A DNA stretch of 64,000 nucleotides from Halorubellus sp. JP-L1. GTDB lineage: Archaea; Halobacteriota; Halobacteria; Halobacteriales; Natrialbaceae. Where the stretch lies: assembly GCF_011440375.1 (NCBI RefSeq), contig NZ_JAAOIR010000001.1, forward strand, positions 186,001 through 250,000. Reading direction: 5' to 3'. The notes below the pieces were generated by a model that saw only the letters and a program-made list of their open reading frames with translations, did not search any database and was not told the DNA's origin. Positions 1 through 64,000 of this stretch are shown here, one piece after another. How positions within the stretch are numbered: position 1 is the first letter of the stretch; every line of letters begins with the position of its first letter. The translations under genes were made by a program, and so were the position numbers.

Positions 1-1525
1 CGCCCGCGTCATCTTCGTCGTCCACGTCACCGTTGTCGTCCGCGCCATCTTCGTCGTCCGCGTCCGACGTACCGGCCACTGCGACGTCACCCTGGCCGGT
101 CGTGACGTCGTCGCCGGCAGAACCGTCCAGCGAGTCGTCGCCGGAATCGACTGTCTCGTCCCCGTCGACCGCCTCGTCACTGGCGACCGCCTCGTCATCG
201 GAACCGGCAGCCTCGTCCCCGTCGTCGTGGAGGTCCGCGAGCGACGTCGTCGCGACGTCGGTCACGGTGGTCTCGCCGATGTCCTCCTCGCCGAAAGAGG
301 ACACGGGGTTCGGATCCACGTCCTCGTCGACCTCAGTCCCCACCTCGGAGTCGTCCCCATCCACCGGCTCGGTACTCGCGTGGTCGTCGTCCGCGTCCGA
401 CTGGAGCTGCGAGCGCAACCCCGGTCGGTGCAGTCCGAACGGCCCCGGGCCGGCGTCGTCGCGGTCCTCGAGAGCCTCGATGCCCGCGGGTTCATCGGAG
501 CCGCTACCGGGGCGAGCGACCGGGGGGACGTCCATGCGGACGTCGTACCACGCCGTGTCGCCGCGGCCGTCGCCAGCGAACCGGCCGACGTTCCGCCGTG
601 GCGCAGTGGGCGTCGCTCCGTCACCATCGGAACCGGCCGTCGGTCCCGCGACGCTTTCGTCGCCGACGGCCGACTCGTCCTCGACGACGTCGACATCGGT
701 CGCGTCGTCGTTGATCGCCGCCTCGTCGGTGGTCACCTCGCCGCTCGCCGCTTCGTCAGTCGCCGCTTCGTCGCTGGTCGCTTCGTCGGACGGCGATCCT
801 TCGGCGTCCGCGTCTGCGCCCTCGCCTCGCTCGTCGACCGTCTCGGCTGGGGTCGAGTCGGGGGTCGCTTCCTCCGCCTCCGCGTCGTCCGCAACGCTGC
901 TCCCGCCAGCCGCTCCGGCCACTGCCCCCGAACCGGTCGCTGCGTTCGCTCCGCCAGTCGCGTCCGCACCTGCCGTCGCCCCATCGACTCGGCCACCACC
1001 CCTGGGTGCCGCGGCCCCCACCCCAGCCGTCGCCCCCGTGGCGTCCGCCCCCACGCGACCACGACGGATCGACGCATCGGCGGCGTCAGCCGTCCCGTTC
1101 GACGGCCGACTCCCGGCTGGCGGCGACCCCGGCGCGCCGACGCCGGCGTCCGCCCCGGCCTGCCCCTCTGGCGCCGAGGCGGCCGACCCGCCACCCATTC
1201 GGTCGTAGATGCGCGTCAACGTCCCGTTGATCATCGCCAGGTCCGAGTCGACGTCGTCCTCGAGGTAGTCGATCTTCTCGGCGACGTCCCTGAGCGCGAG
1301 CGCGATGTCCCAGAGGACGACGACCATGAGGAACAACAACATCAGGAGTATCGTCCCGGCGATACCCGCCAGGAACTGCGCACTCAACTCGACCTGCAGC
1401 GGCGTCGCAGCCGCGATGCCGGCCAGGAGCGGATCGGCGACGCCGGCCAGGAGCGGATCGGCGACGCCGGCCAAAAGCGAATCGGTGACGTCCGTCGGGA
1501 GCTGATCGGCGACCTCGGAGGTCAT
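1..1525 (-). CDS. Membrane-anchored acidic low-complexity protein (3' end outside window)
   Basis: No stop is reached before the left edge, so at least 508 residues are present and the C-terminus is missing. The protein begins MTSEVADQLPTDVTD, has three 8-residue repeats of the type GVADPLLA (residues about 16-36), one strong hydrophobic helix (residues 52-77, FLAGIAGTILLMLLFLMVVV) and a short charged helix (KIDYLEDDVDSDLAMI). After that comes a very long Ala/Asp/Glu/Gly/Thr-rich tail with no recognisable fold. The likely picture is a single-pass membrane protein with a disordered acidic tail. The sense frame is chosen because the opposite-strand frames are Ser- or Arg-rich, which is typical of antisense shadows. 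No function can be assigned. Confidence 0.75.
   Translation of the reverse strand, partial: MTSEVADQLPTDVTDSLLAGVADPLLAGVADPLLAGIAAATPLQVELSAQFLAGIAGTILLMLLFLMVVVLWDIALALRDVAEKIDYLEDDVDSDLAMINGTLTRIYDRMGGGSAASAPEGQAGADAGVGAPGSPPAGSRPSNGTADAADASIRRGRVGADATGATAGVGAAAPRGGGRVDGATAGADATGGANAATGSGAVAGAAGGSSVADDAEAEEATPDSTPAETVDERGEGADADAEGSPSDEATSDEAATDEAASGEVTTDEAAINDDATDVDVVEDESAVGDESVAGPTAGSDGDGATPTAPRRNVGRFAGDGRGDTAWYDVRMDVPPVARPGSGSDEPAGIEALEDRDDAGPGPFGLHRPGLRSQLQSDADDDHASTEPVDGDDSEVGTEVDEDVDPNPVSSFGEEDIGETTVTDVATTSLADLHDDGDEAAGSDDEAVASDEAVDGDETVDSGDDSLDGSAGDDVTTGQGDVAVAGTSDADDEDGADDNGDVDDEDDAG
1415..1486 (-). repeat. Three tandem 24-nt repeats inside the edge gene
   Basis: Units at 1415-1438, 1439-1462 and 1463-1486. 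The first two are nearly identical and the third is diverged. They encode GVADPLLA-like octads just before the membrane helix. Confidence 0.85.
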
Positions 1526-1677
1526 GATACTGGCCGTAGCACGCTCGTCGGTAAAGAGGCTCGTCCGATATCGAGACTCGATACGCGCGACCCTCGTCAT
1601 CGCGGGAGTAGGGGAGTGCACGCACGGGAGAGACTGTACCGTACTGGAGCGCACGCACGCCCCGCGGCCGGTCGACC

Positions 1678-2361
1678 TTACAGTTCTATCCAGCCGGTGT
1701 CCGCGCCGCGATCCCGGAGGTCCCAGCGCTGCTGGAGGCCATCGTCGCCGTCCCGGACCTCGACGATCGCGTCGAATAGCGGTTCGAGCAAGTGAACGTA
1801 GTCGCTGTCCCGCCCCAGCGGGAGGTGGAAGTGACCCATCCCGTCGACCTCGCGGACGCGAGAGGTCACCATGTGCAGGAGACGGAACACGTTCTCGGAC
1901 TTGTGGTCGCGGAGGAGCGGCGTCACCGAGTCGAAGCACAGGCGGAGTTCCGCGGGCGCCAGGTCGAACTCGTCGTCGTACGCGGCGACCGCGTCGATGG
2001 TCTCCGCGCCGAGAGAGGCGAGCAGTTGGTTGCCGACGACAGTCCGCTCGATCGACGACGGCACGGCGTCGTGCATGCCGTCGTCGTCGCCGTCCGCCGT
2101 CTCCTGTGCGACGATACACGCCGAATCGTCCGGGCCTGGCGCGGTCGCCGTGAACCCACACGCTTCGTTCTCGGCGGTGTAGACGTAGACGCGACGGCGT
2201 AGCTCCTCGCCGTCGCCGAGCAGTCGCTCGCACGCCGCCTGATGCGCCGAACCGCTCGTCCGCCCGACGAGCAAGATGTTGCTGCCCTCCTGTTTCAGGC
2301 TGGACAGCGTCTGCGCGAACGCAGTACTGTCTGGCACGCCCCCGCCGTGGTCGGTCCGCAT
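1678..2361 (-). CDS. RAD55/KaiC-like degenerate ATPase (DUF7504-type)
   Basis: 227 residues. It resembles the haloarchaeal RecA-fold family I recall as DUF7504: an N-terminal strand and loop SNILLVGRTSGSAHQAACER at the Walker A position, YVYTAE, then LRLCFDSVTPLLRDHKSENV, and a C-terminal FHLPLGRDSDYVHLLEPLFDAIVEVR. The loop lacks the GKT/GKS of a working P-loop, so ATP hydrolysis is doubtful. The start at 2361 is preferred over in-frame codons further upstream because a TATA element (TTATTATATA, 2384-2393, minus strand) lies about 27 nt before it, as expected for a leaderless transcript. Related proteins are often linked to signal transduction, but nothing here shows a partner. Confidence 0.8.
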   Translation of the reverse strand: MRTDHGGGVPDSTAFAQTLSSLKQEGSNILLVGRTSGSAHQAACERLLGDGEELRRRVYVYTAENEACGFTATAPGPDDSACIVAQETADGDDDGMHDAVPSSIERTVVGNQLLASLGAETIDAVAAYDDEFDLAPAELRLCFDSVTPLLRDHKSENVFRLLHMVTSRVREVDGMGHFHLPLGRDSDYVHLLEPLFDAIVEVRDGDDGLQQRWDLRDRGADTGWIEL

Positions 2362-2383
2362 TCTTGCGGAACTAGGTACACAG

Positions 2384-2393
2384 TATATAATAA
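2384..2393 (-). promoter_or_regulatory. TATA box of the RAD55-like gene
   Basis: TTATTATATA on the minus strand, centred about 27 nt before the ATG at 2361. It decides the start codon. Confidence 0.7.
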
Positions 2394-2475
2394 ACATTGT
2401 GGCATTCGGGTTGGCTCAATAATCCAGCGGCCGCCGCACCCACCAGAATCTTCGACGCGCCGACGCGAAGGCGCC

Positions 2476-2529
2476 GATGGCGACTCGCTGGGTGCCGGGA
2501 CGTAGGCGGCGATGGCGACTCGCTGGGTG
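2476..2529. repeat. 19-nt direct repeat upstream of the 2579 gene
   Basis: GATGGCGACTCGCTGGGTG occurs at 2476-2494 and again at 2511-2529, 35 nt apart, in the noncoding stretch between the divergent 2361 and 2579 genes. Confidence 0.85.
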
Positions 2530-2578
2530 GCCCGCGAACCGGGCCAGACTTTTGTCCGTCAGGCGAGAAGCGTGGCGC

Positions 2579-3448
2579 ATGACCGACCGCAGGGACGACG
2601 ACTTCGCGGACGCCGCCGAGGACCTGACGCGGGCGCTGGAGGACCTCCGCGACGAACTCAAGCGGGAGGCGCCCCGCGGGCCGATGGGCATCCCCCGGCC
2701 GCCGTCGCCCGGCGAGGTGCTCCGGTTCGCCGACGAGGTGGCCATCCCCGGCACCATCGCCATCCTCGAGGTCAACATCAAGCTCCTGGAGACCGTCCAG
2801 CGAGCGATCCGCCTCGTCGGCACCGGGAACCGGGCGCGAGAGCGTGCTGGCGAGGCACGGGAGCGCGCCAGCGGGTCCGCGGATCGGCTCGCGGACGTCA
2901 GCGACCGGACGCTCGAGCGACTCGAGGGATCGCTCGCGGACCTCCAGACCGCGCTCGAGTCGGGGTCGCTCCCCGACGACGGCGCCGCGGGCGACCTCCT
3001 CGACCAGGCGCGGACGCTCCGCGACGACGTCCAGGGGCGGCTCGCTGAGGCACGCGAACGAGACCACACGCTCGACGACTTCGAGGACCGCGCCGCGCGC
3101 GCCGACGACCAGCGGCGAGCGGACGCCGCGAGTTCGACGCCCGTCGAGGACGAGGACGCCGTCGACGACGCCACCGGAGGACGGACGGACGACGCTGGCG
3201 GCGTGCAAGTCGACGTGGACGCAGAACTGGAGACGCTCAAGGACCGCTACGGGAAGCGCGACGACGGCCAGCAGGCGGACGGTGCCGCTGCGGGCAGCGA
3301 CGGCGACGGTGCGGACGGTGACGCGAGCGATCGGAGCGGCAACGGTGACGGTTCGTCTGGCGGCAACGGCGACGGCGCATCTGACGACGATCGGAGCGGC
3401 GACGGCGACGACGACCCGGGGCGTTCGAGCGACGGTGCGGACGCATGA
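2579..3448 (+). CDS. Coiled-coil haloarchaeal conserved protein (DUF7547-type)
   Basis: 289 residues starting MTDRRDDDFADAAEDLTRAL. The first 60 residues form a charged helix and a Pro-rich turn (RPPSPGEVLRF). Residues about 60-85 are a moderately hydrophobic segment (IPGTIAILEVNIKLLETVQ), followed by long Arg/Glu helices and a disordered tail rich in Asp, Gly and Ser. This matches my recollection of the DUF7547 family, of unknown function. The start is taken at 2579 because a T-rich element (ACTTTTGT, about 2548-2556) sits about 27 nt upstream. The stop overlaps the next gene by 4 nt (ATGA), so the two are probably translated together. Confidence 0.8.
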   Translation: MTDRRDDDFADAAEDLTRALEDLRDELKREAPRGPMGIPRPPSPGEVLRFADEVAIPGTIAILEVNIKLLETVQRAIRLVGTGNRARERAGEARERASGSADRLADVSDRTLERLEGSLADLQTALESGSLPDDGAAGDLLDQARTLRDDVQGRLAEARERDHTLDDFEDRAARADDQRRADAASSTPVEDEDAVDDATGGRTDDAGGVQVDVDAELETLKDRYGKRDDGQQADGAAAGSDGDGADGDASDRSGNGDGSSGGNGDGASDDDRSGDGDDDPGRSSDGADA

Positions 3449-4251
3449 CGCGAGGCGTCGAGAACGACCCGGAAGGGACCGACGAGGAGTCGTGCGTGCA
3501 TCCGTCGTTCGCGACGACGCGCGGCGTGCCCGTTCCGGCGGTGACGGCCGACGAGATGCGCGAGGTCGACCGCGTCGCCGTCGAGGACGTCGGGCTGTCG
3601 CTCCCGTCGATGCTGGAGAACGCCGGTCGGAACCTCGCGAAGGCGAGCCGCGCGGTGGTCGGCGACCGCCCCCAGCGAGCGTTCGTCGCCGCTGGCGGTG
3701 GCGCCAATGGCGGCGGCGGCCTCGCCGCCGCCCGGCACCTCGAGAACCACGGCACTGACGTCACCGTCGCGCTCGACCGCGCTCACTCGGAGCTCGAGGC
3801 TGCGCCCGCGGCGCAGGCCGACGCGCTCGACGGGACCGACGCGACGCTCGTGGACGCGACCGACGACGTCGTCGACGCCGCCGTCGACGCCGTCCTCGAC
3901 GCCGACGTCGCTATCGACGCTCTCGTCGGCTACGGCCTCGCCGACGCACTCGAGGGCCCCGCCGGCGACCTCGCGCAGGTCGTCGACCAAGGCGCGAAGC
4001 GAGCGCTCTCGCTCGACGTCCCCAGCGGGTTCGACGCGACCACCGGCGAGGCGCCGGGGCGTGCCGTCCACCCGAACGCCACGCTCGCACTCGCCCTCCC
4101 GAAGACCGGACTCGATTCGGTGCCGGGCGACCTCCTGCTGGGCGACGTCGGCATCCCAGTCGGGGTATACGAGCGCGCTGGCGTTCCCGCACCTGACCCG
4201 TCGGTGTTCGGCTCGCAGTACGTCGTCGCGCTGACCGCCGTCGAGGACTGA
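3445..4251 (+). CDS. YjeF N-terminal domain protein, putative NAD(P)H-hydrate epimerase
   Basis: 268 residues. After a 30-residue extension the YjeF_N fold begins (VPAVTADEMREVDRVAVEDV, then LPSMLENAGRN). It continues with a Gly-rich loop GGGANGGGGLAAARHL, a DALVGYGL loop and SLDVPSGFDATTGE. Family members repair damaged NAD(P)HX by epimerising it for the dehydratase. There is no C-terminal dehydratase (carbohydrate-kinase-like) domain. The usual loop is GNNGGDGL, whereas here an Asn has become Ala and the Asp has become Gly, so activity or specificity may differ. It overlaps the upstream gene by 4 nt. Confidence 0.8.
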   Translation: MTRGVENDPEGTDEESCVHPSFATTRGVPVPAVTADEMREVDRVAVEDVGLSLPSMLENAGRNLAKASRAVVGDRPQRAFVAAGGGANGGGGLAAARHLENHGTDVTVALDRAHSELEAAPAAQADALDGTDATLVDATDDVVDAAVDAVLDADVAIDALVGYGLADALEGPAGDLAQVVDQGAKRALSLDVPSGFDATTGEAPGRAVHPNATLALALPKTGLDSVPGDLLLGDVGIPVGVYERAGVPAPDPSVFGSQYVVALTAVED

Positions 4252-4301
4252 GAACGCACCGGGTCGTCGCCGAAGTCTGAAGAACGAGACCGGTCGATCG
4301 C

Positions 4302-4847
4302 TCAGTCGTCCACCGGCTGGAACCGATAGCCGTCCCAGGACTGGCTGTCGGGCTCTCGGATGCCCGCGCCCGGTTCGCGGAGCTCCTCGACGTACGTCGG
4401 CTCGACGACGTCGCCGGACTCCACGTCTTCACTCGTCAACTGTGCGAGCGTCCGCACCGGCCCCTCGACGGTCCCCGGAGTGAAGCCGCTCGATCCGTCG
4501 AGTGCCGCGTCGAGGTCGAACTCGACGATCGCGAGGTGGTTCGGTTCGCGGACGCCCGGCGGCGTCGCCATGCTCGTCGTCCACGTCACGACCGACGCGC
4601 GCGTCTCCGAGAGGTCGAGGGTCGTCGACTGCACCGCGCCGCACTCCGGGCACCGCTGGTGGCCGGGGAACGTCGCGTGCCCGTTCGTGCAGACGTACGC
4701 CGTCAGGTCGTCCCCGGACAGATGTCCTTCGCGGACCGGTGCTTCGCCGTCGTGGGCGCTCTCGAAGTCGTCGTCCCGTTCTCCGCCGTCGGTACGCACA
4801 CGATCGCTGGACTGGTCGCCGTGGTATCGTGATTCTCGGTCGGTCAT
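4302..4847 (-). CDS. Zn-ribbon/OB-fold (DUF35) acyl-CoA-associated protein
   Basis: 181 residues. An acidic N-terminal extension (about 45 residues) precedes a zinc ribbon (YVCTNGHATFPGHQRCPECG) and an OB-fold-like part with LAIVEFDLD. DUF35 proteins sit next to thiolases and, in archaea, bridge acetoacetyl-CoA thiolase and HMG-CoA synthase so that the intermediate passes directly between them. The start at 4847 overlaps the stop of the upstream thiolase-like gene by 4 nt (ATGA), giving a two-gene operon. The ribbon shows three Cys and one His as possible Zn ligands. Confidence 0.85.
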   Translation of the reverse strand: MTDRESRYHGDQSSDRVRTDGGERDDDFESAHDGEAPVREGHLSGDDLTAYVCTNGHATFPGHQRCPECGAVQSTTLDLSETRASVVTWTTSMATPPGVREPNHLAIVEFDLDAALDGSSGFTPGTVEGPVRTLAQLTSEDVESGDVVEPTYVEELREPGAGIREPDSQSWDGYRFQPVDD

Positions 4848-6007
4848 GCTGCTGCCTCCAGGATGGTGGTGATGACGCAGTTCCCGAACCCGCCGACGTT
4901 GCACGCCACCGCGACGTCCGCGTCGACCTGGCGCGGCCCCGCTTCGCCGACGATCTGCTCGTATATCTCGACGCCCTGCGCGACCCCGCTCGCCCCCAGC
5001 GGGTGGCCCTTCGACTTCAACCCGCCGGAGGTGTTCACGGGGAGGTCGCCGTCCATCTTCGTATCGCCCGCCTCGACGCGCTTCCAGGCCTCGCCGTGCG
5101 CTGCGAACCCGAGGCCCTCCATCTGGAGGAACTCGAGGATCGTGAACATGTCGTGGAGTTCCGCGACGTCGACGTCGCCGGGGTCCAGGTTCGCCATGTC
5201 GAACGCGCGCTCGCCGCTCTCGACGACCCCGCCCATCACGGTCGGGTCCTCGCGCTCGTGCACGACGTGCGTGTCCGTCGCCCCGGCGACGCCCGAGACG
5301 ACCGCGTAGTCTTCGGGGCCGTCGACGTACGACTCGGCCTCGTCGACGGGGACGAACATCAGTGCCGCGGAGCCGTCCGTGATTGGACAGAAGTCGTAGA
5401 GTCGTAGCGGGTCGGCGACGATCGGCGACTCCATGACGGTCTCCAGCCCGACCTCCTTCCGGAACTGCGCGTGCGGGTTCCGCGTTCCGTTCTCGTGATT
5501 CTTCACCGCGACTTTTGCAAGGCTCTCCCGGGGTGCGTCGAACCGCTCCAGATAGTGTCGTGCGGTCAGGCCGGCGAAGCTCGGGAGCGTGACGCCGTGC
5601 TTGTACTCCACGGGGTGCGTGATCGACGCGATCACGTCCGTCGACTCGGCCGTCGTCTGGTGGGTCATCTTCTCGCCGCCGACGAGCAGCGTCGCGTCGC
5701 TCGCACCGCTCGCGATCGACTGCCAGGCGGCGTAGATGCCGGCGCCGCCGGAACTCGACGTCTGGTCGACGCGTTGGGTGTACGCACCCAGGCAGCCGAG
5801 GTCGTGCGCGAGCGAGTTCGGGACGCCCGTCATCCCCTCGAACTCGCCGCTCGCCATGTTCGAGACGTAGAGGTGGTCGAGCGTCGACGGTTCCACGCCC
5901 GCGTCCTCGAGGCAGGCGTCGCCCGCTTGGGCGAGTAACTCCCGTATCCACGCGTCGCGCTGCCCGAACTGGGTCATGGACGCGCCGATGATCGCAACAT
6001 CTCGCAT
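4844..6007 (-). CDS. Thiolase-fold protein lacking the nucleophilic Cys
   Basis: 387 residues, full length for an archaeal acetyl-CoA acetyltransferase/SCP2-type thiolase. The C-terminal catalytic blocks are present: HDMFTILE, NTSGGLKSKGHPLGASG (catalytic His) and CNVGGFGNC. At the position of the acyl-accepting Cys the sequence reads RVDQTSSSGGAG (Ser84), where active relatives have ENACxSG. The codon there is TCG, not TGC/TGT. It may be a non-catalytic scaffold for the DUF35 partner, or an enzyme using a different mechanism. The start at 6007 is supported by a TATA element (ACTTATAAGG, 6031-6040, minus strand) about 28 nt upstream. Confidence 0.88.
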   Translation of the reverse strand: MRDVAIIGASMTQFGQRDAWIRELLAQAGDACLEDAGVEPSTLDHLYVSNMASGEFEGMTGVPNSLAHDLGCLGAYTQRVDQTSSSGGAGIYAAWQSIASGASDATLLVGGEKMTHQTTAESTDVIASITHPVEYKHGVTLPSFAGLTARHYLERFDAPRESLAKVAVKNHENGTRNPHAQFRKEVGLETVMESPIVADPLRLYDFCPITDGSAALMFVPVDEAESYVDGPEDYAVVSGVAGATDTHVVHEREDPTVMGGVVESGERAFDMANLDPGDVDVAELHDMFTILEFLQMEGLGFAAHGEAWKRVEAGDTKMDGDLPVNTSGGLKSKGHPLGASGVAQGVEIYEQIVGEAGPRQVDADVAVACNVGGFGNCVITTILEAAA

Positions 6008-6030
6008 GCGTTGGAACTCGCCCGGACGTG

Positions 6031-6040
6031 CCTTATAAGT
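6031..6040 (-). promoter_or_regulatory. TATA box of the thiolase/DUF35 operon
   Basis: ACTTATAAGG on the minus strand, about 28 nt before the ATG at 6007. It lies at the left border of the probable replication origin. Confidence 0.7.
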
Positions 6041-6060
6041 CCGTGTTGGTGCAGGGTCCC

Positions 6061-6148
6061 GTCCACTCGAAATGGGGGGATGACGGCGGTCTCCGGGGAA
6101 GTGGACGTCGCCCGCCTTCGTGCAGATGACTCGAAACGACCCCACCGG
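6061..6148 (+). repeat. ORB-like elements, plus orientation, left border
   Basis: GTCCACTCGAAATGGGGGG at 6061-6079 has the ORB core followed directly by a G-string. TGACTCGAAACGACCCCACC at 6127-6146 is a second, weaker copy. Confidence 0.65.
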
Positions 6149-6441
6149 AGTTGCGAGTGAAACGTCGGTCCCGGCGCCGACGTGCAGTCGAAGGAAGGGT
6201 TATCCGGAGTGGTTGCGACGTACCACCCCCACCACCGCTGCGAGTGGAGGACCGTGATGGTTCGGCGTGGGGTGCGTGGATCGGTCGATGGCACGGTCGC
6301 GTCTGGCCGAGTGGAGAGTGATCGGGTGGGGGAGTGATCGGGTGGGGGAGTGATCGGGTGGGGGGGTAAGCGGGTGGGGGAGTGAGCGGGTGGGGAGAGT
6401 GAGAGAGTGGGGAGAGAGACACCACCGTTGCGAGTGAAGCG
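6142..6441 (-). repeat. Three ORB-like elements, minus orientation
   Basis: Read on the minus strand: 6142-6164 (GTTTCACTCGCAACTCCGG), 6226-6250 (TCCACTCGCAGCGGTGGTGG plus further G) and 6421-6441 (GCTTCACTCGCAACGGTGGT). They share TTCACTCGCAACGGTGG with small changes. Confidence 0.72.
6317..6412 (+). repeat. 16-nt G-rich tandem array in the origin
   Basis: About six units of AGTGATCGGGTGGGGG, the first two identical (6317-6332, 6333-6348) and later ones drifting. Each ends in a run of 4-7 G, so one strand carries six G-tracts. Confidence 0.85.
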
Positions 6442-6503
6442 TGGATAGGGTGGGGCAGGGTCCGTGGGTCGTGGCCGCGGCGGGGTTCTCGTCGAAATGA
6501 CGT

Positions 6504-6930
6504 CTTCACCTGCAACGGTGGTGGGGGGTTCGGAGGAGACGGCCGTCAGAAGCCCTCTCGAACCTGATTCTACTACCCGACGCTGTTCGCGCGCTGGCCA
6601 GCCTATCGAACGTGTCACCGCTTCACTCGAAACACCGGTGTGCTCGCACGTGACCCCTAGCCCAACACCCGCTTCACACGAAACGACGGTGTCTCTCACC
6701 TCCCTCTGCGAACGACTGACGAACCAACTCGACCCCTTACACACGTCATCTTCACCTCAATTCCCATCTCAAATACGTTGCATCTCAAATACGTTGTATT
6801 CCTAGTCTACTACTACAACTAGCTAGACAATCAACGACAACGACGAACCAAACTGTGCTAGCTAATGACGACCAAAGTACCGCGGAGGGGGCGGCTGTCT
6901 GGCCCAGTTCGGGTCTTCACTCGAATCACG
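6504..6930 (+). repeat. Four ORB-like elements, plus orientation
   Basis: 6504-6528 (TTCACCTGCAACGGTGGTGG plus GGGG), 6621-6642 (CTTCACTCGAAACACCGGTG), 6672-6693 (CTTCACACGAAACGACGGTG) and 6914-6930 (CTTCACTCGAATCACGTG). The last is followed by an AATCACGTG direct repeat. Confidence 0.72.
6735..6870. other. AT-rich stretch, candidate duplex-unwinding element
   Basis: This stretch is clearly AT-richer than the flanking DNA and lies between two ORB-like elements. It includes a perfect 16-nt tandem duplication CATCTCAAATACGTTG at 6765-6780 and 6781-6796, and two GCTAGC/CTAGCTAG micro-palindromes. Confidence 0.6.
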
Positions 6931-6983
6931 TGAATCACGTGAAAAGGCGGTCGTTAAATAGGGGGAGTGCTACCGTCCGAGTC

Positions 6984-8210
6984 ATGCGTCGGTTCGAGCG
7001 GAAGCGGACGATATTCGCCAACAAGGACGCCCTCCGCGAGAGCTATCAGCCTGACCGCATCCAGGAGCGCGACGAAGAGATCGACGCGTACATGGACGCC
7101 CTCCAGCCCGTCATCGACGGCTGGGAGCCCAACAACATCTTCCTCTACGGGAACACCGGCGTCGGGAAGACCGCCGTCACCGAGTACCTCCTCGACCGAC
7201 TCCGCGAGGACGCGAGCGGCTACGACGACATCGACCTCTCCGTCCTCACCCTCAACTGCAAACCGCTCTCCTCGTCGTACCAGGTCGCCGTTGAGCTCGT
7301 GAACGAACTTCGGCCCGACGGCGGCGAGATATCCACGACCGGCTACCCCCAGCAGACGGTGTTCAACAAACTCTACGAGGAGATCGACGACGTCGGCGGC
7401 ACCGTCCTCCTCGTCCTCGACGAGATCGACTCGATCGGCGAGAAGGACGAATTGCTGTACGAGCTCCCGCGAGCGCGCTCGAAGGGCGACCTGGAGGAGG
7501 CGAAGGTCGGCATCATCGGCATCTCGAACGACTTCAAGTTCCGCGATCAGCTCGACCCACGAGTGCAGGACACGCTCTGCGAGCGCGAACTCCAGTTCCC
7601 GCCGTACAACGCCCAGGAGCTCTCGAACATCCTCAGTTCGCGTGCGGAGATCGCGCTCCGCGAGGACGTCTACGACGACGCCGTCGTCCGCCTGTGCGCG
7701 GCACTCGCCGCGAAGGACCGCGGGAGTGCGCGGCAGGCACTGGACCTCCTCCTGCTCGCCGGCGAGCAAGCACAGAACAGCGGCGACGACTTCCTCGAGG
7801 AACGCCACGTCGAGCAGGCCCAGCACGAACTCGAACGCGAACGCGTCGAGGAGGGCATTCGACAGCTCACTCAGCACGGCCACCTCGCGCTGCTCGCCGT
7901 CGTCTCTCTCGCTCGCGCCGGCCGCACGCCCGAGCGCTCGCGGAACATCTACGACCGCTACCTCGACGTCTGCGACGCGATGGGCGTCGACAGTCTCGCG
8001 CAGCGGAGCGTCCACAATCACCTCTCGGACCTCCGGATGCTCGGCATCCTCACCGCTCGCGAGAACCGGTCGGGGAGCCGCGGGAACTTCTACAGTTACG
8101 AACTCGACGTCCCACTCGAGTCCGCGAGCCGCGCACTCGAGGACGAACTCGGAATCGAGGACGGCCTCGAGCAGACCACGCAGGTCGCACTCGGCGACCA
8201 CGGCGCCTGA
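6984..8210 (+). CDS. orc1: Orc1/Cdc6 replication initiator
   Basis: 408 residues. AAA+ ATPase motifs: Walker A GNTGVGKT (residues about 52-59), Walker B TVLLVLDEID and sensor-1 GIISND-type GIIGISND, followed by a C-terminal winged helix (RSVHNHLSDLRMLGILTARENRSG). The protein binds ORB repeats and recruits the MCM helicase. The start at 6984 (MRRFERKRTIFANK) is chosen over an in-frame ATG further upstream because a TTAAATA element (6954-6960) lies about 27 nt before it. The upstream ORB-like cluster suggests that it controls the adjacent origin. Confidence 0.95.
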   Translation: MRRFERKRTIFANKDALRESYQPDRIQERDEEIDAYMDALQPVIDGWEPNNIFLYGNTGVGKTAVTEYLLDRLREDASGYDDIDLSVLTLNCKPLSSSYQVAVELVNELRPDGGEISTTGYPQQTVFNKLYEEIDDVGGTVLLVLDEIDSIGEKDELLYELPRARSKGDLEEAKVGIIGISNDFKFRDQLDPRVQDTLCERELQFPPYNAQELSNILSSRAEIALREDVYDDAVVRLCAALAAKDRGSARQALDLLLLAGEQAQNSGDDFLEERHVEQAQHELERERVEEGIRQLTQHGHLALLAVVSLARAGRTPERSRNIYDRYLDVCDAMGVDSLAQRSVHNHLSDLRMLGILTARENRSGSRGNFYSYELDVPLESASRALEDELGIEDGLEQTTQVALGDHGA

Positions 8211-8290
8211 TCGGCTCCCCCTGATCCGTCGTCCGACGGCCCCGCCCGCCAGGAAAATGTTTACTACGTGACTGCTCGTACCGGCGACCG

Positions 8291-9202
8291 ATGACACAGC
8301 GATTTCTCGTCTTCGGGGACCATCACGGCGACACGGAATCGCTCCGGCGACTCCTCGACGACGTCGAGGGCGAGACGTTCGACTTCGCCGTCCACGTCGG
8401 CGACTTCACGAACGCGGTACGGACGGACCGGCCGACTGCGGCCCAGCAGCTCGAAGCGGTCGAACCGCACCTCGAAGCCATCGCCGAACACGCCCGTCAC
8501 GGCCTCGTGTGGGTGTACGGGAACCGCGATCGCTTCGGTGACTTCGAGTACGATCTGGACGTCGGCACGCGAATTCCGGAGGAGGGCTGCGTCTCGGTCG
8601 GCGGGCAGCGGTTCACGAACTCGATCTCCGCCGTCGAGTCCGACGTGGTACTCGTCACGCACATGGAGCGGTGGCGGCTCGTCGATCACTTCGACGGCCG
8701 CGCGCACTTCTGTGGGAACACCCACCTCGGCCGGCACGTCGACCGACGCCTCAACTCGGCGTTCCTCCAGTACACGAACCCGGAGACGGGCGAACAGCGC
8801 TTCGGCGGGTACTTCGTCGTCGACGTCGACGACGCACCACCGTTCGACGTCGAGATGCGAGAGATCGATCACCTCGACCGGATCGAGTGCGACGAGCACG
8901 ACGAACGCGGCGTCCAGTACCAGGCCGCGTTCGACGGCTGCACGTACTGCGCCGAGCCTCGCATCCTCATGCGGGAGATGGCCGCGTCCGCGTTCTACGG
9001 CATCACCCGTGGAGCGGAAGGGGCTACAGTCGAGGTTGACGCGCTCGTCGACGCAGCAGTCGGCCTCTGGGACGACCCACCGGACGGGTTCCGAACGGAG
9101 TTCCGCGCGTACCTCGAGGAGGTCGAGTCGGACCGGTACGCGCCGCTCGCGCTCGGCGACGACGGCGGCCTCGTGCTCGCTGCGGAGAGCTACGCGTACT
9201 GA
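8291..9202 (+). CDS. Calcineurin-like metallophosphoesterase
   Basis: 303 residues. The N-terminal half has the two-metal phosphoesterase motifs in order: GDHHGD (usually GDxHG), HVGDFTN, GNRDRFG (in place of GNHD), VTHME and GNTHLGRH. The GNHD His is replaced by Arg. The C-terminal third is an uncharacterised extension with CTYCAEPRI. The substrate is unknown. The start is supported by a TTTACTA element at about 8260-8266. It follows orc1 in the same direction with 80 nt between them, but its own promoter suggests separate transcription. Confidence 0.8.
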   Translation: MTQRFLVFGDHHGDTESLRRLLDDVEGETFDFAVHVGDFTNAVRTDRPTAAQQLEAVEPHLEAIAEHARHGLVWVYGNRDRFGDFEYDLDVGTRIPEEGCVSVGGQRFTNSISAVESDVVLVTHMERWRLVDHFDGRAHFCGNTHLGRHVDRRLNSAFLQYTNPETGEQRFGGYFVVDVDDAPPFDVEMREIDHLDRIECDEHDERGVQYQAAFDGCTYCAEPRILMREMAASAFYGITRGAEGATVEVDALVDAAVGLWDDPPDGFRTEFRAYLEEVESDRYAPLALGDDGGLVLAAESYAY

Positions 9203-9370
9203 CGGGCTCCAACGGGACTCGCCGTCGGGCGATCCGGCAGCGACGCACCCACCACTCTTTCACGTGAACGGCTCGTCGGCTCCGGAGGCTGACGGACCGT
9301 CCCGCGAGGATCTCTCACAGACCCAGATCGTGGCGACCGAAAGAAGACGACCGACCGCCATTGCGTTCGC

Positions 9371-10114
9371 TCAGAGGTCCATGCCGCCGTTGACGTCGAT
9401 GACCTCGCCCGTGATGTAGCTCGACTGTTCCGTCGCGAGGAAGCGGACCGTGCACGCGATGTCCTCGATCTCGGCGAAGCGCTCCAGCGGTATCTGGGCG
9501 ACGATGCGCTCCTGCACGTCCTCGGGGACCTCCGCGAGCATGTCGGTGCGCGTGAACCCGGGGGCGACGCAGTTCGCCGTCGACCCGCCCGAGGCGAGCT
9601 CGATGGCGATGGTACGCGTGAACCCGAACACGCCGGCTTTCGCGGCGGCGTAGTTCGCCTGCCCGAAGTTCCCCTGCTTCCCGACGATGCTCGAGATGTT
9701 GATGAGTCGTCCCTCGTCGGCGTTCCAGATGTCGTCGTAGAACGTCTGCGTGCAGTTGAACAGTCCGCCGAGATTCACGTCCATCACCTGGTCCCACTCC
9801 TCGCGCGTCATGTTCACGAATCGCGTGTCCTGCGTGATGCCGGCGTTGTTCACGAGGACGTCGACCGACCCGAACTCGTCGTGCGCGAGCTCGCGCATCG
9901 CCTCCACCTCGTCGCGGTCGCAGACGTCAGCCTTCGCCGTCACGGCGTTCCCGCCCTTCTCGCGGATGGCGTTCGCGGTCTCCTCGGCCGCCTGGTCGGA
10001 CGACCGGTAGTTCACGACGACGTTCGCCCCTCGCTCCCCGAGGTGCTCGGCGATGCCGCGTCCGATGCCACGCCCCGAACCCGTGATGACACAGGTGCGT
10101 CCTTCCATAGACAT
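9371..10114 (-). CDS. phaB: Acetoacetyl-CoA reductase (SDR family), PhaB
   Basis: 247 residues, a classical short-chain dehydrogenase. Cofactor loop TGSGRGIGRG (residues 11-20), NNAG (about 90), catalytic Ser in ISSIVGKQGN, and YAAAK with the catalytic Tyr and Lys. It ends INVNGGMDL-like (IDVNGGMDL). Next to phaEC it most likely reduces acetoacetyl-CoA to (R)-3-hydroxyacyl-CoA for PHA. A fatty-acid-type FabG role is the alternative. A TATA-like CCATTAAGATG lies at about 10173-10183, leaving a leader of roughly 35 nt. It is transcribed separately from phaC. Confidence 0.88.
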   Translation of the reverse strand: MSMEGRTCVITGSGRGIGRGIAEHLGERGANVVVNYRSSDQAAEETANAIREKGGNAVTAKADVCDRDEVEAMRELAHDEFGSVDVLVNNAGITQDTRFVNMTREEWDQVMDVNLGGLFNCTQTFYDDIWNADEGRLINISSIVGKQGNFGQANYAAAKAGVFGFTRTIAIELASGGSTANCVAPGFTRTDMLAEVPEDVQERIVAQIPLERFAEIEDIACTVRFLATEQSSYITGEVIDVNGGMDL

Positions 10115-10283
10115 GCGTTGAGATGCGAGTCACCGATGGTGACCCGCGGGTACGTGAACAATCGCCCAACAGCATCTTAATGGTTCGCCCGAGCGCGTGA
10201 GAAGAACCGTGACTCCGGCCGCGTCGCCCCCGTAGTCGACGGCGCCGTCACCTGACGGTGACGTCGACGGCGTCGAGGTCCGA

Positions 10284-11684
10284 TTACTCGTCGTGGTACG
10301 CGCTGGCCTGATCGATCCAGTCCTCGACGCGCGACACCGGGAGGTCGGCTTCGGCGGCGACCGTCGCCGCGTCCGCGTTCGCGAGTTCGAGGACGGTCTC
10401 GTAGCCGGCGTCGGCGAGGTCGTCCGCGTACGCCTGTCCGATGCCGCTGAGATCCGTCAGTGACGGGGCTTCGGTGCCTTCGACCTCGATCTCGACGCCG
10501 TCCTCCGTCGCCTGGGCGTCCGCGTCCGTCGCGTCCTCGGCGACGGCCGCGTCCGCGTCCGTCTCCGCGTCGGCATGCTCTGCGGCCGACTCGGCCTCGT
10601 CGGGCATCCGCATCTCGAACCACTCGCAGACGTCCGGCCACAGTTCGGCGTGACTCTTCGAGGAGACGCTCATCCCGATGTGCCCCGTGGGGAACTCGAG
10701 GATCGTCTTGTCGTCGCTCGGGATGGCGTCGTTGAACGGCTTCGACGCCTCCGGCGGGATGAGGTGGTCGTACTCCGCGACGATCTGGAGCACGGGCATG
10801 TCGATGTTCTCGATGTCGACGTGCTCGCCACCGAGGTGGAGTTCGTTCTCCATCAGCTTGTTCCCCTGGTAGATGTCCGTGATGAACTCGTTGAACGTGG
10901 TGCCGGCGACGTCGATGCCGTCGCCGAGCCACTCCTCCATGCGTGCGAAGTTCTCGACGAAGTCCTCGTTCTCGACGTTCTCGTAGAGGTTCACGTACTT
11001 CGTCACGTAGTTCTGGACGGGGTCCATGAGCGCGAACCCGACGTCCAGGAACTCCGCGGGAACGTTGTGGAACGTGTCCGTGACCGCCTCCGGGTCGAAG
11101 TACTCGTCGTCGCCCCAGAGTTCGAGGACGCCGCTGTCGCCCGTGAAGCACAGGCCCGCGGCCATGAGCGCGAGCGTCCGGACCTTCTCCGGGTGGAGCG
11201 CGGCGTACATCGTCGACATCGTCCCGCCCATGCAGTAGCCGAGGACGTTGATGCTGTCCTGCCCGGAGCGCTCGCGGACTTCGTCGACGCAGTTCTCCAT
11301 GTACCGGTTGACGTAGTCGTCGAGCGTCAGCGACCGGTCGAGCGTCGACGGCTCGTCCCAGTCGATCATGTACACGTCGAACCCGTTGTCGAGCAGCGTC
11401 CGGATCACGGAGCGCTCGGGCTGGAGGTCGAGGATGTACGGGCGGTTGATGAGCGCGTACACGACGAGGATCGGAACGTCGTGCTGCTCTTCGGTGCGGG
11501 ACTCGTAGTGCAGGAGCCTGAGCTTGTTCTCCTCGTAGACGACCTCGCTCGGCGTCTCGCCGACCTCGACGTCCTGGAACGTCTCCGCGCGATCGGGTGC
11601 GGTCGTCGTCTTCTCGATGAGGTCGGCCGCGTTCTCCCAGGCCCGCCGCTGGGCCTCCATCGTGGCTGCGAATGGGTTCTGCAC
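10284..11684 (-). CDS. phaC: Class III PHA synthase subunit PhaC with C-terminal HhH-like tail
   Basis: 466 residues. It polymerises (R)-3-hydroxyacyl-CoA on the granule surface together with PhaE. The catalytic triad is visible: Cys151 in GYCMGG, Asp306 in AEYDHLIPP and His335 in PTGHIGM. Residues about 362-405 are an acidic Ala/Asp/Glu linker. Residues about 408-462 ([20 protein letters not shown], then VSRVEDWID) resemble a helix-hairpin-helix/DUF4332-like unit. The start is the GTG at 11684: it follows the phaE stop by one base and has a GGAGGAG sequence 4 nt upstream, giving [19 protein letters not shown]. Translation is probably coupled to phaE. Confidence 0.95.
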
Positions 11685-11685
11685 G

Positions 11686-12231
11686 TTACTCCTCCAGCTG
11701 TTCGAGGACGCGGTCGAGCTTCTGCTCGACGGCGTGCTGGCGGCGCTCCAGTTCCACGAGTCGGTCGCCGATCTCAGTGACGTGCTCGTCGGTCGCAAAC
11801 CCGAGCTGCTGGAGGGTGTCCTCGGCCATCTGGTCGGCCTGCTGCTGGGCCTCCATCATCTGCTGGACGGTCGACCCCGTCCACGCGGCGAACGCGGTCG
11901 TCTCCATGACGTCCTTGAACGCGGAGTTCGCGGTGTTCAGCCAGATGTCGCGGAACTCGCTCGGGTCGACCTCTTCGCCCTCCATCGAGTCGTCGACGCG
12001 CTCGACCATCTGGTCGGCGGCGTCCATCCACGCCTGGTACGCGTTCTTGTAGCCCTCGAGGCCCTCCTCCATCTCGGGCTGACGCATGCTCGTGGACTCC
12101 ACGGCCTCGCTCCACTGCTCGACGAACGACGCCTGTGCTTCCATGTTCTGCTCCATCGCGTCCATGAACTGCTCGTTCATGTCGGCGACGAAGTCGTTCC
12201 AATCCGTCGGGACCGTCTGTTGGTTTGGCAT
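11686..12231 (-). CDS. phaE: PHA synthase subunit PhaE (archaeal type)
   Basis: 181 residues starting [19 protein letters not shown], close to the size of known haloarchaeal PhaE. It is helical, rich in Gln/Met/Glu, and ends in a coiled coil ([20 protein letters not shown]). It lacks an active site and is needed as the partner of PhaC. The TATA-like TTTTGAATAC lies about 27 nt upstream of the start, so phaEC can be transcribed apart from phaRP. The stop is one base before the phaC start. Confidence 0.93.
11689..11695 (-). promoter_or_regulatory. Shine-Dalgarno of phaC inside the phaE 3' end
   Basis: GGAGGAG on the minus strand, overlapping the last phaE codons and 4 nt before the GTG at 11684. 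It supports the GTG over the later ATG codon. Confidence 0.7.
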
Positions 12232-12251
12232 AGTAAGTACTGCGGGTGGTG

Positions 12252-12263
12252 TATTCAAAACGA
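12252..12263 (-). promoter_or_regulatory. Internal promoter of phaEC
   Basis: TTTTGAATAC on the minus strand in the 43-nt gap between phaP and phaE, about 27 nt before the phaE ATG. Confidence 0.6.
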
Positions 12264-12274
12264 TTGGGTCGACG

Positions 12275-12739
12275 TCAGGCCGAGACGGACTCGGTGGCGT
12301 CCTCGACGTCCGCCTCGACGCGCTCGTGCGTGTCGAGGAAGGAGTCGAACGAGGAGTCGACGGCGTCGACGTACGCGTCCGCGAACTCGTCGTACGCGTT
12401 CGCACCGTCGTGCATCGCGTCCTGCATGGCCTCGAAGGCCTCCGTCTGGGTCTCGGTGAGCTGGTCGAAACCGTCGTCGACCTGCTGCTCGAACTCGGAG
12501 AGGTCGGCGCTCTCCTCGGGGAGCACGGACGCGACGGCGTCGAAGTAGGCGTGGACGGCCTGCTTCGAGACGTCGTTGTTCTGCTCGGCGAGGGTCTCGA
12601 CGTTCTCGAGGGCGTCGACGAACTGGTGGACGGCGTCCTTCTGGACGTCGACGGCTTCGTGGGTCATCTCCTGGGTCTGCTCGATCATCTGGCGCTGCAT
12701 CTCGAAGACTGCGGTCATGGGGTTGGTGGTGTCACTCAT
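12275..12739 (-). CDS. phaP: Phasin PhaP, PHA granule surface protein
   Basis: 154 residues starting MSDTTNPMTAVFEMQRQMIE. It is almost entirely amphipathic helix with no Cys and many Gln, Glu, Asp and Val residues, as expected for a granule-coating phasin. Its start overlaps the phaR stop by 8 nt, so phaR and phaP form a two-gene unit. The phaR-phaP-phaE-phaC order is the one known from Haloferax mediterranei, which supports the name more than the sequence alone does. Confidence 0.88.
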   Translation of the reverse strand: MSDTTNPMTAVFEMQRQMIEQTQEMTHEAVDVQKDAVHQFVDALENVETLAEQNNDVSKQAVHAYFDAVASVLPEESADLSEFEQQVDDGFDQLTETQTEAFEAMQDAMHDGANAYDEFADAYVDAVDSSFDSFLDTHERVEADVEDATESVSA

Positions 12740-13058
12740 TGGAATCACTGTCGTTTCGCTTGACTGGGATGACGATCGTCTGGACGATGTCGCCCTCGCC
12801 GATGTCGAGCGCCTCGCGCTCGGCGTCGGGGATGCTGATGCGTCCGCCGGACTGGACGCGGGTCTTGAACATCGCCGATCCCATCGTCAGCCCCCGCAGG
12901 TCCGTCATCGCGTCGGACCCGCCCGAGGAGGCCTGGAGGACCTGCTGGAACAGTTCCTGCTGGGTGCTCATCGCGGATTCGCCTGCTTCCTGCATCTGCT
13001 CCTGGAACTGCCGCATCATCGCGGGCGACCAGGGCATCTTCGGCGCATCGTCCGTCAT
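12732..13058 (-). CDS. phaR: AbrB-type PHA regulator PhaR
   Basis: 108 residues. The N-terminal half is helical (PWSPAMMRQFQEQMQEAGES), probably granule- or PHA-interacting. The C-terminal half is an AbrB/SpoVT swapped-hairpin DNA-binding domain (TRVQSGGRISIPDAEREALD then IGEGDIVQTIVIPV). In H. mediterranei the equivalent protein represses the phaRP promoter and binds granules. The ATG at 13058 is preferred over upstream TTG/GTG codons because CTTATGA (about 13084-13092, minus strand) is 30 nt before it. Confidence 0.88.
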   Translation of the reverse strand: MTDDAPKMPWSPAMMRQFQEQMQEAGESAMSTQQELFQQVLQASSGGSDAMTDLRGLTMGSAMFKTRVQSGGRISIPDAEREALDIGEGDIVQTIVIPVKRNDSDSNE

Positions 13059-13276
13059 CACCAATCAGTACGACCCCACTCGTCATAAGCGTTCCGCTGA
13101 ATGGTTCTCGATGGTCCTCGCTACCATCGAAGTCCGATACGCGGGGCGGATTCCGCTCTCGTCTCCCAGAACGACGACCTCTCGACCGTGGTATTACCCG
13201 GTTCTGGGGCGCGAATTCGGCGGTCTATACAGTAAGCCAAAGGAGACTTAACGCCGACCGTCGTATCGTCGGTAGA

Positions 13277-13933
13277 ATGAGCGAACGACACAGCGACGTT
13301 TCGACGCCGTTGACCGCGATGGCGTCTGCCTGGACGAACTTCGCGGAGAGTGCGGTGAAAGGAGCAACGGCGGCGAACCGAGCGGCGTTCTCGGCGTTCA
13401 CCGTCGACGGGTACGCGGACGCCTACGACGACGACGCGAGCGAAGTCGAGGAGGTCCGCGATGCGTCCATCCCCTCGCTCGCGTACGAGGAACTCGACTG
13501 GACGTTCGAACGGACCGTCGACGCGGCGGCCGACATCACGGTCGGCGATACGGTGAGCTTCGAGAAGGAGATCGACGAAGACGACGTTCGAGCGTTCGCA
13601 CGCGCGAGCGGCGACACGAACCGCCTGCACCTCGACGACGAGTTCGCGGCCGAGACGCGCTTCGGCGGCCGGATCGCACACGGCACGCTCGTCTCGGGAC
13701 TCATCAGCGCGGCGCTCGCGCGGCTCCCCGGTCTGACGATCTACCTCGGGCAGGACCTCGAGTTCCAGGGGCCGGTCCAGATCGGCGACCGCGTCAGCGC
13801 GACCGTCGAGGTCCTCGAGGACCTCGGGAACCGCCAGTATCGACTCTCGACTGTCGTCCACGACGAGTCCTCGGACGAGCCCGTCGTTGACGGCGAGGCC
13901 GTCGTCCTCATCGACGAACTCCCCGACGAGTGA
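13277..13933 (+). CDS. phaJ: MaoC-type (R)-specific enoyl-CoA hydratase, PhaJ-like
   Basis: 218 residues. An N-terminal extension of about 85 residues with a phasin-like helix (AWTNFAESAVKGATAANRAA) precedes the hot-dog fold. The hydratase signature is FARASGDTNRLHLDDEFA, then TRFGGRIAHGTLVSGLIS, with the catalytic Asp and His. It would turn beta-oxidation enoyl-CoA into (R)-3-hydroxyacyl-CoA for PhaEC. It is divergent from phaR across about 220 nt, and an ACTTAAC element lies about 28 nt before the start. The helical extension could dock it on granules (inference). Confidence 0.88.
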   Translation: MSERHSDVSTPLTAMASAWTNFAESAVKGATAANRAAFSAFTVDGYADAYDDDASEVEEVRDASIPSLAYEELDWTFERTVDAAADITVGDTVSFEKEIDEDDVRAFARASGDTNRLHLDDEFAAETRFGGRIAHGTLVSGLISAALARLPGLTIYLGQDLEFQGPVQIGDRVSATVEVLEDLGNRQYRLSTVVHDESSDEPVVDGEAVVLIDELPDE

Positions 13934-14002
13934 GTCGCTGTCCGAGGCGTCGTTCGACCCGATAGCGGCGGTAGGCGTACCGCATCCACCGGATTGGATC
14001 CG

Positions 14003-14020
14003 TTTTAGGCGGGCCGAAAG
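14003..14020 (+). promoter_or_regulatory. Metal-regulator box, upstream copy (imperfect)
   Basis: TTTTAGGCGGGCCGAAAG: arms TTTAGG and CCGAAA, one mismatch from a perfect palindrome, 30 nt upstream of the next copy. Confidence 0.55.
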
Positions 14021-14032
14021 AAATGGACACGC

Positions 14033-14050
14033 TTTTAGGCATACCTAAAC
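14033..14050 (+). promoter_or_regulatory. Metal-regulator box at the RGP promoter (perfect)
   Basis: TTTTAGGCATACCTAAAC: arms TTTAGG and CCTAAA around a 4-nt spacer, centred about 25 nt before the ATG at 14067, on top of the expected TATA site. A bound repressor would block the promoter. The form resembles DtxR/MntR-family boxes. Confidence 0.75.
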
Positions 14051-14066
14051 ACCGTTCTGGCAACGG

Positions 14067-15236
14067 ATGACTGAACCCGACGTCTGCGTCGTCGTGCCGA
14101 CGATACGCGAGTGGGACTGCGTCGAGGACTACGTCGCGAACGCCCGCGACCACGGCTTCGACACCGACCGCCTGGAGTTCGTCCTCGTCACCGAGGACTT
14201 CTGTCCGACCGACGAGATGCGCGACATGCTCTCCGACCTCGACGTCGAGGGCGAGGTGTTCGACGAAAACGGGCGCGAGGAGTGGTACGAAGAACACGGG
14301 ATCGGCGAGTACGAGCACCTCGTGCCCGCGGCGAGTCACGCACAGACCTCCTTCGGCCTCCTGTACCTCTGGGCCCAGGACCACCCCTACTGCGTGTTCG
14401 TCGACGACGACACCCGGCCGCACGACGACGTGGACTTCTTCGGTACGCACATGGCGAACCTCGCCTACGAGGGCGAGCTGACCGAGGTGGCCTCGGACGA
14501 GCAGTGGGTGAACGTCCTCTACCAGAACTTCGACGAGCACGACCTCTACCCGCGGGGCTACCCGTACTCTGCGATGGACGAGGAGCGCGAGGTCGGTACG
14601 ACCACGGTCTCCGAGGTCGTCGCGTCCCAGGGCCTCTGGACGAACGTCCCCGACCTCGACGCGGTCCGAATCCTGATGGACGGCGACCTCCAGGGGCAGG
14701 CCCAGACCCGCACGAGCGTCGAAGACTTCGGCGAGGACTTCGTCGCGGCGCGCGGCAACTACCTCACGGTCTGCTCGATGAACCTCGCGTTCCGCCGCGA
14801 GATCGTGCCCGCGTTCTACCAGTGTCCGATGGACGACAACGCGTGGGACGTCGGCCGGTTCGACGACATCTGGAGCGGGCTGTTCCTCAAGCGCGCGTGC
14901 GACGTCCTCGGGAAGCGCATCTACAACGGCGATCCGCTCTGTCACCACGACAAGGCCCCGCGCTCGACGTTCGGCGACCTCGCGAACGAGGTGCCGGGGC
15001 TCGAACTGAACGAGCACGTCTGGGAGGTCGTCGACGACGCCGGCGCGAACGCCGACTCCTACGCCGCGGTGATGGACGCGATGGCGACCGCACTCGCCGA
15101 CGGCGACTTCGGGGACTGGGAGAACGGTGCGTTCCTGAACCACGTCGGCGAGTACATGCAAGACTGGCTGGACGCCCTCGACGCGCTCGACGGGCTGTCG
15201 TCGCGCGAGCGCGCGCCAGCGGTCGCGGACGACTGA
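14067..15236 (+). CDS. RGP/GT75-like protein (UDP-sugar mutase or glycosyltransferase)
   Basis: 389 residues. It matches the reversibly glycosylated polypeptide family, annotated in archaea as alpha-1,4-glucan-protein synthase. In plants the family acts as UDP-arabinopyranose mutase. Landmarks are VVVPTIREWDCVEDYV, the nucleotide-sugar/metal motif YCVFVDDDTRPHDDVDFFG, LYPRGYPYS, and FDDIWSGLFLKRACDVLGKR followed by HHDKAPRST. The archaeal activity and substrate are not established. Two TTTAGG-type boxes overlap its promoter, shared with the iron-type ABC importer that follows, so it probably responds to the same metal signal. Confidence 0.8.
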   Translation: MTEPDVCVVVPTIREWDCVEDYVANARDHGFDTDRLEFVLVTEDFCPTDEMRDMLSDLDVEGEVFDENGREEWYEEHGIGEYEHLVPAASHAQTSFGLLYLWAQDHPYCVFVDDDTRPHDDVDFFGTHMANLAYEGELTEVASDEQWVNVLYQNFDEHDLYPRGYPYSAMDEEREVGTTTVSEVVASQGLWTNVPDLDAVRILMDGDLQGQAQTRTSVEDFGEDFVAARGNYLTVCSMNLAFRREIVPAFYQCPMDDNAWDVGRFDDIWSGLFLKRACDVLGKRIYNGDPLCHHDKAPRSTFGDLANEVPGLELNEHVWEVVDDAGANADSYAAVMDAMATALADGDFGDWENGAFLNHVGEYMQDWLDALDALDGLSSRERAPAVADD

Positions 15237-15382
15237 CGGACGGAGAACGCGTCGCCGGCCGGCGTGGACGCGACGGCCGACGCGGCCAACGACGGTGACG
15301 CCGCCGCGGCCGCGGTCACCGGTAGCGTCTCGTGTCGCTGTCTCGGCACGCAATCGAGTGCCTGCACGGCTCCGAATCGGCA

Positions 15383-15409
15383 ACTATTTACGTTTTAGGG
15401 CAGCCTAAA
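15383..15409 (+). promoter_or_regulatory. Promoter and metal-regulator box of the ABC importer
   Basis: ACTATTTACG (15383-15392) is the TATA element, about 28 nt before the ATG at 15416. Immediately downstream is TTTAGGGCAGCCTAAA (15394-15409), a perfect 6-nt inverted repeat with a 4-nt spacer, like the copy at 14033. Confidence 0.78.
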
Positions 15410-15415
15410 TCCAGT

Positions 15416-16570
15416 ATGAGCAACGACGACGCGTCTGTCGGTCGGATCGGTCGCCGCGAACTCCTCGCGACGTCGGCAGTCAGTGCAGCCGCGGCCTCCG
15501 CGGGCTGTCTCGGCCTCTTCGACGACGAAAGCAGCAACGACCTCTCCCTGAGCGAGTTCCGGGGCTCTGGCCCGTTCGTCTCCGGCCGCGCAGCCCCCGA
15601 AGGCACCTCCATGGACGACCTCGACGACCTCTCCGGGAGCCTCGCCATCTACATCGGCGGCGGCGAAGGCGGCCTCTACCGCGGTCTCATCGAACTCCTC
15701 GAGGAGAAGTACCCCGACTTCGAGGCGAACCTCAAGTCCGCGCCCTCCACGCAGCTCGCCAACACCATCATCGAGGAGAAGAAGAGCGGGCAGAGTCGCG
15801 CGGACGTCTTCTGGAGCATCGACGCGTCCTCGCTCGGCCTCGTCGCGAACGAGGGCTACGCAGCGTCGCTCTCGGACGACGTCCTGAGTCCCGTCCCCAG
15901 CGAACTCCAGGATTCCGAAGGCCGTTGGGTCGGCGTCGCCGGCCGCGCCCGCGCCATCCCCTACAACACGAACCAGTTCAGCGAAGACGACATTCCCAGC
16001 GACGTCACCGCGTTCGCGAACCAGTCGAAGTTCGCCGACTCGATGGGCTGGGGGCCGACGTACGGTGCGTTCAAGTCCTTCGTCACCGCGATGCGCATCA
16101 TGGAGGGCCGCGGAGCGACGAAGACGTGGCTCCAGGGCATGCTCGACCAGAACGTCGAGGAGTTCCGCGACGAGTACTTCACCTCTCGCGGCGTCGCCAC
16201 CGGCGCGGTCGGCGCCGGGTTCGCGAACCACTACTACGCCCTCCGCGTGCAGGCCGCCCGCGAGGACCCGCCGATCGACCTGGCGTTCACGGAGAACGAC
16301 GCCGGCGCGCTCGTCAACGTCTCCGGCATCGAAGCCATCGAGGGCACGCAGAACGCCGAGCTCGCCGAACTGTTCGCGCGCCACCTCCTGACCGCGGAAG
16401 CCCAGGAGTTCTTCGCGACGCGCGCGTACGCTTACCCGATGATTCCCGGCGTCCAGCCCGTCGGTGACCTCCCGACCATCGACGAACTCAACCCGCCGGA
16501 GCTCGACCTCACGAAGCTCAGCGACCTCGAACCGACCCTCGAACTGATGCGGGAGGTCGGCGTCCTCTGA
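15416..16570 (+). CDS. Fe(III)-type ABC transporter substrate-binding lipoprotein
   Basis: 384 residues. The N-terminus is a Tat signal with a lipobox: GRRELLATSAVSAAAASAGC, with Cys as lipid site. The mature part follows the FbpA/periplasmic-binding fold: LAIYIGGGEGGLYRGLIELL, DVFWSIDASSLG, then GRARAIPYNTNQF, and a C-terminal EFFATRAYAYPMIPGV typical of iron-binding proteins with a Tyr pair. The start at 15416 (MSNDDASVGRIGRRE) follows the TATA element and metal box. The permease gene overlaps its stop by 1 nt. Thiamine- or phosphonate-type importers are less likely, given the box and fold. Confidence 0.85.
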   Translation: MSNDDASVGRIGRRELLATSAVSAAAASAGCLGLFDDESSNDLSLSEFRGSGPFVSGRAAPEGTSMDDLDDLSGSLAIYIGGGEGGLYRGLIELLEEKYPDFEANLKSAPSTQLANTIIEEKKSGQSRADVFWSIDASSLGLVANEGYAASLSDDVLSPVPSELQDSEGRWVGVAGRARAIPYNTNQFSEDDIPSDVTAFANQSKFADSMGWGPTYGAFKSFVTAMRIMEGRGATKTWLQGMLDQNVEEFRDEYFTSRGVATGAVGAGFANHYYALRVQAAREDPPIDLAFTENDAGALVNVSGIEAIEGTQNAELAELFARHLLTAEAQEFFATRAYAYPMIPGVQPVGDLPTIDELNPPELDLTKLSDLEPTLELMREVGVL

Positions 16571-18174
16571 TGGCGACCGAGGAGGGATTGCTCGCGGCGC
16601 TCCGTCGCGAGGCACGCGGCGACGGCACGCTCGCACTCACCCTCCTGAGCGCCGCCGTCGCCGCGCTCGTCCTGTCGCCGGTCCTCTGGATCGTCGTCGA
16701 GGCCGCCGGCGTCGGGGTCGACGGCGCCTTCGACCTGTTCGCGGCCGAGCTCGACACGGTCCGCAACAGCCTCCTCGTCGTCGCCGTCGTCACCGGCGCG
16801 TCGATCCTCCTCGGCCTTCCACTGGCGATCCTGACCAGTCAGACCGACCTCCCCGGCCGTCGGTTCTGGACGGTCGCCGTCTCGCTCCCGCTCGTCGTCC
16901 CGAGCTACATCGGCGCGTTCGCGTACTTCAACGCGAGCGGCCCGAACGGCGACATCGCGACGACGCTCGCCACGCTCGGTCTGGACGTCCACGTCCCCCC
17001 GATTCGCGGCCTTCTCGGGACCGTGCTCGTCCTGACCCTGTTCACGTTCCCGTACGTCTTCCTGGCGACGCGCGCGAGCCTCGCATCGTTCGACGCCACC
17101 CTCCTCGAGGCCGCACGCACCCTGAATCACTCCCGGCGCTCGGCGTTCCTGAAGGTCGTCCTCCCGCAAGTCCTGCCCGGCGTCGCCGCCGGCGCGCTCC
17201 TCGTGGCGCTGTACGCGCTCTCGGACTTCGGGACGCCAGCGATCATGGGGTACGACGTCTTCACGAAAGTCCTCTACACGTCGAACTACGACATCCAGCT
17301 CACCGCGTTGCTATCCGTGCAGTTGCTCGCGGTGACCGCGGTCGTCATCGCGCTCGAATCCGCGGTCGAGTCCGGCGACGCCTCCGGGTACGCGTCCACG
17401 AATCCGCGGGCGAGCACCCGCCTGGAACTCGGGTGGCTGAAGGCGCCCGCGCTCGCGTTCTGCGCGCTCGTCGTCGCCGCCTGCCTCGCCGTCCCCGTCG
17501 GCCTCCTCGTCCTCTGGCTCGTCCGCGACACCGGCGGTGCGGGCTCCGGGTACGCGTTCTCCTGGGAGTACGGCTGGAACTCGCTCACCGTGAGCGTCCT
17601 CGCGGCCGCCGGCAGCATCCTCATGGCGCTCCCCGTCGCGTACACGTCCGTCGCGGACGACTCCCGACTCACGCGCCTGCTCGAACGCGGCACGTACGTC
17701 GGGTACGCGGTCCCCGGTATCGTCGTCGGCATCGCGCTCGTCGCGATGGGGAACCGGTTCGCGCCCGCGATCTACGGCACGATCCCGCTCATGGTGTTCG
17801 CGTACGTCGTCCGGTTCCTCCCGCAGGCCGTCGGGAGCGTCCGGTCGTCGCTCCTCCAGGTCGACGGCCGGCTCGTCGAGGCCGCGCGCACGCTCGGGCA
17901 CTCGCCCGCCGCGACGTTCCGGAAGGTCACGCTCCCGCTGGTCGTCCCCGGCGTCGTCTCCGGGGCTGCGCTCGTCTTCCTGACGACGATGAAGGAGCTC
18001 CCGGCGACGCTCCTGCTGCGACCGCTAGGTTTTGAAACCCTCGTCACGTACATCTGGATGGTACAGGAGTCCAGGCACTACGGGAAGGCGGCCGTGCCCG
18101 CGCTGGCGCTGGTGGGCCTCTCCGCGATCTCGATGCTGGTCTTGCTGTCGCGAGGTGGCGACGATGTCGCGTAA
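16570..18174 (+). CDS. ABC importer permease, two-domain FbpB type
   Basis: 534 residues with about 12 predicted membrane helices in two homologous halves. Each half has an EAA loop that contacts the ATPase: EAARTLNHSRRSAFLKVVLP in the first half and EAARTLGHSPAATFRKVTLP in the second. This duplicated permease is usual for Fe(III) importers of the Fbp/Sfu type. It overlaps the binding-protein stop (TGATG), which implies coupled translation. A repeat of the sequence ATGTC(G/A)CGTAACGA spans its 3' end and the next start. Confidence 0.9.
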   Translation: MATEEGLLAALRREARGDGTLALTLLSAAVAALVLSPVLWIVVEAAGVGVDGAFDLFAAELDTVRNSLLVVAVVTGASILLGLPLAILTSQTDLPGRRFWTVAVSLPLVVPSYIGAFAYFNASGPNGDIATTLATLGLDVHVPPIRGLLGTVLVLTLFTFPYVFLATRASLASFDATLLEAARTLNHSRRSAFLKVVLPQVLPGVAAGALLVALYALSDFGTPAIMGYDVFTKVLYTSNYDIQLTALLSVQLLAVTAVVIALESAVESGDASGYASTNPRASTRLELGWLKAPALAFCALVVAACLAVPVGLLVLWLVRDTGGAGSGYAFSWEYGWNSLTVSVLAAAGSILMALPVAYTSVADDSRLTRLLERGTYVGYAVPGIVVGIALVAMGNRFAPAIYGTIPLMVFAYVVRFLPQAVGSVRSSLLQVDGRLVEAARTLGHSPAATFRKVTLPLVVPGVVSGAALVFLTTMKELPATLLLRPLGFETLVTYIWMVQESRHYGKAAVPALALVGLSAISMLVLLSRGGDDVA

Positions 18175-18188
18175 CGAGGGTGGAATCC

Positions 18189-19346
18189 ATGTCACGTAAC
18201 GAATCTCCACGAGGGCTCGACCGCGAGGACCCGTACGGACGACCGGCGGCCGACGACGAGGAACGGACGGATCCGGCCGGCGACGCCGTCGTCCTCGAAC
18301 TCGACGGCGTCACGAAGCGCTTCGGGCCCGAGTGCGCGGTCGACGACCTCTCGGTGTCCGTGCACGACGGCGAACTCCTCACGCTCCTGGGCCCCTCCGG
18401 CTGCGGGAAGACGACGACGCTGCGCGTACTCGCGGGCCTCGAGCGCCCGGACGAGGGCGTGGTTCGCCTCGACGGCGAGCCCATTGCGGACGCGGATACA
18501 TTCCGGAAGCCCGAGGACCGCGACGTCGGCATCGTCTTCCAGGACTTCGCGCTGTTCCCGCACCTCACGGTCGCGGAGAACGTCGCGTTCGGCCTCCAGG
18601 ACCGCGACGCCGAGGAGACCGCGGCGCGCGTCGACGACCTCCTGGAACTCGTCGGCCTGGAGGACCAGCGCGGCTCGAAGCCCACGCAGCTCTCGGGCGG
18701 TCAACAGCAGCGCGTGGCGCTCGCGCGCTCGCTCGCGCCTGAACCGAGCGTCCTCCTCCTCGACGAGCCGTTCTCGAACCTCGACGTGCGCCTGCGCGAG
18801 CAGATGCGCGAGGAGGTCCGCGCCATCCTCAAGGAAGCCGACGTCACCGCCGTCTCGGTGACCCACGACCAGGAGGAGGCGCTCTCGATCTCGGACCGCG
18901 TCGCGGTGATGAGCGAGGGCGACGTCGAGCAGATCGGGACGCCCGAGAAGGTGTTCCAGCACCCCGAGTCCCGGTTCGTCGCCTCCTTCCTCGGCCAGGC
19001 CTCGTTCCTCACCGGGCACTTCGCGGACGGCGCGGTCGAGACGGTGCTCGGCGACTTCCCGGCGTCGATGGTCGAAGGGCTGACGACCGAGTACGAGAAC
19101 GCCGAGATCGACCTGCTCGTTCGCCCGGACGACCTGCGCGCGACGCCCGTGGAGGCCGACGACGGCGGGAACGGCGAGATCATCTACCGCCAGTACATGG
19201 GGCCGTCGTTCGTCTACCGCGTCCGCATGGACTCCGGCGACGTCGTCCACTGCCAGCACAATCACGTCACGGACTTCGAACTCGGGCAGCGCGTGAACGT
19301 CGAGCTCGTCGCCGATCATACCATCGCCTGGTACCCGACACGCTAG
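18189..19346 (+). CDS. ABC importer ATPase, FbpC/PotA type
   Basis: 385 residues. An acidic extension of about 35 residues precedes the nucleotide-binding domain: Walker A GPSGCGKTT, Q-loop VFQDFALFPHL, signature LSGGQQQR, Walker B LLLDEPFSNLD and H-loop VSVTHDQEE. A TOBE-like C-terminal region follows (IIYRQYMGPSFVYRVRM). I take the ATG at 18189, which has GAGGGTGG 5 nt upstream; a GTG at 18180 is possible. It energises the importer encoded by the two preceding genes, and the glycosyltransferase gene starts directly after its stop. Confidence 0.9.
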   Translation: MSRNESPRGLDREDPYGRPAADDEERTDPAGDAVVLELDGVTKRFGPECAVDDLSVSVHDGELLTLLGPSGCGKTTTLRVLAGLERPDEGVVRLDGEPIADADTFRKPEDRDVGIVFQDFALFPHLTVAENVAFGLQDRDAEETAARVDDLLELVGLEDQRGSKPTQLSGGQQQRVALARSLAPEPSVLLLDEPFSNLDVRLREQMREEVRAILKEADVTAVSVTHDQEEALSISDRVAVMSEGDVEQIGTPEKVFQHPESRFVASFLGQASFLTGHFADGAVETVLGDFPASMVEGLTTEYENAEIDLLVRPDDLRATPVEADDGGNGEIIYRQYMGPSFVYRVRMDSGDVVHCQHNHVTDFELGQRVNVELVADHTIAWYPTR

Positions 19347-21545
19347 ATGTCGGACGGCGACCGAGCGGACGCGACCAACGGCGATCGCCTCCGGCTCCGC
19401 GTTCGCGATCAGATCTCCGTTCGGCCGTCGACGCTCGCGCTCGCGCTCCTCGCCGGCGTGCTCGCGTACGTCGTCTCCGTCGTCGTCTTTCCTTATCACT
19501 CGACGAACCACGACGAGGCGGTGTACCTCCAGCAGGCCGCGATGCTGCTGGACGGCCAGTTGTTCCTGCGTCCGGCGGTCCCGGACGCGGTCCGGCCGTG
19601 GTTCTTCGTGCGGGACGGCGACGCACTCTACTCGAAGTACACGCCGGTCGCGGCGGGCGTGTTCGCGCTCGGGAAGGCCGTCGCGGGCTCGTACCGGGTT
19701 GCGCTCGCGGTCGTCGCCGCGGGGAACGTCGCACTCGCTGTCGCGCTCGGCCGCGAGGCGTTCGACCACCGTACCGGCCTGCTCGCGGGCGGCCTCCTGC
19801 TCGCGTCGCCGCTGTTCGTCGTCTCCTCGTCCGTGTTCCTCTCGTACGCGCCGACGACCCTGTTCAACCTCGCGTTCGCGTACGCGTACGTTCGTGCGGC
19901 ACGGACCGGCACCGGTCGAAACGCCGACGCTCGCGCCGACGGGACAGCGCGCGCGCGACGATTCGGCTGGGCGGCCGTGGCGGGCGTCGCGGTCGGCCTC
20001 GCGTTCTTCTCGCGACCCTACACTGCGGTCCTGTTCGCGTCGCCGTTCGTCGCGCACGCCGCCTGGTGCGTCCTCCGCGGCCGCTCGCGGCCCGCGCTGG
20101 AGGCCAACGCCGTCACGGGCGCGCTCGGCGTCGGGTTCGTCGCGCTCGCGCTCGCGTACAACGCCGTCGTCACCGGCGACGCGCTCACGTTCCCCTACCA
20201 GGCGTTCGCCCCGCGGGACGGCCTCGGGTTCGGGACGCGCGAGATCCTCGACTACTCGCGGAACTACACGCCCGCGCTCGCCGTCCGCGCGAACGCCGAG
20301 GTCGCCGCCCGACTCTTCGCCCGCTGGGTTCCCCTCGGCGTCGCCGGCACCGCCCTCGCCGCGTGGGGCGCCCGTCGCGCGCTCGCCGACGCGTCTCCTG
20401 CGGATGGCGCTACCAGTTCGCTCGACGACCGCACGCTCCGATTGCTCCTCGCCGCGGTCGTCCCCGCGGTCGTCGTCGGGAACGTCGCGTTCTGGGGGAA
20501 CCTGAACGTCCTCGGGAACCTGGACGTCGTCGCGGACGGCCTCGTCTGGACGCTCGGCCCGTACTACCACTTCGACGTGCTCGCCCCGACCGCGATCTTC
20601 GGCGCGTGGGGCGCCCGCGATCTCGTCGCTCGCGTGCGTGCCCGCCTCGCCGCGACGTCGGGCGCTCGCCGGACGGCCGTCGCCGCCGGCGCGGTCGTCC
20701 TCGCGCTCGTCGTCGCGGGCGTCGGCGTCGGCGCGCTCGCACATCCGCTCGGGGCGAACTACGTCTCGAGCCAGCACGTCGCCGACGCCTACGACGCCGA
20801 CCGCGAGTTCGACGACGCAGTCCTCTTCCTCCCGCAGATCTACGGCGACTGGCTCAATCACCCGCTGCAGGCGTACCGGAACGACCCCGGGTTCGACGGC
20901 GACGTCGTGTACGCGCTCGACCGCGACGGCGAGAACTTCGCGGTCGTCGACGCGTACCCGAACCGGTCGTACTACCGGTACACCTATCGCGGGCGGTGGG
21001 CGCCGTTCGACGGCGCGTCCGTCGACCCGCGCGTCCAGCGCGTCGACGTCGCTCGCGGCGAGCGCGCGGGCGTCGACGCCTCGCTCGGCACGCCGTCGTG
21101 GACCGAACGCGCCGCCGTGGAGTTGACGACCGACGAGGACAGCGTCGCGTACTACGTGAACGAATCCGATGGTGCGCTCGCGGACGGCATCGACGCGCGC
21201 ATCGTCGTCGCCGACGGCCGCGCGCGCCTCGTCGGCGACGACGTCGAGGCCCGCACCGGGAACGGGAGCGTCGCCGTCGAGGACACGGACACCGTGACCG
21301 TGACCGCGTTCCTCGGCAGTCGCGGCAGCGGCGGCCTCACGTACCGCGTGGAGACGCCGGTGCGCGGCGGCGCGGGCGACGCACCGAGCGCGGCGATGAC
21401 GCCGTACGTGGAGACCTGCATCGAGTACGCGACGTGCGACGGCGGCGCCGCGTACCGCCCCGGCGACTCGCCCGCGGGCGTCTCCGTCGACGTCGCGGTC
21501 TGGGCGAACGGGTTCGCGAACCGGTCGCCGAACGCGACGGCGTGA
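19347..21545 (+). CDS. GT-C membrane glycosyltransferase (GT39/ArnT-like)
   Basis: 732 residues. About ten membrane helices occupy residues 28-480, followed by a soluble C-terminal domain of about 250 residues. The first external loop has the acidic pair typical of GT-C enzymes that use lipid-phosphate sugars (YHSTNHDEAVYLQQA). Such enzymes move a sugar from a polyprenyl phosphate to a protein or lipid on the outer face. The ATG is the base after the ATPase stop, so it belongs to the metal-box operon. A soluble tail of this kind is found in haloarchaeal relatives but has no known role. Acceptor and donor are unknown. Confidence 0.82.
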   Translation: MSDGDRADATNGDRLRLRVRDQISVRPSTLALALLAGVLAYVVSVVVFPYHSTNHDEAVYLQQAAMLLDGQLFLRPAVPDAVRPWFFVRDGDALYSKYTPVAAGVFALGKAVAGSYRVALAVVAAGNVALAVALGREAFDHRTGLLAGGLLLASPLFVVSSSVFLSYAPTTLFNLAFAYAYVRAARTGTGRNADARADGTARARRFGWAAVAGVAVGLAFFSRPYTAVLFASPFVAHAAWCVLRGRSRPALEANAVTGALGVGFVALALAYNAVVTGDALTFPYQAFAPRDGLGFGTREILDYSRNYTPALAVRANAEVAARLFARWVPLGVAGTALAAWGARRALADASPADGATSSLDDRTLRLLLAAVVPAVVVGNVAFWGNLNVLGNLDVVADGLVWTLGPYYHFDVLAPTAIFGAWGARDLVARVRARLAATSGARRTAVAAGAVVLALVVAGVGVGALAHPLGANYVSSQHVADAYDADREFDDAVLFLPQIYGDWLNHPLQAYRNDPGFDGDVVYALDRDGENFAVVDAYPNRSYYRYTYRGRWAPFDGASVDPRVQRVDVARGERAGVDASLGTPSWTERAAVELTTDEDSVAYYVNESDGALADGIDARIVVADGRARLVGDDVEARTGNGSVAVEDTDTVTVTAFLGSRGSGGLTYRVETPVRGGAGDAPSAAMTPYVETCIEYATCDGGAAYRPGDSPAGVSVDVAVWANGFANRSPNATA

Positions 21546-21572
21546 GAAGACGGTCCCCAGGAGATCTCGCGG

Positions 21573-22373
21573 TCAGTCGAACAGCCGACGGAGTCGTTCC
21601 TCGAGGCAGACGCGGACGATGCCAGTCCCGATCTCCCAGCCGCCCTGGATGGGGTCGAGCTTCGTCTCGCCGGCGCGCTCGCCGTACTCGATGGGGATCT
21701 CGACGACGCGACGGCCGCGCATCGTGGGCCGGATGAGCAGCTCCGCCGACAGCGCGGTGTTCGTCGTCCACGTGATCTCCTGGAGGACGTCGCGTCGGTA
21801 CGCGCGCATCCCCGTCGTGGTGTCGTGGACGCGCGTCCCCATGAGCGCGCTCGCTATCGCGGCGAACGCGTGGTTCCCGAGGCGGTTGAACGCGGGCATC
21901 GCGTCGGCGCCGTGGTAGAGGCGGTCGCCGGAGACGACGTCGTACCCCTCGTTGACCTTCTCGAGGAACCTGGGGAGTGCGTCCATCGGGTACGTGTCGT
22001 CGCAGTCCGTCGTCACGACGACGGGCCGGTCCGGCGTGAGGACGGCCTCGCGGACCGCGACCCCGTATCCCTGTGGTTCCTGCTCGATGACCGTCGCGCC
22101 CCTCTCGCGGGCGATTTCCGGCGTTCGGTCGCTAGAGCCGTCCACGCAGACGACCTCTGCGCGGCCGTCCGAGACGCGCTCGACGTCGTCGAGGACGGTC
22201 CCGATGGCGGCCTCCTCGTTGTACGTCCCCATCACCACGGCCAGGTCGTCGAACGTGAACTCGCCAGCCGAGGTGGCCTCGTCGCTCGTCTCGTCCCGAT
22301 CGTTGCGCGCGGAGTCGTCGCCGGCGTCGTGATTCTCGGTCGCGTCGACTGTCTCGTCGTCGCTGTCGCTCAT
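21573..22373 (-). CDS. GT2 polyprenyl-phosphate hexose synthase-like glycosyltransferase
   Basis: 266 residues. An acidic N-terminal extension of about 42 residues is followed by a GT-A domain: AVVMGTYNEEAAIGTVLDDV, EVVCVDGSSDRTPEIA, QGYGVAVREAV and TTDCDDTYPMDAL with the metal-binding acidic residues. It looks like a dolichyl-phosphate mannose/glucose synthase without a membrane domain. It could supply the lipid-linked sugar used by the neighbouring GT-C enzyme. The two genes converge, 27 nt apart, and both are behind a TTTAGG box. Confidence 0.85.
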   Translation of the reverse strand: MSDSDDETVDATENHDAGDDSARNDRDETSDEATSAGEFTFDDLAVVMGTYNEEAAIGTVLDDVERVSDGRAEVVCVDGSSDRTPEIARERGATVIEQEPQGYGVAVREAVLTPDRPVVVTTDCDDTYPMDALPRFLEKVNEGYDVVSGDRLYHGADAMPAFNRLGNHAFAAIASALMGTRVHDTTTGMRAYRRDVLQEITWTTNTALSAELLIRPTMRGRRVVEIPIEYGERAGETKLDPIQGGWEIGTGIVRVCLEERLRRLFD

Positions 22374-22398
22374 GCCAACCCGTTGCCAGCGGCGCGAC

Positions 22399-22414
22399 TT
22401 TAGGCTTACCAAAA
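22399..22414 (-). promoter_or_regulatory. Metal-regulator box at the GT2 promoter
   Basis: Plus strand TTTAGGCTTACCAAAA, minus strand TTTTGGTAAGCCTAAA: one arm perfect, the other one base off. It is centred about 34 nt before the ATG at 22373 and overlaps the T-rich promoter element. Confidence 0.68.
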
Positions 22415-22429
22415 AATCTGGGTCGGGCG

Positions 22430-22780
22430 CTACACGGGGTCGGTGTCGTGCAGGAACGTCTGGAACTCCATCGTCCGCCCGTCCGGGTCGTCCGCGAAGA
22501 ACTGGTAGACGTCGAACTCGTCGTTCACGACCGGCTCCGAGCGCGCGCGGTCGGCGAATCGCTCGTAGAACTCGTCGACGCCCGCGCGGTCCTCGGTCAC
22601 GAACGTCAGCACGCCCTCGGTCTCCGTCTCGTCGCTCGCACAGAACCCGAACAGGAAGTTGTCGTACTTGCAGATCGTACACGCCGTCTGCTCCAGCCAG
22701 ACTTCCGCACCGACCTCGTCGACGTAGAACGACGCCGTCGCCTCGTAGTCCTCGCACCCGAAGAACACGATCCCGGACAT
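22430..22780 (-). CDS. VOC-family (glyoxalase/dioxygenase-like) protein
   Basis: 116 residues, one pair of beta-alpha-beta-beta-beta modules. It begins MSGIVFFGCEDYEATASFYV and ends DPDGRTMEFQTFL, where the Glu is the usual C-terminal metal ligand. A CTICKYDNFLFGFC stretch contains three Cys. The substrate cannot be predicted. A T-rich element (CGCTTTTTTCGA, about 22803-22813, minus strand) lies 28 nt before the start. Confidence 0.78.
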   Translation of the reverse strand: MSGIVFFGCEDYEATASFYVDEVGAEVWLEQTACTICKYDNFLFGFCASDETETEGVLTFVTEDRAGVDEFYERFADRARSEPVVNDEFDVYQFFADDPDGRTMEFQTFLHDTDPV

Positions 22781-22825
22781 ACCCCGGACCTCGACCCGGG
22801 TCGAAAAAAGCGTTCTCGTCCGCGT

Positions 22826-23047
22826 TCAGCCGGCGAGTTCGACGAGGAACAGGAGTATCTGGGGAGCGACGAGGCAGATGAGGCCGGCGGCGACGAGCGC
22901 GACCGGTAGCCAGATCAGCTCGGTGAGCAGCCACACGCCGAGTCCCGCGAGCACGAGCAGGATGCCGAGCGCGCGGAGGACCCACGCGAACGCGTCCTCG
23001 AATCCCGATTCGGCGACGACCTCGACGACGTCGAGTGCTTCGTCCAT
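22826..23047 (-). CDS. Small two-helix membrane protein
   Basis: 73 residues with an amphipathic N-terminus (MDEALDVVEVVAESG) and two hydrophobic helices (LRALGILLVLAGLGVWLLT and LPVALVAAGLICLVAPQILL). Such small membrane proteins are common in haloarchaea, and no family is recognised. It lies 45 nt upstream of the VOC gene on the same strand. Confidence 0.65.
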   Translation of the reverse strand: MDEALDVVEVVAESGFEDAFAWVLRALGILLVLAGLGVWLLTELIWLPVALVAAGLICLVAPQILLFLVELAG

Positions 23048-23224
23048 GCTGGATGGATGTCGCCGTCTGCGTCTTCGAAGCCGTCCCTAAACAGTGAGGA
23101 CGTGGTCGGTATCCGGTAGCGAATACCGAACACGAAGCGAACCCGGCTCTGGCGGGACGCGGCGTGTATTCGAACTGGAGCCCGGCGAACAACGTTTTCC
23201 CCGCCGGCGGTGAACGCGAAGTCG

Positions 23225-23884
23225 ATGACTCCATCTCGTCGGACGCTGACGTCCTTCGGGTTCGCCGCCCCCGCGGCGTCCATCGGGCTCGTGTCGCTCG
23301 CGACGCTCGTCGACCCGAAGTTCTCCTGGGCGACGCGGTCGCTCTCGAGCATGGGCGAATCGACCGGCCTCGGAGTGTTCGCGGTCGACTCCGCGAACCA
23401 GCTCGCGTGGCTCCTGTTCAACGGCGGCCTGTTCGCGGGCGGCCTCCTCGGCCTGCCGTTCGTCGCGCTGCTCGTCCTCGACGCCCGAAACGCGTTCGAG
23501 CGCGTCGGCGCGGTCGGGTTCGGGGTCGCGCTCGTTTGCATGGCCGGCGTCGGCGTCGCCTTCCTCGAGTCCGACGCCGCACCAGCGCCGTTCGACGAAC
23601 TCCACTTCCTCTTCGCGGTCCTCCTGTTCTTCTCCATCGGCGTCGTCCCGTGGCTCTACGGTAGCGGGATGGTCCTCGCCGACGACGCGCGAGCTGGACT
23701 GGCGACCATCTGGCTCGCGAACCTCTACGCCGTCCAGTGGGTCGTCTGGATCGTCCTCGAGGCGTTCGCGTTCACTGGCGACGGCGACACGTGGACGTAC
23801 TTCGCAGTCCCGGAGTTCGTCGGCGCGGTCGTCCTCGGCGGCTGGGCCGCGTGGCTCGCCGCCCGGAAACGACGGGCCGCCTGA
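23225..23884 (+). CDS. DUF998-like integral membrane protein
   Basis: 219 residues with six predicted membrane helices. Features typical of DUF998 are the first-loop SWATRSLSSMGE and the early helix with AASIGLVSLATLVDP. The ATG at 23225 is preferred over the GTG at 23210 because a T-rich element (ACGTTTTCC, about 23192-23200) lies about 29 nt before it. Function unknown. Confidence 0.78.
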   Translation: MTPSRRTLTSFGFAAPAASIGLVSLATLVDPKFSWATRSLSSMGESTGLGVFAVDSANQLAWLLFNGGLFAGGLLGLPFVALLVLDARNAFERVGAVGFGVALVCMAGVGVAFLESDAAPAPFDELHFLFAVLLFFSIGVVPWLYGSGMVLADDARAGLATIWLANLYAVQWVVWIVLEAFAFTGDGDTWTYFAVPEFVGAVVLGGWAAWLAARKRRAA

Positions 23885-23956
23885 GCGGCCGGCCGCGGCG
23901 GCGTCACTCGACTCTCCGCCGGAATCGTTTTCAGCGCCCGTCGGGGTACAGGAACC

Positions 23957-25588
23957 ATGGACACCTGGCAGCGGCGGACGACGTACTACCTCGCCGGGCT
24001 CGCGTTCGTGATGCTCGCGTACGCCGTCCTCTACTATCACGGGATGAACGCGATCGAGGGCGACCCCGTGACGTTCCTTCACTCGCTCCAGGTCGTCGTC
24101 GAGACGTTCACGACCACTGGCTTCGGGTCCGATTCGCCGTGGTCGACGGCCGCGATGAACGTGCTCGTCATCGTCATGGACCTCACCGGCGTCGTCCTCA
24201 TCTTCCTCGCACTCCCCGTTCTCGTCTTCCCGCTGTTCGAGGAGGCGATCGCGACGACGGTCCCGACCGCCGTCGACGAAGACGTCACCGACCACGTCGT
24301 CATCTGCACGTACACGCCGCGCGCCGACCCGCTCGTCGACGAACTCGACTCCGTCGACGTCCCCTACGTCATCGTCGAACCGGATCGCGAACGAGCGACG
24401 GACCTCCTCGAGGCCGGCTACGACGTCATCCACGCGGACCCCGACAGCGAAGCGGGCTTGCATCGCGCGAACCTCCCGGCGGCGAGAGCGCTCATCGCCG
24501 ACGTCTCCGATCAGGTGGACGCGAGCATCGTCCTCGGCGCTCGCGAGGTCGCCGAGCACGTCCTCCGCGTCAGCGTCGTCGAGGACCCCGATAGGGCTCG
24601 ATACCACGAACTTGCGGGCGCTGACGTCGTGCTGTCGCCGCGGTCGATCCTCGGCGAGAGCCTCGCGAACAAGGTGACGGCGGCACTCACCGCGGAGATC
24701 GGTGCGGCCGTCGAGATCGGCGAGGACTTCGACGTCGCCGAGTTCCCCATCCACCGCGAAAGCGCGCTCGTCGGGACGACGATCGCGGAGAGCGGCCTCC
24801 GCGAGCGAGCGGGCGTGAACGTCATCGGCGCGTGGTTCGACGGCGAGTTCGAGTCCCCGCCCGACCCGAATGCGACGGTCGAAGCGGGAACCGTCCTCCT
24901 GATGACCGGCGAGGAGGCCGCGCTGGAGCGCGCGAAGGAACTCACGCTGAGCGAGTCCCGTCGGGTCGCGAGAGGCGAGACGATCGTCGCCGGCTACGGC
25001 GAAGTCGGTCGACGCGTCGTCGCGGACCTCGAGGACGCGAACCTCCCGTACACGGTCCTCGACAGGGAGGACCAGGACGGCGTCGACGTCGTCGGGGACG
25101 CGACGGACCCGGACGCGCTCGAGGCGGCGGGCATCCAGGAAGCGCGGACGCTCGTCCTCGCGCTCCCCGACGACACCGCGACGGAGTTCGCGACGCTCGT
25201 CGCGCGCGATGCGACCGACGCGATCGAGATCGTCTGTCGCGCCGAACAGATCGAGTCGTCGAAGAAGATGTACCGGGCCGGCGCCGACTACGTGCTCTCG
25301 CTCGCGACCGTCACCGGCCGGATGGTCGCCTCCGAGGTGCTCGACGAGGACGTGATCTCGCTGAACACCCAGATCGAGGTCGTTCGCACGAAGGCGCCCG
25401 GGTTGACCGGGAAGACGCTCGCCGAAGCGCTCGTCCGGTCGCGGACTGGCTGCACGGTCGTCGCGCTCGAACGTGACGGAGTGCTCCAGACGGACGTCGG
25501 CCCGGACACGGAGATCAGAGCGAACGACGACCTCGTCGTCGCCGGAACGGACGCCGGAACGAACCGGTTCCAGGAACTGCTCGGGTAA
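23957..25588 (+). CDS. Potassium channel with two fused RCK (TrkA) domains
   Basis: 543 residues. Two membrane helices (about 12-28 and 70-92) flank a pore loop with the K+ filter TTGFG (residues 53-57). Two RCK regulators follow. The first (about residue 112 on) reads HVVICTYTPRADPLVDEL and lacks the GxGxxG nucleotide loop. The second (about residue 334 on) has AGYGEVGRRVVADL, an intact loop, and CRAEQIESSKKMYRAGADY. Each is followed by a TrkA-C-like lobe. One chain would supply both RCK halves of a gating ring. A T-rich promoter element (CGTTTTCAG) lies 28 nt upstream of the start. Confidence 0.9.
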   Translation: MDTWQRRTTYYLAGLAFVMLAYAVLYYHGMNAIEGDPVTFLHSLQVVVETFTTTGFGSDSPWSTAAMNVLVIVMDLTGVVLIFLALPVLVFPLFEEAIATTVPTAVDEDVTDHVVICTYTPRADPLVDELDSVDVPYVIVEPDRERATDLLEAGYDVIHADPDSEAGLHRANLPAARALIADVSDQVDASIVLGAREVAEHVLRVSVVEDPDRARYHELAGADVVLSPRSILGESLANKVTAALTAEIGAAVEIGEDFDVAEFPIHRESALVGTTIAESGLRERAGVNVIGAWFDGEFESPPDPNATVEAGTVLLMTGEEAALERAKELTLSESRRVARGETIVAGYGEVGRRVVADLEDANLPYTVLDREDQDGVDVVGDATDPDALEAAGIQEARTLVLALPDDTATEFATLVARDATDAIEIVCRAEQIESSKKMYRAGADYVLSLATVTGRMVASEVLDEDVISLNTQIEVVRTKAPGLTGKTLAEALVRSRTGCTVVALERDGVLQTDVGPDTEIRANDDLVVAGTDAGTNRFQELLG

Positions 25589-25612
25589 GACGGTCGCCGC
25601 CGTCGCTGCGTG

Positions 25613-26740
25613 TCACTCGGGGTCGACGACGCGCGTCGGCCCGCCGCCGACGAGTTCGCCCTCGCGACTCCCCGGCGGCCGGTACCGCCAGACGCGCGAG
25701 TCCTCGCCGCCGCCGTCGACGACGGGCGCGTCCTTCAGGCCGCGTTTCACGCACCGCCACCAGCCGGATTCGCTGTCGTAGCCCGCGGGGTACTCGTCGT
25801 AGAGTTCGTCGACGAAGTCCCCGCGCTTCGCGCGACTCACGTCCCGGAGGTACGCGAGCGCCGCACCGACGGCCTCTCGCCGAGGCTCGCACGTCGACTC
25901 CGACCGGCCGGGGACGTCGAGCGAGTCGAGGTCGACGAGGTCCTCGCCGGGCCGGACGTCGGAACTGGACCGCGCGATGCGCGTTCCCGACCGGTAGTCC
26001 AGGCCCGTGGAGGGTTCCCGGCCGAGTCGCTCGCGGGTCTTCGCGACCGCGCGCCGCGCGAACTCGTCGAGGCGCTCGCCCTCGACGCCCCGGAGCTGGT
26101 TCGCGTGCGACCCCAACGACTCGTCCTCGAAGCGCTCGACGCGCTCGGGCGCGAAGTTCCCGCCGAGGTCGTCGTTCTCCGCGCGGGAGTTCCCGCGCGC
26201 AGCGTCAGCCGCGACGCTCTCGGGCTCGTCGCGGTCGTCCGTACTCGCGTCGAGCGTCGACTGTTCGGTCGCCGCGGCTCGGTCGGCGGTGCCCTCCTGT
26301 TCGGTCGCTGCGGGTCGGTCGGCGTTGGCTCCCTGTTCGGTCGCTGCGGGCCGGTCGGCGTCCGCGGTCGACTCGCCGCCGTGAGAGCCGTCCTGGGACG
26401 CCGTGGCCGTCGTCGCGCCACTCCCGTCCGTCGCCCGCGTCCGGTCGGTCTCGACGGTACCGGCCTTACCGGCCGCGTCCACCGCACCGGTGGCGTCCGC
26501 CGGGTCCGCAACTCGCTGGTCGCCCTCGCCGTCGTGTGCTGAGAGCTTCGCCTCCAGTTCGTCGACGCGCGACTGGTACTCCGTCAGCAACTGGTCGCGC
26601 TCCGTGCCCTGCTCGATCGCGGCGCGGTTCCCGATGATCCACCGCAGGTACGCCGCTCGGTCCTCGAAGCCCAGGAGGTCGACCTCCGTGTCCAGCTTCC
26701 GGACGTCCTCCGGCGAGAGTTCGAGGCGTATCTCGGGCAT
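25613..26740 (-). CDS. RHH-like/winged-helix haloarchaeal protein with disordered centre
   Basis: 375 residues. The N-terminus (MPEIRLELSPEDVRKLDTEV, then FEDRAAYLRWII) resembles a ribbon-helix-helix unit and leads into a short coiled coil (QSRVDELEAKL). The centre is Ala/Asp/Glu/Thr-rich and includes three 12-residue repeats (ADRPAATEQGAN type). The C-terminal 75 residues (LAYLRDVSRAKRGDFVDELY, then GWWRCVKRGLKDA) look like a winged helix. I infer a DNA-binding protein; no family is recognised with confidence. ATG 26740 is chosen because ATTTATG (about 26765-26772, minus strand) is 30 nt upstream. Confidence 0.75.
   Translation of the reverse strand: MPEIRLELSPEDVRKLDTEVDLLGFEDRAAYLRWIIGNRAAIEQGTERDQLLTEYQSRVDELEAKLSAHDGEGDQRVADPADATGAVDAAGKAGTVETDRTRATDGSGATTATASQDGSHGGESTADADRPAATEQGANADRPAATEQEGTADRAAATEQSTLDASTDDRDEPESVAADAARGNSRAENDDLGGNFAPERVERFEDESLGSHANQLRGVEGERLDEFARRAVAKTRERLGREPSTGLDYRSGTRIARSSSDVRPGEDLVDLDSLDVPGRSESTCEPRREAVGAALAYLRDVSRAKRGDFVDELYDEYPAGYDSESGWWRCVKRGLKDAPVVDGGGEDSRVWRYRPPGSREGELVGGGPTRVVDPE
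26263..26370 (-). repeat. Three tandem 36-nt repeats within the RHH-like gene
   Basis: Units start at 26263, 26299 and 26335, each with GTTCGGTCGC(C/T)GCGG at its left end. They encode the 12-residue repeats in the disordered centre. Confidence 0.85.
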
Positions 26741-26862
26741 CACGCACGGCTACGCCCGTCCCCCTCATAAATCGTGGCGCAAACCACTTGCGAAAGAATC
26801 GTGGAAACCGTTCGCAAGCACCGGCCAAACGCTTAAATCTCGCTGAACACATACGAACTGTC

Positions 26863-27141
26863 ATGCACAAGGACGAGCTCCTCGAACTCCACGAGCACAT
26901 GGTTACGATCATGGAGAACTTCTCCGACCAGGACGAGGTCCCCGACGGCCTGTTCTCGACGTACCGAGAACTCGACATCGACCCGACGGACGTCCACAAG
27001 TCCAAGAGCGAGCACAAGCACGCGGTGTTCGTGCTCGGGAACTCGCTCGCGAAGGCGATGAGCGAGGACGAGTTCTCGAGCGCCGGCCGCATCGGCAAGC
27101 GCATGAAGGAGCTCGCCGACGACGCCGAGTCCAAGATCTGA
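26863..27141 (+). CDS. UPF0058 family protein
   Basis: 92 residues starting MHKDELLELHEHMVTIMEN, the conserved opening of UPF0058, an archaeal helical family proposed to bind metal through its His residues. It also has DVHKSKSEHKHAVFVLGNSL. Function unknown. ATG 26863 is supported by CTTAAATC (about 26831-26838), 29 nt upstream. It is divergent from the RHH-like gene. Confidence 0.9.
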   Translation: MHKDELLELHEHMVTIMENFSDQDEVPDGLFSTYRELDIDPTDVHKSKSEHKHAVFVLGNSLAKAMSEDEFSSAGRIGKRMKELADDAESKI

Positions 27142-27335
27142 ACTCGCTCTTCTCTCGACGCATCGCCGCGTAGTGACGACGATGCCCCCGGCCGTCGTCT
27201 CCGCACGTGGTTGGGGCCGAATCGACGCGATCTGCTCGCGAAGCGCCCGAACTCGTAGACCAACTGAACAGTTTGCGGGATGGACCCGGTCGCGACGGCG
27301 GAACCTATTTGGTCCGCGTGGGGCGAAGGGCGTAC

Positions 27336-29762
27336 ATGGACTCGCGTACGGAAGAGCGCGTCAAGGACTGGGAGTCGCGTCCGTTCTCCTCGGGCTACGA
27401 GGACCTCCGAGAGCTCGCGGACGCGGAGTTCTCTGGGGCCGTGGAGACGGGGTCGACGACCGCCTTCGTGTTGAACGGTAAGGTCGTCGGCGTCGTCGGT
27501 GGCGACGTCGAGTCGTTCGAGGGCGCATCCGGCACGATCTACGAGGCACCGCATCCCAGTCTCCCGCTCCTGTTCGCGATGCGCGAGCAGGGCGGCGAGG
27601 AACGCGCGAAGTACTACACGAACGATACGCCGATCTCCGAAGCCGACGAGACGCTCTCGTCGGGGTCGTTCACGGGCTACGTCGAGCTGTCCGAGAACGT
27701 ACTGTCGGGCGATTACTACGTCGTCTACTACGGCGGACGGTCGATGAGTTGCGCGTTCGTCGGGAACTCCGAGCAGCTCGTGACCGACGACGACGCCTTC
27801 GACCGCGCGAACGACGAGGTCGGGATCTACACGGTCTGGGACGTCGACATCGAGGTACAGGACGTCCCGCCCGCCGAGGACGAACCCGAGGACGACTCCC
27901 AGGACGACGCCGCTGGGAGCGGCGCTGGCGGTGCGGCCGTCGGCGCGTCCGGCAGCGCTGCAGATGCCGCTGGCGGCGCGGATGTGGGTGTTCCTGACGC
28001 CGAGGACGACTCGGATGCTGGCGTCGACGCCGTGAGCGCGGACAGTTCGCCGACGCCCGGTACGGGCGGTGCGACGGCGTCGGACGCGACGGTGGGGTCG
28101 GACGCGACGGCGGGCGCGGCGGACGACGACGGAGCAGTCGCCGCCCCGCCGGTCGACGACGCCGAGGACTCGCCCGGGGCGGTCGACGAGGCCGAGCCAG
28201 ACCGGCAGGGGGAGAGTCAGCGGAACGCTCGGGGGACGGACCCCGAGCGGCGACGGTCCGGGGGGCGGAGGGACGACCGAGGCGCTGGCGGACGAGACGG
28301 CGCGGACGCCGGCCAGGGCGATCGCGAACGGGTCAGCGCGGACGCCGGCCAGGGCGATCGCGAACGGGCCGGCGCGGATGCCGGCCAGGGCGTTGACGAC
28401 GCGACGCGGCGGCATGCGGACGAACCGCAGGGCGGCCGCGATGGAGGCGACGGCGAGGCAGGCGGCGCGATGGCGGAGGTCCCCGACGAGGTGATGGCGG
28501 AGGTCGAAGACGAGGCCCAGACGTCGGAGATCGACGACGAGGCGGCGTGGCGGGAGACGACGACGATCCCCTCGATCAACCCCGAGCGGTCGACGGACGA
28601 CGACGACGATGACCCGCTCTCGGCGAGCGCTGCGTCGCCGTCGTCGAGTCGTACGCAGGGCGGTCGCGACGCCAGCGGTCGCGAGCCGACCGGGTCGAAC
28701 GGCGGTCGGTCGCGGAACAGGAGTTCGGGCGCGGAACGGACCGAGAGTCGTCAGCGAAGCGGTGCGCCCGCGTCCACTGGTGGGCCGAGCGGGGCCGCCC
28801 CGGAGCGCGTCTCCGAACTGGAGTCGGAACTCGAGGACGTCCGCGGGGAGCGCGACGCCGTCGCGAGCGAGCGCGACGACCTGGAGCGCGAACGCGACGA
28901 ACTCCGCGAACGCAACCGCGAACTGGAGGCGCGCGTGGAGTCACTCGAGAGCGAGGTCGCCGACCTCGAGGCCGACCTCGCGAGCGCACGGGAGCATCTG
29001 GAGGCCGAGGAGTCGCCGGCGGCGGCCGCGAGCGTCGAACTGTCGCCGCGAGAGGCTCTCGAGGGAACGAACCTCTTCGTCCGGTACGGCTCGAAGAGCG
29101 CGACGACGCTCGAGGACGTCCACGACACCGACGTCTCCGTCGCCGACCTTGAGGCGAACCTCCGCCTCGAGTACCACACTGGGTTCGACGCGGCCGACGC
29201 CGCCGTCGACGGCCAGCCGTACGACGAGTTCCTCTACGACTCCACGCCCTACCGGTTCGTCGAGTGGTTCGTCTACGACCTCGTGTTCGAGATCCGCGAC
29301 ACCGGGAACGAGAGCGACCTCGGCGACCTCTACGAGGCGTTCCCGAAAGTCGACCGGATCGAGCTCTACGGGGACGTCTCCCTCCGGTACGACGAGGACG
29401 GTGAGGAGCACCGCGAGCAGACGACGTTCGACGTCGTCGTCCGCGACCGCATGGGGAACCCCCTGCTGGTCGCGAACGTCAACGACGGCCGGGATCCGGC
29501 GACCGAGTCGATGATGGTCGACCTGCAGGAGCGCGCGAGTCGCGTCAAGCGGACGAGCGACGCGCTCGCCGGCGCGTTCATGGTGACGGCGAGCTTCTTC
29601 GAGCCGGAGGCGCTGGAGATCGCGGACGAGGCGACCAGCGGTAGTCTCCTCCGCCGGGATTCCAAGAAGAGCTACGTGAAGCTCTCCCGGAAGCGCGGCT
29701 ATCACCTCTGTCTCGTCGAGACGCGGAACGGCGAGTTCCACGTGAACGTCCCCGAGCTCTGA
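27336..29762 (+). CDS. Large haloarchaeal conserved protein (DUF7527-type)
   Basis: 808 residues in four parts. An N-terminal domain (1 to about 190) starts MDSRTEERVKDWESRPFSSG, with FVLNGKVVGVVGGDVESF. A long acidic disordered linker (about 190-500) includes AGQGDRER repeats. A coiled coil of Arg/Glu heptads follows (about 490-570, RDDLERERDELRERNRELEA). The C-terminal domain (about 570-808) has YGSKSATTLEDVHD, TTFDVVVRDRMGNPLLVANV and SYVKLSRKRGYHLCLVETRN. The last domain has a nuclease-like strand pattern, but I see no ExK, so I do not call it a nuclease. The start is supported by CTATTT about 28 nt upstream. Confidence 0.82.
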   Translation: MDSRTEERVKDWESRPFSSGYEDLRELADAEFSGAVETGSTTAFVLNGKVVGVVGGDVESFEGASGTIYEAPHPSLPLLFAMREQGGEERAKYYTNDTPISEADETLSSGSFTGYVELSENVLSGDYYVVYYGGRSMSCAFVGNSEQLVTDDDAFDRANDEVGIYTVWDVDIEVQDVPPAEDEPEDDSQDDAAGSGAGGAAVGASGSAADAAGGADVGVPDAEDDSDAGVDAVSADSSPTPGTGGATASDATVGSDATAGAADDDGAVAAPPVDDAEDSPGAVDEAEPDRQGESQRNARGTDPERRRSGGRRDDRGAGGRDGADAGQGDRERVSADAGQGDRERAGADAGQGVDDATRRHADEPQGGRDGGDGEAGGAMAEVPDEVMAEVEDEAQTSEIDDEAAWRETTTIPSINPERSTDDDDDDPLSASAASPSSSRTQGGRDASGREPTGSNGGRSRNRSSGAERTESRQRSGAPASTGGPSGAAPERVSELESELEDVRGERDAVASERDDLERERDELRERNRELEARVESLESEVADLEADLASAREHLEAEESPAAAASVELSPREALEGTNLFVRYGSKSATTLEDVHDTDVSVADLEANLRLEYHTGFDAADAAVDGQPYDEFLYDSTPYRFVEWFVYDLVFEIRDTGNESDLGDLYEAFPKVDRIELYGDVSLRYDEDGEEHREQTTFDVVVRDRMGNPLLVANVNDGRDPATESMMVDLQERASRVKRTSDALAGAFMVTASFFEPEALEIADEATSGSLLRRDSKKSYVKLSRKRGYHLCLVETRNGEFHVNVPEL
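28300..28392 (+). repeat. 36-nt tandem repeat in the linker of the DUF7527-type gene
   Basis: Units at 28300-28335, 28336-28371 and a partial unit at 28372-28392. Each contains GACGCCGGCCAGGGCG or one base different and encodes ADAGQGDRER. Confidence 0.85.
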
Positions 29763-29906
29763 GCGGCGGGCGTGCCGGGAGTTCGGCGTCGCGATACTGC
29801 GCCTCGCGATACTGCCGCGTCGTGATGCTGCGAACGCGTTCGGGCTCGCGATCCCGCGAACGCGGTCGCTCTGGCCGCGAGGTACGTGCGAGAAGAGAGC
29901 GAAGGC

Positions 29907-30212
29907 CTAGTTCTCGACTTCGGCGGCGTCGTCGATCTTCATGTTCTCCATCTTGTCGACGATCTCGTCGATCTTCTCGTCGAGGTCGTCGACGAACTCG
30001 CTGGTGTGGTCGGTGGTGATGGCGCCCTGGCTCGAGGGCTCGATGAGGTTCTCCTCCTCGAGGACGCGAAGCGAGTAGCGAACCTTGTGGTGGGGGTAGC
30101 CCGTCTCGTTGGACATCTTCACGATCCCGATCGGCTCGTTCTCGATGACCATCTTCAGGACCTGCAAATGCCGCTCCAGCATGTCGACTTCCTTCTCAAG
30201 TCGGTCTATCAT
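29907..30212 (-). CDS. Winged-helix transcription regulator
   Basis: 101 residues. A helix (MIDRLEKEVDMLERHLQVLK) precedes a compact winged helix (IGIVKMSNETGYPHHKVRYS, LRVLEEENLIEPSSQGAITT). It ends with a Asp/Glu/Ile-rich tail (FVDDLDEKIDEIVDKMENM) that could form a coiled coil. ATG 30212 is chosen over further upstream codons because the palindromic GGTTTAAAACC (30237-30247) is centred 30 nt before it and serves as TATA element. The palindrome could also be a self-binding site. Target genes unknown. Confidence 0.82.
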   Translation of the reverse strand: MIDRLEKEVDMLERHLQVLKMVIENEPIGIVKMSNETGYPHHKVRYSLRVLEEENLIEPSSQGAITTDHTSEFVDDLDEKIDEIVDKMENMKIDDAAEVEN

Positions 30213-30236
30213 GGCATTTGTTAACTTGTCGTTAGG

Positions 30237-30247
30237 GGTTTTAAACC
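30237..30247 (-). promoter_or_regulatory. Palindromic TATA element of the winged-helix gene
   Basis: GGTTTAAAACC, an 11-nt near-perfect inverted repeat, centred 30 nt before the ATG at 30212. Confidence 0.65.
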
Positions 30248-30464
30248 TTACTCTCCCATTGGCATGGGGCCACAGAACAGTGTTCAGACTTGACACACGC
30301 CGGTTATAGGTCTTCTGGTCGGGTGGAGCGTCGCCCCCGCGCGTTTCGGTCCCGAGCACGCGCCGAACGCACCCGCGGAATCCGGCAGATTCGAGTCGCG
30401 ATCGAGGGCGGGACCGACGCTATCGAAATCGGTTTATCGGGGCCTCGTGAAGTCGCCGGTGTAA

Positions 30465-31841
30465 ATGACTGTTACCATCGTCGGTTCCCAGCTCGGGGAC
30501 GAGGGCAAGGGCGGCGTCGTCGACGTGTACGGCGACCCGGCCGACGTCGTCGTCCGCTACCAGGGCGGCGACAACGCCGGTCACACCGTCGTCGAGGACG
30601 GGACCGAGTACAAGCTCTCGCTCGTCCCGAGCGGGGCCGTCCGCGGGAAGGTCGGCGTTCTCGGCAACGGCTGCGTCGTGAATCCCGCGACGCTGTTCGA
30701 GGAGATGGACGCCCTCCGCGACCGCGGACTGGACCCGGACGTCCGCGTCGCCGAGCGCGCGCACGTCATCCTCCCGTACCACCGCGTCCTCGACGGCATC
30801 GAGGAGGAGGTCAAGAGCGAGACCGATAGCGCGGTCGGCACGACCGGACGCGGCATCGGGCCGACGTACGAGGACAAAGCTGGTAGGCGTGGGATCCGCG
30901 TCGGCGACCTCCTCGACGAGGACGTGCTCCGCGAGCGCGTCGACTACGTCGTCCCGCAGAAGCGCGCGCTCCTCGAGGACGTCTACGGCGTCGACGTCGA
31001 CGACCTGGAGGACCCGGACGCGTTCGACGAGGACGCGGTGTTCGAGACCGCTCGCGAGTACGGCGAGCGGCTCGCCGAAGAGGACATGACCGTGGACGCC
31101 GGCCCGTTCCTCGCGGCGAAGCACGAGGCGGGCGAGAACGTGATGCTCGAGGGCGCACAGGGGACGATCATCGACATCGACCACGGGAACTACCCCTACG
31201 TGACGTCCTCGAACCCGACCGCGGGCGGGGCGGCGACAGGGTCGGGGCTGAGTCCCGGCGTCATCGGTCAGGGCGAGGTCGTCGGCATCGTGAAGGCGTA
31301 CCTGACGCGCGTCGGCCGCGGGCCGCTCCCGACGGAGCTGGCGGGCGTCGAGGGCCAGACGCCGGGGTACGACGGGGACGCGGGCGAACGCGAAGAGGAG
31401 CTCGCGACGTACATCCGCGACGAGGGCGGCGAGTACGGCACCGTCACCGGACGGCCGCGTCGCGTCGGCTGGCTCGACATGCCGATGCTCCGGCACTCGA
31501 CGCGCGTGAACGGCTTCACGGGCCTCGCGGTGAACCACGTCGACGTCCTCGCGGGCCTCGACGAGGTCCAGGTCGGGCACTCGTACACGCTCGGGGGCGA
31601 GGAAGTCCACACGCTGCCGTCGACCACCGAACAGTGGGCGGCCTGCGAGGCGAACATGCGCACGTTCGACGGCTGGCCGGAAGTCGACTGGGACGCGGTC
31701 GACGAGTACGGCGACCTCCCGGAGAACGCTCGCACGTACCTCGAGTACGTCAGCGACGAACTCGACACGGACGTCTACGCGGTCGGCGTCGGCCCGGACC
31801 GCGACCAGACCGTCGTCGTCGAGTCGCCGTACGACGACTGA
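30465..31841 (+). CDS. purA: Adenylosuccinate synthetase
   Basis: 458 residues. It makes adenylosuccinate from IMP, aspartate and GTP, the first committed step to AMP. Motifs: IVGSQLGDEGKGG at the N-terminus (GTP loop with catalytic Asp), GGDNAGHTVV, TTGRGIGPTYEDK, LEGAQGTIIDIDHGNYPYVT and GRPRRVGWLDMP. The chain is a little longer than the bacterial enzyme because of acidic insertions (around residues 165-190 and 300-320). GGTTTATCGG (about 30430-30439) is centred 29 nt before the ATG, so the transcript is leaderless. Confidence 0.97.
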   Translation: MTVTIVGSQLGDEGKGGVVDVYGDPADVVVRYQGGDNAGHTVVEDGTEYKLSLVPSGAVRGKVGVLGNGCVVNPATLFEEMDALRDRGLDPDVRVAERAHVILPYHRVLDGIEEEVKSETDSAVGTTGRGIGPTYEDKAGRRGIRVGDLLDEDVLRERVDYVVPQKRALLEDVYGVDVDDLEDPDAFDEDAVFETAREYGERLAEEDMTVDAGPFLAAKHEAGENVMLEGAQGTIIDIDHGNYPYVTSSNPTAGGAATGSGLSPGVIGQGEVVGIVKAYLTRVGRGPLPTELAGVEGQTPGYDGDAGEREEELATYIRDEGGEYGTVTGRPRRVGWLDMPMLRHSTRVNGFTGLAVNHVDVLAGLDEVQVGHSYTLGGEEVHTLPSTTEQWAACEANMRTFDGWPEVDWDAVDEYGDLPENARTYLEYVSDELDTDVYAVGVGPDRDQTVVVESPYDD

Positions 31842-31872
31842 GCACAACCGGGAGCGTACCGGCCCACGCAGT

Positions 31873-31887
31873 AGTTAGTTTCTTTAG
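31873..31887 (+). promoter_or_regulatory. Promoter of the 61-residue gene
   Basis: AGTTAGTTTCTTTAG, T-rich core centred 28 nt before the ATG at 31910. The first 12 nt are identical to the element upstream of the globin gene (33201-33212, minus strand). Confidence 0.6.
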
Positions 31888-31909
31888 TTCTCGGCTGCAC
31901 GTAACGGGC

Positions 31910-32095
31910 ATGCTCGGTCGTCTCCGTGCGTTCGTCCGGTCGCACTGGCCCGATGACGACGGTAGCGTCTGGAACGCCATCCCCGGCCGCCAGTACGGCG
32001 GTCGGCACGCGGAGGCCGGCGGTCTCTCTCGCTCGGAGCAGGAGGACGCCATCCAGGACGTCCAGGAGCAAGCAGAGGCACTCGACGGGCGCTGA
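31910..32095 (+). CDS. Small conserved-looking protein, 61 residues
   Basis: MLGRLRAFVRSHWPDDDGSV, a middle part WNAIPGRQYGGRHAEAGG and a charged helix (RSEQEDAIQDVQEQAEALD). There is no signal peptide, Cys or membrane segment. Coding is supported by a promoter element at the right distance and by a haloarchaeal-type acidic composition. I recognise no family. Confidence 0.72.
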   Translation: MLGRLRAFVRSHWPDDDGSVWNAIPGRQYGGRHAEAGGLSRSEQEDAIQDVQEQAEALDGR

Positions 32096-32198
32096 CGGTT
32101 CTCTACGCTGCGAGCGGTTCGTCCGGGCACACGGACGGTTCCTCCCGATTGTTCCGTACGTAGCAACGCTTTCGACGCACTACTCGTTACCGTGGCAC

Positions 32199-32756
32199 AT
32201 GGAGGACTACGATCGGTTCCGGATCTACTCGGTCGCGCTCGACCCGGAGTACTGTCCGCAGTGTGGAACCGCGGTCGGGGCGCGCGATTTCGACGCCGGA
32301 GCGATGGACTGGTGCGAGGAGTGCGAGATGGTGTTCTCGCGGAACCCGCTCGCGGCCGTCCACGTGGTCGTCCGCGACGACGACCACGTGTTGCTGCTGG
32401 ACGAACCGATCCCCCAGCACGAGGGCGTCCTGAGCCTCCCCGGCGGCCACGCCGGTCACGACGAGGGTCCGCGCGAGGCCGTCCTCCGCGAACTCGCGGA
32501 GGAGACGGGGCTCGACGCCGCGCCCGACGCGCTCTCGCTCGTCACGGTCCGGCACGTCGAGACGCCGGAGGTCGCGTATCACTTCGCGACCTATGCGCTC
32601 GACCTCGCGGACGCGTCCGGCGACCTGCGGCCCGAGGCCGAGGGGTTCGAGGTTCGGCGCGAGCCCGTCGCGGACGTTCTCGCCGGCGACGTCCGATTGC
32701 GGGACTCCGACCGCGAACGCATCGCGAAGGCGTTCGAGCGAGAGCCCTCGGCGTAG
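32199..32756 (+). CDS. Nudix hydrolase with N-terminal zinc ribbon
   Basis: 185 residues. A zinc ribbon (YCPQCGTAVGARDF, then DWCEECEMVFSRNPLAAV) precedes the Nudix fold. The Nudix box is complete: GGHAGHDEGPREAVLRELAE followed by ETGL. Similar ribbon-Nudix proteins act on NADH-type or other nucleoside diphosphate compounds. The substrate is open. The last 215 nt overlap, in antisense, the long reading frame of the globin gene. Confidence 0.88.
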   Translation: MEDYDRFRIYSVALDPEYCPQCGTAVGARDFDAGAMDWCEECEMVFSRNPLAAVHVVVRDDDHVLLLDEPIPQHEGVLSLPGGHAGHDEGPREAVLRELAEETGLDAAPDALSLVTVRHVETPEVAYHFATYALDLADASGDLRPEAEGFEVRREPVADVLAGDVRLRDSDRERIAKAFEREPSA

Positions 32757-33174
32757 GCTCTAAGGAGGCCCCGGAGCACAGTCGACAGCGCTCGGTCGGC
32801 GTCGGACAGTCGTCCGCAGTCACGATCGCGTCCTCGTAGGATGCCACCGCGTCCATCACGGCCCGGCGGTCCGCGTCCGGGACGTCGAACTCGCGGAGCG
32901 CGCCGTCGAGGTGCTCGGCGACTCGCTCGAAGTGCGCCGGCGTGACGCCCAGGTGGTCGTGGGCGGTCGCCATGTCGTCGCCGTCGTAATCGGCCGGGCC
33001 GCCCGTGACGCGACAGAGGAACATGGTCTGGTGGGACCGCAGTGCGTCGGTGTCAGCCTCCGCGAAGTAATGTTCGAGGTCGTCGTCGCCCAGCACGCGG
33101 TCGTAGAACTCGTCGACAACCGCCTCGATTCCTGCTCGCTCCCCGAGTCGCGCGTACAGCGTCTCGTCTGCCAT
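32542..33174 (-). CDS. Truncated haemoglobin with an extended, overlapping 3' end
   Basis: Residues 1 to about 120 are a group I-type truncated globin: MADETLYARLGERAGIEAVV, then FYDRVLGDDDLEHYFAEAD, and HDHLGVTPAHFERVAEHLDG with the proximal haem His. Such proteins bind O2 or NO. The frame then runs on for about 90 Arg/Pro-rich residues through the 3' end of the convergent Nudix gene, ending at 32542. A TAG lies one base out of frame at 32760-32762, so a single-base indel or a sequencing error is possible. The true product may end near there. Promoter AGTTAGTTTCTT at 33201-33212 (minus strand). Confidence 0.8.
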   Translation of the reverse strand: MADETLYARLGERAGIEAVVDEFYDRVLGDDDLEHYFAEADTDALRSHQTMFLCRVTGGPADYDGDDMATAHDHLGVTPAHFERVAEHLDGALREFDVPDADRRAVMDAVASYEDAIVTADDCPTPTERCRLCSGASLEPTPRALARTPSRCVRGRSPAIGRRRRERPRRARAEPRTPRPRAAGRRTRPRGRAHRSRSDTRPPASRRAGP

Positions 33175-33310
33175 CGACGTTCCGTCCGGCCTGGTCGTTC
33201 AAGAAACTAACTGTGTTCCGTCTCGAAACGCCCGGCGGACCGGCCCGCCGGTCCGCGTTCGCCGACCGCGTTCCCGAAGCCTTTTGCTGTCCGTCCCCGA
33301 GGCTCCGGGT

Positions 33311-33508
33311 ATGAAGGAGTCGCTGATGGACGTACTCTGCTGTCCGATGGACAAGTCCGAACTCGAACTGGAGGTCGACGAGCGCGCCGACGACGACGAG
33401 GTGCTCACCGGGACGCTCGTCTGCACGGAGTGCGGCGAGTCTTACCCGATCGAGGACGGCATCCCGAACCTGCTCCCGCCGGACATGCGCGACGACGTCC
33501 CCGCCTGA
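33311..33508 (+). CDS. Trm112-like zinc protein
   Basis: 65 residues: MKESLMDVLCCPMDKSELEL, then LVCTECGESYPIEDGIPNLL and a short tail. The CCP...CTEC pair is a zinc ribbon, and the ending YPIEDGIPNLLPPDM is the Trm112/YcaR signature. In archaea Trm112 stabilises and activates several methyltransferases for tRNA, rRNA and release factor. No methyltransferase gene is adjacent. AGCCTTTTGC (about 33279-33288) lies 27 nt upstream. Confidence 0.87.
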   Translation: MKESLMDVLCCPMDKSELELEVDERADDDEVLTGTLVCTECGESYPIEDGIPNLLPPDMRDDVPA

Positions 33509-33540
33509 ACACTTTTGAGACTCGGTCGTGAGATAGATTC

Positions 33541-34101
33541 GTGGTCGATACGCTCACCGTCCATCTGAGTCGCGGCGAACTCCACGAGGTAGCGCCCGCG
33601 ACGGCGGACTTCGAGACGGACGGCCCGTTCGAGCTCGAGTTCGTGAACCACGGGCGTGCCGCGCACGTCCACGTCCACCCGGACGACGCGCTCGCACGCG
33701 GCGTCAGCGTCGCGGAGTCGAACCTCTACGTGGAGACGGAATCGACCCGCGTCGTCGAAGTGGCCGTCCCGGACGGCCCCCGGCCGCTCCGGGGGACCCT
33801 GGACGTCTCGGCCGGCTACGGTGCGACCGAGGCGTCCGTCGACGTCGGCATCGTGCAGGCGCCCGACCCCGACCTCCCGGTCGACGAGACGCTCGCAGAA
33901 CCGAGCGCGGAGAAGCCGTCCGGGTCGCCGGTGGACGCGCTCCTCGACGAGGAGAGCCTCCCCGTTCTCGGACTCGGCGCGGTCGCGCTCCTCCTCGCGG
34001 TCGGCGCGGCGTACGCCATCGGCGACCTCGTCGTCGCCGTCGGTGCGCTCGCCGTCCTCGCGGGCGTCGCCGTCGCCATCTACGCGCTCGTCGCCGAGTG
34101 A
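33541..34101 (+). CDS. Haloarchaeal DUF7524-type membrane protein
   Basis: 186 residues starting with GTG. Residues 1 to about 110 are a beta-rich domain (DTLTVHLSRGELHEVAPATA, FVNHGRAAHVHVHPDD). Two hydrophobic helices follow near the C-terminus (PVLGLGAVALLLAVGAAYAI and VVAVGALAVLAGVAVAIYAL). It matches my recollection of DUF7524, function unknown. The GTG is supported by ACTTTTGAG (about 33510-33518), 27 nt upstream. Confidence 0.8.
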   Translation: MVDTLTVHLSRGELHEVAPATADFETDGPFELEFVNHGRAAHVHVHPDDALARGVSVAESNLYVETESTRVVEVAVPDGPRPLRGTLDVSAGYGATEASVDVGIVQAPDPDLPVDETLAEPSAEKPSGSPVDALLDEESLPVLGLGAVALLLAVGAAYAIGDLVVAVGALAVLAGVAVAIYALVAE

Positions 34102-34175
34102 CGCACCAGATAGCCGCGATACCACGCCCCACGGGACGACAACGTTCTTGCCGCAACCGTTCGACGACGTAGTCG

Positions 34176-34508
34176 ATGCTCGTCGTCCAGACGACGATCC
34201 CCGTCGACGAATCGCAGTTCGAGGAAGCCACCACAGCGGCTCGCCGCGTCGCCGCCGCGAGCCGCGAGGAATCGGGCACGCTCGGGTACGTGGCCGCGAC
34301 GACCGTCGGCGACGACCCCGCGCTCGTGTTCGTCGAACGCTACGAAGACGTCGACGCCGCCCGCTCCCACCAGGACACCGACCACTACGCGGCGTTCGTC
34401 GACGCCGTCTGCGAGTTCGCCGACGGCCAGACGACCACTCACCAGTACGAGGTCGCGAACCACGAGGCAGTCACGTTCACGACAGCGGAACTCCGCGACT
34501 CGATCTGA
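34176..34508 (+). CDS. ABM-domain protein, putative quinol monooxygenase
   Basis: 110 residues, a single ferredoxin-like ABM fold: MLVVQTTIPVDESQFEEATT, ESGTLGYVAATTVGDDPALV, FVERYEDVDAARSHQDTDHY. Members include YgiN-type quinol monooxygenases and unrelated cofactor-free enzymes, so the activity is uncertain. The stop codon lies in the first unit of a tandem array that continues downstream (34495-34642). Confidence 0.8.
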   Translation: MLVVQTTIPVDESQFEEATTAARRVAAASREESGTLGYVAATTVGDDPALVFVERYEDVDAARSHQDTDHYAAFVDAVCEFADGQTTTHQYEVANHEAVTFTTAELRDSI

Positions 34509-34642
34509 CTGTCCGGTGGACCTCGGCGACTCGATCTGACTGTCCGGCGGGGCTCGGCGACTCGATCTAACTGTCCGGCGGGCCTCCTCCGCGCGATCTG
34601 ACTGTCCGGCGGGCCTCCGCCGCGCGATCTGACTACTCTACG
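34495..34642. repeat. 31-34-nt tandem array starting in a gene's last codons
   Basis: Five units starting at 34495, 34526, 34557, 34591 and 34622 (the last truncated), built on CGATCTGACTGTCCGGCGGG. The first unit includes the last codons and TGA of the ABM gene, so the array looks like repeated copies of that gene's 3' end. Confidence 0.85.
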
Positions 34643-34699
34643 AGTGCGCGTGGCGACCCCGCCGACGACTGACCGCCGGAACGGTCCGACCGCGTGAGC

Positions 34700-35863
34700 C
34701 TACTCCGCGTCGTCGGTCGGGACGCCACCGAGGTTGCCGTCCTCGTCCATCCGTTTCTCGCGGAGGTATCGCGCGCGCCAGCGGTTCGCGCCGTCCCGGA
34801 AGTCTGCCTCGCGGACGTCGCCGGCGTCGCCGTCCGCGACCCGGTCGACGATCGCCTCGATCTGTTCTTTCTCGCTCGGCGTCAGCTCGAACTCGTAGGT
34901 GCGAGTCTCCTCGCCCTCGATCTTCGTCCACTGGCGTGCCGCGGACACCACCATCGAGCACGGTTCGCGGCACGGGAACGCGCCGTCGCCGCCGTCGGCC
35001 TCCAGTTCCGTGTCGTCGTCGTACTGCCACTCCCGGCGCTTCAGGCACTGCGAGTCCGCACAGCACGCGTTCGCGACGCGCTCGACGTGCTCGGTGCCTT
35101 CGCCCCGGTTCCACGTCTGCACGACGCCGTAGATCCCGGACTGGCGCGCCATCGTCGACTCCCAGTGGTCGACGTCGAGGTTCCCCTGGCGTTCCCGGTG
35201 CCAGTTCGCGACGGTCGCCGGATACACCGTCTCGACGAGTTCGAGGACCTCAGCGCTCGTCAGCTCGGGGAACCGCCAGCCGTCGACGAGCGTCGGCGCG
35301 GTCTTCAGCGGCCGATACCGGTCGTGCGCGTCGAACTTCGCGATATCTCGAGCCTCGCGCGGCTCCAGGTGGTCGACGAGGTCGTCGGGGTCGGCGTCCG
35401 CGTCGGCGACGTGCCGGACCTCGTACCGCCGGTAGCCGTCCTCGGCGAGCTCGACCGACACGTGGAGCTGCCCCCACTCGCGGGTGATCCCGTGCTCGAG
35501 GGCGTCGTACCGGTCGGGGACCTCCGTCGGCTCGAACGTGGTACCGTGGGTCGCGTCCCCGCCCCGGCCGCGGGTCCGCGTCGGCGCGTCGTGGTCGGCG
35601 ACGCGTTCGAGGAACCGCAGGAAGTCGTATCGTGCGGACCCCTCTCGCGGCGCGACGTCGTGCCAGAAGTACCAGTTCGTCACCCACTCGTCGTTCGCGC
35701 GCGCTACCCGCCGGAGGTCGTCCTCGTCGAGACCGACTCGTTCCAGGTCCGGGAGCGAAAACCGGTAGCCGTCGTCCTCGCGGGTGACGTGCAGGCCGTC
35801 GAACGCGATGTCGTCCTCGACCGTGACCGCAGCCGCGAGCGCGGCGAGTTGCTCGTCGTCCAT
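34700..35863 (-). CDS. DR2241-type Fe-S protein, CbiX partner
   Basis: 387 residues. I recognise the family found fused or adjacent to CbiX chelatases (DR2241). The C-terminal part has four Cys positions for a 4Fe-4S cluster: NACCADSQCLKRREW, then PCREPCSMVVSAAR. Other blocks are NDEWVTNWYFWHD and ARQSGIYGVVQTWNRGEG. The start lies 4 nt after the CbiX stop, so they are one operon, probably for siroheme or cobalamin metal insertion. The exact role of the Fe-S part is not established. Confidence 0.82.
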   Translation of the reverse strand: MDDEQLAALAAAVTVEDDIAFDGLHVTREDDGYRFSLPDLERVGLDEDDLRRVARANDEWVTNWYFWHDVAPREGSARYDFLRFLERVADHDAPTRTRGRGGDATHGTTFEPTEVPDRYDALEHGITREWGQLHVSVELAEDGYRRYEVRHVADADADPDDLVDHLEPREARDIAKFDAHDRYRPLKTAPTLVDGWRFPELTSAEVLELVETVYPATVANWHRERQGNLDVDHWESTMARQSGIYGVVQTWNRGEGTEHVERVANACCADSQCLKRREWQYDDDTELEADGGDGAFPCREPCSMVVSAARQWTKIEGEETRTYEFELTPSEKEQIEAIVDRVADGDAGDVREADFRDGANRWRARYLREKRMDEDGNLGGVPTDDAE

Positions 35864-35867
35864 CGAA

Positions 35868-36743
35868 TCAGGCCTCCGTCGCCGCGGCGTCGCGAGTGTG
35901 CTCGCGGACGTACTCGACGGCCGCCTCGACGTCGGCGCCCGCGTCCAGCGCCCGCTCGAGGACGACGTCCGCCATCAGCGGCTCGGTGCCGACGGCGCCC
36001 GAGTACCAGATGTAGTGGCCGTTCACTTTCTCCGGGGTCTCCCAGCCCGTTCGGTAGTCGTCGGTGAGCCCCATGTCCTCGGGGATGTCCTCCTGCGTGT
36101 GGTAGCCGTCGGCGACGAACAGCGGCACCACGACGACGTCCTCGCTCTCGAAGAACTCGGTGACGTCGTCGACCTCCGGGTCCTCGTCCATGAACAGCGC
36201 CTGCACCTCGTCGAAGCGGTCCATCTCTCGGATGCGGTCGGCGTGGTACTCGATCGCCTTCGCGGAGTTCTCGTTGCGCTTCGTCCCGTGACCGACCACG
36301 GCGAGGCCGAATCCCTCGCCGACGTCGGGGTCGCCCGTGATGCTCTCGGCGCGTCGCACGATGACGTCGCTCATCGCGTCGTGCGTGCCGACCGGTCCGC
36401 AGTAGTGCACGGTCTTGTCGACGTCGCTCGCCTGGAGCGTCGCGTGCGTCGCACTCGTCCCGTCGGACGCCCAGGCGTCCGGGTCCCAGCCCTCCAGCCG
36501 GAGTTCCCGCGGGATGACCTCCTCCGTGAAGTACCCCTCCGAGACGAACAGCGGGACGACGTACACCTCCTCGGACTCGAGGGTCCGCAGGACCTCCCGG
36601 AAATGCGGCTCCTCCTTCCAGAACGCCTCGCGGACCTCGTCGAACGCCGCCGTCTCCCGGATGGTGTCGGCGTGCGCGTACGTCGGCGTGCTCGACTCCG
36701 GATTGAGGTGCGAGCCGTGCGCGACGATGACCAGCGCTTGCAT
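35868..36743 (-). CDS. cbiX: CbiX/SirB-type sirohydrochlorin chelatase, two domains
   Basis: 291 residues, two related chelatase domains. The first starts LVIVAHGSHLNPESSTPTYA, with VYVVPLFVSEGYFTEEVIPR. The second starts LAVVGHGTKRNENSAKAIEY, with VVVVPLFVADGYHTQEDIPE. The metal-binding His residues of HGS/HGT are present in both. It inserts Co2+ or Fe2+ into sirohydrochlorin. TGATAGGG (about 36765-36772, minus strand) sits 26 nt before the start. Confidence 0.88.
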   Translation of the reverse strand: MQALVIVAHGSHLNPESSTPTYAHADTIRETAAFDEVREAFWKEEPHFREVLRTLESEEVYVVPLFVSEGYFTEEVIPRELRLEGWDPDAWASDGTSATHATLQASDVDKTVHYCGPVGTHDAMSDVIVRRAESITGDPDVGEGFGLAVVGHGTKRNENSAKAIEYHADRIREMDRFDEVQALFMDEDPEVDDVTEFFESEDVVVVPLFVADGYHTQEDIPEDMGLTDDYRTGWETPEKVNGHYIWYSGAVGTEPLMADVVLERALDAGADVEAAVEYVREHTRDAAATEA

Positions 36744-36882
36744 GTCTCAGCGTACGTACCACCGCCCTATCACGGTTGCTCTTTCGGAACTCCGGCTCCG
36801 GACGGCTTCCGGCCGCGTCGATCGAGCCAAACACGTCGTCTGGCCGAACTAATTTTGGACAGGGCTCTCGAACGCCGGGAAC

Positions 36883-38121
36883 GTGAACCGACGCCAGTTG
36901 TTGTCGAGTCTTGGGCTCGCGGCCGTCGCGGGCTGCCTCCGGCTCGAATCCGACGGGACGAGCACGACCGGTCGGTCGACGACCACTCGAGCGGCGGGAC
37001 CCACGGCGAAGAGCTCCGGGGAACCCGCCGACCCGACGACGCAGGAGTCGACGGAGACCACGAACGAGGAGCCGACCGAGACGGAGGCTGCGGTCACGGC
37101 GGTGGAACTCGCCGAAGTCTGGCAGCGAGACATTCAGGCGCGGAAACTCGAGGTCGACGGTGACCGGCTCCACGTCGGTTCGTGGGGTTCGATCCAGGGG
37201 ATCGACCCGGCTTCGGGCCGAACGGACTGGACGATCGACGTCGACGAGTCGGGGTCCGTCGACCGATTCACGGTCACGTCGGAGGACGTGTTCGTCGCCA
37301 CGACGAAGGCCGATCACGAACGGGCGCTGTTCTCGGCGTACGACCGCGAATCGAGGACTCGACGGTGGACGGCGCGCGGCGAGTACGGGAACTCGTTCGA
37401 CGACCCCAGGCCGTCTGGCGACGTCGTGGCCGTCACGACGGGCGCGGTGGACGCGAAACCGGACCAGGACGGAGTACAGAACCGGGGGAGCGTCGCGGTC
37501 CTCGACCGGGAGACGGGCGAGCGCGTCTGGCAGCCGACGGGCTACGGTGGCGGCGACGGGACCGTCTCGGGGGCAGCGCTCGACGACGGCACGCTCGCCG
37601 TCCTCGGGAGTGCCGTCGTCGGGTACGACGTCGACTCTCGCTCCGAACGCTGGCGGTTCGACGACGCGATTTCAGTGAAGCCGCCGCTGTCGGTCGACGG
37701 AACCCTGTACGTTCCGCTGATGGGGGACGTTCAGGCGGTATCGGCGGCCTCCGGGTCGGTGCAGTGGACGGCGAGCACGCGCGGTCAGCCGACGGTCCGG
37801 CCGCGACTGGTGGACGACGTCCTCGTCGTCCGAACTGGCGACGTCGTCGAGACGTTCGACCCGGAGTCGGGGGAGCGGCGCTGGTCTCGCCCGACGACGG
37901 GGCCGAGCTACGCGCCACCCGTCGCGCTCGACGGCCTGCTCTTCACGTTCGACGAGTACGGGATGGCGTACGCGAACGACCTCGAATCGGGACGCGGCCT
38001 CCTGTCCGAGACGCTGACAGAGGAGCGCGTGGACGCGACCGCCGCGGACCCGGAGAACGGCCTCGTCTTCGTCGGGACGGCCGACGAAGTCACGGCGTAC
38101 CGGGTCGAGACGCAGCGGTAG
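36883..38121 (+). CDS. PQQ-repeat (WD-like propeller) lipoprotein
   Basis: 412 residues with a GTG start. The signal peptide and lipobox are NRRQLLSSLGLAAVAGC. A Thr/Glu-rich linker of about 60 residues follows, then blades of a PQQ-type beta-propeller with recurring (D/E)xxSGxxxW: GIDPASGRTDWTID, LDRETGERVWQPT, VSAASGSVQWTAS, FDPESGERRWSRP. The lack of conserved enzyme residues suggests a scaffold or binding role on the outer face of the membrane. AACTAATTTTGG (36847-36858) is 29 nt before the start. Confidence 0.83.
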   Translation: MNRRQLLSSLGLAAVAGCLRLESDGTSTTGRSTTTRAAGPTAKSSGEPADPTTQESTETTNEEPTETEAAVTAVELAEVWQRDIQARKLEVDGDRLHVGSWGSIQGIDPASGRTDWTIDVDESGSVDRFTVTSEDVFVATTKADHERALFSAYDRESRTRRWTARGEYGNSFDDPRPSGDVVAVTTGAVDAKPDQDGVQNRGSVAVLDRETGERVWQPTGYGGGDGTVSGAALDDGTLAVLGSAVVGYDVDSRSERWRFDDAISVKPPLSVDGTLYVPLMGDVQAVSAASGSVQWTASTRGQPTVRPRLVDDVLVVRTGDVVETFDPESGERRWSRPTTGPSYAPPVALDGLLFTFDEYGMAYANDLESGRGLLSETLTEERVDATAADPENGLVFVGTADEVTAYRVETQR

Positions 38122-38439
38122 GCCGAGACGGTGGGCGCTAGAGGAGTAGGCAGTCCGATCAAAACCAGCAGTCGCTACGATCGACGTGTTGACGGCGGTA
38201 CGGCGCGTCCTCGGTTCCTCCTCGTGGCCGCACTCGTCGCGGCCGTGCGCATCGCTGACTGCTCGCGCCCGGGACGACGCGGAGAGCGACGGCGCCGCGA
38301 AGTACTCGCACGCGAACGCGACGTTCGAGTGGACGCGGACGCGTCTTCCCCGGGGAGGCCGAACGCCGCGCATTCTTCGCTCCCGGGAGCGCGGGCCGCG
38401 ACCGCGTCGCTTTTGCCGGCGCGCGCCCCGGATTCCGGC
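38122..38439. other. Gene-free stretch between the PQQ lipoprotein and DUF7523-type gene
   Basis: 318 nt with no supportable gene on either strand: the open frames are Arg/Pro-rich shadows without promoter elements. The only feature seen is GTCGCTTTTGCC at about 38406-38417, the promoter of the 38440 gene. Confidence 0.5.
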
Positions 38440-38955
38440 ATGAGTCTCGCCGAACGCACCCGGGACGCGGCCCGCGACCACCCGTTCCTCGTCGACGCAC
38501 TCCGTGCGGGCGTCGCGAACTACGCCGCCGCGGCGCGCTACCTCGACGTCGACGGCGACCCCGACGCCGTCGCGACCGCGCTCCGCCGGTACGCCGACGA
38601 CCTCCCCGACCGCGCGCCCGCAGAGCGCGACGTTCGCGTGACGATGGAGCGGGGCGTCGGACGCATCGAGGACGCAGGGACCGCTTCCGCGCGCGAGGTC
38701 CTCCTGTCGGTGTCCGGGAGCGCGTTCGGCGCGACCGACGACGGGAAGACCGCCGTCCTCGCGACTGGCGACGTCGACCTGGACGCCGTCCGCGCCGCGC
38801 TCGACGCGCTCGCCGTCGAGGGCGTCGCCGTGGACGCGCTCGCGCACGCCGACGACGTCCTCGCCGTCGTCGTCCCGAAGCTCGACGCCGCGAACGCGCT
38901 CCGCGCAGTCGAAGGTGCGTTCGACGCCGTCGCGACGTCCCCGGTCACGACCTGA
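38440..38955 (+). CDS. DUF7523-type haloarchaeal protein
   Basis: 171 residues: [20 protein letters not shown], then [20 protein letters not shown] as a helix-turn-helix-like unit. The C-terminal half resembles an ACT-type regulatory fold ([40 protein letters not shown]). It fits the family I recall as DUF7523. It could be a small-molecule-responsive regulator (inference). GCTTTTGCC lies 27 nt upstream of the ATG. Confidence 0.8.
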
Positions 38956-39337
38956 CCGGGGCCCGCTCGGTCGGCTCCGGCGCTCCCCCGTCGGGGACGG
39001 CTCGCCGCGCGTTCGCCGTAATATTTTCGAGCAAAGTGCTACGCATCCCGCTGCCTTCGGGGGACCGGTTCGGACGAACGGACCAGCGTCCCACGGCATT
39101 CGGGCGGTAGCTGGTGCAGACGACGAAAATACAGTAAAGCCCCAGCCAGCGATGTGTGCTAATTGTTATCATGAACTTGGTCAGTCGTCGGTGGCCCGCC
39201 GGTGTCGCGGACGCCGAGAGCGCGGTACCGGGGGTCGTCACTGGACGCGAACCAGTCGAGGCTCGGTCGAACGCGCGCCGCAACGGAGGGCGTCGAACGC
39301 GTCCGAACGTCCCGCTGGTTCCACGTCGAGGGGCACG
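38956..39337. other. Gene-free leader before the giant surface-protein gene
   Basis: 382 nt. It holds two AT-rich islands, GTAATATTTTCG near 39018-39029 and GTGCTAATTGTTATCATGAA near 39155-39174. Either could supply the promoter, so the giant gene probably has a long leader. A 56-61-codon frame ending in an ATGA overlap with the giant gene (stop 39339-39341) is too Arg-rich to call. Confidence 0.5.
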
Positions 39338-42300
39338 ATGAGTCGACGCGACCGTCCACCGGCGATGGCCGCGAAGCCGCTACTGGTCGCGCTCGTCGCC
39401 CTGACGGTCGTCGCGAGCGCACCGGCCGCCGCGATCGGTGTCGCAACGGCCCAGACTCCCGCGGCCGCTACCCCGGCCCCCATAACGCAGTCGGCCACGA
39501 CGTCGAACTCGGCTGCGACGTCGCACCCGGCGGCATCCACGGCGAACAAGGAGTCGATACCGCTCGATCCGACACACCTTGACGTTTCGGCGACGCCTGC
39601 CGTGCAGACGCCCGCAGACGTCACGGGGTTCGACGCCCCCGCGACCGTCCTGCAGTCCAGTAGCGACGCGGCCGAGCGAGGCGTCGAGGAGGGGGCCGAG
39701 CTGGCCCAGCGTCAGGGTGCGAACGTCACGCAGGCTCAGATCGCGGCCGCGAAGGAAGCCGCGGTCGGCGTGGCGAGTCAGCACCAGGAGGTGAACGTCA
39801 CGCAGGTCCAGCGCGCGGCGCGCGGCGCTGCCCACGGCGCGCTCGTGCAGGCCCAGTCCGCGAACGTCACGCAGATCCAGGCGTCGGTCGCCGGAAGCTT
39901 CGACGGCGCACTGACTCAGTCCCAGTCGGCCAACGTGACGCAGTTGCAGAGCGCGGCCTGGGGTGCGGCTCACGGGTCGCTCGCGCAGGCCCAGCGCGTC
40001 TCGGTGACGCAGGTACAGCAAGCTGCGGCGGGGGCGGCCTCCGGCGCGGCCCGGGGCGCGGGTAAGCAGAAGGTCCCCGACGTCGGGAAGGTCCAGGAGG
40101 CCGCCCAGGGCGGGGCGTACGGCGCGCTCGAACGCGACGGCAAGCCCGAGAAGACTCACGGTGCGGCGAAAGGTGGCGCCGAGGGCGCACTCGAACAGAG
40201 CCAGCAGGCGAACGTGAAGCAAGTGCAGGTGGCCGCCCTCGGCGGCGCGGAAGGCGCCGTCTCCCAGAGCCAGCAGGCGACGGTCAGGCAGGTGCAGGCC
40301 GCGAGCCACGGCGGTGCGGCCGGCGCGATCTCCCAGAGTCAGACCGTCAACGTCGTCCAGATACAGATCGCTGCCGGGGGTGCTGCGTCCGGCGCGCTCT
40401 CCCAGAGCCAGTCGGCGAGCGTCACGCAGATCCAGTCCGCGGCCAGGGGCGCCTGCCGGGGCGTCCTCGGGCAGGTGACGCAAGTCCAGGTCGTGAACAT
40501 CGTCCAGATACAGATATTCGTCCAGATCACGGCCGCCGAGACCACGAAGGAGGCCGTGAAGGACGGGGAGTCCAGTCCGTCGAAGATTACGCGAGACGGC
40601 GAGCGGAAGGGCAAGGACAAGTACCGCTCGCCCGGCGACCGCGACCGCGACGGCCTCTCCGACGACCAGGAGCGCCTCATCAGCACCGACCCGAACGACG
40701 TCGACACCGACGGCGACGGCCTGAACGACGGGACCGAGGTCCTCATCGAGTCCACCGACCCGCTGAACCCCGACACTGACGGCGACGGCGTCGACGACGG
40801 CGAGGAGGTCGAGATCGGGACGGACCCGACGCGCGCCGATACGGACCGCGACGGCGTCGACGACGGCGACGAACTCGAGCAGGGGTCGGATCCGCTCGAC
40901 CCGAACGATCCGGCCGAGACCGACGCCGACGGCGACGGCCTGACGCTTCGCGAGGAGCGAGCACTCGGCACCGACCCGAACGACCTCGACACCGACGGCG
41001 ACGGCATCGACGACGGGACCGAAGTGAACTCCTACGGCTCGAGCCCGCTCGCGTTCGACACGGACGGCGACGGCCTGGGCGACGGGAGCGAGGTCGACCT
41101 CGGGACGGACCCGACCGACCCCGACACCGACGGCGACGGCCTCACCGACAGAGCGGAGCTCGTCCGCGGCACCGATCCGACCGACCCCGACGACCCCGCG
41201 CCGCCGGACCCGGACGACGACGGCCTGGGAACGGCCCAGGAGGAGCGGCTCGGGACCGACCCGAACGACCCCGACACCGACGACGACGGGCTGGAGGACG
41301 GCCAAGAGGTCCTGTCCACGTTCACCGACCCGCTCGACGACGACACCGACGGCGACGGGTTCCCCGACGGTGAGGAGGTCGAGAACGACACCGACCCGCT
41401 CGACCCGAACGATCCGGTCCAGAGAGACGCCGACGACGACGGCCTCCCGGACGAGGCGGAGGAGGCCATCGGGACGAACGTGACCGACCCCGACACGGAC
41501 GGCGACGGTATCTCCGACGGGACGGAGGTCGAGGAGGGAACGGACCCACTCGACCCCGACGACCCGCCGGAGGTCACGCCGCTCGCGGTCGCGACGGACT
41601 GCGAGAACGTGACCGTCACGAACCCGAACGACGTGCCCGTGACGGTGAACGTCACCGGACCGAACGGGACCGTGCAGGCCGGTCTCGCGGCGGGCGAGAC
41701 CCGGCAGGTCGTGGCGGCGGCCGGCGAGTATTCGCTGACGGCGAGCACCGGCGACGGGACGACCGTTCCGCTGGGCGAGGAGAACGAGACCGAATTCGAC
41801 GTCGCCGTCGACGAGTGCCCGACGGTCGCCCAGAGTCTGACGGTCGTCGAGCGCGAGCGAAACGTCTCCGTCACCAACCCGAACGACGCGCCCGTGACGG
41901 TCACCGCGACCGACGACGCGGACGCGGACGCGGCCCGGAACGAGACGGTGCCCGCGAACGAGACTGCGACGCTCGGACTCGACCCCGGCAACTACACCCT
42001 CACGGCCGAAACCGACGCCGACGCGGGAGAGCCTGTTCCCCTGAACGGCGAGCCGACCTTCAACGTCTCCATCGCGTCGGACCCCGTCGAGGCGGCCCTC
42101 GCCGCGTCCGTCGAGAACGACACGCTGATCGTCGCGAACCCCTCCGGGGTGAACGCGACGGCGAACCTGACCAACGAGACGGGAACGGTCGAGTCATTCG
42201 CGGTCTCCACCGGGGAGATCGCGACCGTCACGGACCTGGCGCCCGGTAACTACACGCTGACCGCGACCGGCGCGGAGAACGCGACGGCCCGGGTCAACGG

Positions 42301-45300
42301 GAACGAGACGTTCGCGTTCACCGTCGAGGAGGCCGAAGAGCCACCGGCGGAACTCGAGCCGCTGAACGCGACCGTCGAGAACGAGACGCTGACCGTCGAG
42401 AACCCCAACGACCTCGCCGTCTTCGTCACCGTGACGAACGAGACCGGGGCGAACGAGACGCTCGACGTCTCGGCGAACGACACCGCGACGCTGACCGGCT
42501 TCGCGCCCGGCAACTGGACCGCGGCGGCGGTCGCCGAGGACGACCGGCAGGTCCCCATCGACGGCAACGAGACGTTCGCGTTCACCGTCGAAACACCAGA
42601 CGAACCGGCGGAACTCGAGCCGCTGAACGCGACCGTCGAGAACGAGACGCTGACCGTCGAGAATCCGAACGATGTCGACGTCACCGTCACCGTCACGAAC
42701 GAGACCGGCACCAACCGGACCCTGCCGGTGGGTGCGAACGGCACCGAAAATCTGACCGACCTCGCTCCAGGAAACTGGACCGCAACCGCCACCGCCGATG
42801 ACGACGGGCAGGTCCTCGTCAACGGCAACGAGACGTTCGCTTTCACCGTCGAAGCACCCGACGAACCGACCATAGAGTCGCTGAACGCGACCGCCGACAA
42901 CGCGACGCTCACGGTCGAGAATCCGAACGACGTCGACGTCACCGTCACCGCCACGAACGAGACCGGCACGACCGAGACACTCGACGTCGCGGCCAACGAG
43001 TCTGCGAACCTGACCGACCTCGCACCCGGCAACTGGACGGCGACGGCGTCGACTGAAGACGACGAAGCCGTGCCGGTGAACGGGAACGAGACGTTCGAAT
43101 TCACCGTCGACGCACCGGAGGAGCCGGCGCTCGAATCGCTGAACGCCACCGTCGAGAACGCCACGCTAACTGTCGAGAATCCGAACGACGTCGACGTCAC
43201 CGTCACCGTGACGAACGAGAGCGGCGCGACCGAGACGCTCGACGTCCCGGCGACCGATGCCGCGTCGTTCGAAGCAATCCCGGCGGGGAACTACACCGCG
43301 ACGGCCGAGACCGAGGACGACCGGTCGCTCGAGATAGACGGCAACGAGACCTTCGCGTTCTCCGTGGCGGCGGAGCCACCGGCGGAACTCGAGTCCCTCG
43401 ACGCGACCGTCGAGAACGCGACGCTGGCCGTCGAGAACCCCAACGACCTGCCGGTCGTCGTGAACGCCACGAACGAGACCGACGCGAACCGGACCCTGAC
43501 GGTGGACGCGAACGACACCGCGAACCTGACCGACCTCGCGCCCGGCAATTGGACCGTGACGGCGACGACTGAGGACGACAGACAAGTCCCCGTCAACGGC
43601 AACGAGACGTTCGCGTTCACCGTCGAGGCGCCGGAGGAGCCGGCACCCGAATCGCTGAACGCGACCGCCGACAACGCGACGCTCACGGTCGAGAATCCGA
43701 ACGACGTCGACGTCACCGTCACCGCCACGAACGAGACCGGCACGACCGAGACACTCGACGTCGCGGCCAACGAGTCTGCGAACCTGACCGACCTCGCACC
43801 CGGCAACTGGACGGCGACGGCGTCGACTGAAGACGACGAACCCGTGCCGGTGAACGACAACGAAGCGTTCGCATTCACCGTCGAAGCGCCGGAAGAGCCG
43901 GCGCTCGAATCGTTGAACGCGACTGTCAACAACGCGACGCTGGCCATCGAGAACCCAAACGAGGTCGACGTCACTGTCACTGCTACGAACGAGACGGGTA
44001 TCAGCGAGACGTTCGACGTCGCGGCCAACGGGTCTGCGAACCTGACCGACCTCGCGCCTGGAAACTGGACCGCGACGGCCGAGACCGAGGACGACCGAGC
44101 GGTTCCTGTCGACGGCAACGAGACGTTCGAATTCACCGTCGAAGAACCCGAAGCACCGGCGCTCGAATCACTCGTCGTGGTCGTCGGAAACGAGACGTTC
44201 AGCGTCGAGAACCCGAACGAGCAGGCCGCGACCGTGACGGTCGCGAACGAGTCCGGGACGGTCAACGTCACGACCGTCGATCCCGGAGTGAACGCGACCG
44301 TGAGCGGACTCGCACCGGGCAACTACACGCTGAACGCGACGAGCGAGGACGGGCGGTTCGTCCCCCTGAACGGGAACGAGACGCTGTCGATCGAACTCGT
44401 CGGCGCACCGGTCGACTCGGACGGCGACGGGTTGATCGACGAGCGCGAGGCCGAGTTGGGGACGAACGCGACGCGCGCTGACACCGACGGCGACGGCCTC
44501 GACGACGGCGAGGAGGTCGAGCGCGAGACCGACCCGCTCCACCCCGACAGCGACCTGGACGCGCTGACCGACGGCGAGGAGGTCGCCGCGGCATCGGACC
44601 CACTGAACCAGTCCGACCCCGGGTTCGTCGACGCCGACCGCTACGGGTTCGACCCCGACGACCCCAACCGGTCGATATTCTGGCTGAATCCCGCAATCGG
44701 CGCCCACGGGGTCGAGGAACCGCAACTCGTCGACTCCGAGGAGATCGAACGCCTGATCCACGAGCAGATCAACGAGGTCCGCGAGGAGAACGGACTCGAC
44801 CCGCTGGCGTTCAACGACACGTTCGCGTCGGTCGCGCGCGCACACAGTGCGGACATGGCCGACCGGGACTTCTTCGAGCACGTCAATCCCGACGGCGAAG
44901 GCCCGTTCGACCGGTACAGTAGCGTCGTGGACGACGGTGCCTGTAGCGCCTACGGCGAGAACATCCAAGGGATCGGCGGCCCGACCACGAACGAGGACTT
45001 CGCGGACGCCGTCGTCTCCTGGTGGATGAACTCCTCTGAGCACCGCGCGAACGTCCTCGACCCGGACTGGGAGAGCGAGGGCATCGGCGTCTACTTCACG
45101 ACGGACAGCATCAACGACACCTTCGTCGGCGGCGGCGAGACCGAGGGACTCCTCGGTCGCTCTCAGGTCTCGCTACTCGCGACGCAGAACTTCTGCGACG
45201 AGACCCAGCCGACCGAACCGACGACCACGACGACGGAGCCGACGACGACGGAGCCGCCGACGACCGAACCGACGACCACGGAGCCAACGACGACGGAGCC

Positions 45301-45520
45301 GACGACTACTGCTCCCACGACCACTGAGGCGACGACGACGGAGCCCACGACGACTGAACCGACGACGACGGAACCCGCCACCGAGCCGACGACCGAGTCG
45401 GAGTCGCCCTTCACGACGACCGAGGACGACCTCGACGATGCAGCTCCGAGAGGTGTCTGGCCTGCATCGCTCGCGTTGCTCGGGCTGTTCGGCGTGTTGC
45501 TCGGTCGCACTCGACGCTGA
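39338..45520 (+). CDS. Giant mosaic secreted/surface protein (NVTQ repeats, TSP3, beta repeats, CAP)
   Basis: About 2060 residues. A signal peptide ([20 protein letters not shown]) is followed by: eleven units of about 23 residues with (N/S)VTQ(I/V/L)Q (residues about 125-399); DTDGDGLxDGxEV calcium-binding thrombospondin-type-3 units (about 435-745); eleven beta-type repeats of about 75-80 residues with [13 protein letters not shown] and LAPGNWTAT (about 748-1688); a second short calcium array (about 1692-1765); and a CAP/SCP domain (about 1802-1953; [35 protein letters not shown]). A Thr/Pro/Glu stalk and a C-terminal helix with RTRR complete it. N-glycosylation sequons are dense. The end lacks a PGF-CTERM motif. 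A role in adhesion, matrix or envelope is inferred. The start could also be the ATG at 39365. Confidence 0.9.
39709..40536 (+). repeat. Eleven degenerate 69-nt repeats coding for NVTQxQ units
   Basis: Units centre on codons for (A/V)NVTQ(I/V)Q followed by AAxGAAxGAL, for example [20 protein letters not shown]. Drift and two insertions (around residues 230-265) break strict periodicity. Confidence 0.85.
42878..43840 (+). repeat. Exact 189-nt duplication inside the beta-repeat region
   Basis: 42878-43066 and 43652-43840 appear identical base for base, including silent positions, while neighbouring units differ at many positions. The copies are 774 nt apart. Confidence 0.85.
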
Positions 45521-45596
45521 CCGAGCACCCCCGCGGAGGGCTTCCGACGGGCGGAGACCGAGTCCTTTTCTTGCATCCCGGGGGTACGGACCCGTA

Positions 45597-47090
45597 ATGA
45601 CCCTGCACGTCTCGAACACGCTGACCGGCGAGCGCGAGGTCTTCGAGCCCCAGGACCCCGACGACGTCCTGCTCTACGCCTGCGGGCTCACGACGAGCGA
45701 CCCCGCGCACGTCGGGCACGCTCGCCTCTGGGTGGCCGCCGACGTCATGCATCGCTACCTCGAGTACCTCGGGTACGGCGTCCGGCACGTCGAGAACTTC
45801 ACGGACGTGAACGAGAAGATCGTCGCGCGCGCCGGCGACCCCGACCTCGGCGGGGACGAGGCCGCGGTCGCCCGGCACTACATCCAGCAGATGCTCGGCC
45901 AGATGCGCGCGCTGAACCTCAAGCGCGCGGAGGTGTACCCGCGCGTGAGCGAGCACGTTCCCGAGATCGTCGACCTCGTGGAGACGCTCGTCGAGAAGGG
46001 GTACGCGTACGAATCCAATGGCTCCGTCTACTTCGACGTGACCGAGTTCCCCGACTACGGGAAGCTCTCGAACCAGACCGTCGACGAGATCGAGGAGCAA
46101 GGCGACCCAGACGAGCGCGGCGAGAAACGGCATCCGGCGGACTTCGCGCTCTGGAAGGCGAACGGCGTCTCCGCGGACGCGGTCCACGAGCACCGCAAGC
46201 CGGACCATCCCGGCGAGGCCGACGGCGAGGAACCGCCGGAGGGTCAGGTGTGGGAGTCGCCGTGGGGACGGGGTCGGCCCGGCTGGCACATCGAGTGCTC
46301 GGCGATGAGCATGACGCACCTCGATTCCTCGATCGACGTGCATGTCGGCGGGCAAGACCTCGTGTTCCCGCACCACGAGAACGAGATCGCCCAGAGCGAG
46401 GCGGCGACGGACGAGCGGTTCGCGCGCTACTGGCTGCACGTCCGCTTGCTGCAGACGAAGGGCGAGAAGATGAGTTCGAGCCTCGGGAACTACTGGTCGG
46501 TCGGCGAGGCCCTGGACGCGGTCGGCGGGAACGTCCTCCGGATGTTCCTCGTGTCGACGGCGTACCACAACGAGGCCGTCTACGGCGAGGAGACGCTGCG
46601 GGAGGCCGAGGAGCGCTGGGAGCGCTTCGAGCGCGGGTACGAGCGAGCTATCGAGGCGTGCGACAGCGAAGCGGCGCGGACGAAGGTCGAGGACGTCGAC
46701 CTCCGGCACGCGGTCGCGGACGCCCGCCAGTCGTTCGAGGACGGCATGGACGACGACTTCAACACGCGGAAGGCGGTGACGGCGCTCCTCGAACTCGTCG
46801 GCGCGGTCCACGAGCACGTCGACGGCCGCGAGCAGTACGACTACCGCGCGCTCCACTACGCCGTGGACGCGTTCGAGGAACTCGGCGGGGACGTCCTCGG
46901 GTTCGCGTTCGACGCCGCACCCGACGGCGAGGCCGACCTCGCCGGCGACGTCGTCGACCTCGTCCTCTCCGTTCGCGAACGCGAGCGCGACGCCGGGAAC
47001 TACGAGCGCGCGGACGAACTCCGCGACGAGCTGGAAGCTCTCGGCGTGGAAGTACAGGACACCGACGACGGCCCCTCGTACCGACTCTGA
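45597..47090 (+). CDS. cysS: Cysteinyl-tRNA synthetase
   Basis: 497 residues. Class I synthetase: [20 protein letters not shown] holds the HIGH-equivalent (HVGH), and the first zinc Cys is in [14 protein letters not shown] and [10 protein letters not shown] supply further zinc ligands, and [11 protein letters not shown] is the KMSKS-type loop. Acidic insertions ([10 protein letters not shown] and [12 protein letters not shown] regions) reflect halophily. The ATG at 45597 is preferred because CCTTTTCTTG (about 45563-45572) lies 30 nt before it. Confidence 0.96.
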
Positions 47091-47174
47091 GCGCGAACAG
47101 GAGCGTCCACGTCCGCGCCGCACCCGAATCTCCTTGACCGGTCCTTTAAGACCCGGCGGTGTTTGCGGTGGGGT

Positions 47175-47834
47175 ATGCATCTCGATAGACGGGCGCTCGT
47201 CGCGCTCGCACTCGTATCGACGCTCGCGACAGCCGGCTGCCTCGGCTTCCTCTCGGGGACCACGTCCGTGGAGGCGTCCCCGGCGGTCGTCGACGATGCG
47301 ACGGCGAGCGACGCCCAGTACGAGAAGACCGACACGCGCGACGTCAGCGTGAACCGGACGTTCTCGGCGGCCGACCAGGAGCGCACCGTCGAGGTGACGA
47401 ACTGGGCGGTCGAGTACCACAAGACCGTGAGCGTCGGCCCGCTCGTCGACCAGAAAGCGGCGGTGTTCGCGACGTTCTCCTCGCCGGAGGTCAGCGTCCT
47501 CGGCCAGTCGTTCAACCCGCTCTCCGAACTCGGCACGAAGGAGTTCGCGCAACGCATGCAAGGTCAGTACGACGGCCTGACCGTCGGTGACGAGGTGAAC
47601 TCGACGACGGTCCGCGTCGCGGGCGAGGAGACGAACGTCTCCCAGTTCGAGGGCACCGCGACGTTCGACGGCCAGGAGGTCGACGTCTACGTCGTCGTCA
47701 GCGAACCGGTCAAGCACGAGGGCGACTACGTCGTCGCGATGGCGGTCTACCCGCAGGCGATGGACGGCGAGTACGAGACCGTGCTCCGCATGATGCGGAA
47801 CGTCGACCACCCTAGCGACGAGTCCGCCGAGTAG
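47175..47834 (+). CDS. DUF6517-type lipoprotein
   Basis: 219 residues. The signal peptide with lipobox is LVALALVSTLATAGC. The mature part contains TVEVTNWAVEYHKTVSVGPL, then FSSPEVSVLGQSFNPLSELG, then QGQYDGLTVGDEV, a pattern I recall from the haloarchaeal DUF6517 family. Function unknown. CTTTAAGA (about 47144-47151) is 28 nt before the ATG. Confidence 0.85.
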   Translation: MHLDRRALVALALVSTLATAGCLGFLSGTTSVEASPAVVDDATASDAQYEKTDTRDVSVNRTFSAADQERTVEVTNWAVEYHKTVSVGPLVDQKAAVFATFSSPEVSVLGQSFNPLSELGTKEFAQRMQGQYDGLTVGDEVNSTTVRVAGEETNVSQFEGTATFDGQEVDVYVVVSEPVKHEGDYVVAMAVYPQAMDGEYETVLRMMRNVDHPSDESAE

Positions 47835-47975
47835 TTCGACGGCCGCCTCCTCCACCTCGCACGCAACTCGGCCGCGACCAGACAGGAGTCTTTTACCGAC
47901 CGCTCTCGCTTCTCGACGTAACGCTCATCGCTGGAGAGGATCCGAGCAGAAGCAGTCGTCGTGGCGCGAAACGGA

Positions 47976-49697
47976 TTACCGGTCGAGGACCGTCGTTCGC
48001 CGCGCCGGGGCTGCTTCAGCGCGTGCGACCGACGGACTCTCAGCGTCGAACGTCGTCGCGCTCGCGGACTGCGGCGAAACCACGCTCGACGACGCACCGA
48101 GACCGGTCGGTGCCGCGAGACTGTTCGAGCCGCTGTTGTTCACGTCGATCTCGTGCACGGCCACCTTCAGGAACGTGATCGGCGGCGGCAGCACGCCGTC
48201 CTCGAGCTCGAGTGTTGGTTTCACTCCTGCTAGCTCGTTGTCGTACGTGACAGTCGTTCCTTGTTGCATGGCTGTCGGACCGCCAACGATTGCTCCCTTG
48301 AACTCCGTTGAGCCCGTCGAGATGCACATGTCCCAGCCGTTACAATTACTTGAGCCAGTCGGAGCTACAGGGTTAGCCTCACCACCTCCGTCCCACCGTT
48401 CCAAAGCCGGTTCGTTTCTAGGAGCGTAGATGGTTCCGGTGAACGTAGCACTATTTTGCCACACTGCGAGCATTTCAGAGGTGCCGTAGATTTGGAGGTG
48501 TTTTGCACTTCCTGCACCGACTTCGCCATTATTTTGGCTATAGTTCCCGGTCGTATATATTCGAACCACATTCTCAGTATTGGTGCCAATAACGTCGAGG
48601 CTGCCACCATCGATTGACATATTACCGTCGATGATCAACGTCACGTTACCGTCCGAAACGTCGATTTCTCTTTCACTGGACAGTTTGAAACCGTTGGAAT
48701 CGAAGTACGTGCCAGCAGTGGTAATGTCTCCGTCATCAACGATATCGTGTTCGCTGATGGAGTCATCTGAATCATCGTCCACGACCTCACTTGCGTTTTT
48801 CACCTTCCGCTCGATGGCGGTATCGAGTTCGTACAGGTCGGACTCGGCGTTCTCCTCGCCGTCGACATCATTCCCATTCTTGCAATCGTAAACTTCTCCT
48901 GAAGCAGCGATAGAGTCGGGTGACTCCTTGTTTTTGACGCAAATATCACCATCTTCACCGCCGGTTGCCATGACACCCTTCTGGAAGTCCCCGTTCGCGA
49001 CTGGCTGTCCGAGCTTCACCTTCACGGTTCCCTTGTCGCCTGGGGGCGAGTGGTCGACGGAGACGGCGACGTCGTTCGTTTGCGTGCGGAAGTACTCCGC
49101 CCAGCCCATGTAGTACTCGCTCGTGATGTGCAGCGTCACGAGTTCGCCTTTCACGAAGCTGTTGTTGCTGCTCGAGGAGTTTGTACCGCGTTTGTTGATG
49201 TTCAGTTCGCCTGGCCGAACTTGCTCATCACCATCCAGTGCCGGTATGGGGAACGTCAGCGAGCCGTTCTGGTACTCGACGGGGGGCCGCGATACCATCC
49301 GCGACTCCTTGCCGGTGTTACGCCAGACGCCGCCGGCCTGGTACGCGATGGTCTCGCCGTTGTTCTCGTACACCAGCGCGCCGATCGACACTGTTTTCGT
49401 TGTGTTATCGCCGACCTCGACGCGGATCGTCCCGGTGTCCTCCTGCCTGAACGCCGCGGTCTGGTCTTGGACGTCGAAGTTCATCGAGCGGTACTTCTGG
49501 CGCCCGAACGCGACGCTGGAGACGTCCTTGTTGAACTCGCGGAACGTGTTCTCGACCTGGGTCTCCTGTGCGTTGTTCTGTGACTGGTCGATCGTCGCTG
49601 CCCCGACGACGAACAGCGAGACGGACGCCGCGGCGACCAACCCGATCATCAGGACGACGGCCATGACCGACGTCTGTGATCGACTCTCACCGGTCAC
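47976..49697 (-). CDS. Pilin-like membrane-anchored protein (DUF7289-type) with beta-helix domain
   Basis: 573 residues with a GTG start. The N-terminus (SRSQTSVMAVVLMIGLVAAA then SVSLFVVGAATI) is like archaeal type IV pilin precursors. A middle domain (about 60-230) is followed by an acidic linker and a domain with repeating short strands (DVSDGNVTLIIDGNMSIDGG, GNYSQNNGEVGAGSAKHLQI) that looks like a polymer-forming beta-helix. The end has an Ala/Ser-rich tail of about 50 residues. Codons 150-500 are visibly AT-richer than the neighbouring genes (48.2-49.3 kb). The likely Shine-Dalgarno sequence GAGGTGA lies 6 nt before the GTG. Probably a surface or pilus-related protein. Confidence 0.78.
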   Translation of the reverse strand: MTGESRSQTSVMAVVLMIGLVAAASVSLFVVGAATIDQSQNNAQETQVENTFREFNKDVSSVAFGRQKYRSMNFDVQDQTAAFRQEDTGTIRVEVGDNTTKTVSIGALVYENNGETIAYQAGGVWRNTGKESRMVSRPPVEYQNGSLTFPIPALDGDEQVRPGELNINKRGTNSSSSNNSFVKGELVTLHITSEYYMGWAEYFRTQTNDVAVSVDHSPPGDKGTVKVKLGQPVANGDFQKGVMATGGEDGDICVKNKESPDSIAASGEVYDCKNGNDVDGEENAESDLYELDTAIERKVKNASEVVDDDSDDSISEHDIVDDGDITTAGTYFDSNGFKLSSEREIDVSDGNVTLIIDGNMSIDGGSLDVIGTNTENVVRIYTTGNYSQNNGEVGAGSAKHLQIYGTSEMLAVWQNSATFTGTIYAPRNEPALERWDGGGEANPVAPTGSSNCNGWDMCISTGSTEFKGAIVGGPTAMQQGTTVTYDNELAGVKPTLELEDGVLPPPITFLKVAVHEIDVNNSGSNSLAAPTGLGASSSVVSPQSASATTFDAESPSVARAEAAPARRTTVLDR

Positions 49698-50037
49698 TCC
49701 TCCTCACCTCCGCGCGTCGTTCGCTGGCATCCCTGCCCCGAGGGGATCCGTGTTGCATAGTGTGCCTAGAAAGCGTCCCTTACCAAATGTATGACGTAAC
49801 GATGCAACACGTTCCAAAATAATATTATGATAACGTTCAAAAACACATAGATAGTTACCATGCAAGGATGCCTGTATTAGGTCTATAGTGGTTTTGGCCT
49901 CCTTTTAACCAGTGAATATTACCATTGGTTTGTCGCAGGGGCCGATTCGGGCCCGTTCCTGCTGGAGAACCAAACAGAAATCGCGGCTTGAACGATGGGT
50001 CGCCCCGTTCAATCGGGGCCTGAAACGCGCGAATTCG
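49698..50037. other. AT-rich gene-free stretch with inverted repeats
   Basis: 340 nt. 49790-49930 is strongly AT-rich (for example AAATAATATTATGATAACG) and likely holds promoter signals for the 49697 gene. 49995-50030 contains CCCCGTTCAATCGGGG, a 5-bp stem with a 6-nt loop, and GGGCCGATTCGGGCCC lies near 49938-49953. I see no coding frame. A 9-codon frame (ATG 49730 to TGA 49704, minus strand) ends 7 nt before the GTG. Confidence 0.5.
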
Positions 50038-50850
50038 TCACTCGCCCGTCCACTCGGGCTCCCGGTCCTCGAAGAACGCGTCGATGCCCTCGTCCTTGTC
50101 CACTGACGAGAACAGCAGCGCGAACAGCTCCGCCTCGTACTCGATGCCCTGCTCCAGGTCCATCCGCGACCCCGCCTGCACCGCATCCTTCGCGAGTTCG
50201 AGCGCCAGCGGGCTCTTCTCGGCCATCCGCCCGGCGAGTTCGTACACGCGCTCGTCCAACTCGCCCTCATCGCAGACCTCGTCGACCAGCCCGATGTCCG
50301 CCGCCTCCTCCGCGTCGACCAGCTCGCCGGAGAGAACCAACCGCATCGCCTGGCCTTCGCCGACTAGTCTCGGCAGCCGCTGGGTCGCGCCGCCGCCGGG
50401 CATGATGCCGAGGTTGATCTCCGGCTGGCCGAGCTTCGCCCCCGCGCTCGCGATCCGAACGTCGCACCCGAGCGCGAGTTCGTTCCCGCCGCCGAGACAG
50501 TGGCCGTTGATGCGCGCGAGCACCGGCTTCTCGAGGTCGTCGACGTACTCGTAGACGCGCGGTCGCTTCGACGCCTCGCGCTGCTCGACCGCGTTCCGTT
50601 CCCGGAGCTCGGAGACGTCCGCGCCCGCGACGAACGCGTCGGACTCGTCCGAGCCAGTCAACACGACGACGCGGACGTCGTCGTCGGCCTCGACCGCGTC
50701 GAGGACGTCCTTCAGTTCGCGGCGCAACTGCGCGTTCAGCGCGTTCCGCTTGTCGGGTCGTTCGAGCGTGACAGTCGCGACGTACTCGGCGTGCTCGCCG
50801 ACGGACGCGGCGACGAGGTCGCAATCGTCAGCGGCGTCGACTACTCCCAT
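50038..50850 (-). CDS. Enoyl-CoA hydratase/isomerase (crotonase fold)
   Basis: 270 residues: ATVTLERPDKRNALNAQLRR, GSDESDAFVAGADVSELRER (oxyanion loop), RINGHCLGGGNELALGCDVR, and EINLGIMPGGGATQRLPRLV with a catalytic Glu position. It hydrates enoyl-CoA in beta-oxidation. The start lies inside the end of the 3-hydroxyacyl-CoA dehydrogenase gene (10-nt overlap), so both steps are coupled. It might also feed PHA synthesis through phaJ (inference). Confidence 0.9.
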   Translation of the reverse strand: MGVVDAADDCDLVAASVGEHAEYVATVTLERPDKRNALNAQLRRELKDVLDAVEADDDVRVVVLTGSDESDAFVAGADVSELRERNAVEQREASKRPRVYEYVDDLEKPVLARINGHCLGGGNELALGCDVRIASAGAKLGQPEINLGIMPGGGATQRLPRLVGEGQAMRLVLSGELVDAEEAADIGLVDEVCDEGELDERVYELAGRMAEKSPLALELAKDAVQAGSRMDLEQGIEYEAELFALLFSSVDKDEGIDAFFEDREPEWTGE

Positions 50851-51770
50851 ACCGGCCCCTCCGAACCGTCGTCGCTACTCGCCTGGCCGGCGGCCGCGGC
50901 GTCCTCGCTCACGCCCACGACCTCGCCGTCCTCCCACACGTAGTAGCCCTCGCCGGTCTTCTTCCCGAGCTTGCCCGCGCGGACCTTCCGGCGGAGCGAC
51001 TGCGGCGGCTTGAAGCGCTCGCCGAGTTCCTCCCGGAGGTGCTCGAGGATGTCCAGGCGGACGTCGAGGCCGACGACGTCGCCGAGTTCGATCGGGCCCA
51101 TCGGGTGGTTGTAGCCGAGTTCCATCGCCGCGTCGATGTCGCGCGGGCTGGCCACGCCCTCCTCGAGCATCCGGATCGCCTCCACGCCGAGCGCGACGCC
51201 GAGACGCGACGACGCGAACCCCGCGGTGTCGCGGACGACGACCGCCTCCTTCCCGAGGTCCTCGGCGAAGTCCGACCCGAACCGGACCGTGCGCTCGCTC
51301 GCCTGCTCGGGGACGACGACCTCGACGAGCCCCATGATGTGCACGGGATTGAAGAAGTGAAGGCCGATCGCGCGACTGGGATCGTCGAGGACGCTCGCGA
51401 TCTCCGTGACGGAGAGCGAGGACGTGTTCGACGCGATGATCGCGTCGTCGTCGACGGCGGCTTCGACGTCCTCGAACGTGGACTGCTTGATCTCCATCTG
51501 TTCCGGGACGGCCTCGACGACGAGGTCGGCCCCGGCCACGGCGGAGTCCAGGTCGGTCGTGGTGTCGATCCGGTCGAGGGCCGCCGTCTTCTCGTCGGCC
51601 GTGACCTTCCCGCGGTCGACCCCGCCCTGGAGGTTCGCCTCGATCGCGTCGAGGCCGTCCTCGAGGATGCCGCTCTCGATGTCCCGCATCGTGACGTCGT
51701 GGCCGGCCATCGCGCTGACCTGCGCGATGCCGTGGCCCATCGTGCCTGCTCCGAGTACACTGATTCGCAT
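50841..51770 (-). CDS. 3-hydroxyacyl-CoA dehydrogenase
   Basis: 309 residues. NAD loop VLGAGTMGHGIAQVSAMAGH at the N-terminus, EAVPEQMEIKQ, ASNTSSLSVTEIA, then GLHFFNPVHIMGLVEVV with the catalytic His, and the C-terminal domain with YNHPMGPIELGDVVGLD and KLGKKTGEGYYVWED. It oxidises (S)-3-hydroxyacyl-CoA. The ATG at 51770 has AACGCTTACC (about 51797-51806, minus strand) about 31 nt upstream, so this pair is transcribed apart from the genes at 51946-54623. Confidence 0.93.
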   Translation of the reverse strand: MRISVLGAGTMGHGIAQVSAMAGHDVTMRDIESGILEDGLDAIEANLQGGVDRGKVTADEKTAALDRIDTTTDLDSAVAGADLVVEAVPEQMEIKQSTFEDVEAAVDDDAIIASNTSSLSVTEIASVLDDPSRAIGLHFFNPVHIMGLVEVVVPEQASERTVRFGSDFAEDLGKEAVVVRDTAGFASSRLGVALGVEAIRMLEEGVASPRDIDAAMELGYNHPMGPIELGDVVGLDVRLDILEHLREELGERFKPPQSLRRKVRAGKLGKKTGEGYYVWEDGEVVGVSEDAAAAGQASSDDGSEGPVWE

Positions 51771-51945
51771 GAGAGAAACGGAGACGGCCGGGCAGGTAAG
51801 CGTTGCCCGTCGGCATCGCCACGAACGCGGCGCTGCGCTCTCGGTCGCGACAAGTATTTCCACGGCCGCACCGCCGCGGGCCGCATCGAGACGATTCCGT
51901 CGGACGAGCAGGACGCGTCCGACGCCGTAGCCGAGCCCGTCTCGT

Positions 51946-53424
51946 TCAGCGAACTCCGGCCGGCCGGACCTTGAACCCGTAGCGGGTGACGCCCTCCTGC
52001 GTGTATATCCGGCGGATCGCCGCCGTGACGTCGTCGCCGACGTCGGCCGCACCGGCGGGCGCGTCCGTCGCCTGCGCCGGCGCGCTCACGGTCTCGTCAC
52101 CCTCGGGGGCGTCGAACGCGACGACGACGACGTCGAAGTCGCCGCCGCGTTGCTGCTGGACGGCGAACTCAGGCGGTGCACCGCCCTGCGAGATGCTCGT
52201 CGCCGCCTCCACCGTTCCCGTCCCCGGTAGCTGGACGTCCTCGTAGCCGGCCAGCGCGCCGCAGTCGACGCACGCGCCCTCCGGCGGGAACGCGAGTGCG
52301 CCGCAGGCCTCGCACCGACCAGCGACGAGCCGATGGCGCTGGGGGAGCGTCCGCCGCCACGACGGGACGCTCACGTACGCTCCACCGCCGTCCGGTGGTC
52401 CCTCGACGACCTCGTCGCGCAACCGGAGGTACTCCGCGTACGACACCTCGACGGCGTCCTCGCGGTCGACAGCGAGTGCGGCCGGCACCGCCCCGCCAGT
52501 TCGTACGACGAACGCGTCCGCGCCCGCACCGCTCCCGTACCCCGCGACGAGCACGCGCTCGACCTCGGGGTCGTCCATGGCTTCGGCCAGTCCGAGGAGC
52601 GCGCTCGCCGCGCCCGTGTCGCCGACGTCGTGGACGGTCGCGACGCACTGGACGGCGTCGTTGTCGACGCCGAGCGCGCTCGCGGCCCGGTAGGGGAGCG
52701 CGCCGTCGGGCGCCTGCACAGCCGCCGCGTCGACGTCGACGTCGCCCTCCTCGGTGAATGCTCCGTCGTCGAGGTCGTCGACCGCGCCCGCGAGCGTCTC
52801 CCGGAACGCCGCCCGGTCGTACGTCGTCACGCCCAGGCCCTGGACGTCCTCGCTCCCGCGCTCGCGGAACCGCGTTCCCGGGCTCGGGCGGACGTGCGAA
52901 CCGCGGGCTACCGCTACCCCGGGACCGTCCGGGACGACGACGAACGCCGCCGCGCCAGCGCCCGCGGCCTGGTCCTCCGCGGACGCCGGCTCGCCCTGTG
53001 GACAATCCGCTGCGACGACGAGCGCGACCGACCCTTCCGGGAGGTCCGCGTCGAACGCAGCCGCGAGCGCGCGCGTTCCCGCTCGCGTACTCCCCTCGTA
53101 CACGTCGTGCCTGGCGTCCGACGGGACGCCGAGCGTGGACCCCAGGCGGACGGACACGTCCTCCTCCTCGACCGGTGGCGTCGTCGTCGCGAACGCCAGG
53201 AACCCGACCGCGTCCGCGTCCACGCCGTCCGCCCGGAGCGCGTTCGTCGCCGCCTCCCAGCCGAGCGTGAGCGCGTCCTCGTCCGCACCCGGCACGGCCT
53301 TCTCGCCGACGCCGGCGGCCTGCACCGACCCCCACGCGTCCTCGATCTCGCTCGATTCCAGTCGATGTCGGGGCGCGTACGTCCCGACCGCGCGAATCCC
53401 GTTCCGAGATGCTTCGTCGGTCAT
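51946..53424 (-). CDS. HMG-CoA synthase-like protein fused to a DUF35 zinc ribbon
   Basis: 492 residues. Residues 1 to about 330 follow the thiolase-superfamily HMG-CoA synthase fold: GIRAVGTYAPRHRLESSEIE, GFLAFATTTPPVEEEDVSVR, VATVHDVGDTGAASALLGLA. Residues about 350-492 are a zinc ribbon plus OB fold (GRCEACGALAFPPEGACVDCG). At the acyl-Cys site the sequence is VYEGSTRAGTRAL, where active relatives have a Cys two residues before AGT. Cys is therefore missing here and Thr is present. The fusion puts into one chain what other archaea encode separately. It overlaps the upstream thiolase gene by 4 nt. Confidence 0.85.
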   Translation of the reverse strand: MTDEASRNGIRAVGTYAPRHRLESSEIEDAWGSVQAAGVGEKAVPGADEDALTLGWEAATNALRADGVDADAVGFLAFATTTPPVEEEDVSVRLGSTLGVPSDARHDVYEGSTRAGTRALAAAFDADLPEGSVALVVAADCPQGEPASAEDQAAGAGAAAFVVVPDGPGVAVARGSHVRPSPGTRFRERGSEDVQGLGVTTYDRAAFRETLAGAVDDLDDGAFTEEGDVDVDAAAVQAPDGALPYRAASALGVDNDAVQCVATVHDVGDTGAASALLGLAEAMDDPEVERVLVAGYGSGAGADAFVVRTGGAVPAALAVDREDAVEVSYAEYLRLRDEVVEGPPDGGGAYVSVPSWRRTLPQRHRLVAGRCEACGALAFPPEGACVDCGALAGYEDVQLPGTGTVEAATSISQGGAPPEFAVQQQRGGDFDVVVVAFDAPEGDETVSAPAQATDAPAGAADVGDDVTAAIRRIYTQEGVTRYGFKVRPAGVR

Positions 53425-54623
53425 CGCGCGCTCACCTCCGGCGCCCGCTCCAGAACGTGTACGACCGCTGCACCGCCGCTCCCGCCGACGTTGTGCGTCA
53501 CGCCGCGCTGCGCGTCGTCGACCTGTCGCTCGCCCGCCGCGTCGGTGAGTTGCGCGAACGCCTCGACGACCTGCCCGGCGCCCGTCGCCCCGATCGGATG
53601 CCCCTTGGACTTCAGGCCACCGGAGGTGTTCACGACGACGTCGCCGCCGTAGTCGCTCCGGCCGTCCGCGACGAAGTCGCCTGCTTCCTCGGGCGCGCAG
53701 AACCCGAGATCCGCGTACGCCATGAGCTCCGCGATGGCGAAGCAGTCGTGGACCTCCGCGAAGTCCACGGCCTCGGTCACCGCATCCGGTGCGTCGACGT
53801 CGATTCCCGCGCGGTCGTACGCGCGCTCGGCGGCCATCGCTGACGCCGGCACGCCCGCGTACGTGTCCCGCTGGAACAATCCGACCGCGTCCGACGCCGC
53901 ACCGACGCCCGCGACCCGCACCGGTTCGTCGGCGAGGTCGCTCGCGACGTCCTCGCTCGCGACGAGGACCGCCGCCGCACCGTCAGTCGTCGGACAGCAG
54001 TGATAGAGCGTCAGGGGGTCCGCGACCATCGGCGCGTCCCGCGCGTCCTCGAGCGTGCACTCGAACCCCAGTTGGGCGTGCGGGTTCTTCGCCCCGTGGG
54101 CGTGGTTCTTCACCGCGACCTCCGACATCGCGTCCGGGTCGGTGCCGTGCTCGGCGACGTGCGCGCTCGCCATCTGCGCGTACACGCCCGCGAACGTCGT
54201 CCCGGAGAGGCGCTCCCACTCCGTCTCGCCGCTCACGCCGAGCCAGTACCGGGTCGCGTCGCCGGATGCGTCCGTCATCACCTCGTAGCCGCCCGCGAGC
54301 ACGAGGTCCGCCATCCCCGACTTCACCGCCTGAACCGCCTGTCGGACCGCGTACCCCGACGCCGCGCACGCGTTCTCGACGCGCGTCGTCGGCACGCCGT
54401 GCAGGCCGACGTGCTCCGTGACCGCCGGCCCCGACAGCCCGATCTGGCGGCCGCCGACGCCGAGCGTCCCGACGACCGCCTCGTCCACGGCCTCGGGGTC
54501 GACGTCGCCGTCGACGCTCTCGACGGCTTCCTCGTACGCGGTCTCGAACAGGGACCGGTAGCTCTCCTCCGGGAACGAGCCGTAGTCCGATTGGCCCGCG
54601 CCCACGATGTAGGCATCTCGCAT
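53421..54623 (-). CDS. Thiolase (acetyl-CoA acetyltransferase family), catalytic Cys intact
   Basis: 400 residues. RVENACAASGYAV carries the acyl-accepting Cys86. Other blocks are EVHDCFAIAELMAYADLG, NTSGGLKSKGHPIGATG with the catalytic His, and THNVGGSGGAAVVHV. The family condenses or cleaves acyl-CoA. The HMG-CoA-synthase-like/DUF35 gene starts in its stop codon (ATGA), suggesting one complex. GAACTTACTT (about 54646-54656, minus strand) is 28 nt before the start. Confidence 0.92.
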   Translation of the reverse strand: MRDAYIVGAGQSDYGSFPEESYRSLFETAYEEAVESVDGDVDPEAVDEAVVGTLGVGGRQIGLSGPAVTEHVGLHGVPTTRVENACAASGYAVRQAVQAVKSGMADLVLAGGYEVMTDASGDATRYWLGVSGETEWERLSGTTFAGVYAQMASAHVAEHGTDPDAMSEVAVKNHAHGAKNPHAQLGFECTLEDARDAPMVADPLTLYHCCPTTDGAAAVLVASEDVASDLADEPVRVAGVGAASDAVGLFQRDTYAGVPASAMAAERAYDRAGIDVDAPDAVTEAVDFAEVHDCFAIAELMAYADLGFCAPEEAGDFVADGRSDYGGDVVVNTSGGLKSKGHPIGATGAGQVVEAFAQLTDAAGERQVDDAQRGVTHNVGGSGGAAVVHVLERAPEVSAR

Positions 54624-54687
54624 GGGGAAAGGTCGGACGCGACGCGTGAAGTAAGTTCGCGCACCGGCATCGCTACGGTCCGGGTCG

Positions 54688-54779
54688 TCGGCTTCGAGAC
54701 GGTCGGGGGGTCGGCTTCGAGACGGTCGGGGGGTCGGCTTCGAGACGGTCGGATCGTCGGCATCGAGACGGTCGGTACG
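54688..54779. repeat. Four tandem 23-nt repeats between divergent promoters
   Basis: Units at 54688, 54711, 54734 and 54757 built on TCGGCTTCGAGACGGTCGG. Units 1 and 2 are identical, 3 and 4 vary at the right end. The array lies between the thiolase promoter and the RHH gene promoter. Confidence 0.88.
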
Positions 54780-54841
54780 GTCACGTCGCGACGGTGTCCG
54801 ATTGCCGTGACATACAAGCGTCCTCCTTGCCAGTACTCCCC

Positions 54842-55399
54842 ATGAGCAACACGCGCATCACCGTCTCGTTGGACGACGACGCCATGGAGGCCCTGGAGGA
54901 CGTGACCACACGGACCGGGCAGGGACAGAGCGAACTCGTTCGGCGGGCGCTGACGTTCTACGCGGCGAACTTCCAGGCGGCGACGACCGACGCGAGCGAG
55001 AAGCTGGAGGACTACCACAAGATGCTATCCGGCGGCGAGCACGTCCTGCTCGACGTCGACTTCCTGCACTGCTTCCTCGACTTCGTCTCGGACGAGGAGG
55101 GCGGTCGCGCCGAGGAGTTCCTGGAGGCGGCCGACGAGGTGTCGGCGTACCACGCTCGCGAGTACGAGGACGAGTTCGAGAGCCTCGACGAGATGCTGGA
55201 GTGGCTGTCGCTTTGCGGCTTCCTCTCGGTCCGGCGGAGCGACGAGAACCGCTATCACGTCGTCTTCCCGTCCGAGGAGATCCGGTGGTTCATGACGCGG
55301 TTCATCGAGGGGAGTGCTGTCCGCCTGCCGTTCGACATCGAGATCGAAGAGGGCTACACGAAGGTCATGATGACCGAACACCCGGTCGGGGAGGCGTGA
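54842..55399 (+). CDS. Ribbon-helix-helix (CopG-type) regulator
   Basis: 185 residues. Residues 1-45 are a classic RHH unit (TRITVSLDDDAMEALEDVTT, then GQGQSELVRRALTFYAAN). The remainder is a helical domain (DYHKMLSGGEHVLLDVDFLH, FLDFVSDEEGG) and a beta part ending RLPFDIEIEEGYTKVMMTEH, shared by several haloarchaeal RHH regulators. It probably binds as a dimer, and the flanking repeats are candidate sites (inference). GACATACAAG (about 54807-54816) lies about 29 nt before the ATG. The stop is inside the first unit of a downstream repeat. Confidence 0.85.
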   Translation: MSNTRITVSLDDDAMEALEDVTTRTGQGQSELVRRALTFYAANFQAATTDASEKLEDYHKMLSGGEHVLLDVDFLHCFLDFVSDEEGGRAEEFLEAADEVSAYHAREYEDEFESLDEMLEWLSLCGFLSVRRSDENRYHVVFPSEEIRWFMTRFIEGSAVRLPFDIEIEEGYTKVMMTEHPVGEA

Positions 55400-55472
55400 G
55401 GACGAGACTTCGATCGAGGAGGCGTGACGACGAGCCTTCGATGGAAGAGGTGTGACGACCGAGACCTCGAGA
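55391..55472. repeat. 27-28-nt tandem repeat beginning in the RHH gene's stop
   Basis: Three units from 55391, 55419 and 55447 built on GAGGCGTGA(G/C)GACGAG. The first carries the last codon and TGA of the RHH gene. Confidence 0.75.
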
Positions 55473-55534
55473 AGGGTAGTCTCGAACGTCTCCACGCCTG
55501 GAACGCCACGACGCCGTCTTCTCTGTCGGCTCGG

Positions 55535-55566
55535 CGATCCACCGTCTCGTCGATCCACCGTCTCGT
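55535..55566. repeat. Perfect 16-nt tandem duplication
   Basis: CGATCCACCGTCTCGT at 55535-55550 and 55551-55566, in the noncoding stretch before the binding-protein promoter. Confidence 0.85.
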
Positions 55567-55588
55567 CGAACGCGTGGGTCGGCCGTTT

Positions 55589-55670
55589 CGTATGAGGAGT
55601 TCACACGTCTTCATACGGCGTAACACCAGCCCGATTCTGGGTGTTACTCGGTAACAAGAGTCTATATACC
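55589..55670 (+). promoter_or_regulatory. Promoter region of the liv-hyu operon with two inverted repeats
   Basis: CGTATGA (55589-55595) pairs with TCATACG (55611-55617). GTAACACC (55620-55627) pairs with GGTGTTAC (55640-55647), and GGTAAC recurs at 55651. Just downstream, TCTATATACC (55661-55670) is the TATA element, 30 nt before the ATG at 55696. The palindromes are candidate operators. Confidence 0.7.
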
Positions 55671-55695
55671 GTACCGTGTATTGTAATGGCTTGTC

Positions 55696-57063
55696 ATGGG
55701 AGATACCGATTCCTTCGTGGAGAAACTGCGCCGTCGCCGTTTCCTGCGCCTGAGCGGCGCAGCTGGCGCGGCCGGATTGGCGGGCTGTCTGAACCAGGAC
55801 GAGGTACAGGGGAACGACGACGGCGGCGACGGCGGCGACGGCGATGATGGCGGCGACGGCGGCGACGGCGATGATGGCGGCGACGGTGGAGACGGCGGAG
55901 ACGGTGGCGACGGCGGGTCGTCCGAACCGATCGTCGTCGGCGCCGACATCCCGTTCTCCGGGGACCTGAGCGACTTCGGTGGACCGATGCTGAACGCGAT
56001 GGAGATGGCCGTCGAGGACATCAACGCCGCCGGCGGGCCACTCGGCCGCGAGTTCCAGGTGAACGACGAGGACAGCGGGACCGACACCACGCAAGGCGTG
56101 AACGCGGCGAACAAGCTCGTCAACACCGACGACGTCGACGCCCTCATCGGCGCCGTCTCGTCGGGCGTCACCATCAGCATCGCGCAGTCCGTGACCATCC
56201 CGAACGACGTCATCCACCTCAACTCGGCGTCGTCCTCGCCGAGCATCTCGACGCTCGACGACGACGACCTCGTCTTCAGGACGCGCACGAACGACCGGTT
56301 CGTCGCGAAGGTCATGGCGCGCATCGTCGAGAACGAGGGCGCGTCCAGCGCCGCGGTCGTCTACGTGAACAACGACTTCGGGAAGGAGCTCGCGAACACG
56401 TTCGAGGACAACTTCGAGGGCGAGACGACGGCCACCGTCGGATTCAGCTCCGGGCAGTCCAGCTACGACCAGGTGCTCTCCGAGGCGTTCAGCGACGACC
56501 CCGAGTACATCGCGTTCGCGGGCTACCCCGAGTCCGGGACGACGATGCTCAGCCAGTGGAACGAGGGCGGCTACGGCGGGAACTGGGTGCTCCACACGAG
56601 CATGCTCTCTGAGGACGTCATCTCGAACGTCGGCGCGGACGTCCTCGAAGGCATGTACGGCGTGCGCACGAAGCCCCCGACGGGCGACGCGACGGACTCC
56701 TTCGTCAGCGACTACGAGGAGGAGTACCCGGACGCGGACGTGTTCTCGCCGTACTCGTGGAACTCGTACGACTCGCTCGTCTCGTACGCGCTCGCCGTGC
56801 ACGCCGCGGGCAGCACCGACTCGTCGGCGGTCAAGGAGCAGATGCGGAACGTCTCCAATCCGCCCGGCGACGAGGTCAGTTACGGCGCCTTCGAGGACGG
56901 CGTCACCGCGATCGACGACGGCACCGAGATCGACTACAGCGGCCCGAGCGGCACGGTGGACTTCGACGACAACGGCGACGTCGCCAGCGACATGGTGATA
57001 GTCGAGGTGGTCGACGGCGAGTTCCAGGACCAGGAAGTGATCGCAGCCGACGACCTCGTCTAG
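55696..57063 (+). CDS. LivK-type ABC substrate-binding lipoprotein
   Basis: 455 residues. The N-terminus has a Tat-like RRRFLRLSGAAGAAGLAGC lipobox. A Gly/Asp linker (residues about 42-75, from a 9-nt-type repeat at 55821-55917) spaces the lipid from the fold. The binding domain is the branched-chain-amino-acid type: IVVGADIPFSGDLSDFGGPM, INAAGGPLGREFQVNDED, VIHLNSASSSPSISTLDDDD, VYVNNDFGKELANTF. The ligand could be an amino acid, an amide or a cyclic amide such as the HyuA/HyuB substrate, judging from the genes after it. The LivH/LivM genes lie further down the same operon. Confidence 0.9.
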   Translation: MGDTDSFVEKLRRRRFLRLSGAAGAAGLAGCLNQDEVQGNDDGGDGGDGDDGGDGGDGDDGGDGGDGGDGGDGGSSEPIVVGADIPFSGDLSDFGGPMLNAMEMAVEDINAAGGPLGREFQVNDEDSGTDTTQGVNAANKLVNTDDVDALIGAVSSGVTISIAQSVTIPNDVIHLNSASSSPSISTLDDDDLVFRTRTNDRFVAKVMARIVENEGASSAAVVYVNNDFGKELANTFEDNFEGETTATVGFSSGQSSYDQVLSEAFSDDPEYIAFAGYPESGTTMLSQWNEGGYGGNWVLHTSMLSEDVISNVGADVLEGMYGVRTKPPTGDATDSFVSDYEEEYPDADVFSPYSWNSYDSLVSYALAVHAAGSTDSSAVKEQMRNVSNPPGDEVSYGAFEDGVTAIDDGTEIDYSGPSGTVDFDDNGDVASDMVIVEVVDGEFQDQEVIAADDLV

Positions 57064-57095
57064 CCAGCGCCACCACCGTCATCCCATCTATACAC

Positions 57096-57173
57096 ATGCT
57101 CTCAGCTACTGCACAACCGAACCGACAGACAGCCACGAACCCACAGACGACCATCGAGGTGAAAGCGACGTGA
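57096..57173 (+). CDS. 25-residue micro-ORF coupled to hyuA
   Basis: MLSATAQPNRQTATNPQTTI, then EVKAT and TGA. The stop overlaps the hyuA GTG (GTGA at 57170-57173), which suggests translational coupling. CATCTATACAC lies immediately upstream of the ATG. Whether the peptide has a function, or just marks the ribosome path, is open. Confidence 0.35.
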   Translation: MLSATAQPNRQTATNPQTTIEVKAT

Positions 57174-59206
57174 GCGAGGACGCCAGGGTCGGCGTCGACA
57201 TCGGCGGGACGTTCACCGACCTCGTGACCATCGCGGACGGGAGCGTCCACGTCCACAAGACGCCCTCGACGCCCGGCGAAGCCGAACGCGGCGTCCTGAA
57301 CGGACTGGACGGCGTCGCGGAGACGTACGGGATCGACCCGGAGGACGTCTCGTTCTTCGGGCACGGGACGACCGTAGCGACGAACGCCGTCCTCGAGGGC
57401 GAGTGGGCGGACACCGCGCTCGTCACGACCGAGGGGTTCCGGGACGTCCTCGAGATCGGCCGGCAGGCGCGACCGGACATCTACGACTTCGACGCCGAGA
57501 AGCCGACGCCGGTCGTCGAGCGCGACCGCCGATACGAGGTCGCGGAGCGACTCGACGAACGCGGCGACGTCCACGAGCCGCTCGACGAGGCGAGCGTGGA
57601 GGCGCTCGCGGACGACCTCGCGGACGTCGATAGCGTCGCCGTGTCGCTCCTCTACTCGTTCGAGAACGACGCGCACGAGCGGCGAGTGAAGGAACTACTG
57701 GAAGCACAGGGCGTCGACGCGTCGTTCTCGCTGTCCTCTCGGGTCCTCCCCGAGATCCGCGAGTACGAGCGCACGCTCACGACGGCGCTCAACGCGGCAC
57801 TCAAGCCCGTGATGGACAGCTACATCAGTCGGCTCGGGTCGCGGATCGCCGAGGAGGGCGTCGACGCCGACCTGAAGATCATGCAGTCAAACGGCGGCAT
57901 CATCACGTCCGAGGCCGCGCGCGACCGCCCCGTCAACACGCTCCTCTCGGGGCCAGCGGGCGGCGTCCAGGGCGCGACGTACGTCGCGGGCCTCGCGGGC
58001 ATCGAGGACTGCATCACGATGGACATGGGCGGGACGTCCTGCGACGTCTCGCTCGTCCAGGGCGGCGACCCGCTCGTGACGACGGACGTCGAGGTCGGCG
58101 ACTATCCCGTGTCGGTCCCGATGATCGACATCCACACGGTCGGCGCGGGCGGCGGGTCGGTAGCGTGGATCGATGCAGGTGGCGCACTCCGCGTCGGCCC
58201 GAAGTCCGCGGGCGCGGAACCCGGCCCCGTCTGCTACGGTCGCGGCGGGACGCGACCGACGATCACCGACGCGCACTCGATACTCGGCCGCATCGACCCG
58301 TCGCGGTTCCTCGACGAGTCGCCGCCAGAAGACGCGGTCGCGAACGCGATCACCGAGCACGTCGCGGACGACCTCGACATGGGCGTCGCGGAGGCCGCAC
58401 AGGGCATCCTCGACGTCGCGAACGCGAACATGGCGCGCGCGCTCCGCGTCGTCTCCGTCGAGCGCGGCTACGACCCGCGCGAGTTCGGCCTCGTCGCGTT
58501 CGGTGGCGCGGGACCGCTGCACGCCGCCGGGCTGGCGCGCGAGCTCGAGATCCCGCGGGTCGTCGTCCCGCGGACCGCGGGCGTCCTGTCCGCGCTCGGA
58601 CTCCTCATCAGCGACGTCCTCTACGACTTCTCGACCTCGAAGGTCCGGTCGTGGACCGAGGTCGAACCGGTGACGCTCGCAGCGCCGTTCGACGAGTTCC
58701 GGGAGCGCGGCCTCGACAGGCTGGCCGACGAGAGCCAGACCGGAAACGACGTCGTGTTCGAGCGCTCCGTCGACCTCCGGTACGCCGGGCAGTCGTTCGA
58801 ACTGACAGTGCCCGTCCCAGACGGCGACGTCGACGACGACACGCTCGACGCGGTCGTCGAGCGGTTCCACGACAAGCACCGCAAGCGCTACGGGCACGCC
58901 TACGAGGACGAACCCGTCGAGCTCGTCACCGTCCGGATGCGAGCCAGGGGCGTCGTCGAGACGCCCGACCTCCGCCCGGAACCCGTCGACGGCTCGGTCG
59001 ACGACGCCGTCCGCGAGACGCGCGAGGTCGTCTACGACGGTCGTTCGCATTCGACGCGCGTCTACGACAGGGAGTCGCTCCCGACGGGCGCGAGCTTCGA
59101 TGGGCCGGCGATCGTCGCCGGACCCGAGAGCACCGTGGTCGTCCACCCAGACCAGACGGCGAGCGTGGACGAGTACGGGACGCTGCTCGTGGAGGTGGAC
59201 GCATGA
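57170..59206 (+). CDS. hyuA: HyuA-type N-methylhydantoinase/5-oxoprolinase ATPase subunit
   Basis: 678 residues with a GTG start and GAGGTG 8 nt upstream. Sugar-kinase/actin-like nucleotide loop GVDIGGTFTDLVTIADGS, second loop HGTTVATNAVLEG, then LSGPAGGVQGATYVAGLAGI, MDMGGTSCDVSLVQGGDP and FGGAGPLHAAGLARELEIPR. It activates the ring-amide substrate with ATP for opening by the partner subunit. The substrate (oxoproline, N-methylhydantoin, acetone-type or caprolactam-type) cannot be told from sequence alone. hyuB starts in its stop (ATGA). Confidence 0.92.
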   Translation: MSEDARVGVDIGGTFTDLVTIADGSVHVHKTPSTPGEAERGVLNGLDGVAETYGIDPEDVSFFGHGTTVATNAVLEGEWADTALVTTEGFRDVLEIGRQARPDIYDFDAEKPTPVVERDRRYEVAERLDERGDVHEPLDEASVEALADDLADVDSVAVSLLYSFENDAHERRVKELLEAQGVDASFSLSSRVLPEIREYERTLTTALNAALKPVMDSYISRLGSRIAEEGVDADLKIMQSNGGIITSEAARDRPVNTLLSGPAGGVQGATYVAGLAGIEDCITMDMGGTSCDVSLVQGGDPLVTTDVEVGDYPVSVPMIDIHTVGAGGGSVAWIDAGGALRVGPKSAGAEPGPVCYGRGGTRPTITDAHSILGRIDPSRFLDESPPEDAVANAITEHVADDLDMGVAEAAQGILDVANANMARALRVVSVERGYDPREFGLVAFGGAGPLHAAGLARELEIPRVVVPRTAGVLSALGLLISDVLYDFSTSKVRSWTEVEPVTLAAPFDEFRERGLDRLADESQTGNDVVFERSVDLRYAGQSFELTVPVPDGDVDDDTLDAVVERFHDKHRKRYGHAYEDEPVELVTVRMRARGVVETPDLRPEPVDGSVDDAVRETREVVYDGRSHSTRVYDRESLPTGASFDGPAIVAGPESTVVVHPDQTASVDEYGTLLVEVDA

Positions 59207-60993
59207 CCGACTCCGTCACGCTCGAGGTCATCAGGAACGCGTGCATCGCGCTCTGCGAGGAGATGAACGCGAACCTCATCCGGACTGGGTACTCGCCGAA
59301 CATCAAGGAGCGACGCGACTGCTCGTGCGCGCTGTTCGACGCGGACGGCGAGATGATCAGTCAGGCAGAGAACATGCCCGTCCACCTCGGCGCGATGCCG
59401 TTCTCGGTGCGCGCTGCCATCGACCGGTTCCCGCCGGAGACGCTCGAACCCGGCGACGGCATCCTCCTGAACGACCCGTTCTACGGCGGCGCGCACCTCC
59501 CGGACCTCACGCTCGTCACGCCCATCTTCTACGGTGGCGACGGCGGCGACGACGCCGAGCGCGGTGGCGACGGGGACCGCGAACTCGTCGCGTTCGCCGC
59601 GAACCGCGCGCACCACGCCGACGTCGGCGGCGCGCGCGCGGGCAGCGTCGCAGCGGACTCCACGGAGATCTACCAGGAGGGCATCCGCATCCCGCCCGTG
59701 AAGCTCTTCGAGGGCGGGGAGGCGAACGACGCGGTGTTCGACATGGTGCTCTCGAACGTCCGGACGCCCGACGAGCGCCGCGGCGACCTGCGCGCGCAGG
59801 AGGCCGCGAACCAGACCGGGCGTCGTCGGTTCCTCGAACTCGTCGAGAAGTACGGCCGCGACACCCTCACGGACGCCCTGGCGGAGATCCAGGACTACTC
59901 GGAGTCGCGGATGCGCGCCGAGATCGAGGCGCTCGACGATGGGACGTACTCGTTCCGGGACGTCCTCGACGACGACGGCGTCGGCAACGAGGACCTCCCG
60001 ATCGAGGCGACGGTCACGGTCGACGGGGACGGCGTCGCCGTCGACTTCGAGGGGAGCGCAGCCCAGACGGCCGGTCCCGTGAACGCGGTGCTCGCGGTCA
60101 CGGCGTCGGCGACGTACTACTCGATCCGGTGCGTCACCGACCCCGACATCCCCCCGAACCACGGCTGCTATCGGCCGATCGACGTGCAGGCGCCCGAGGG
60201 CAGCATCGTCAACCCGAATCCGCCGGCGGCGGTCGTCGGCGGGAACCTCGAGACGTCCCAGCGCGTCACGGACGTCGTGCTCGGGGCGCTCTCCCAGCAG
60301 GCGCCCGAGCGCGTCACCGCGGCCGGTCAGGGGACGATGAACAACGTCACGTTCGGCGGGACCGACCCCCGGAGCGATTCGCCGTACGCGTTCTACGAGA
60401 CGCAGGGCGGCGGTTTCGGTGGCCGCGCGGGCAAGGACGGGATGGACGGCGTCCACGTCCACATGTCGAACACGATGAACACGCCCGTCGAGGTACTGGA
60501 GACCGCGTACCCGCTCCGCGTTCGCCGGTACGAACTCCGCCAGGACTCCGGCGGCGCGGGCGAGTTCCGCGGCGGCCTCGGCCTCCGACGGGACATCCAG
60601 GTCCGCGACCACGAGGCGCACTTCAGTCTCCTCGCCGACCGCCACCAGCACCAGCCGTACGGGCTCGAGGGCGGCGACCCGGGCGAGTCCGGCGCGGCGA
60701 AACTCACCACCGAGGACGGCGAGACCGTTCGCCTCCCCCAGAAGTCGACGCACGAGCTTCCGGCGGGCGCGACCGTGAGCATCCGGACGCCCGGCGCAGG
60801 CGGGTACGGCGACCCCGACGACCGCGACCCCGACGCGGTCCGCCGCGACGTCCGCCACGAGAAGGTGTCCGCGACCGCGGCGCGCGCCGCGTACGGCGTC
60901 GACCTGGACGCGAACGCGGACAACGACGATCCGACCGAGGATCCGACAGACGATCCGTCGGGCGGCGCCGCCACGGGGGGCGACGATGACTGA
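59203..60993 (+). CDS. hyuB: HyuB-type hydantoinase/oxoprolinase catalytic subunit
   Basis: 596 residues: IRNACIALCEEMNANLIRTG, SPNIKERRDCSCALFDADGE, VHLGAMPFSVRAAI, GDGILLNDPFYGGAHLPDLT, then HHADVGGARAGSVAADSTEI and ETQGGGFGGRAGKDGMDGV. It carries the usual metal-binding His/Asp clusters. Near the C-terminus an acidic extension (NADNDDPTEDPTDDPSGG) has been added. Overlaps hyuA (ATGA) and the next gene (TGATG), so all are one operon. Confidence 0.92.
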   Translation: MTDSVTLEVIRNACIALCEEMNANLIRTGYSPNIKERRDCSCALFDADGEMISQAENMPVHLGAMPFSVRAAIDRFPPETLEPGDGILLNDPFYGGAHLPDLTLVTPIFYGGDGGDDAERGGDGDRELVAFAANRAHHADVGGARAGSVAADSTEIYQEGIRIPPVKLFEGGEANDAVFDMVLSNVRTPDERRGDLRAQEAANQTGRRRFLELVEKYGRDTLTDALAEIQDYSESRMRAEIEALDDGTYSFRDVLDDDGVGNEDLPIEATVTVDGDGVAVDFEGSAAQTAGPVNAVLAVTASATYYSIRCVTDPDIPPNHGCYRPIDVQAPEGSIVNPNPPAAVVGGNLETSQRVTDVVLGALSQQAPERVTAAGQGTMNNVTFGGTDPRSDSPYAFYETQGGGFGGRAGKDGMDGVHVHMSNTMNTPVEVLETAYPLRVRRYELRQDSGGAGEFRGGLGLRRDIQVRDHEAHFSLLADRHQHQPYGLEGGDPGESGAAKLTTEDGETVRLPQKSTHELPAGATVSIRTPGAGGYGDPDDRDPDAVRRDVRHEKVSATAARAAYGVDLDANADNDDPTEDPTDDPSGGAATGGDDD

Positions 60994-62123
60994 TGCCCCG
61001 AGATCCACTCCGGTACGTCCCGCACGTGCTCGTCGCGAGCGTCGGCTACGTTGTGTTCGCGTACGCGGCGCTCCCGGACCTGCTGACGGCGCGACTCGGC
61101 ATCGGACTGTCCGAGTTCGGGCTGCTGATGAGTGCGCCGCTGGCGGCGTTCGTCGTCGTCCAGCGGCCGGCGTCCCGGTGGGTGGGCGAGCACACGTCGA
61201 CGCGCGTCCTGTTCGCGGGCGGCGTCGCCCACGTCGCGCTCGCCTTCACGCTCGACCTCTCGACGTCCTTCCCGGTCGTCCTCGCGCTCCGGGGACTCTG
61301 GGGGTTCGCCGGCGGTCTGCTGCTGTCCGTCGGCGCGACGCACATCTCGCGGCTCGCGGACGGCACGAGCGGCACCCGCCAGCAGGGCGTCTACGGTGGA
61401 CTGCTGACGTTCGGCGGGATGCTCGGGTTCCTGTTCGCGCCGACGCTCGTCGAACGGTTCGGGTGGCTCGCGCTCCACGCACCCGGCGCGGTCGTCGCGA
61501 TCCCAGGACTCGCCGTCTGCGCGCACTCCCTCTCGGACGCCCGGACCGCGCCCACGGGGACCGTTGCGGCAGGTGGCGTCGTCCTGCATCCCGTCGTCCT
61601 GCTCGCCGCCACCTGCTACGTCGCCGTCATCGGGTCGTACGTCACGCTCTCGACGTTCGTCACCGCGTACTTCGACGACCTCGGCGTGCTCGCGTCGCTG
61701 AACGCGATCGTACTCGGCGCGGCGACCACTGGGCGGTTCGTCGGCGGCGAGACCGCGTGGCGGTTCGCGCTCTCGGATCGACGACTCGTCGCCACCAGCA
61801 CCGGGGCCGCTGCCGTCGGCTTCGGCGCACTCGCCGTCACCGGGAACGCGACCGCGCTCGTCGTGCTCCCGTTCGTCGTGATGCTCGCAGTATCGATCCC
61901 CTTCGGGGCGGTCTACAACCTCGCCGCGGAGGCGACGGACGCGGAGGGGACCGCGCTCGCGACGGTCGTCGCCGTCGGCAACGTCGCCGCGGTCGCCCTC
62001 CCGCCCATCACCGGCACGATCCGGGAAGCGACGGGGAGCTACGCCGGCGCGTTCCTCGTCCTCGGGACGCTGAACGCGGTCGCCGCAGCGGCCACGTACT
62101 ATACGATGGTTCGCCAGATATGA
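60993..62123 (+). CDS. MFS transporter
   Basis: 376 residues with about 11-12 membrane helices. The loop between helices 2 and 3 (ASRWVGEHTSTRVLFAGGVA) and GATHISRLADGTSGTRQQGV are MFS-like. It overlaps hyuB by 1 nt. Being in the Hyu/Liv operon it could export a product or import the same substrate as the ABC system. Confidence 0.85.
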   Translation: MPRDPLRYVPHVLVASVGYVVFAYAALPDLLTARLGIGLSEFGLLMSAPLAAFVVVQRPASRWVGEHTSTRVLFAGGVAHVALAFTLDLSTSFPVVLALRGLWGFAGGLLLSVGATHISRLADGTSGTRQQGVYGGLLTFGGMLGFLFAPTLVERFGWLALHAPGAVVAIPGLAVCAHSLSDARTAPTGTVAAGGVVLHPVVLLAATCYVAVIGSYVTLSTFVTAYFDDLGVLASLNAIVLGAATTGRFVGGETAWRFALSDRRLVATSTGAAAVGFGALAVTGNATALVVLPFVVMLAVSIPFGAVYNLAAEATDAEGTALATVVAVGNVAAVALPPITGTIREATGSYAGAFLVLGTLNAVAAAATYYTMVRQI

Positions 62124-62194
62124 CCAACTACACGACGCCAACCGACGACTCGCCCACGAATCTTCGGGACGACGAGGAGGATATCGCATGGTAA
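62120..62194 (+). CDS. 24-residue micro-ORF between the MFS gene and livH
   Basis: MTNYTTPTDDSPTNLRDDEE then DIAW. It begins in the MFS stop (ATGA at 62120-62123) and ends (TGG TAA) across the livH start at 62188. Both junctions are tight, as for a translated coupling frame. No family or hydrophobic segment. Confidence 0.35.
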   Translation: MTNYTTPTDDSPTNLRDDEEDIAW

Positions 62195-63393
62195 GCACGG
62201 GACTACTCGACGCGCTCGCACAGGGACTGGTCACCGGCAGCATCATCGCCGCCGGCGCGATCGGGCTGTCGCTCGTGTACTCGATCGCCGAGGTCCCGAA
62301 CTTCGCGCACGGCGACATGATCACGATCGGGGCGTACCTCGCGCTCGTCGTCAACCGACCCGGAGAGATCGCGTTCCTCCCCGGACTCCCCGGCGGCGCC
62401 GTCTCGCTGTTGCTCGCGGCCGGGTTCGCGCTCGTCGTCGGCTCGCTGTTCGGCGGCCTCTACGAGCTCGCGATATTCCGCCGGTTCAGGTCGAAGGACG
62501 CCGACCTCATCACGATGGTCATCATCTCGCTCGGCCTCGCGCTCGTCCTCCAGAACGTCGTCCTGTTCGTCGCCGGGTCGCGCAACATCAGTTACGACAC
62601 CGCGACCGTGCTCGACGTGAACTGGGACTTCTACCTCACCGGCGCCGGCCTCACGATCCAGCGCACGCAACGACAGGCCGGCGAGATCGCCGTCGTCGGC
62701 GAATGGGGCTACCCGTGGTGGCTGGTCGTCGGCGCGCTCGCCGCCGCGGTCGCCGTCGGCTACGGCACGTACCGGTGGCGGTCCACGGACGCCAGCTACC
62801 GGACCCAGCACCTCGTCTCGCCGCGCGTCCTCGGCGTCCTCGGCGCGCTCGCGACGATACTCGCGATCGGGTACGTCGCCCGATTCGACCCCGCCGGGAC
62901 CGACGCCGTCCTCTCGACGCGCATCGGTACCAGCCGGAAGGACGTCACCGTCGTCGTCGTCGTCGCAATCGCCATGTTCCTCCTGAACCTCGTCCTGAAA
63001 CAGACGCGGCTCGGGAAGGGCATGCGCGCGACCGCCGACAACATGGACCTCGCGGAGGTCCGCGGCGTCGACGTCGACCGCGTCCAGCTCGTCGTCTGGG
63101 TGATCGCGGGCCTCCTCACCGCGCTCGCGGGCGTCCTCGCCGGCTGGAACGCGTCGAACCTCAACCCGAACATGGGGTTCACGCTCCTGCTTCCCGTCTT
63201 CGCGGCCGTCATCCTCGGCGGCATCCGGTCGCCGTACGGCGCCGCCGCGGGCGCGCTCGTCATCGGCGTCAGCATGGACGTCGGCGTCTACCTCCTCCCA
63301 TCCGGGATGGCGACGTACCGCACCGCGATCGCGTTCGTCATCCTCATCCTCGTCCTCATGGTGAAACCCGAGGGCCTGTGGGGTGACGTCTGA
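62188..63393 (+). CDS. livH: LivH-type ABC permease
   Basis: 401 residues, larger than the usual 290-300 because of a loop of about 100 residues (residues about 145-250) that includes YDTATVLDVNWDFYLTGAGL. It starts GLLDALAQGLVTGSIIAAGA, with VPNFAHGDMITIGAYLAL typical of LivH, and ends RTAIAFVILILVLMVKPEGL. The EAA-like loop is GKGMRATADNMDLAEVRGVD. livM begins in its stop codon. Confidence 0.92.
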   Translation: MVSTGLLDALAQGLVTGSIIAAGAIGLSLVYSIAEVPNFAHGDMITIGAYLALVVNRPGEIAFLPGLPGGAVSLLLAAGFALVVGSLFGGLYELAIFRRFRSKDADLITMVIISLGLALVLQNVVLFVAGSRNISYDTATVLDVNWDFYLTGAGLTIQRTQRQAGEIAVVGEWGYPWWLVVGALAAAVAVGYGTYRWRSTDASYRTQHLVSPRVLGVLGALATILAIGYVARFDPAGTDAVLSTRIGTSRKDVTVVVVVAIAMFLLNLVLKQTRLGKGMRATADNMDLAEVRGVDVDRVQLVVWVIAGLLTALAGVLAGWNASNLNPNMGFTLLLPVFAAVILGGIRSPYGAAAGALVIGVSMDVGVYLLPSGMATYRTAIAFVILILVLMVKPEGLWGDV

Positions 63394-64000
63394 TGGCGCT
63401 CTCGGACTTCCTCGTCTCGCTCGTCACGTTCATCGCGATCTACGGCCTCTTCGGGCTCGGCCTGAACCTCAAGTTCGGGTTCACGGGCCTCATCGACTTC
63501 GGGCACGTCGCGTACTTCATGGTCGGCGGGTACGTCACCGCCGTCGTCACGATGCCCGCCCAGGTGACCGGCTACGACGGCCTGGGCGGGTACGCGCTCC
63601 CCGCGCTCCTCGGCGGCGTCCCGGGCGGCGCGATCGCCGGCTGGCTCCTCGGCGTCGCCGTCGGCATGCTCGCCGCCGCGTTCGTCTCGCTGCTCGTCGG
63701 CGTCCCGACGCTCCGGCTCCGCGAGGACTACCTCGCGATCACCGCACTCGGGATCGCGACCATCCTGAACGAGGTCGTGCTGAGCGAGGTCTGGCTGTTC
63801 AACGGCCCGTTCGGCATCCGCTCGATCCACGAGCCCGCGGCCGGCCTGTTCCCGCTCGGACTCGGCTCGTTCACCACGAATCTCGTCGTGTTCGGCGGCC
63901 TCAGCGTCCTCGTGTTCGGGTACGCCGCGTACCGTCTCGCCGCGTACGTCCGCCGGTCGAGCGGTCGCCAGCGCGCGCTCGCGGTCGCGGTGGCCGTCGC
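63393..64000 (+). CDS. livM: LivM-type ABC permease (cut by window end)
   Basis: First 202 residues only: MALSDFLVSLVTFIAIYGLF, then GLNLKFGFTGLIDFGHVAYF, GVPTLRLREDYLAITALGIA. Overlaps the livH stop (TGATG). The 3' end and any livF/livG genes lie beyond the window. Confidence 0.88.
   Translation, partial: MALSDFLVSLVTFIAIYGLFGLGLNLKFGFTGLIDFGHVAYFMVGGYVTAVVTMPAQVTGYDGLGGYALPALLGGVPGGAIAGWLLGVAVGMLAAAFVSLLVGVPTLRLREDYLAITALGIATILNEVVLSEVWLFNGPFGIRSIHEPAAGLFPLGLGSFTTNLVVFGGLSVLVFGYAAYRLAAYVRRSSGRQRALAVAVAV

Follow-up and report, generated by a model that had tools for sequence, protein, structure and literature searches.

Haloarchaeal origins adjacent to orc/cdc6 genes carry inverted ORBs that are specific to the linked initiator and lie upstream of its gene (Wu et al. 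2012, PMC3528665). In Haloarcula hispanica, a downstream ORB array (oriC2D) genetically restrains oriC2, likely by titrating Cdc6E (Wu et al. 2014, PMC3936714), and some orc-adjacent origins of Haloferax mediterranei are dormant (PMC4595724). How archaea avoid double firing of an origin is poorly understood. To our knowledge, they have neither the bacterial SeqA/Hda/datA set nor the eukaryotic CDK licensing. In bacteria, initiator-binding sites off the origin (datA, DARS and DnaA-box clusters) can tune initiation, and parS sites are scattered around oriC.

We analysed a stretch of 64,000 nucleotides (the window) on contig C1 of Halorubellus sp. JP-L1. A 975-bp intergenic region runs from a leftward gene (start near 6008) to orc1 (6984-8210), with six related elements inside. 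The locus shares with the described orc/cdc6-adjacent origins (PMC3528665) the upstream intergenic region, the inverted ORBs and an AT-rich stretch nearby, but differs from them in having a G-run at only half of the boxes, the AT-rich stretch outside the array, and a 3+3 arrangement of boxes. We read 6009-6983 as a replication origin served by the adjacent Orc1, with satellite boxes elsewhere titrating Orc1, and give this reading a probability of roughly 0.7. The features of the region, with scores from a matrix (PWM) of the box family, are the following.

6134..6164, minus strand: ORB L1, outer left; PWM 10.1; the sister species Halorubellus salinus (H. salinus) has an aligned box
6221..6251, minus strand: ORB L2; PWM 13.0; the aligned H. 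salinus box scores 36.9
6313..6412, plus strand: G-rich tandem repeat in which a 16-17 bp unit (GGGGAGTGATCGGGTG) occurs about six times, from sequence repetition
6411..6441, minus strand: ORB L3, inner left, closest to the family consensus; PWM 29.5; conserved with the adjoining GGGGAGAGAGACACCAC
6502..6532, plus strand: ORB R1, inner right, followed by GGGGGG; PWM 21.6; conserved
6619..6649, plus strand: ORB R2, first of a tandem pair with 51 bp spacing; PWM 12.1; a diverged box in relatives
6670..6700, plus strand: ORB R3, second of the tandem pair; PWM 15.0; near-identical in H. salinus, spacer included
6740..6866, no strand: AT-rich, CTAG-rich stretch, candidate unwinding element, from stability and CTAG counts
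6913..6963, plus strand: orc1 promoter element, in which diverged ORB half-sites adjoin the TATA box TTAAATA; near-invariant in H. salinus
6984..8210, plus strand: orc1/cdc6 initiator gene (P0001), 408 aa; TIGR02928, E=4e-136

The matrix was trained on boxes that precede orc1 orthologues in other genera. Since boxes of Halorubellus and Haloarchaeobius were left out, the test of the array is free of circularity. Seven sites in the 64-kb window scored at least 10, namely the six ORBs of the array and a box at 9241-9271 (26.4), and the next best site scored 2.0. In a background of 20 Mb of order-3 Markov-simulated sequence, about 3 sites per 3.76 Mb exceeded 10 and the maximum was 18.7. An inverted arrangement takes at least two opposed ORBs; here three left boxes oppose three right boxes, and the intergenic region that bears them directly adjoins orc1/cdc6. 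The preliminary description had listed elements beside orc1 near 6142, 6226 and 6421 (leftward) and 6504, 6621 and 6672 (rightward), and all of these were recovered as ORBs (PWM 10.1-29.5). Its total of about nine was too high, and its list was at the same time incomplete, as the solo ORB at 9241-9271 had been missed. The copy at 6061 scored -2.9 and has no counterpart kept in H. salinus, and the rightward element reported at 6914 does consist of diverged ORB half-sites (6913-6963) but is not counted as an ORB, leaving six ORBs and one diverged promoter element (~6913-6963). A G-string was said to follow several elements; the G-run is present after the boxes at 6142, 6226 and 6504, but not at the other three or in most family relatives. 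Those three boxes are followed by GTGTCTCTC or GTGTGCTCG, and relatives mostly have GTGTGTSTCT at that place. The AT-rich stretch described ahead of orc1 is real and among the least stable parts of the window, but it lies outside the inverted array.

Comparison of the two Halorubellus species showed that the spacers have diverged, while the boxes, the block formed by R2, its spacer and R3, and the promoter element are kept. Apart from the promoter element, this block (6618-6697) is the best-conserved portion of the intergenic region against H. salinus. In relatives, the counterpart of R2 is a diverged box (GCTTTAGTTGAAA...) situated 51-52 bp ahead of the next ORB.

The Orc1 encoded in the window has Cdc6 lid and winged-helix domains. 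It falls in a 27-row clade (support 100/99), apart from the universal Orc1 (contig C5 of the same genome) and from other paralogues. The nearest relative of the genome is H. salinus, whose Orc1 is 97-98% identical. The clade is patchy, with hits in 11 of 61 family genomes at E<=1e-150. Its members reside on plasmids (for example Haloarcula marismortui pNG500, Haloterrigena turkmenica pHTUR04 and Haloplanus aerogenes pJCM16430-01) and also on large contigs. On the 41-kb pJCM16430-01 the orthologue is the sole relative of the window Orc1 found there, so the family can probably run a replicon. Contig C1 (1.70 Mb) opens with a 16S rRNA sequence and also carries rps3ae, and is therefore chromosomal. 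In genome G024, the orthologue (C3:2,889,624) and the canonical oriC1 (C3:730,077) are on one 3.67-Mb contig. Upstream of orc1, chromosomal and plasmid-borne relatives have the same box in both orientations, TTCACTTGYAACAGTGGTGTGTSTCTGT being common to 20-odd of them. Because the initiator belongs to a patchy, often plasmid-borne clade with a common ORB, a second, plasmid-related chromosomal origin is the best reading, and judging from these sequences the array is probably active as such. The locus would thus illustrate how a plasmid-related origin-initiator pair is held as a second chromosomal origin.

In most relatives, orc1 is preceded by one minus box at about 290 bp and one plus box at about 90 bp; the diverged box comes 51-52 bp before the plus box, and an element at -60 extends into the TATA box. 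The conservation proposed beforehand as a check is borne out, in that the repeats and their arrangement are kept in about 20 relatives. Upstream arrays are enlarged in Halorubellus and Haloarchaeobius, and 7-8 upstream boxes occur in Haloarchaeobius and Haladaptatus relatives; the high number of boxes in the window, which had seemed unusual, is therefore not unique. The likeness to the known design of haloarchaeal origins holds for the Orc1-linked inverted ORBs, but not for oriC1, from which the locus differs in initiator, ORB sequence and position of the AT-rich stretch: oriC1 combines an initiator of the universal Orc1 clade with TTCCA...GAAACGAAGGGG boxes, and the window locus has neither. 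Like oriC2-cdc6E of H. hispanica (PMC3936714), it would be a second chromosomal origin of non-oriC1 type. Downstream arrays resembling oriC2D are present in many relatives of the locus, and most have 1-6 ORBs directly 3' of orc1 (Haloarchaeobius only a weak match there). In Halorubellus, by contrast with oriC2D, no array directly follows the initiator gene in the window; it is reduced to one box past an intervening gene, and three more boxes are 99-114 kb away. In Haloarchaeobius, partial matches to the ORB model, in its 3' half, are also clustered at G055 C5:195-198 kb, G036 C34:90-92 kb and G009 C38:72 kb, and these clusters possibly represent another origin family.

An exact whole-genome scan with TTCACNYGNANNNNNGGTG gave ten matches, compared with one for the reversed-pattern control. 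Five are in the array, one is inside a gene (C2:850941, PWM 10.4), and the remaining four are solo boxes.

C1:79,096, -114 kb from orc1: solo box between EamA and HTH genes; PWM 27.2
C1:93,892, -99 kb from orc1: solo box between rps3ae and cupredoxin genes; PWM 30.0
C1:195,241 (window 9241..9271), minus strand, +2.3 kb from orc1: solo box between a metallophosphoesterase gene (8291-9202, plus strand) and a FabG-type SDR gene (ends 9371, minus strand); PWM 26.4
C1:302,074, +109 kb from orc1: solo box between hypothetical and NUDIX genes; PWM 35.6

All four lie between convergent genes. In H. salinus, each of the four has a counterpart at the corresponding place, with unchanged orientation (C5:44,204; 60,599; 166,096; 262,477 of its assembly), and the H. 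salinus box between orc1 and the same SDR gene scored 22.7. The cores are identical between the species at 19/19, 18/19, 14/19 and 18/19 positions. The 60-bp flanks are no more alike than shuffled sequences, apart from the flank upstream of the rps3ae box. The sequence of the third box is not the same in the two species, but both versions score as an ORB. Five further matches to the pattern were found elsewhere in H. salinus, four without a counterpart in the window genome and one corresponding to the match inside a gene, which shows that the loose pattern has a certain background in H. salinus. That there are few other sites is a result of the exact-pattern scan; the model search, in which limited candidates were scored, missed one H. 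salinus satellite. In Haloarchaeobius the gene order at rps3ae is the same and no box is present there, and satellites of the window ORB type have therefore so far been seen only in Halorubellus. In the open-access literature searched, no description of solitary ORBs tens of kb from archaeal origins was found, and subscription papers may have one. The in-gene match, an identical 19-nt ORB-like sequence in a cupin-like gene of the window genome (G000, C2:850941) and of G001 (C6:60530; PWM 10.4), probably reflects coding conservation. The metallophosphoesterase gene (8291-9202) between orc1 and the downstream box is absent there in H. salinus, and was thus gained in the window species or lost in H. 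salinus.

The canonical origin has satellites as well. In the window genome, oriC1 (C5:115042-115336) consists of two inverted copies of TTCCACCCGAAACGAAGGGG that precede the universal Orc1 gene by about 1.3 kb, and further canonical boxes lie at -49.5, -3.3, +1.3, +4.7 and +15.2 kb. The canonical ORB was searched in 61 genomes with TTCCANNNGAAACNAAGGGG at up to 1 mismatch and was found in all of them, with 2-9 copies each, the reversed control giving 3 matches in total. Distances were tabulated for 25 genomes among the matches listed, 22 with a recognisable oriC1 pair and three without. Among the matches listed, these 22 genomes have 81 further canonical boxes on the oriC1 contig, of which 13 are within 2 kb, 17 at 2-10 kb, 21 at 10-50 kb, 23 at 50-150 kb and 7 at 150-300 kb; none is beyond 300 kb on that contig in the 22 genomes among the matches listed, with several contigs exceeding 3.5 Mb. 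The same genomes have 7 boxes on other contigs, again among the matches listed. G011 and G056, of one genus, have a box roughly 430-575 kb away from the main cluster; the confinement of canonical satellites is therefore strong, not absolute. A canonical box beside an nmd3-like gene, 84-116 kb from oriC1, is syntenic across genera. Two further placements recur in four genera each: an inverted canonical pair, 4-6 kb from oriC1, in the linker-encoding part of the PolD small subunit gene, and a canonical ORB, 15-39 kb from oriC1, that follows the tRNA-Gln(CTG) gene at a distance of about 40-60 bp. The names PolD small subunit and nmd3-like are what we take these proteins to be from their sequences. 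We think it rather probable that haloarchaeal chromosomes have an origin-centred domain of solitary, selectively maintained initiator boxes reaching to about 100-240 kb, with two independent initiator-ORB systems per cell, each having satellites around its own origin, and that these satellites serve to control initiation or to organise the region of the origin. The origin alone is an expanded, rearranged member of the known orc/cdc6-adjacent type, and the satellites are the new part.

The locus might instead be a dormant relic of an integrated plasmid, whose boxes bind Orc1 and do not fire while oriC1 works. The plasmid-common, patchy clade of the initiator, the displaced AT-rich stretch and the dormant orc-adjacent origins of Haloferax mediterranei (PMC4595724) all speak for it. 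However, Haloarchaeobius has the same gene order around the locus, with a DNA identity of about 82%, and against H. salinus the boxes, the R2-R3 block and the promoter element are kept while spacers diverge, which argues that the locus is under selection and makes a relic unlikely. Chance matches or terminator-like sequences would account for the satellites with scarcely any plausibility. Although the rps3ae satellite follows a terminator-like stem, and the loose exact pattern has a few unsupported matches such as C2:850941 inside a gene, the four satellites scored 26-36 against the simulated 20-Mb maximum of 18.7, and their cores (14-19 of 19 identical to H. salinus) stand out from flanks at the shuffled level, except upstream of the rps3ae box.

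It is also rather improbable that Orc1 uses the extra boxes as operators to regulate the genes near them. Some canonical satellites are near gene starts (beside the nmd3-like gene in G024 and G008) and the orc1 promoter itself contains a diverged box, but all 4 satellites of the window origin lie between convergent genes, away from promoters, and one set of canonical satellites is inside the PolD small subunit coding sequence. The serious rival to titration is a parS-like organisation of the origin domain, with the satellites as anchors at which Orc1 or an Orc1-associated protein folds or segregates that domain. Canonical satellites lie within about 240 kb of oriC1 (in genomes among the matches listed) in the manner of bacterial parS, and both kinds of site are short, conserved, protein-binding and dispersed over the part of the chromosome near the origin. 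The satellites differ from parS in that the sequence is an ORB, the partner is presumed to be Orc1 and a segregation role is hypothetical; since such a role is not known for archaeal Orc1, we hold this explanation as possible but tentative.

An Orc1-dependent origin remains the best reading of the inverted boxes and linked initiator, in line with established archaeal biology (PMC3528665, PMC3936714, PMC7776575). Cumulative GC skew over C1:1-449 kb was weak and was given no weight; the minimum fell near 265 kb, which is about 70 kb away from the position of the origin (near 192 kb). In the model that we propose, Orc1 monomers would bind the six ORBs, and the DNA would be unwound locally, most likely on the CTAG-rich, AT-rich side next to R2-R3. 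The opposed left and right boxes would then allow the loading of two MCM helicases, one for each direction. By binding the diverged box over its own TATA box, Orc1 could limit its own synthesis. Additional Orc1 would be held by the extra ORBs, of which one is 2.3 kb downstream and the other three are at distances of 99-114 kb. Satellites would be copied soon after firing, so that binding sites would double at once and re-initiation would be damped, as has been proposed for the oriC2D array of H. hispanica. Because sites near the origin double soon after firing, and oriC2D is a precedent, we favour initiator titration as the leading explanation of the satellites; it is also the weakest step, since single distant boxes would add little binding capacity. 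The bacterial datA, DARS and DnaA-box clusters (compare PMC5742627, PMC9640692) likewise place initiator boxes away from the origin, but the boxes here would bind Orc1/Cdc6 instead of DnaA, and they are single boxes with a putative function. The conserved scattered boxes are concrete, deletable sites at which initiator counting by titration can be set against organisation of the origin region.

The AT-rich stretch (6740-6866) lies in the interval that separates R3 from the promoter element, with all six ORBs on its left, and the gap of the innermost inverted pair (L3-R1) is GC-rich. Of the 3192 windows of 60 bp that make up the 64-kb window, those at 6760-6780 rank among the 6 with the lowest stability. 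CTAG is very rare in the genome; 4 of the 17 copies in the window, for which the zero-order expectation is 185, are within this stretch, and most relatives have clusters of CTAG ahead of orc1. At the position of the promoter element, a candidate autoregulatory site, relatives have TTCACTTGAAACAGATG...TTTTATAT. The G-rich tandem repeat (6313-6412) was considered as a core origin element and set aside; it is not kept as a repeat in H. salinus and is thus probably not essential. Placed between two left ORBs, it is specific to the window species and could form a G-quadruplex. The AT-rich stretch also contains a perfect 16-bp tandem (direct) duplication, CATCTCAAATACGTTG, at 6765-6796.
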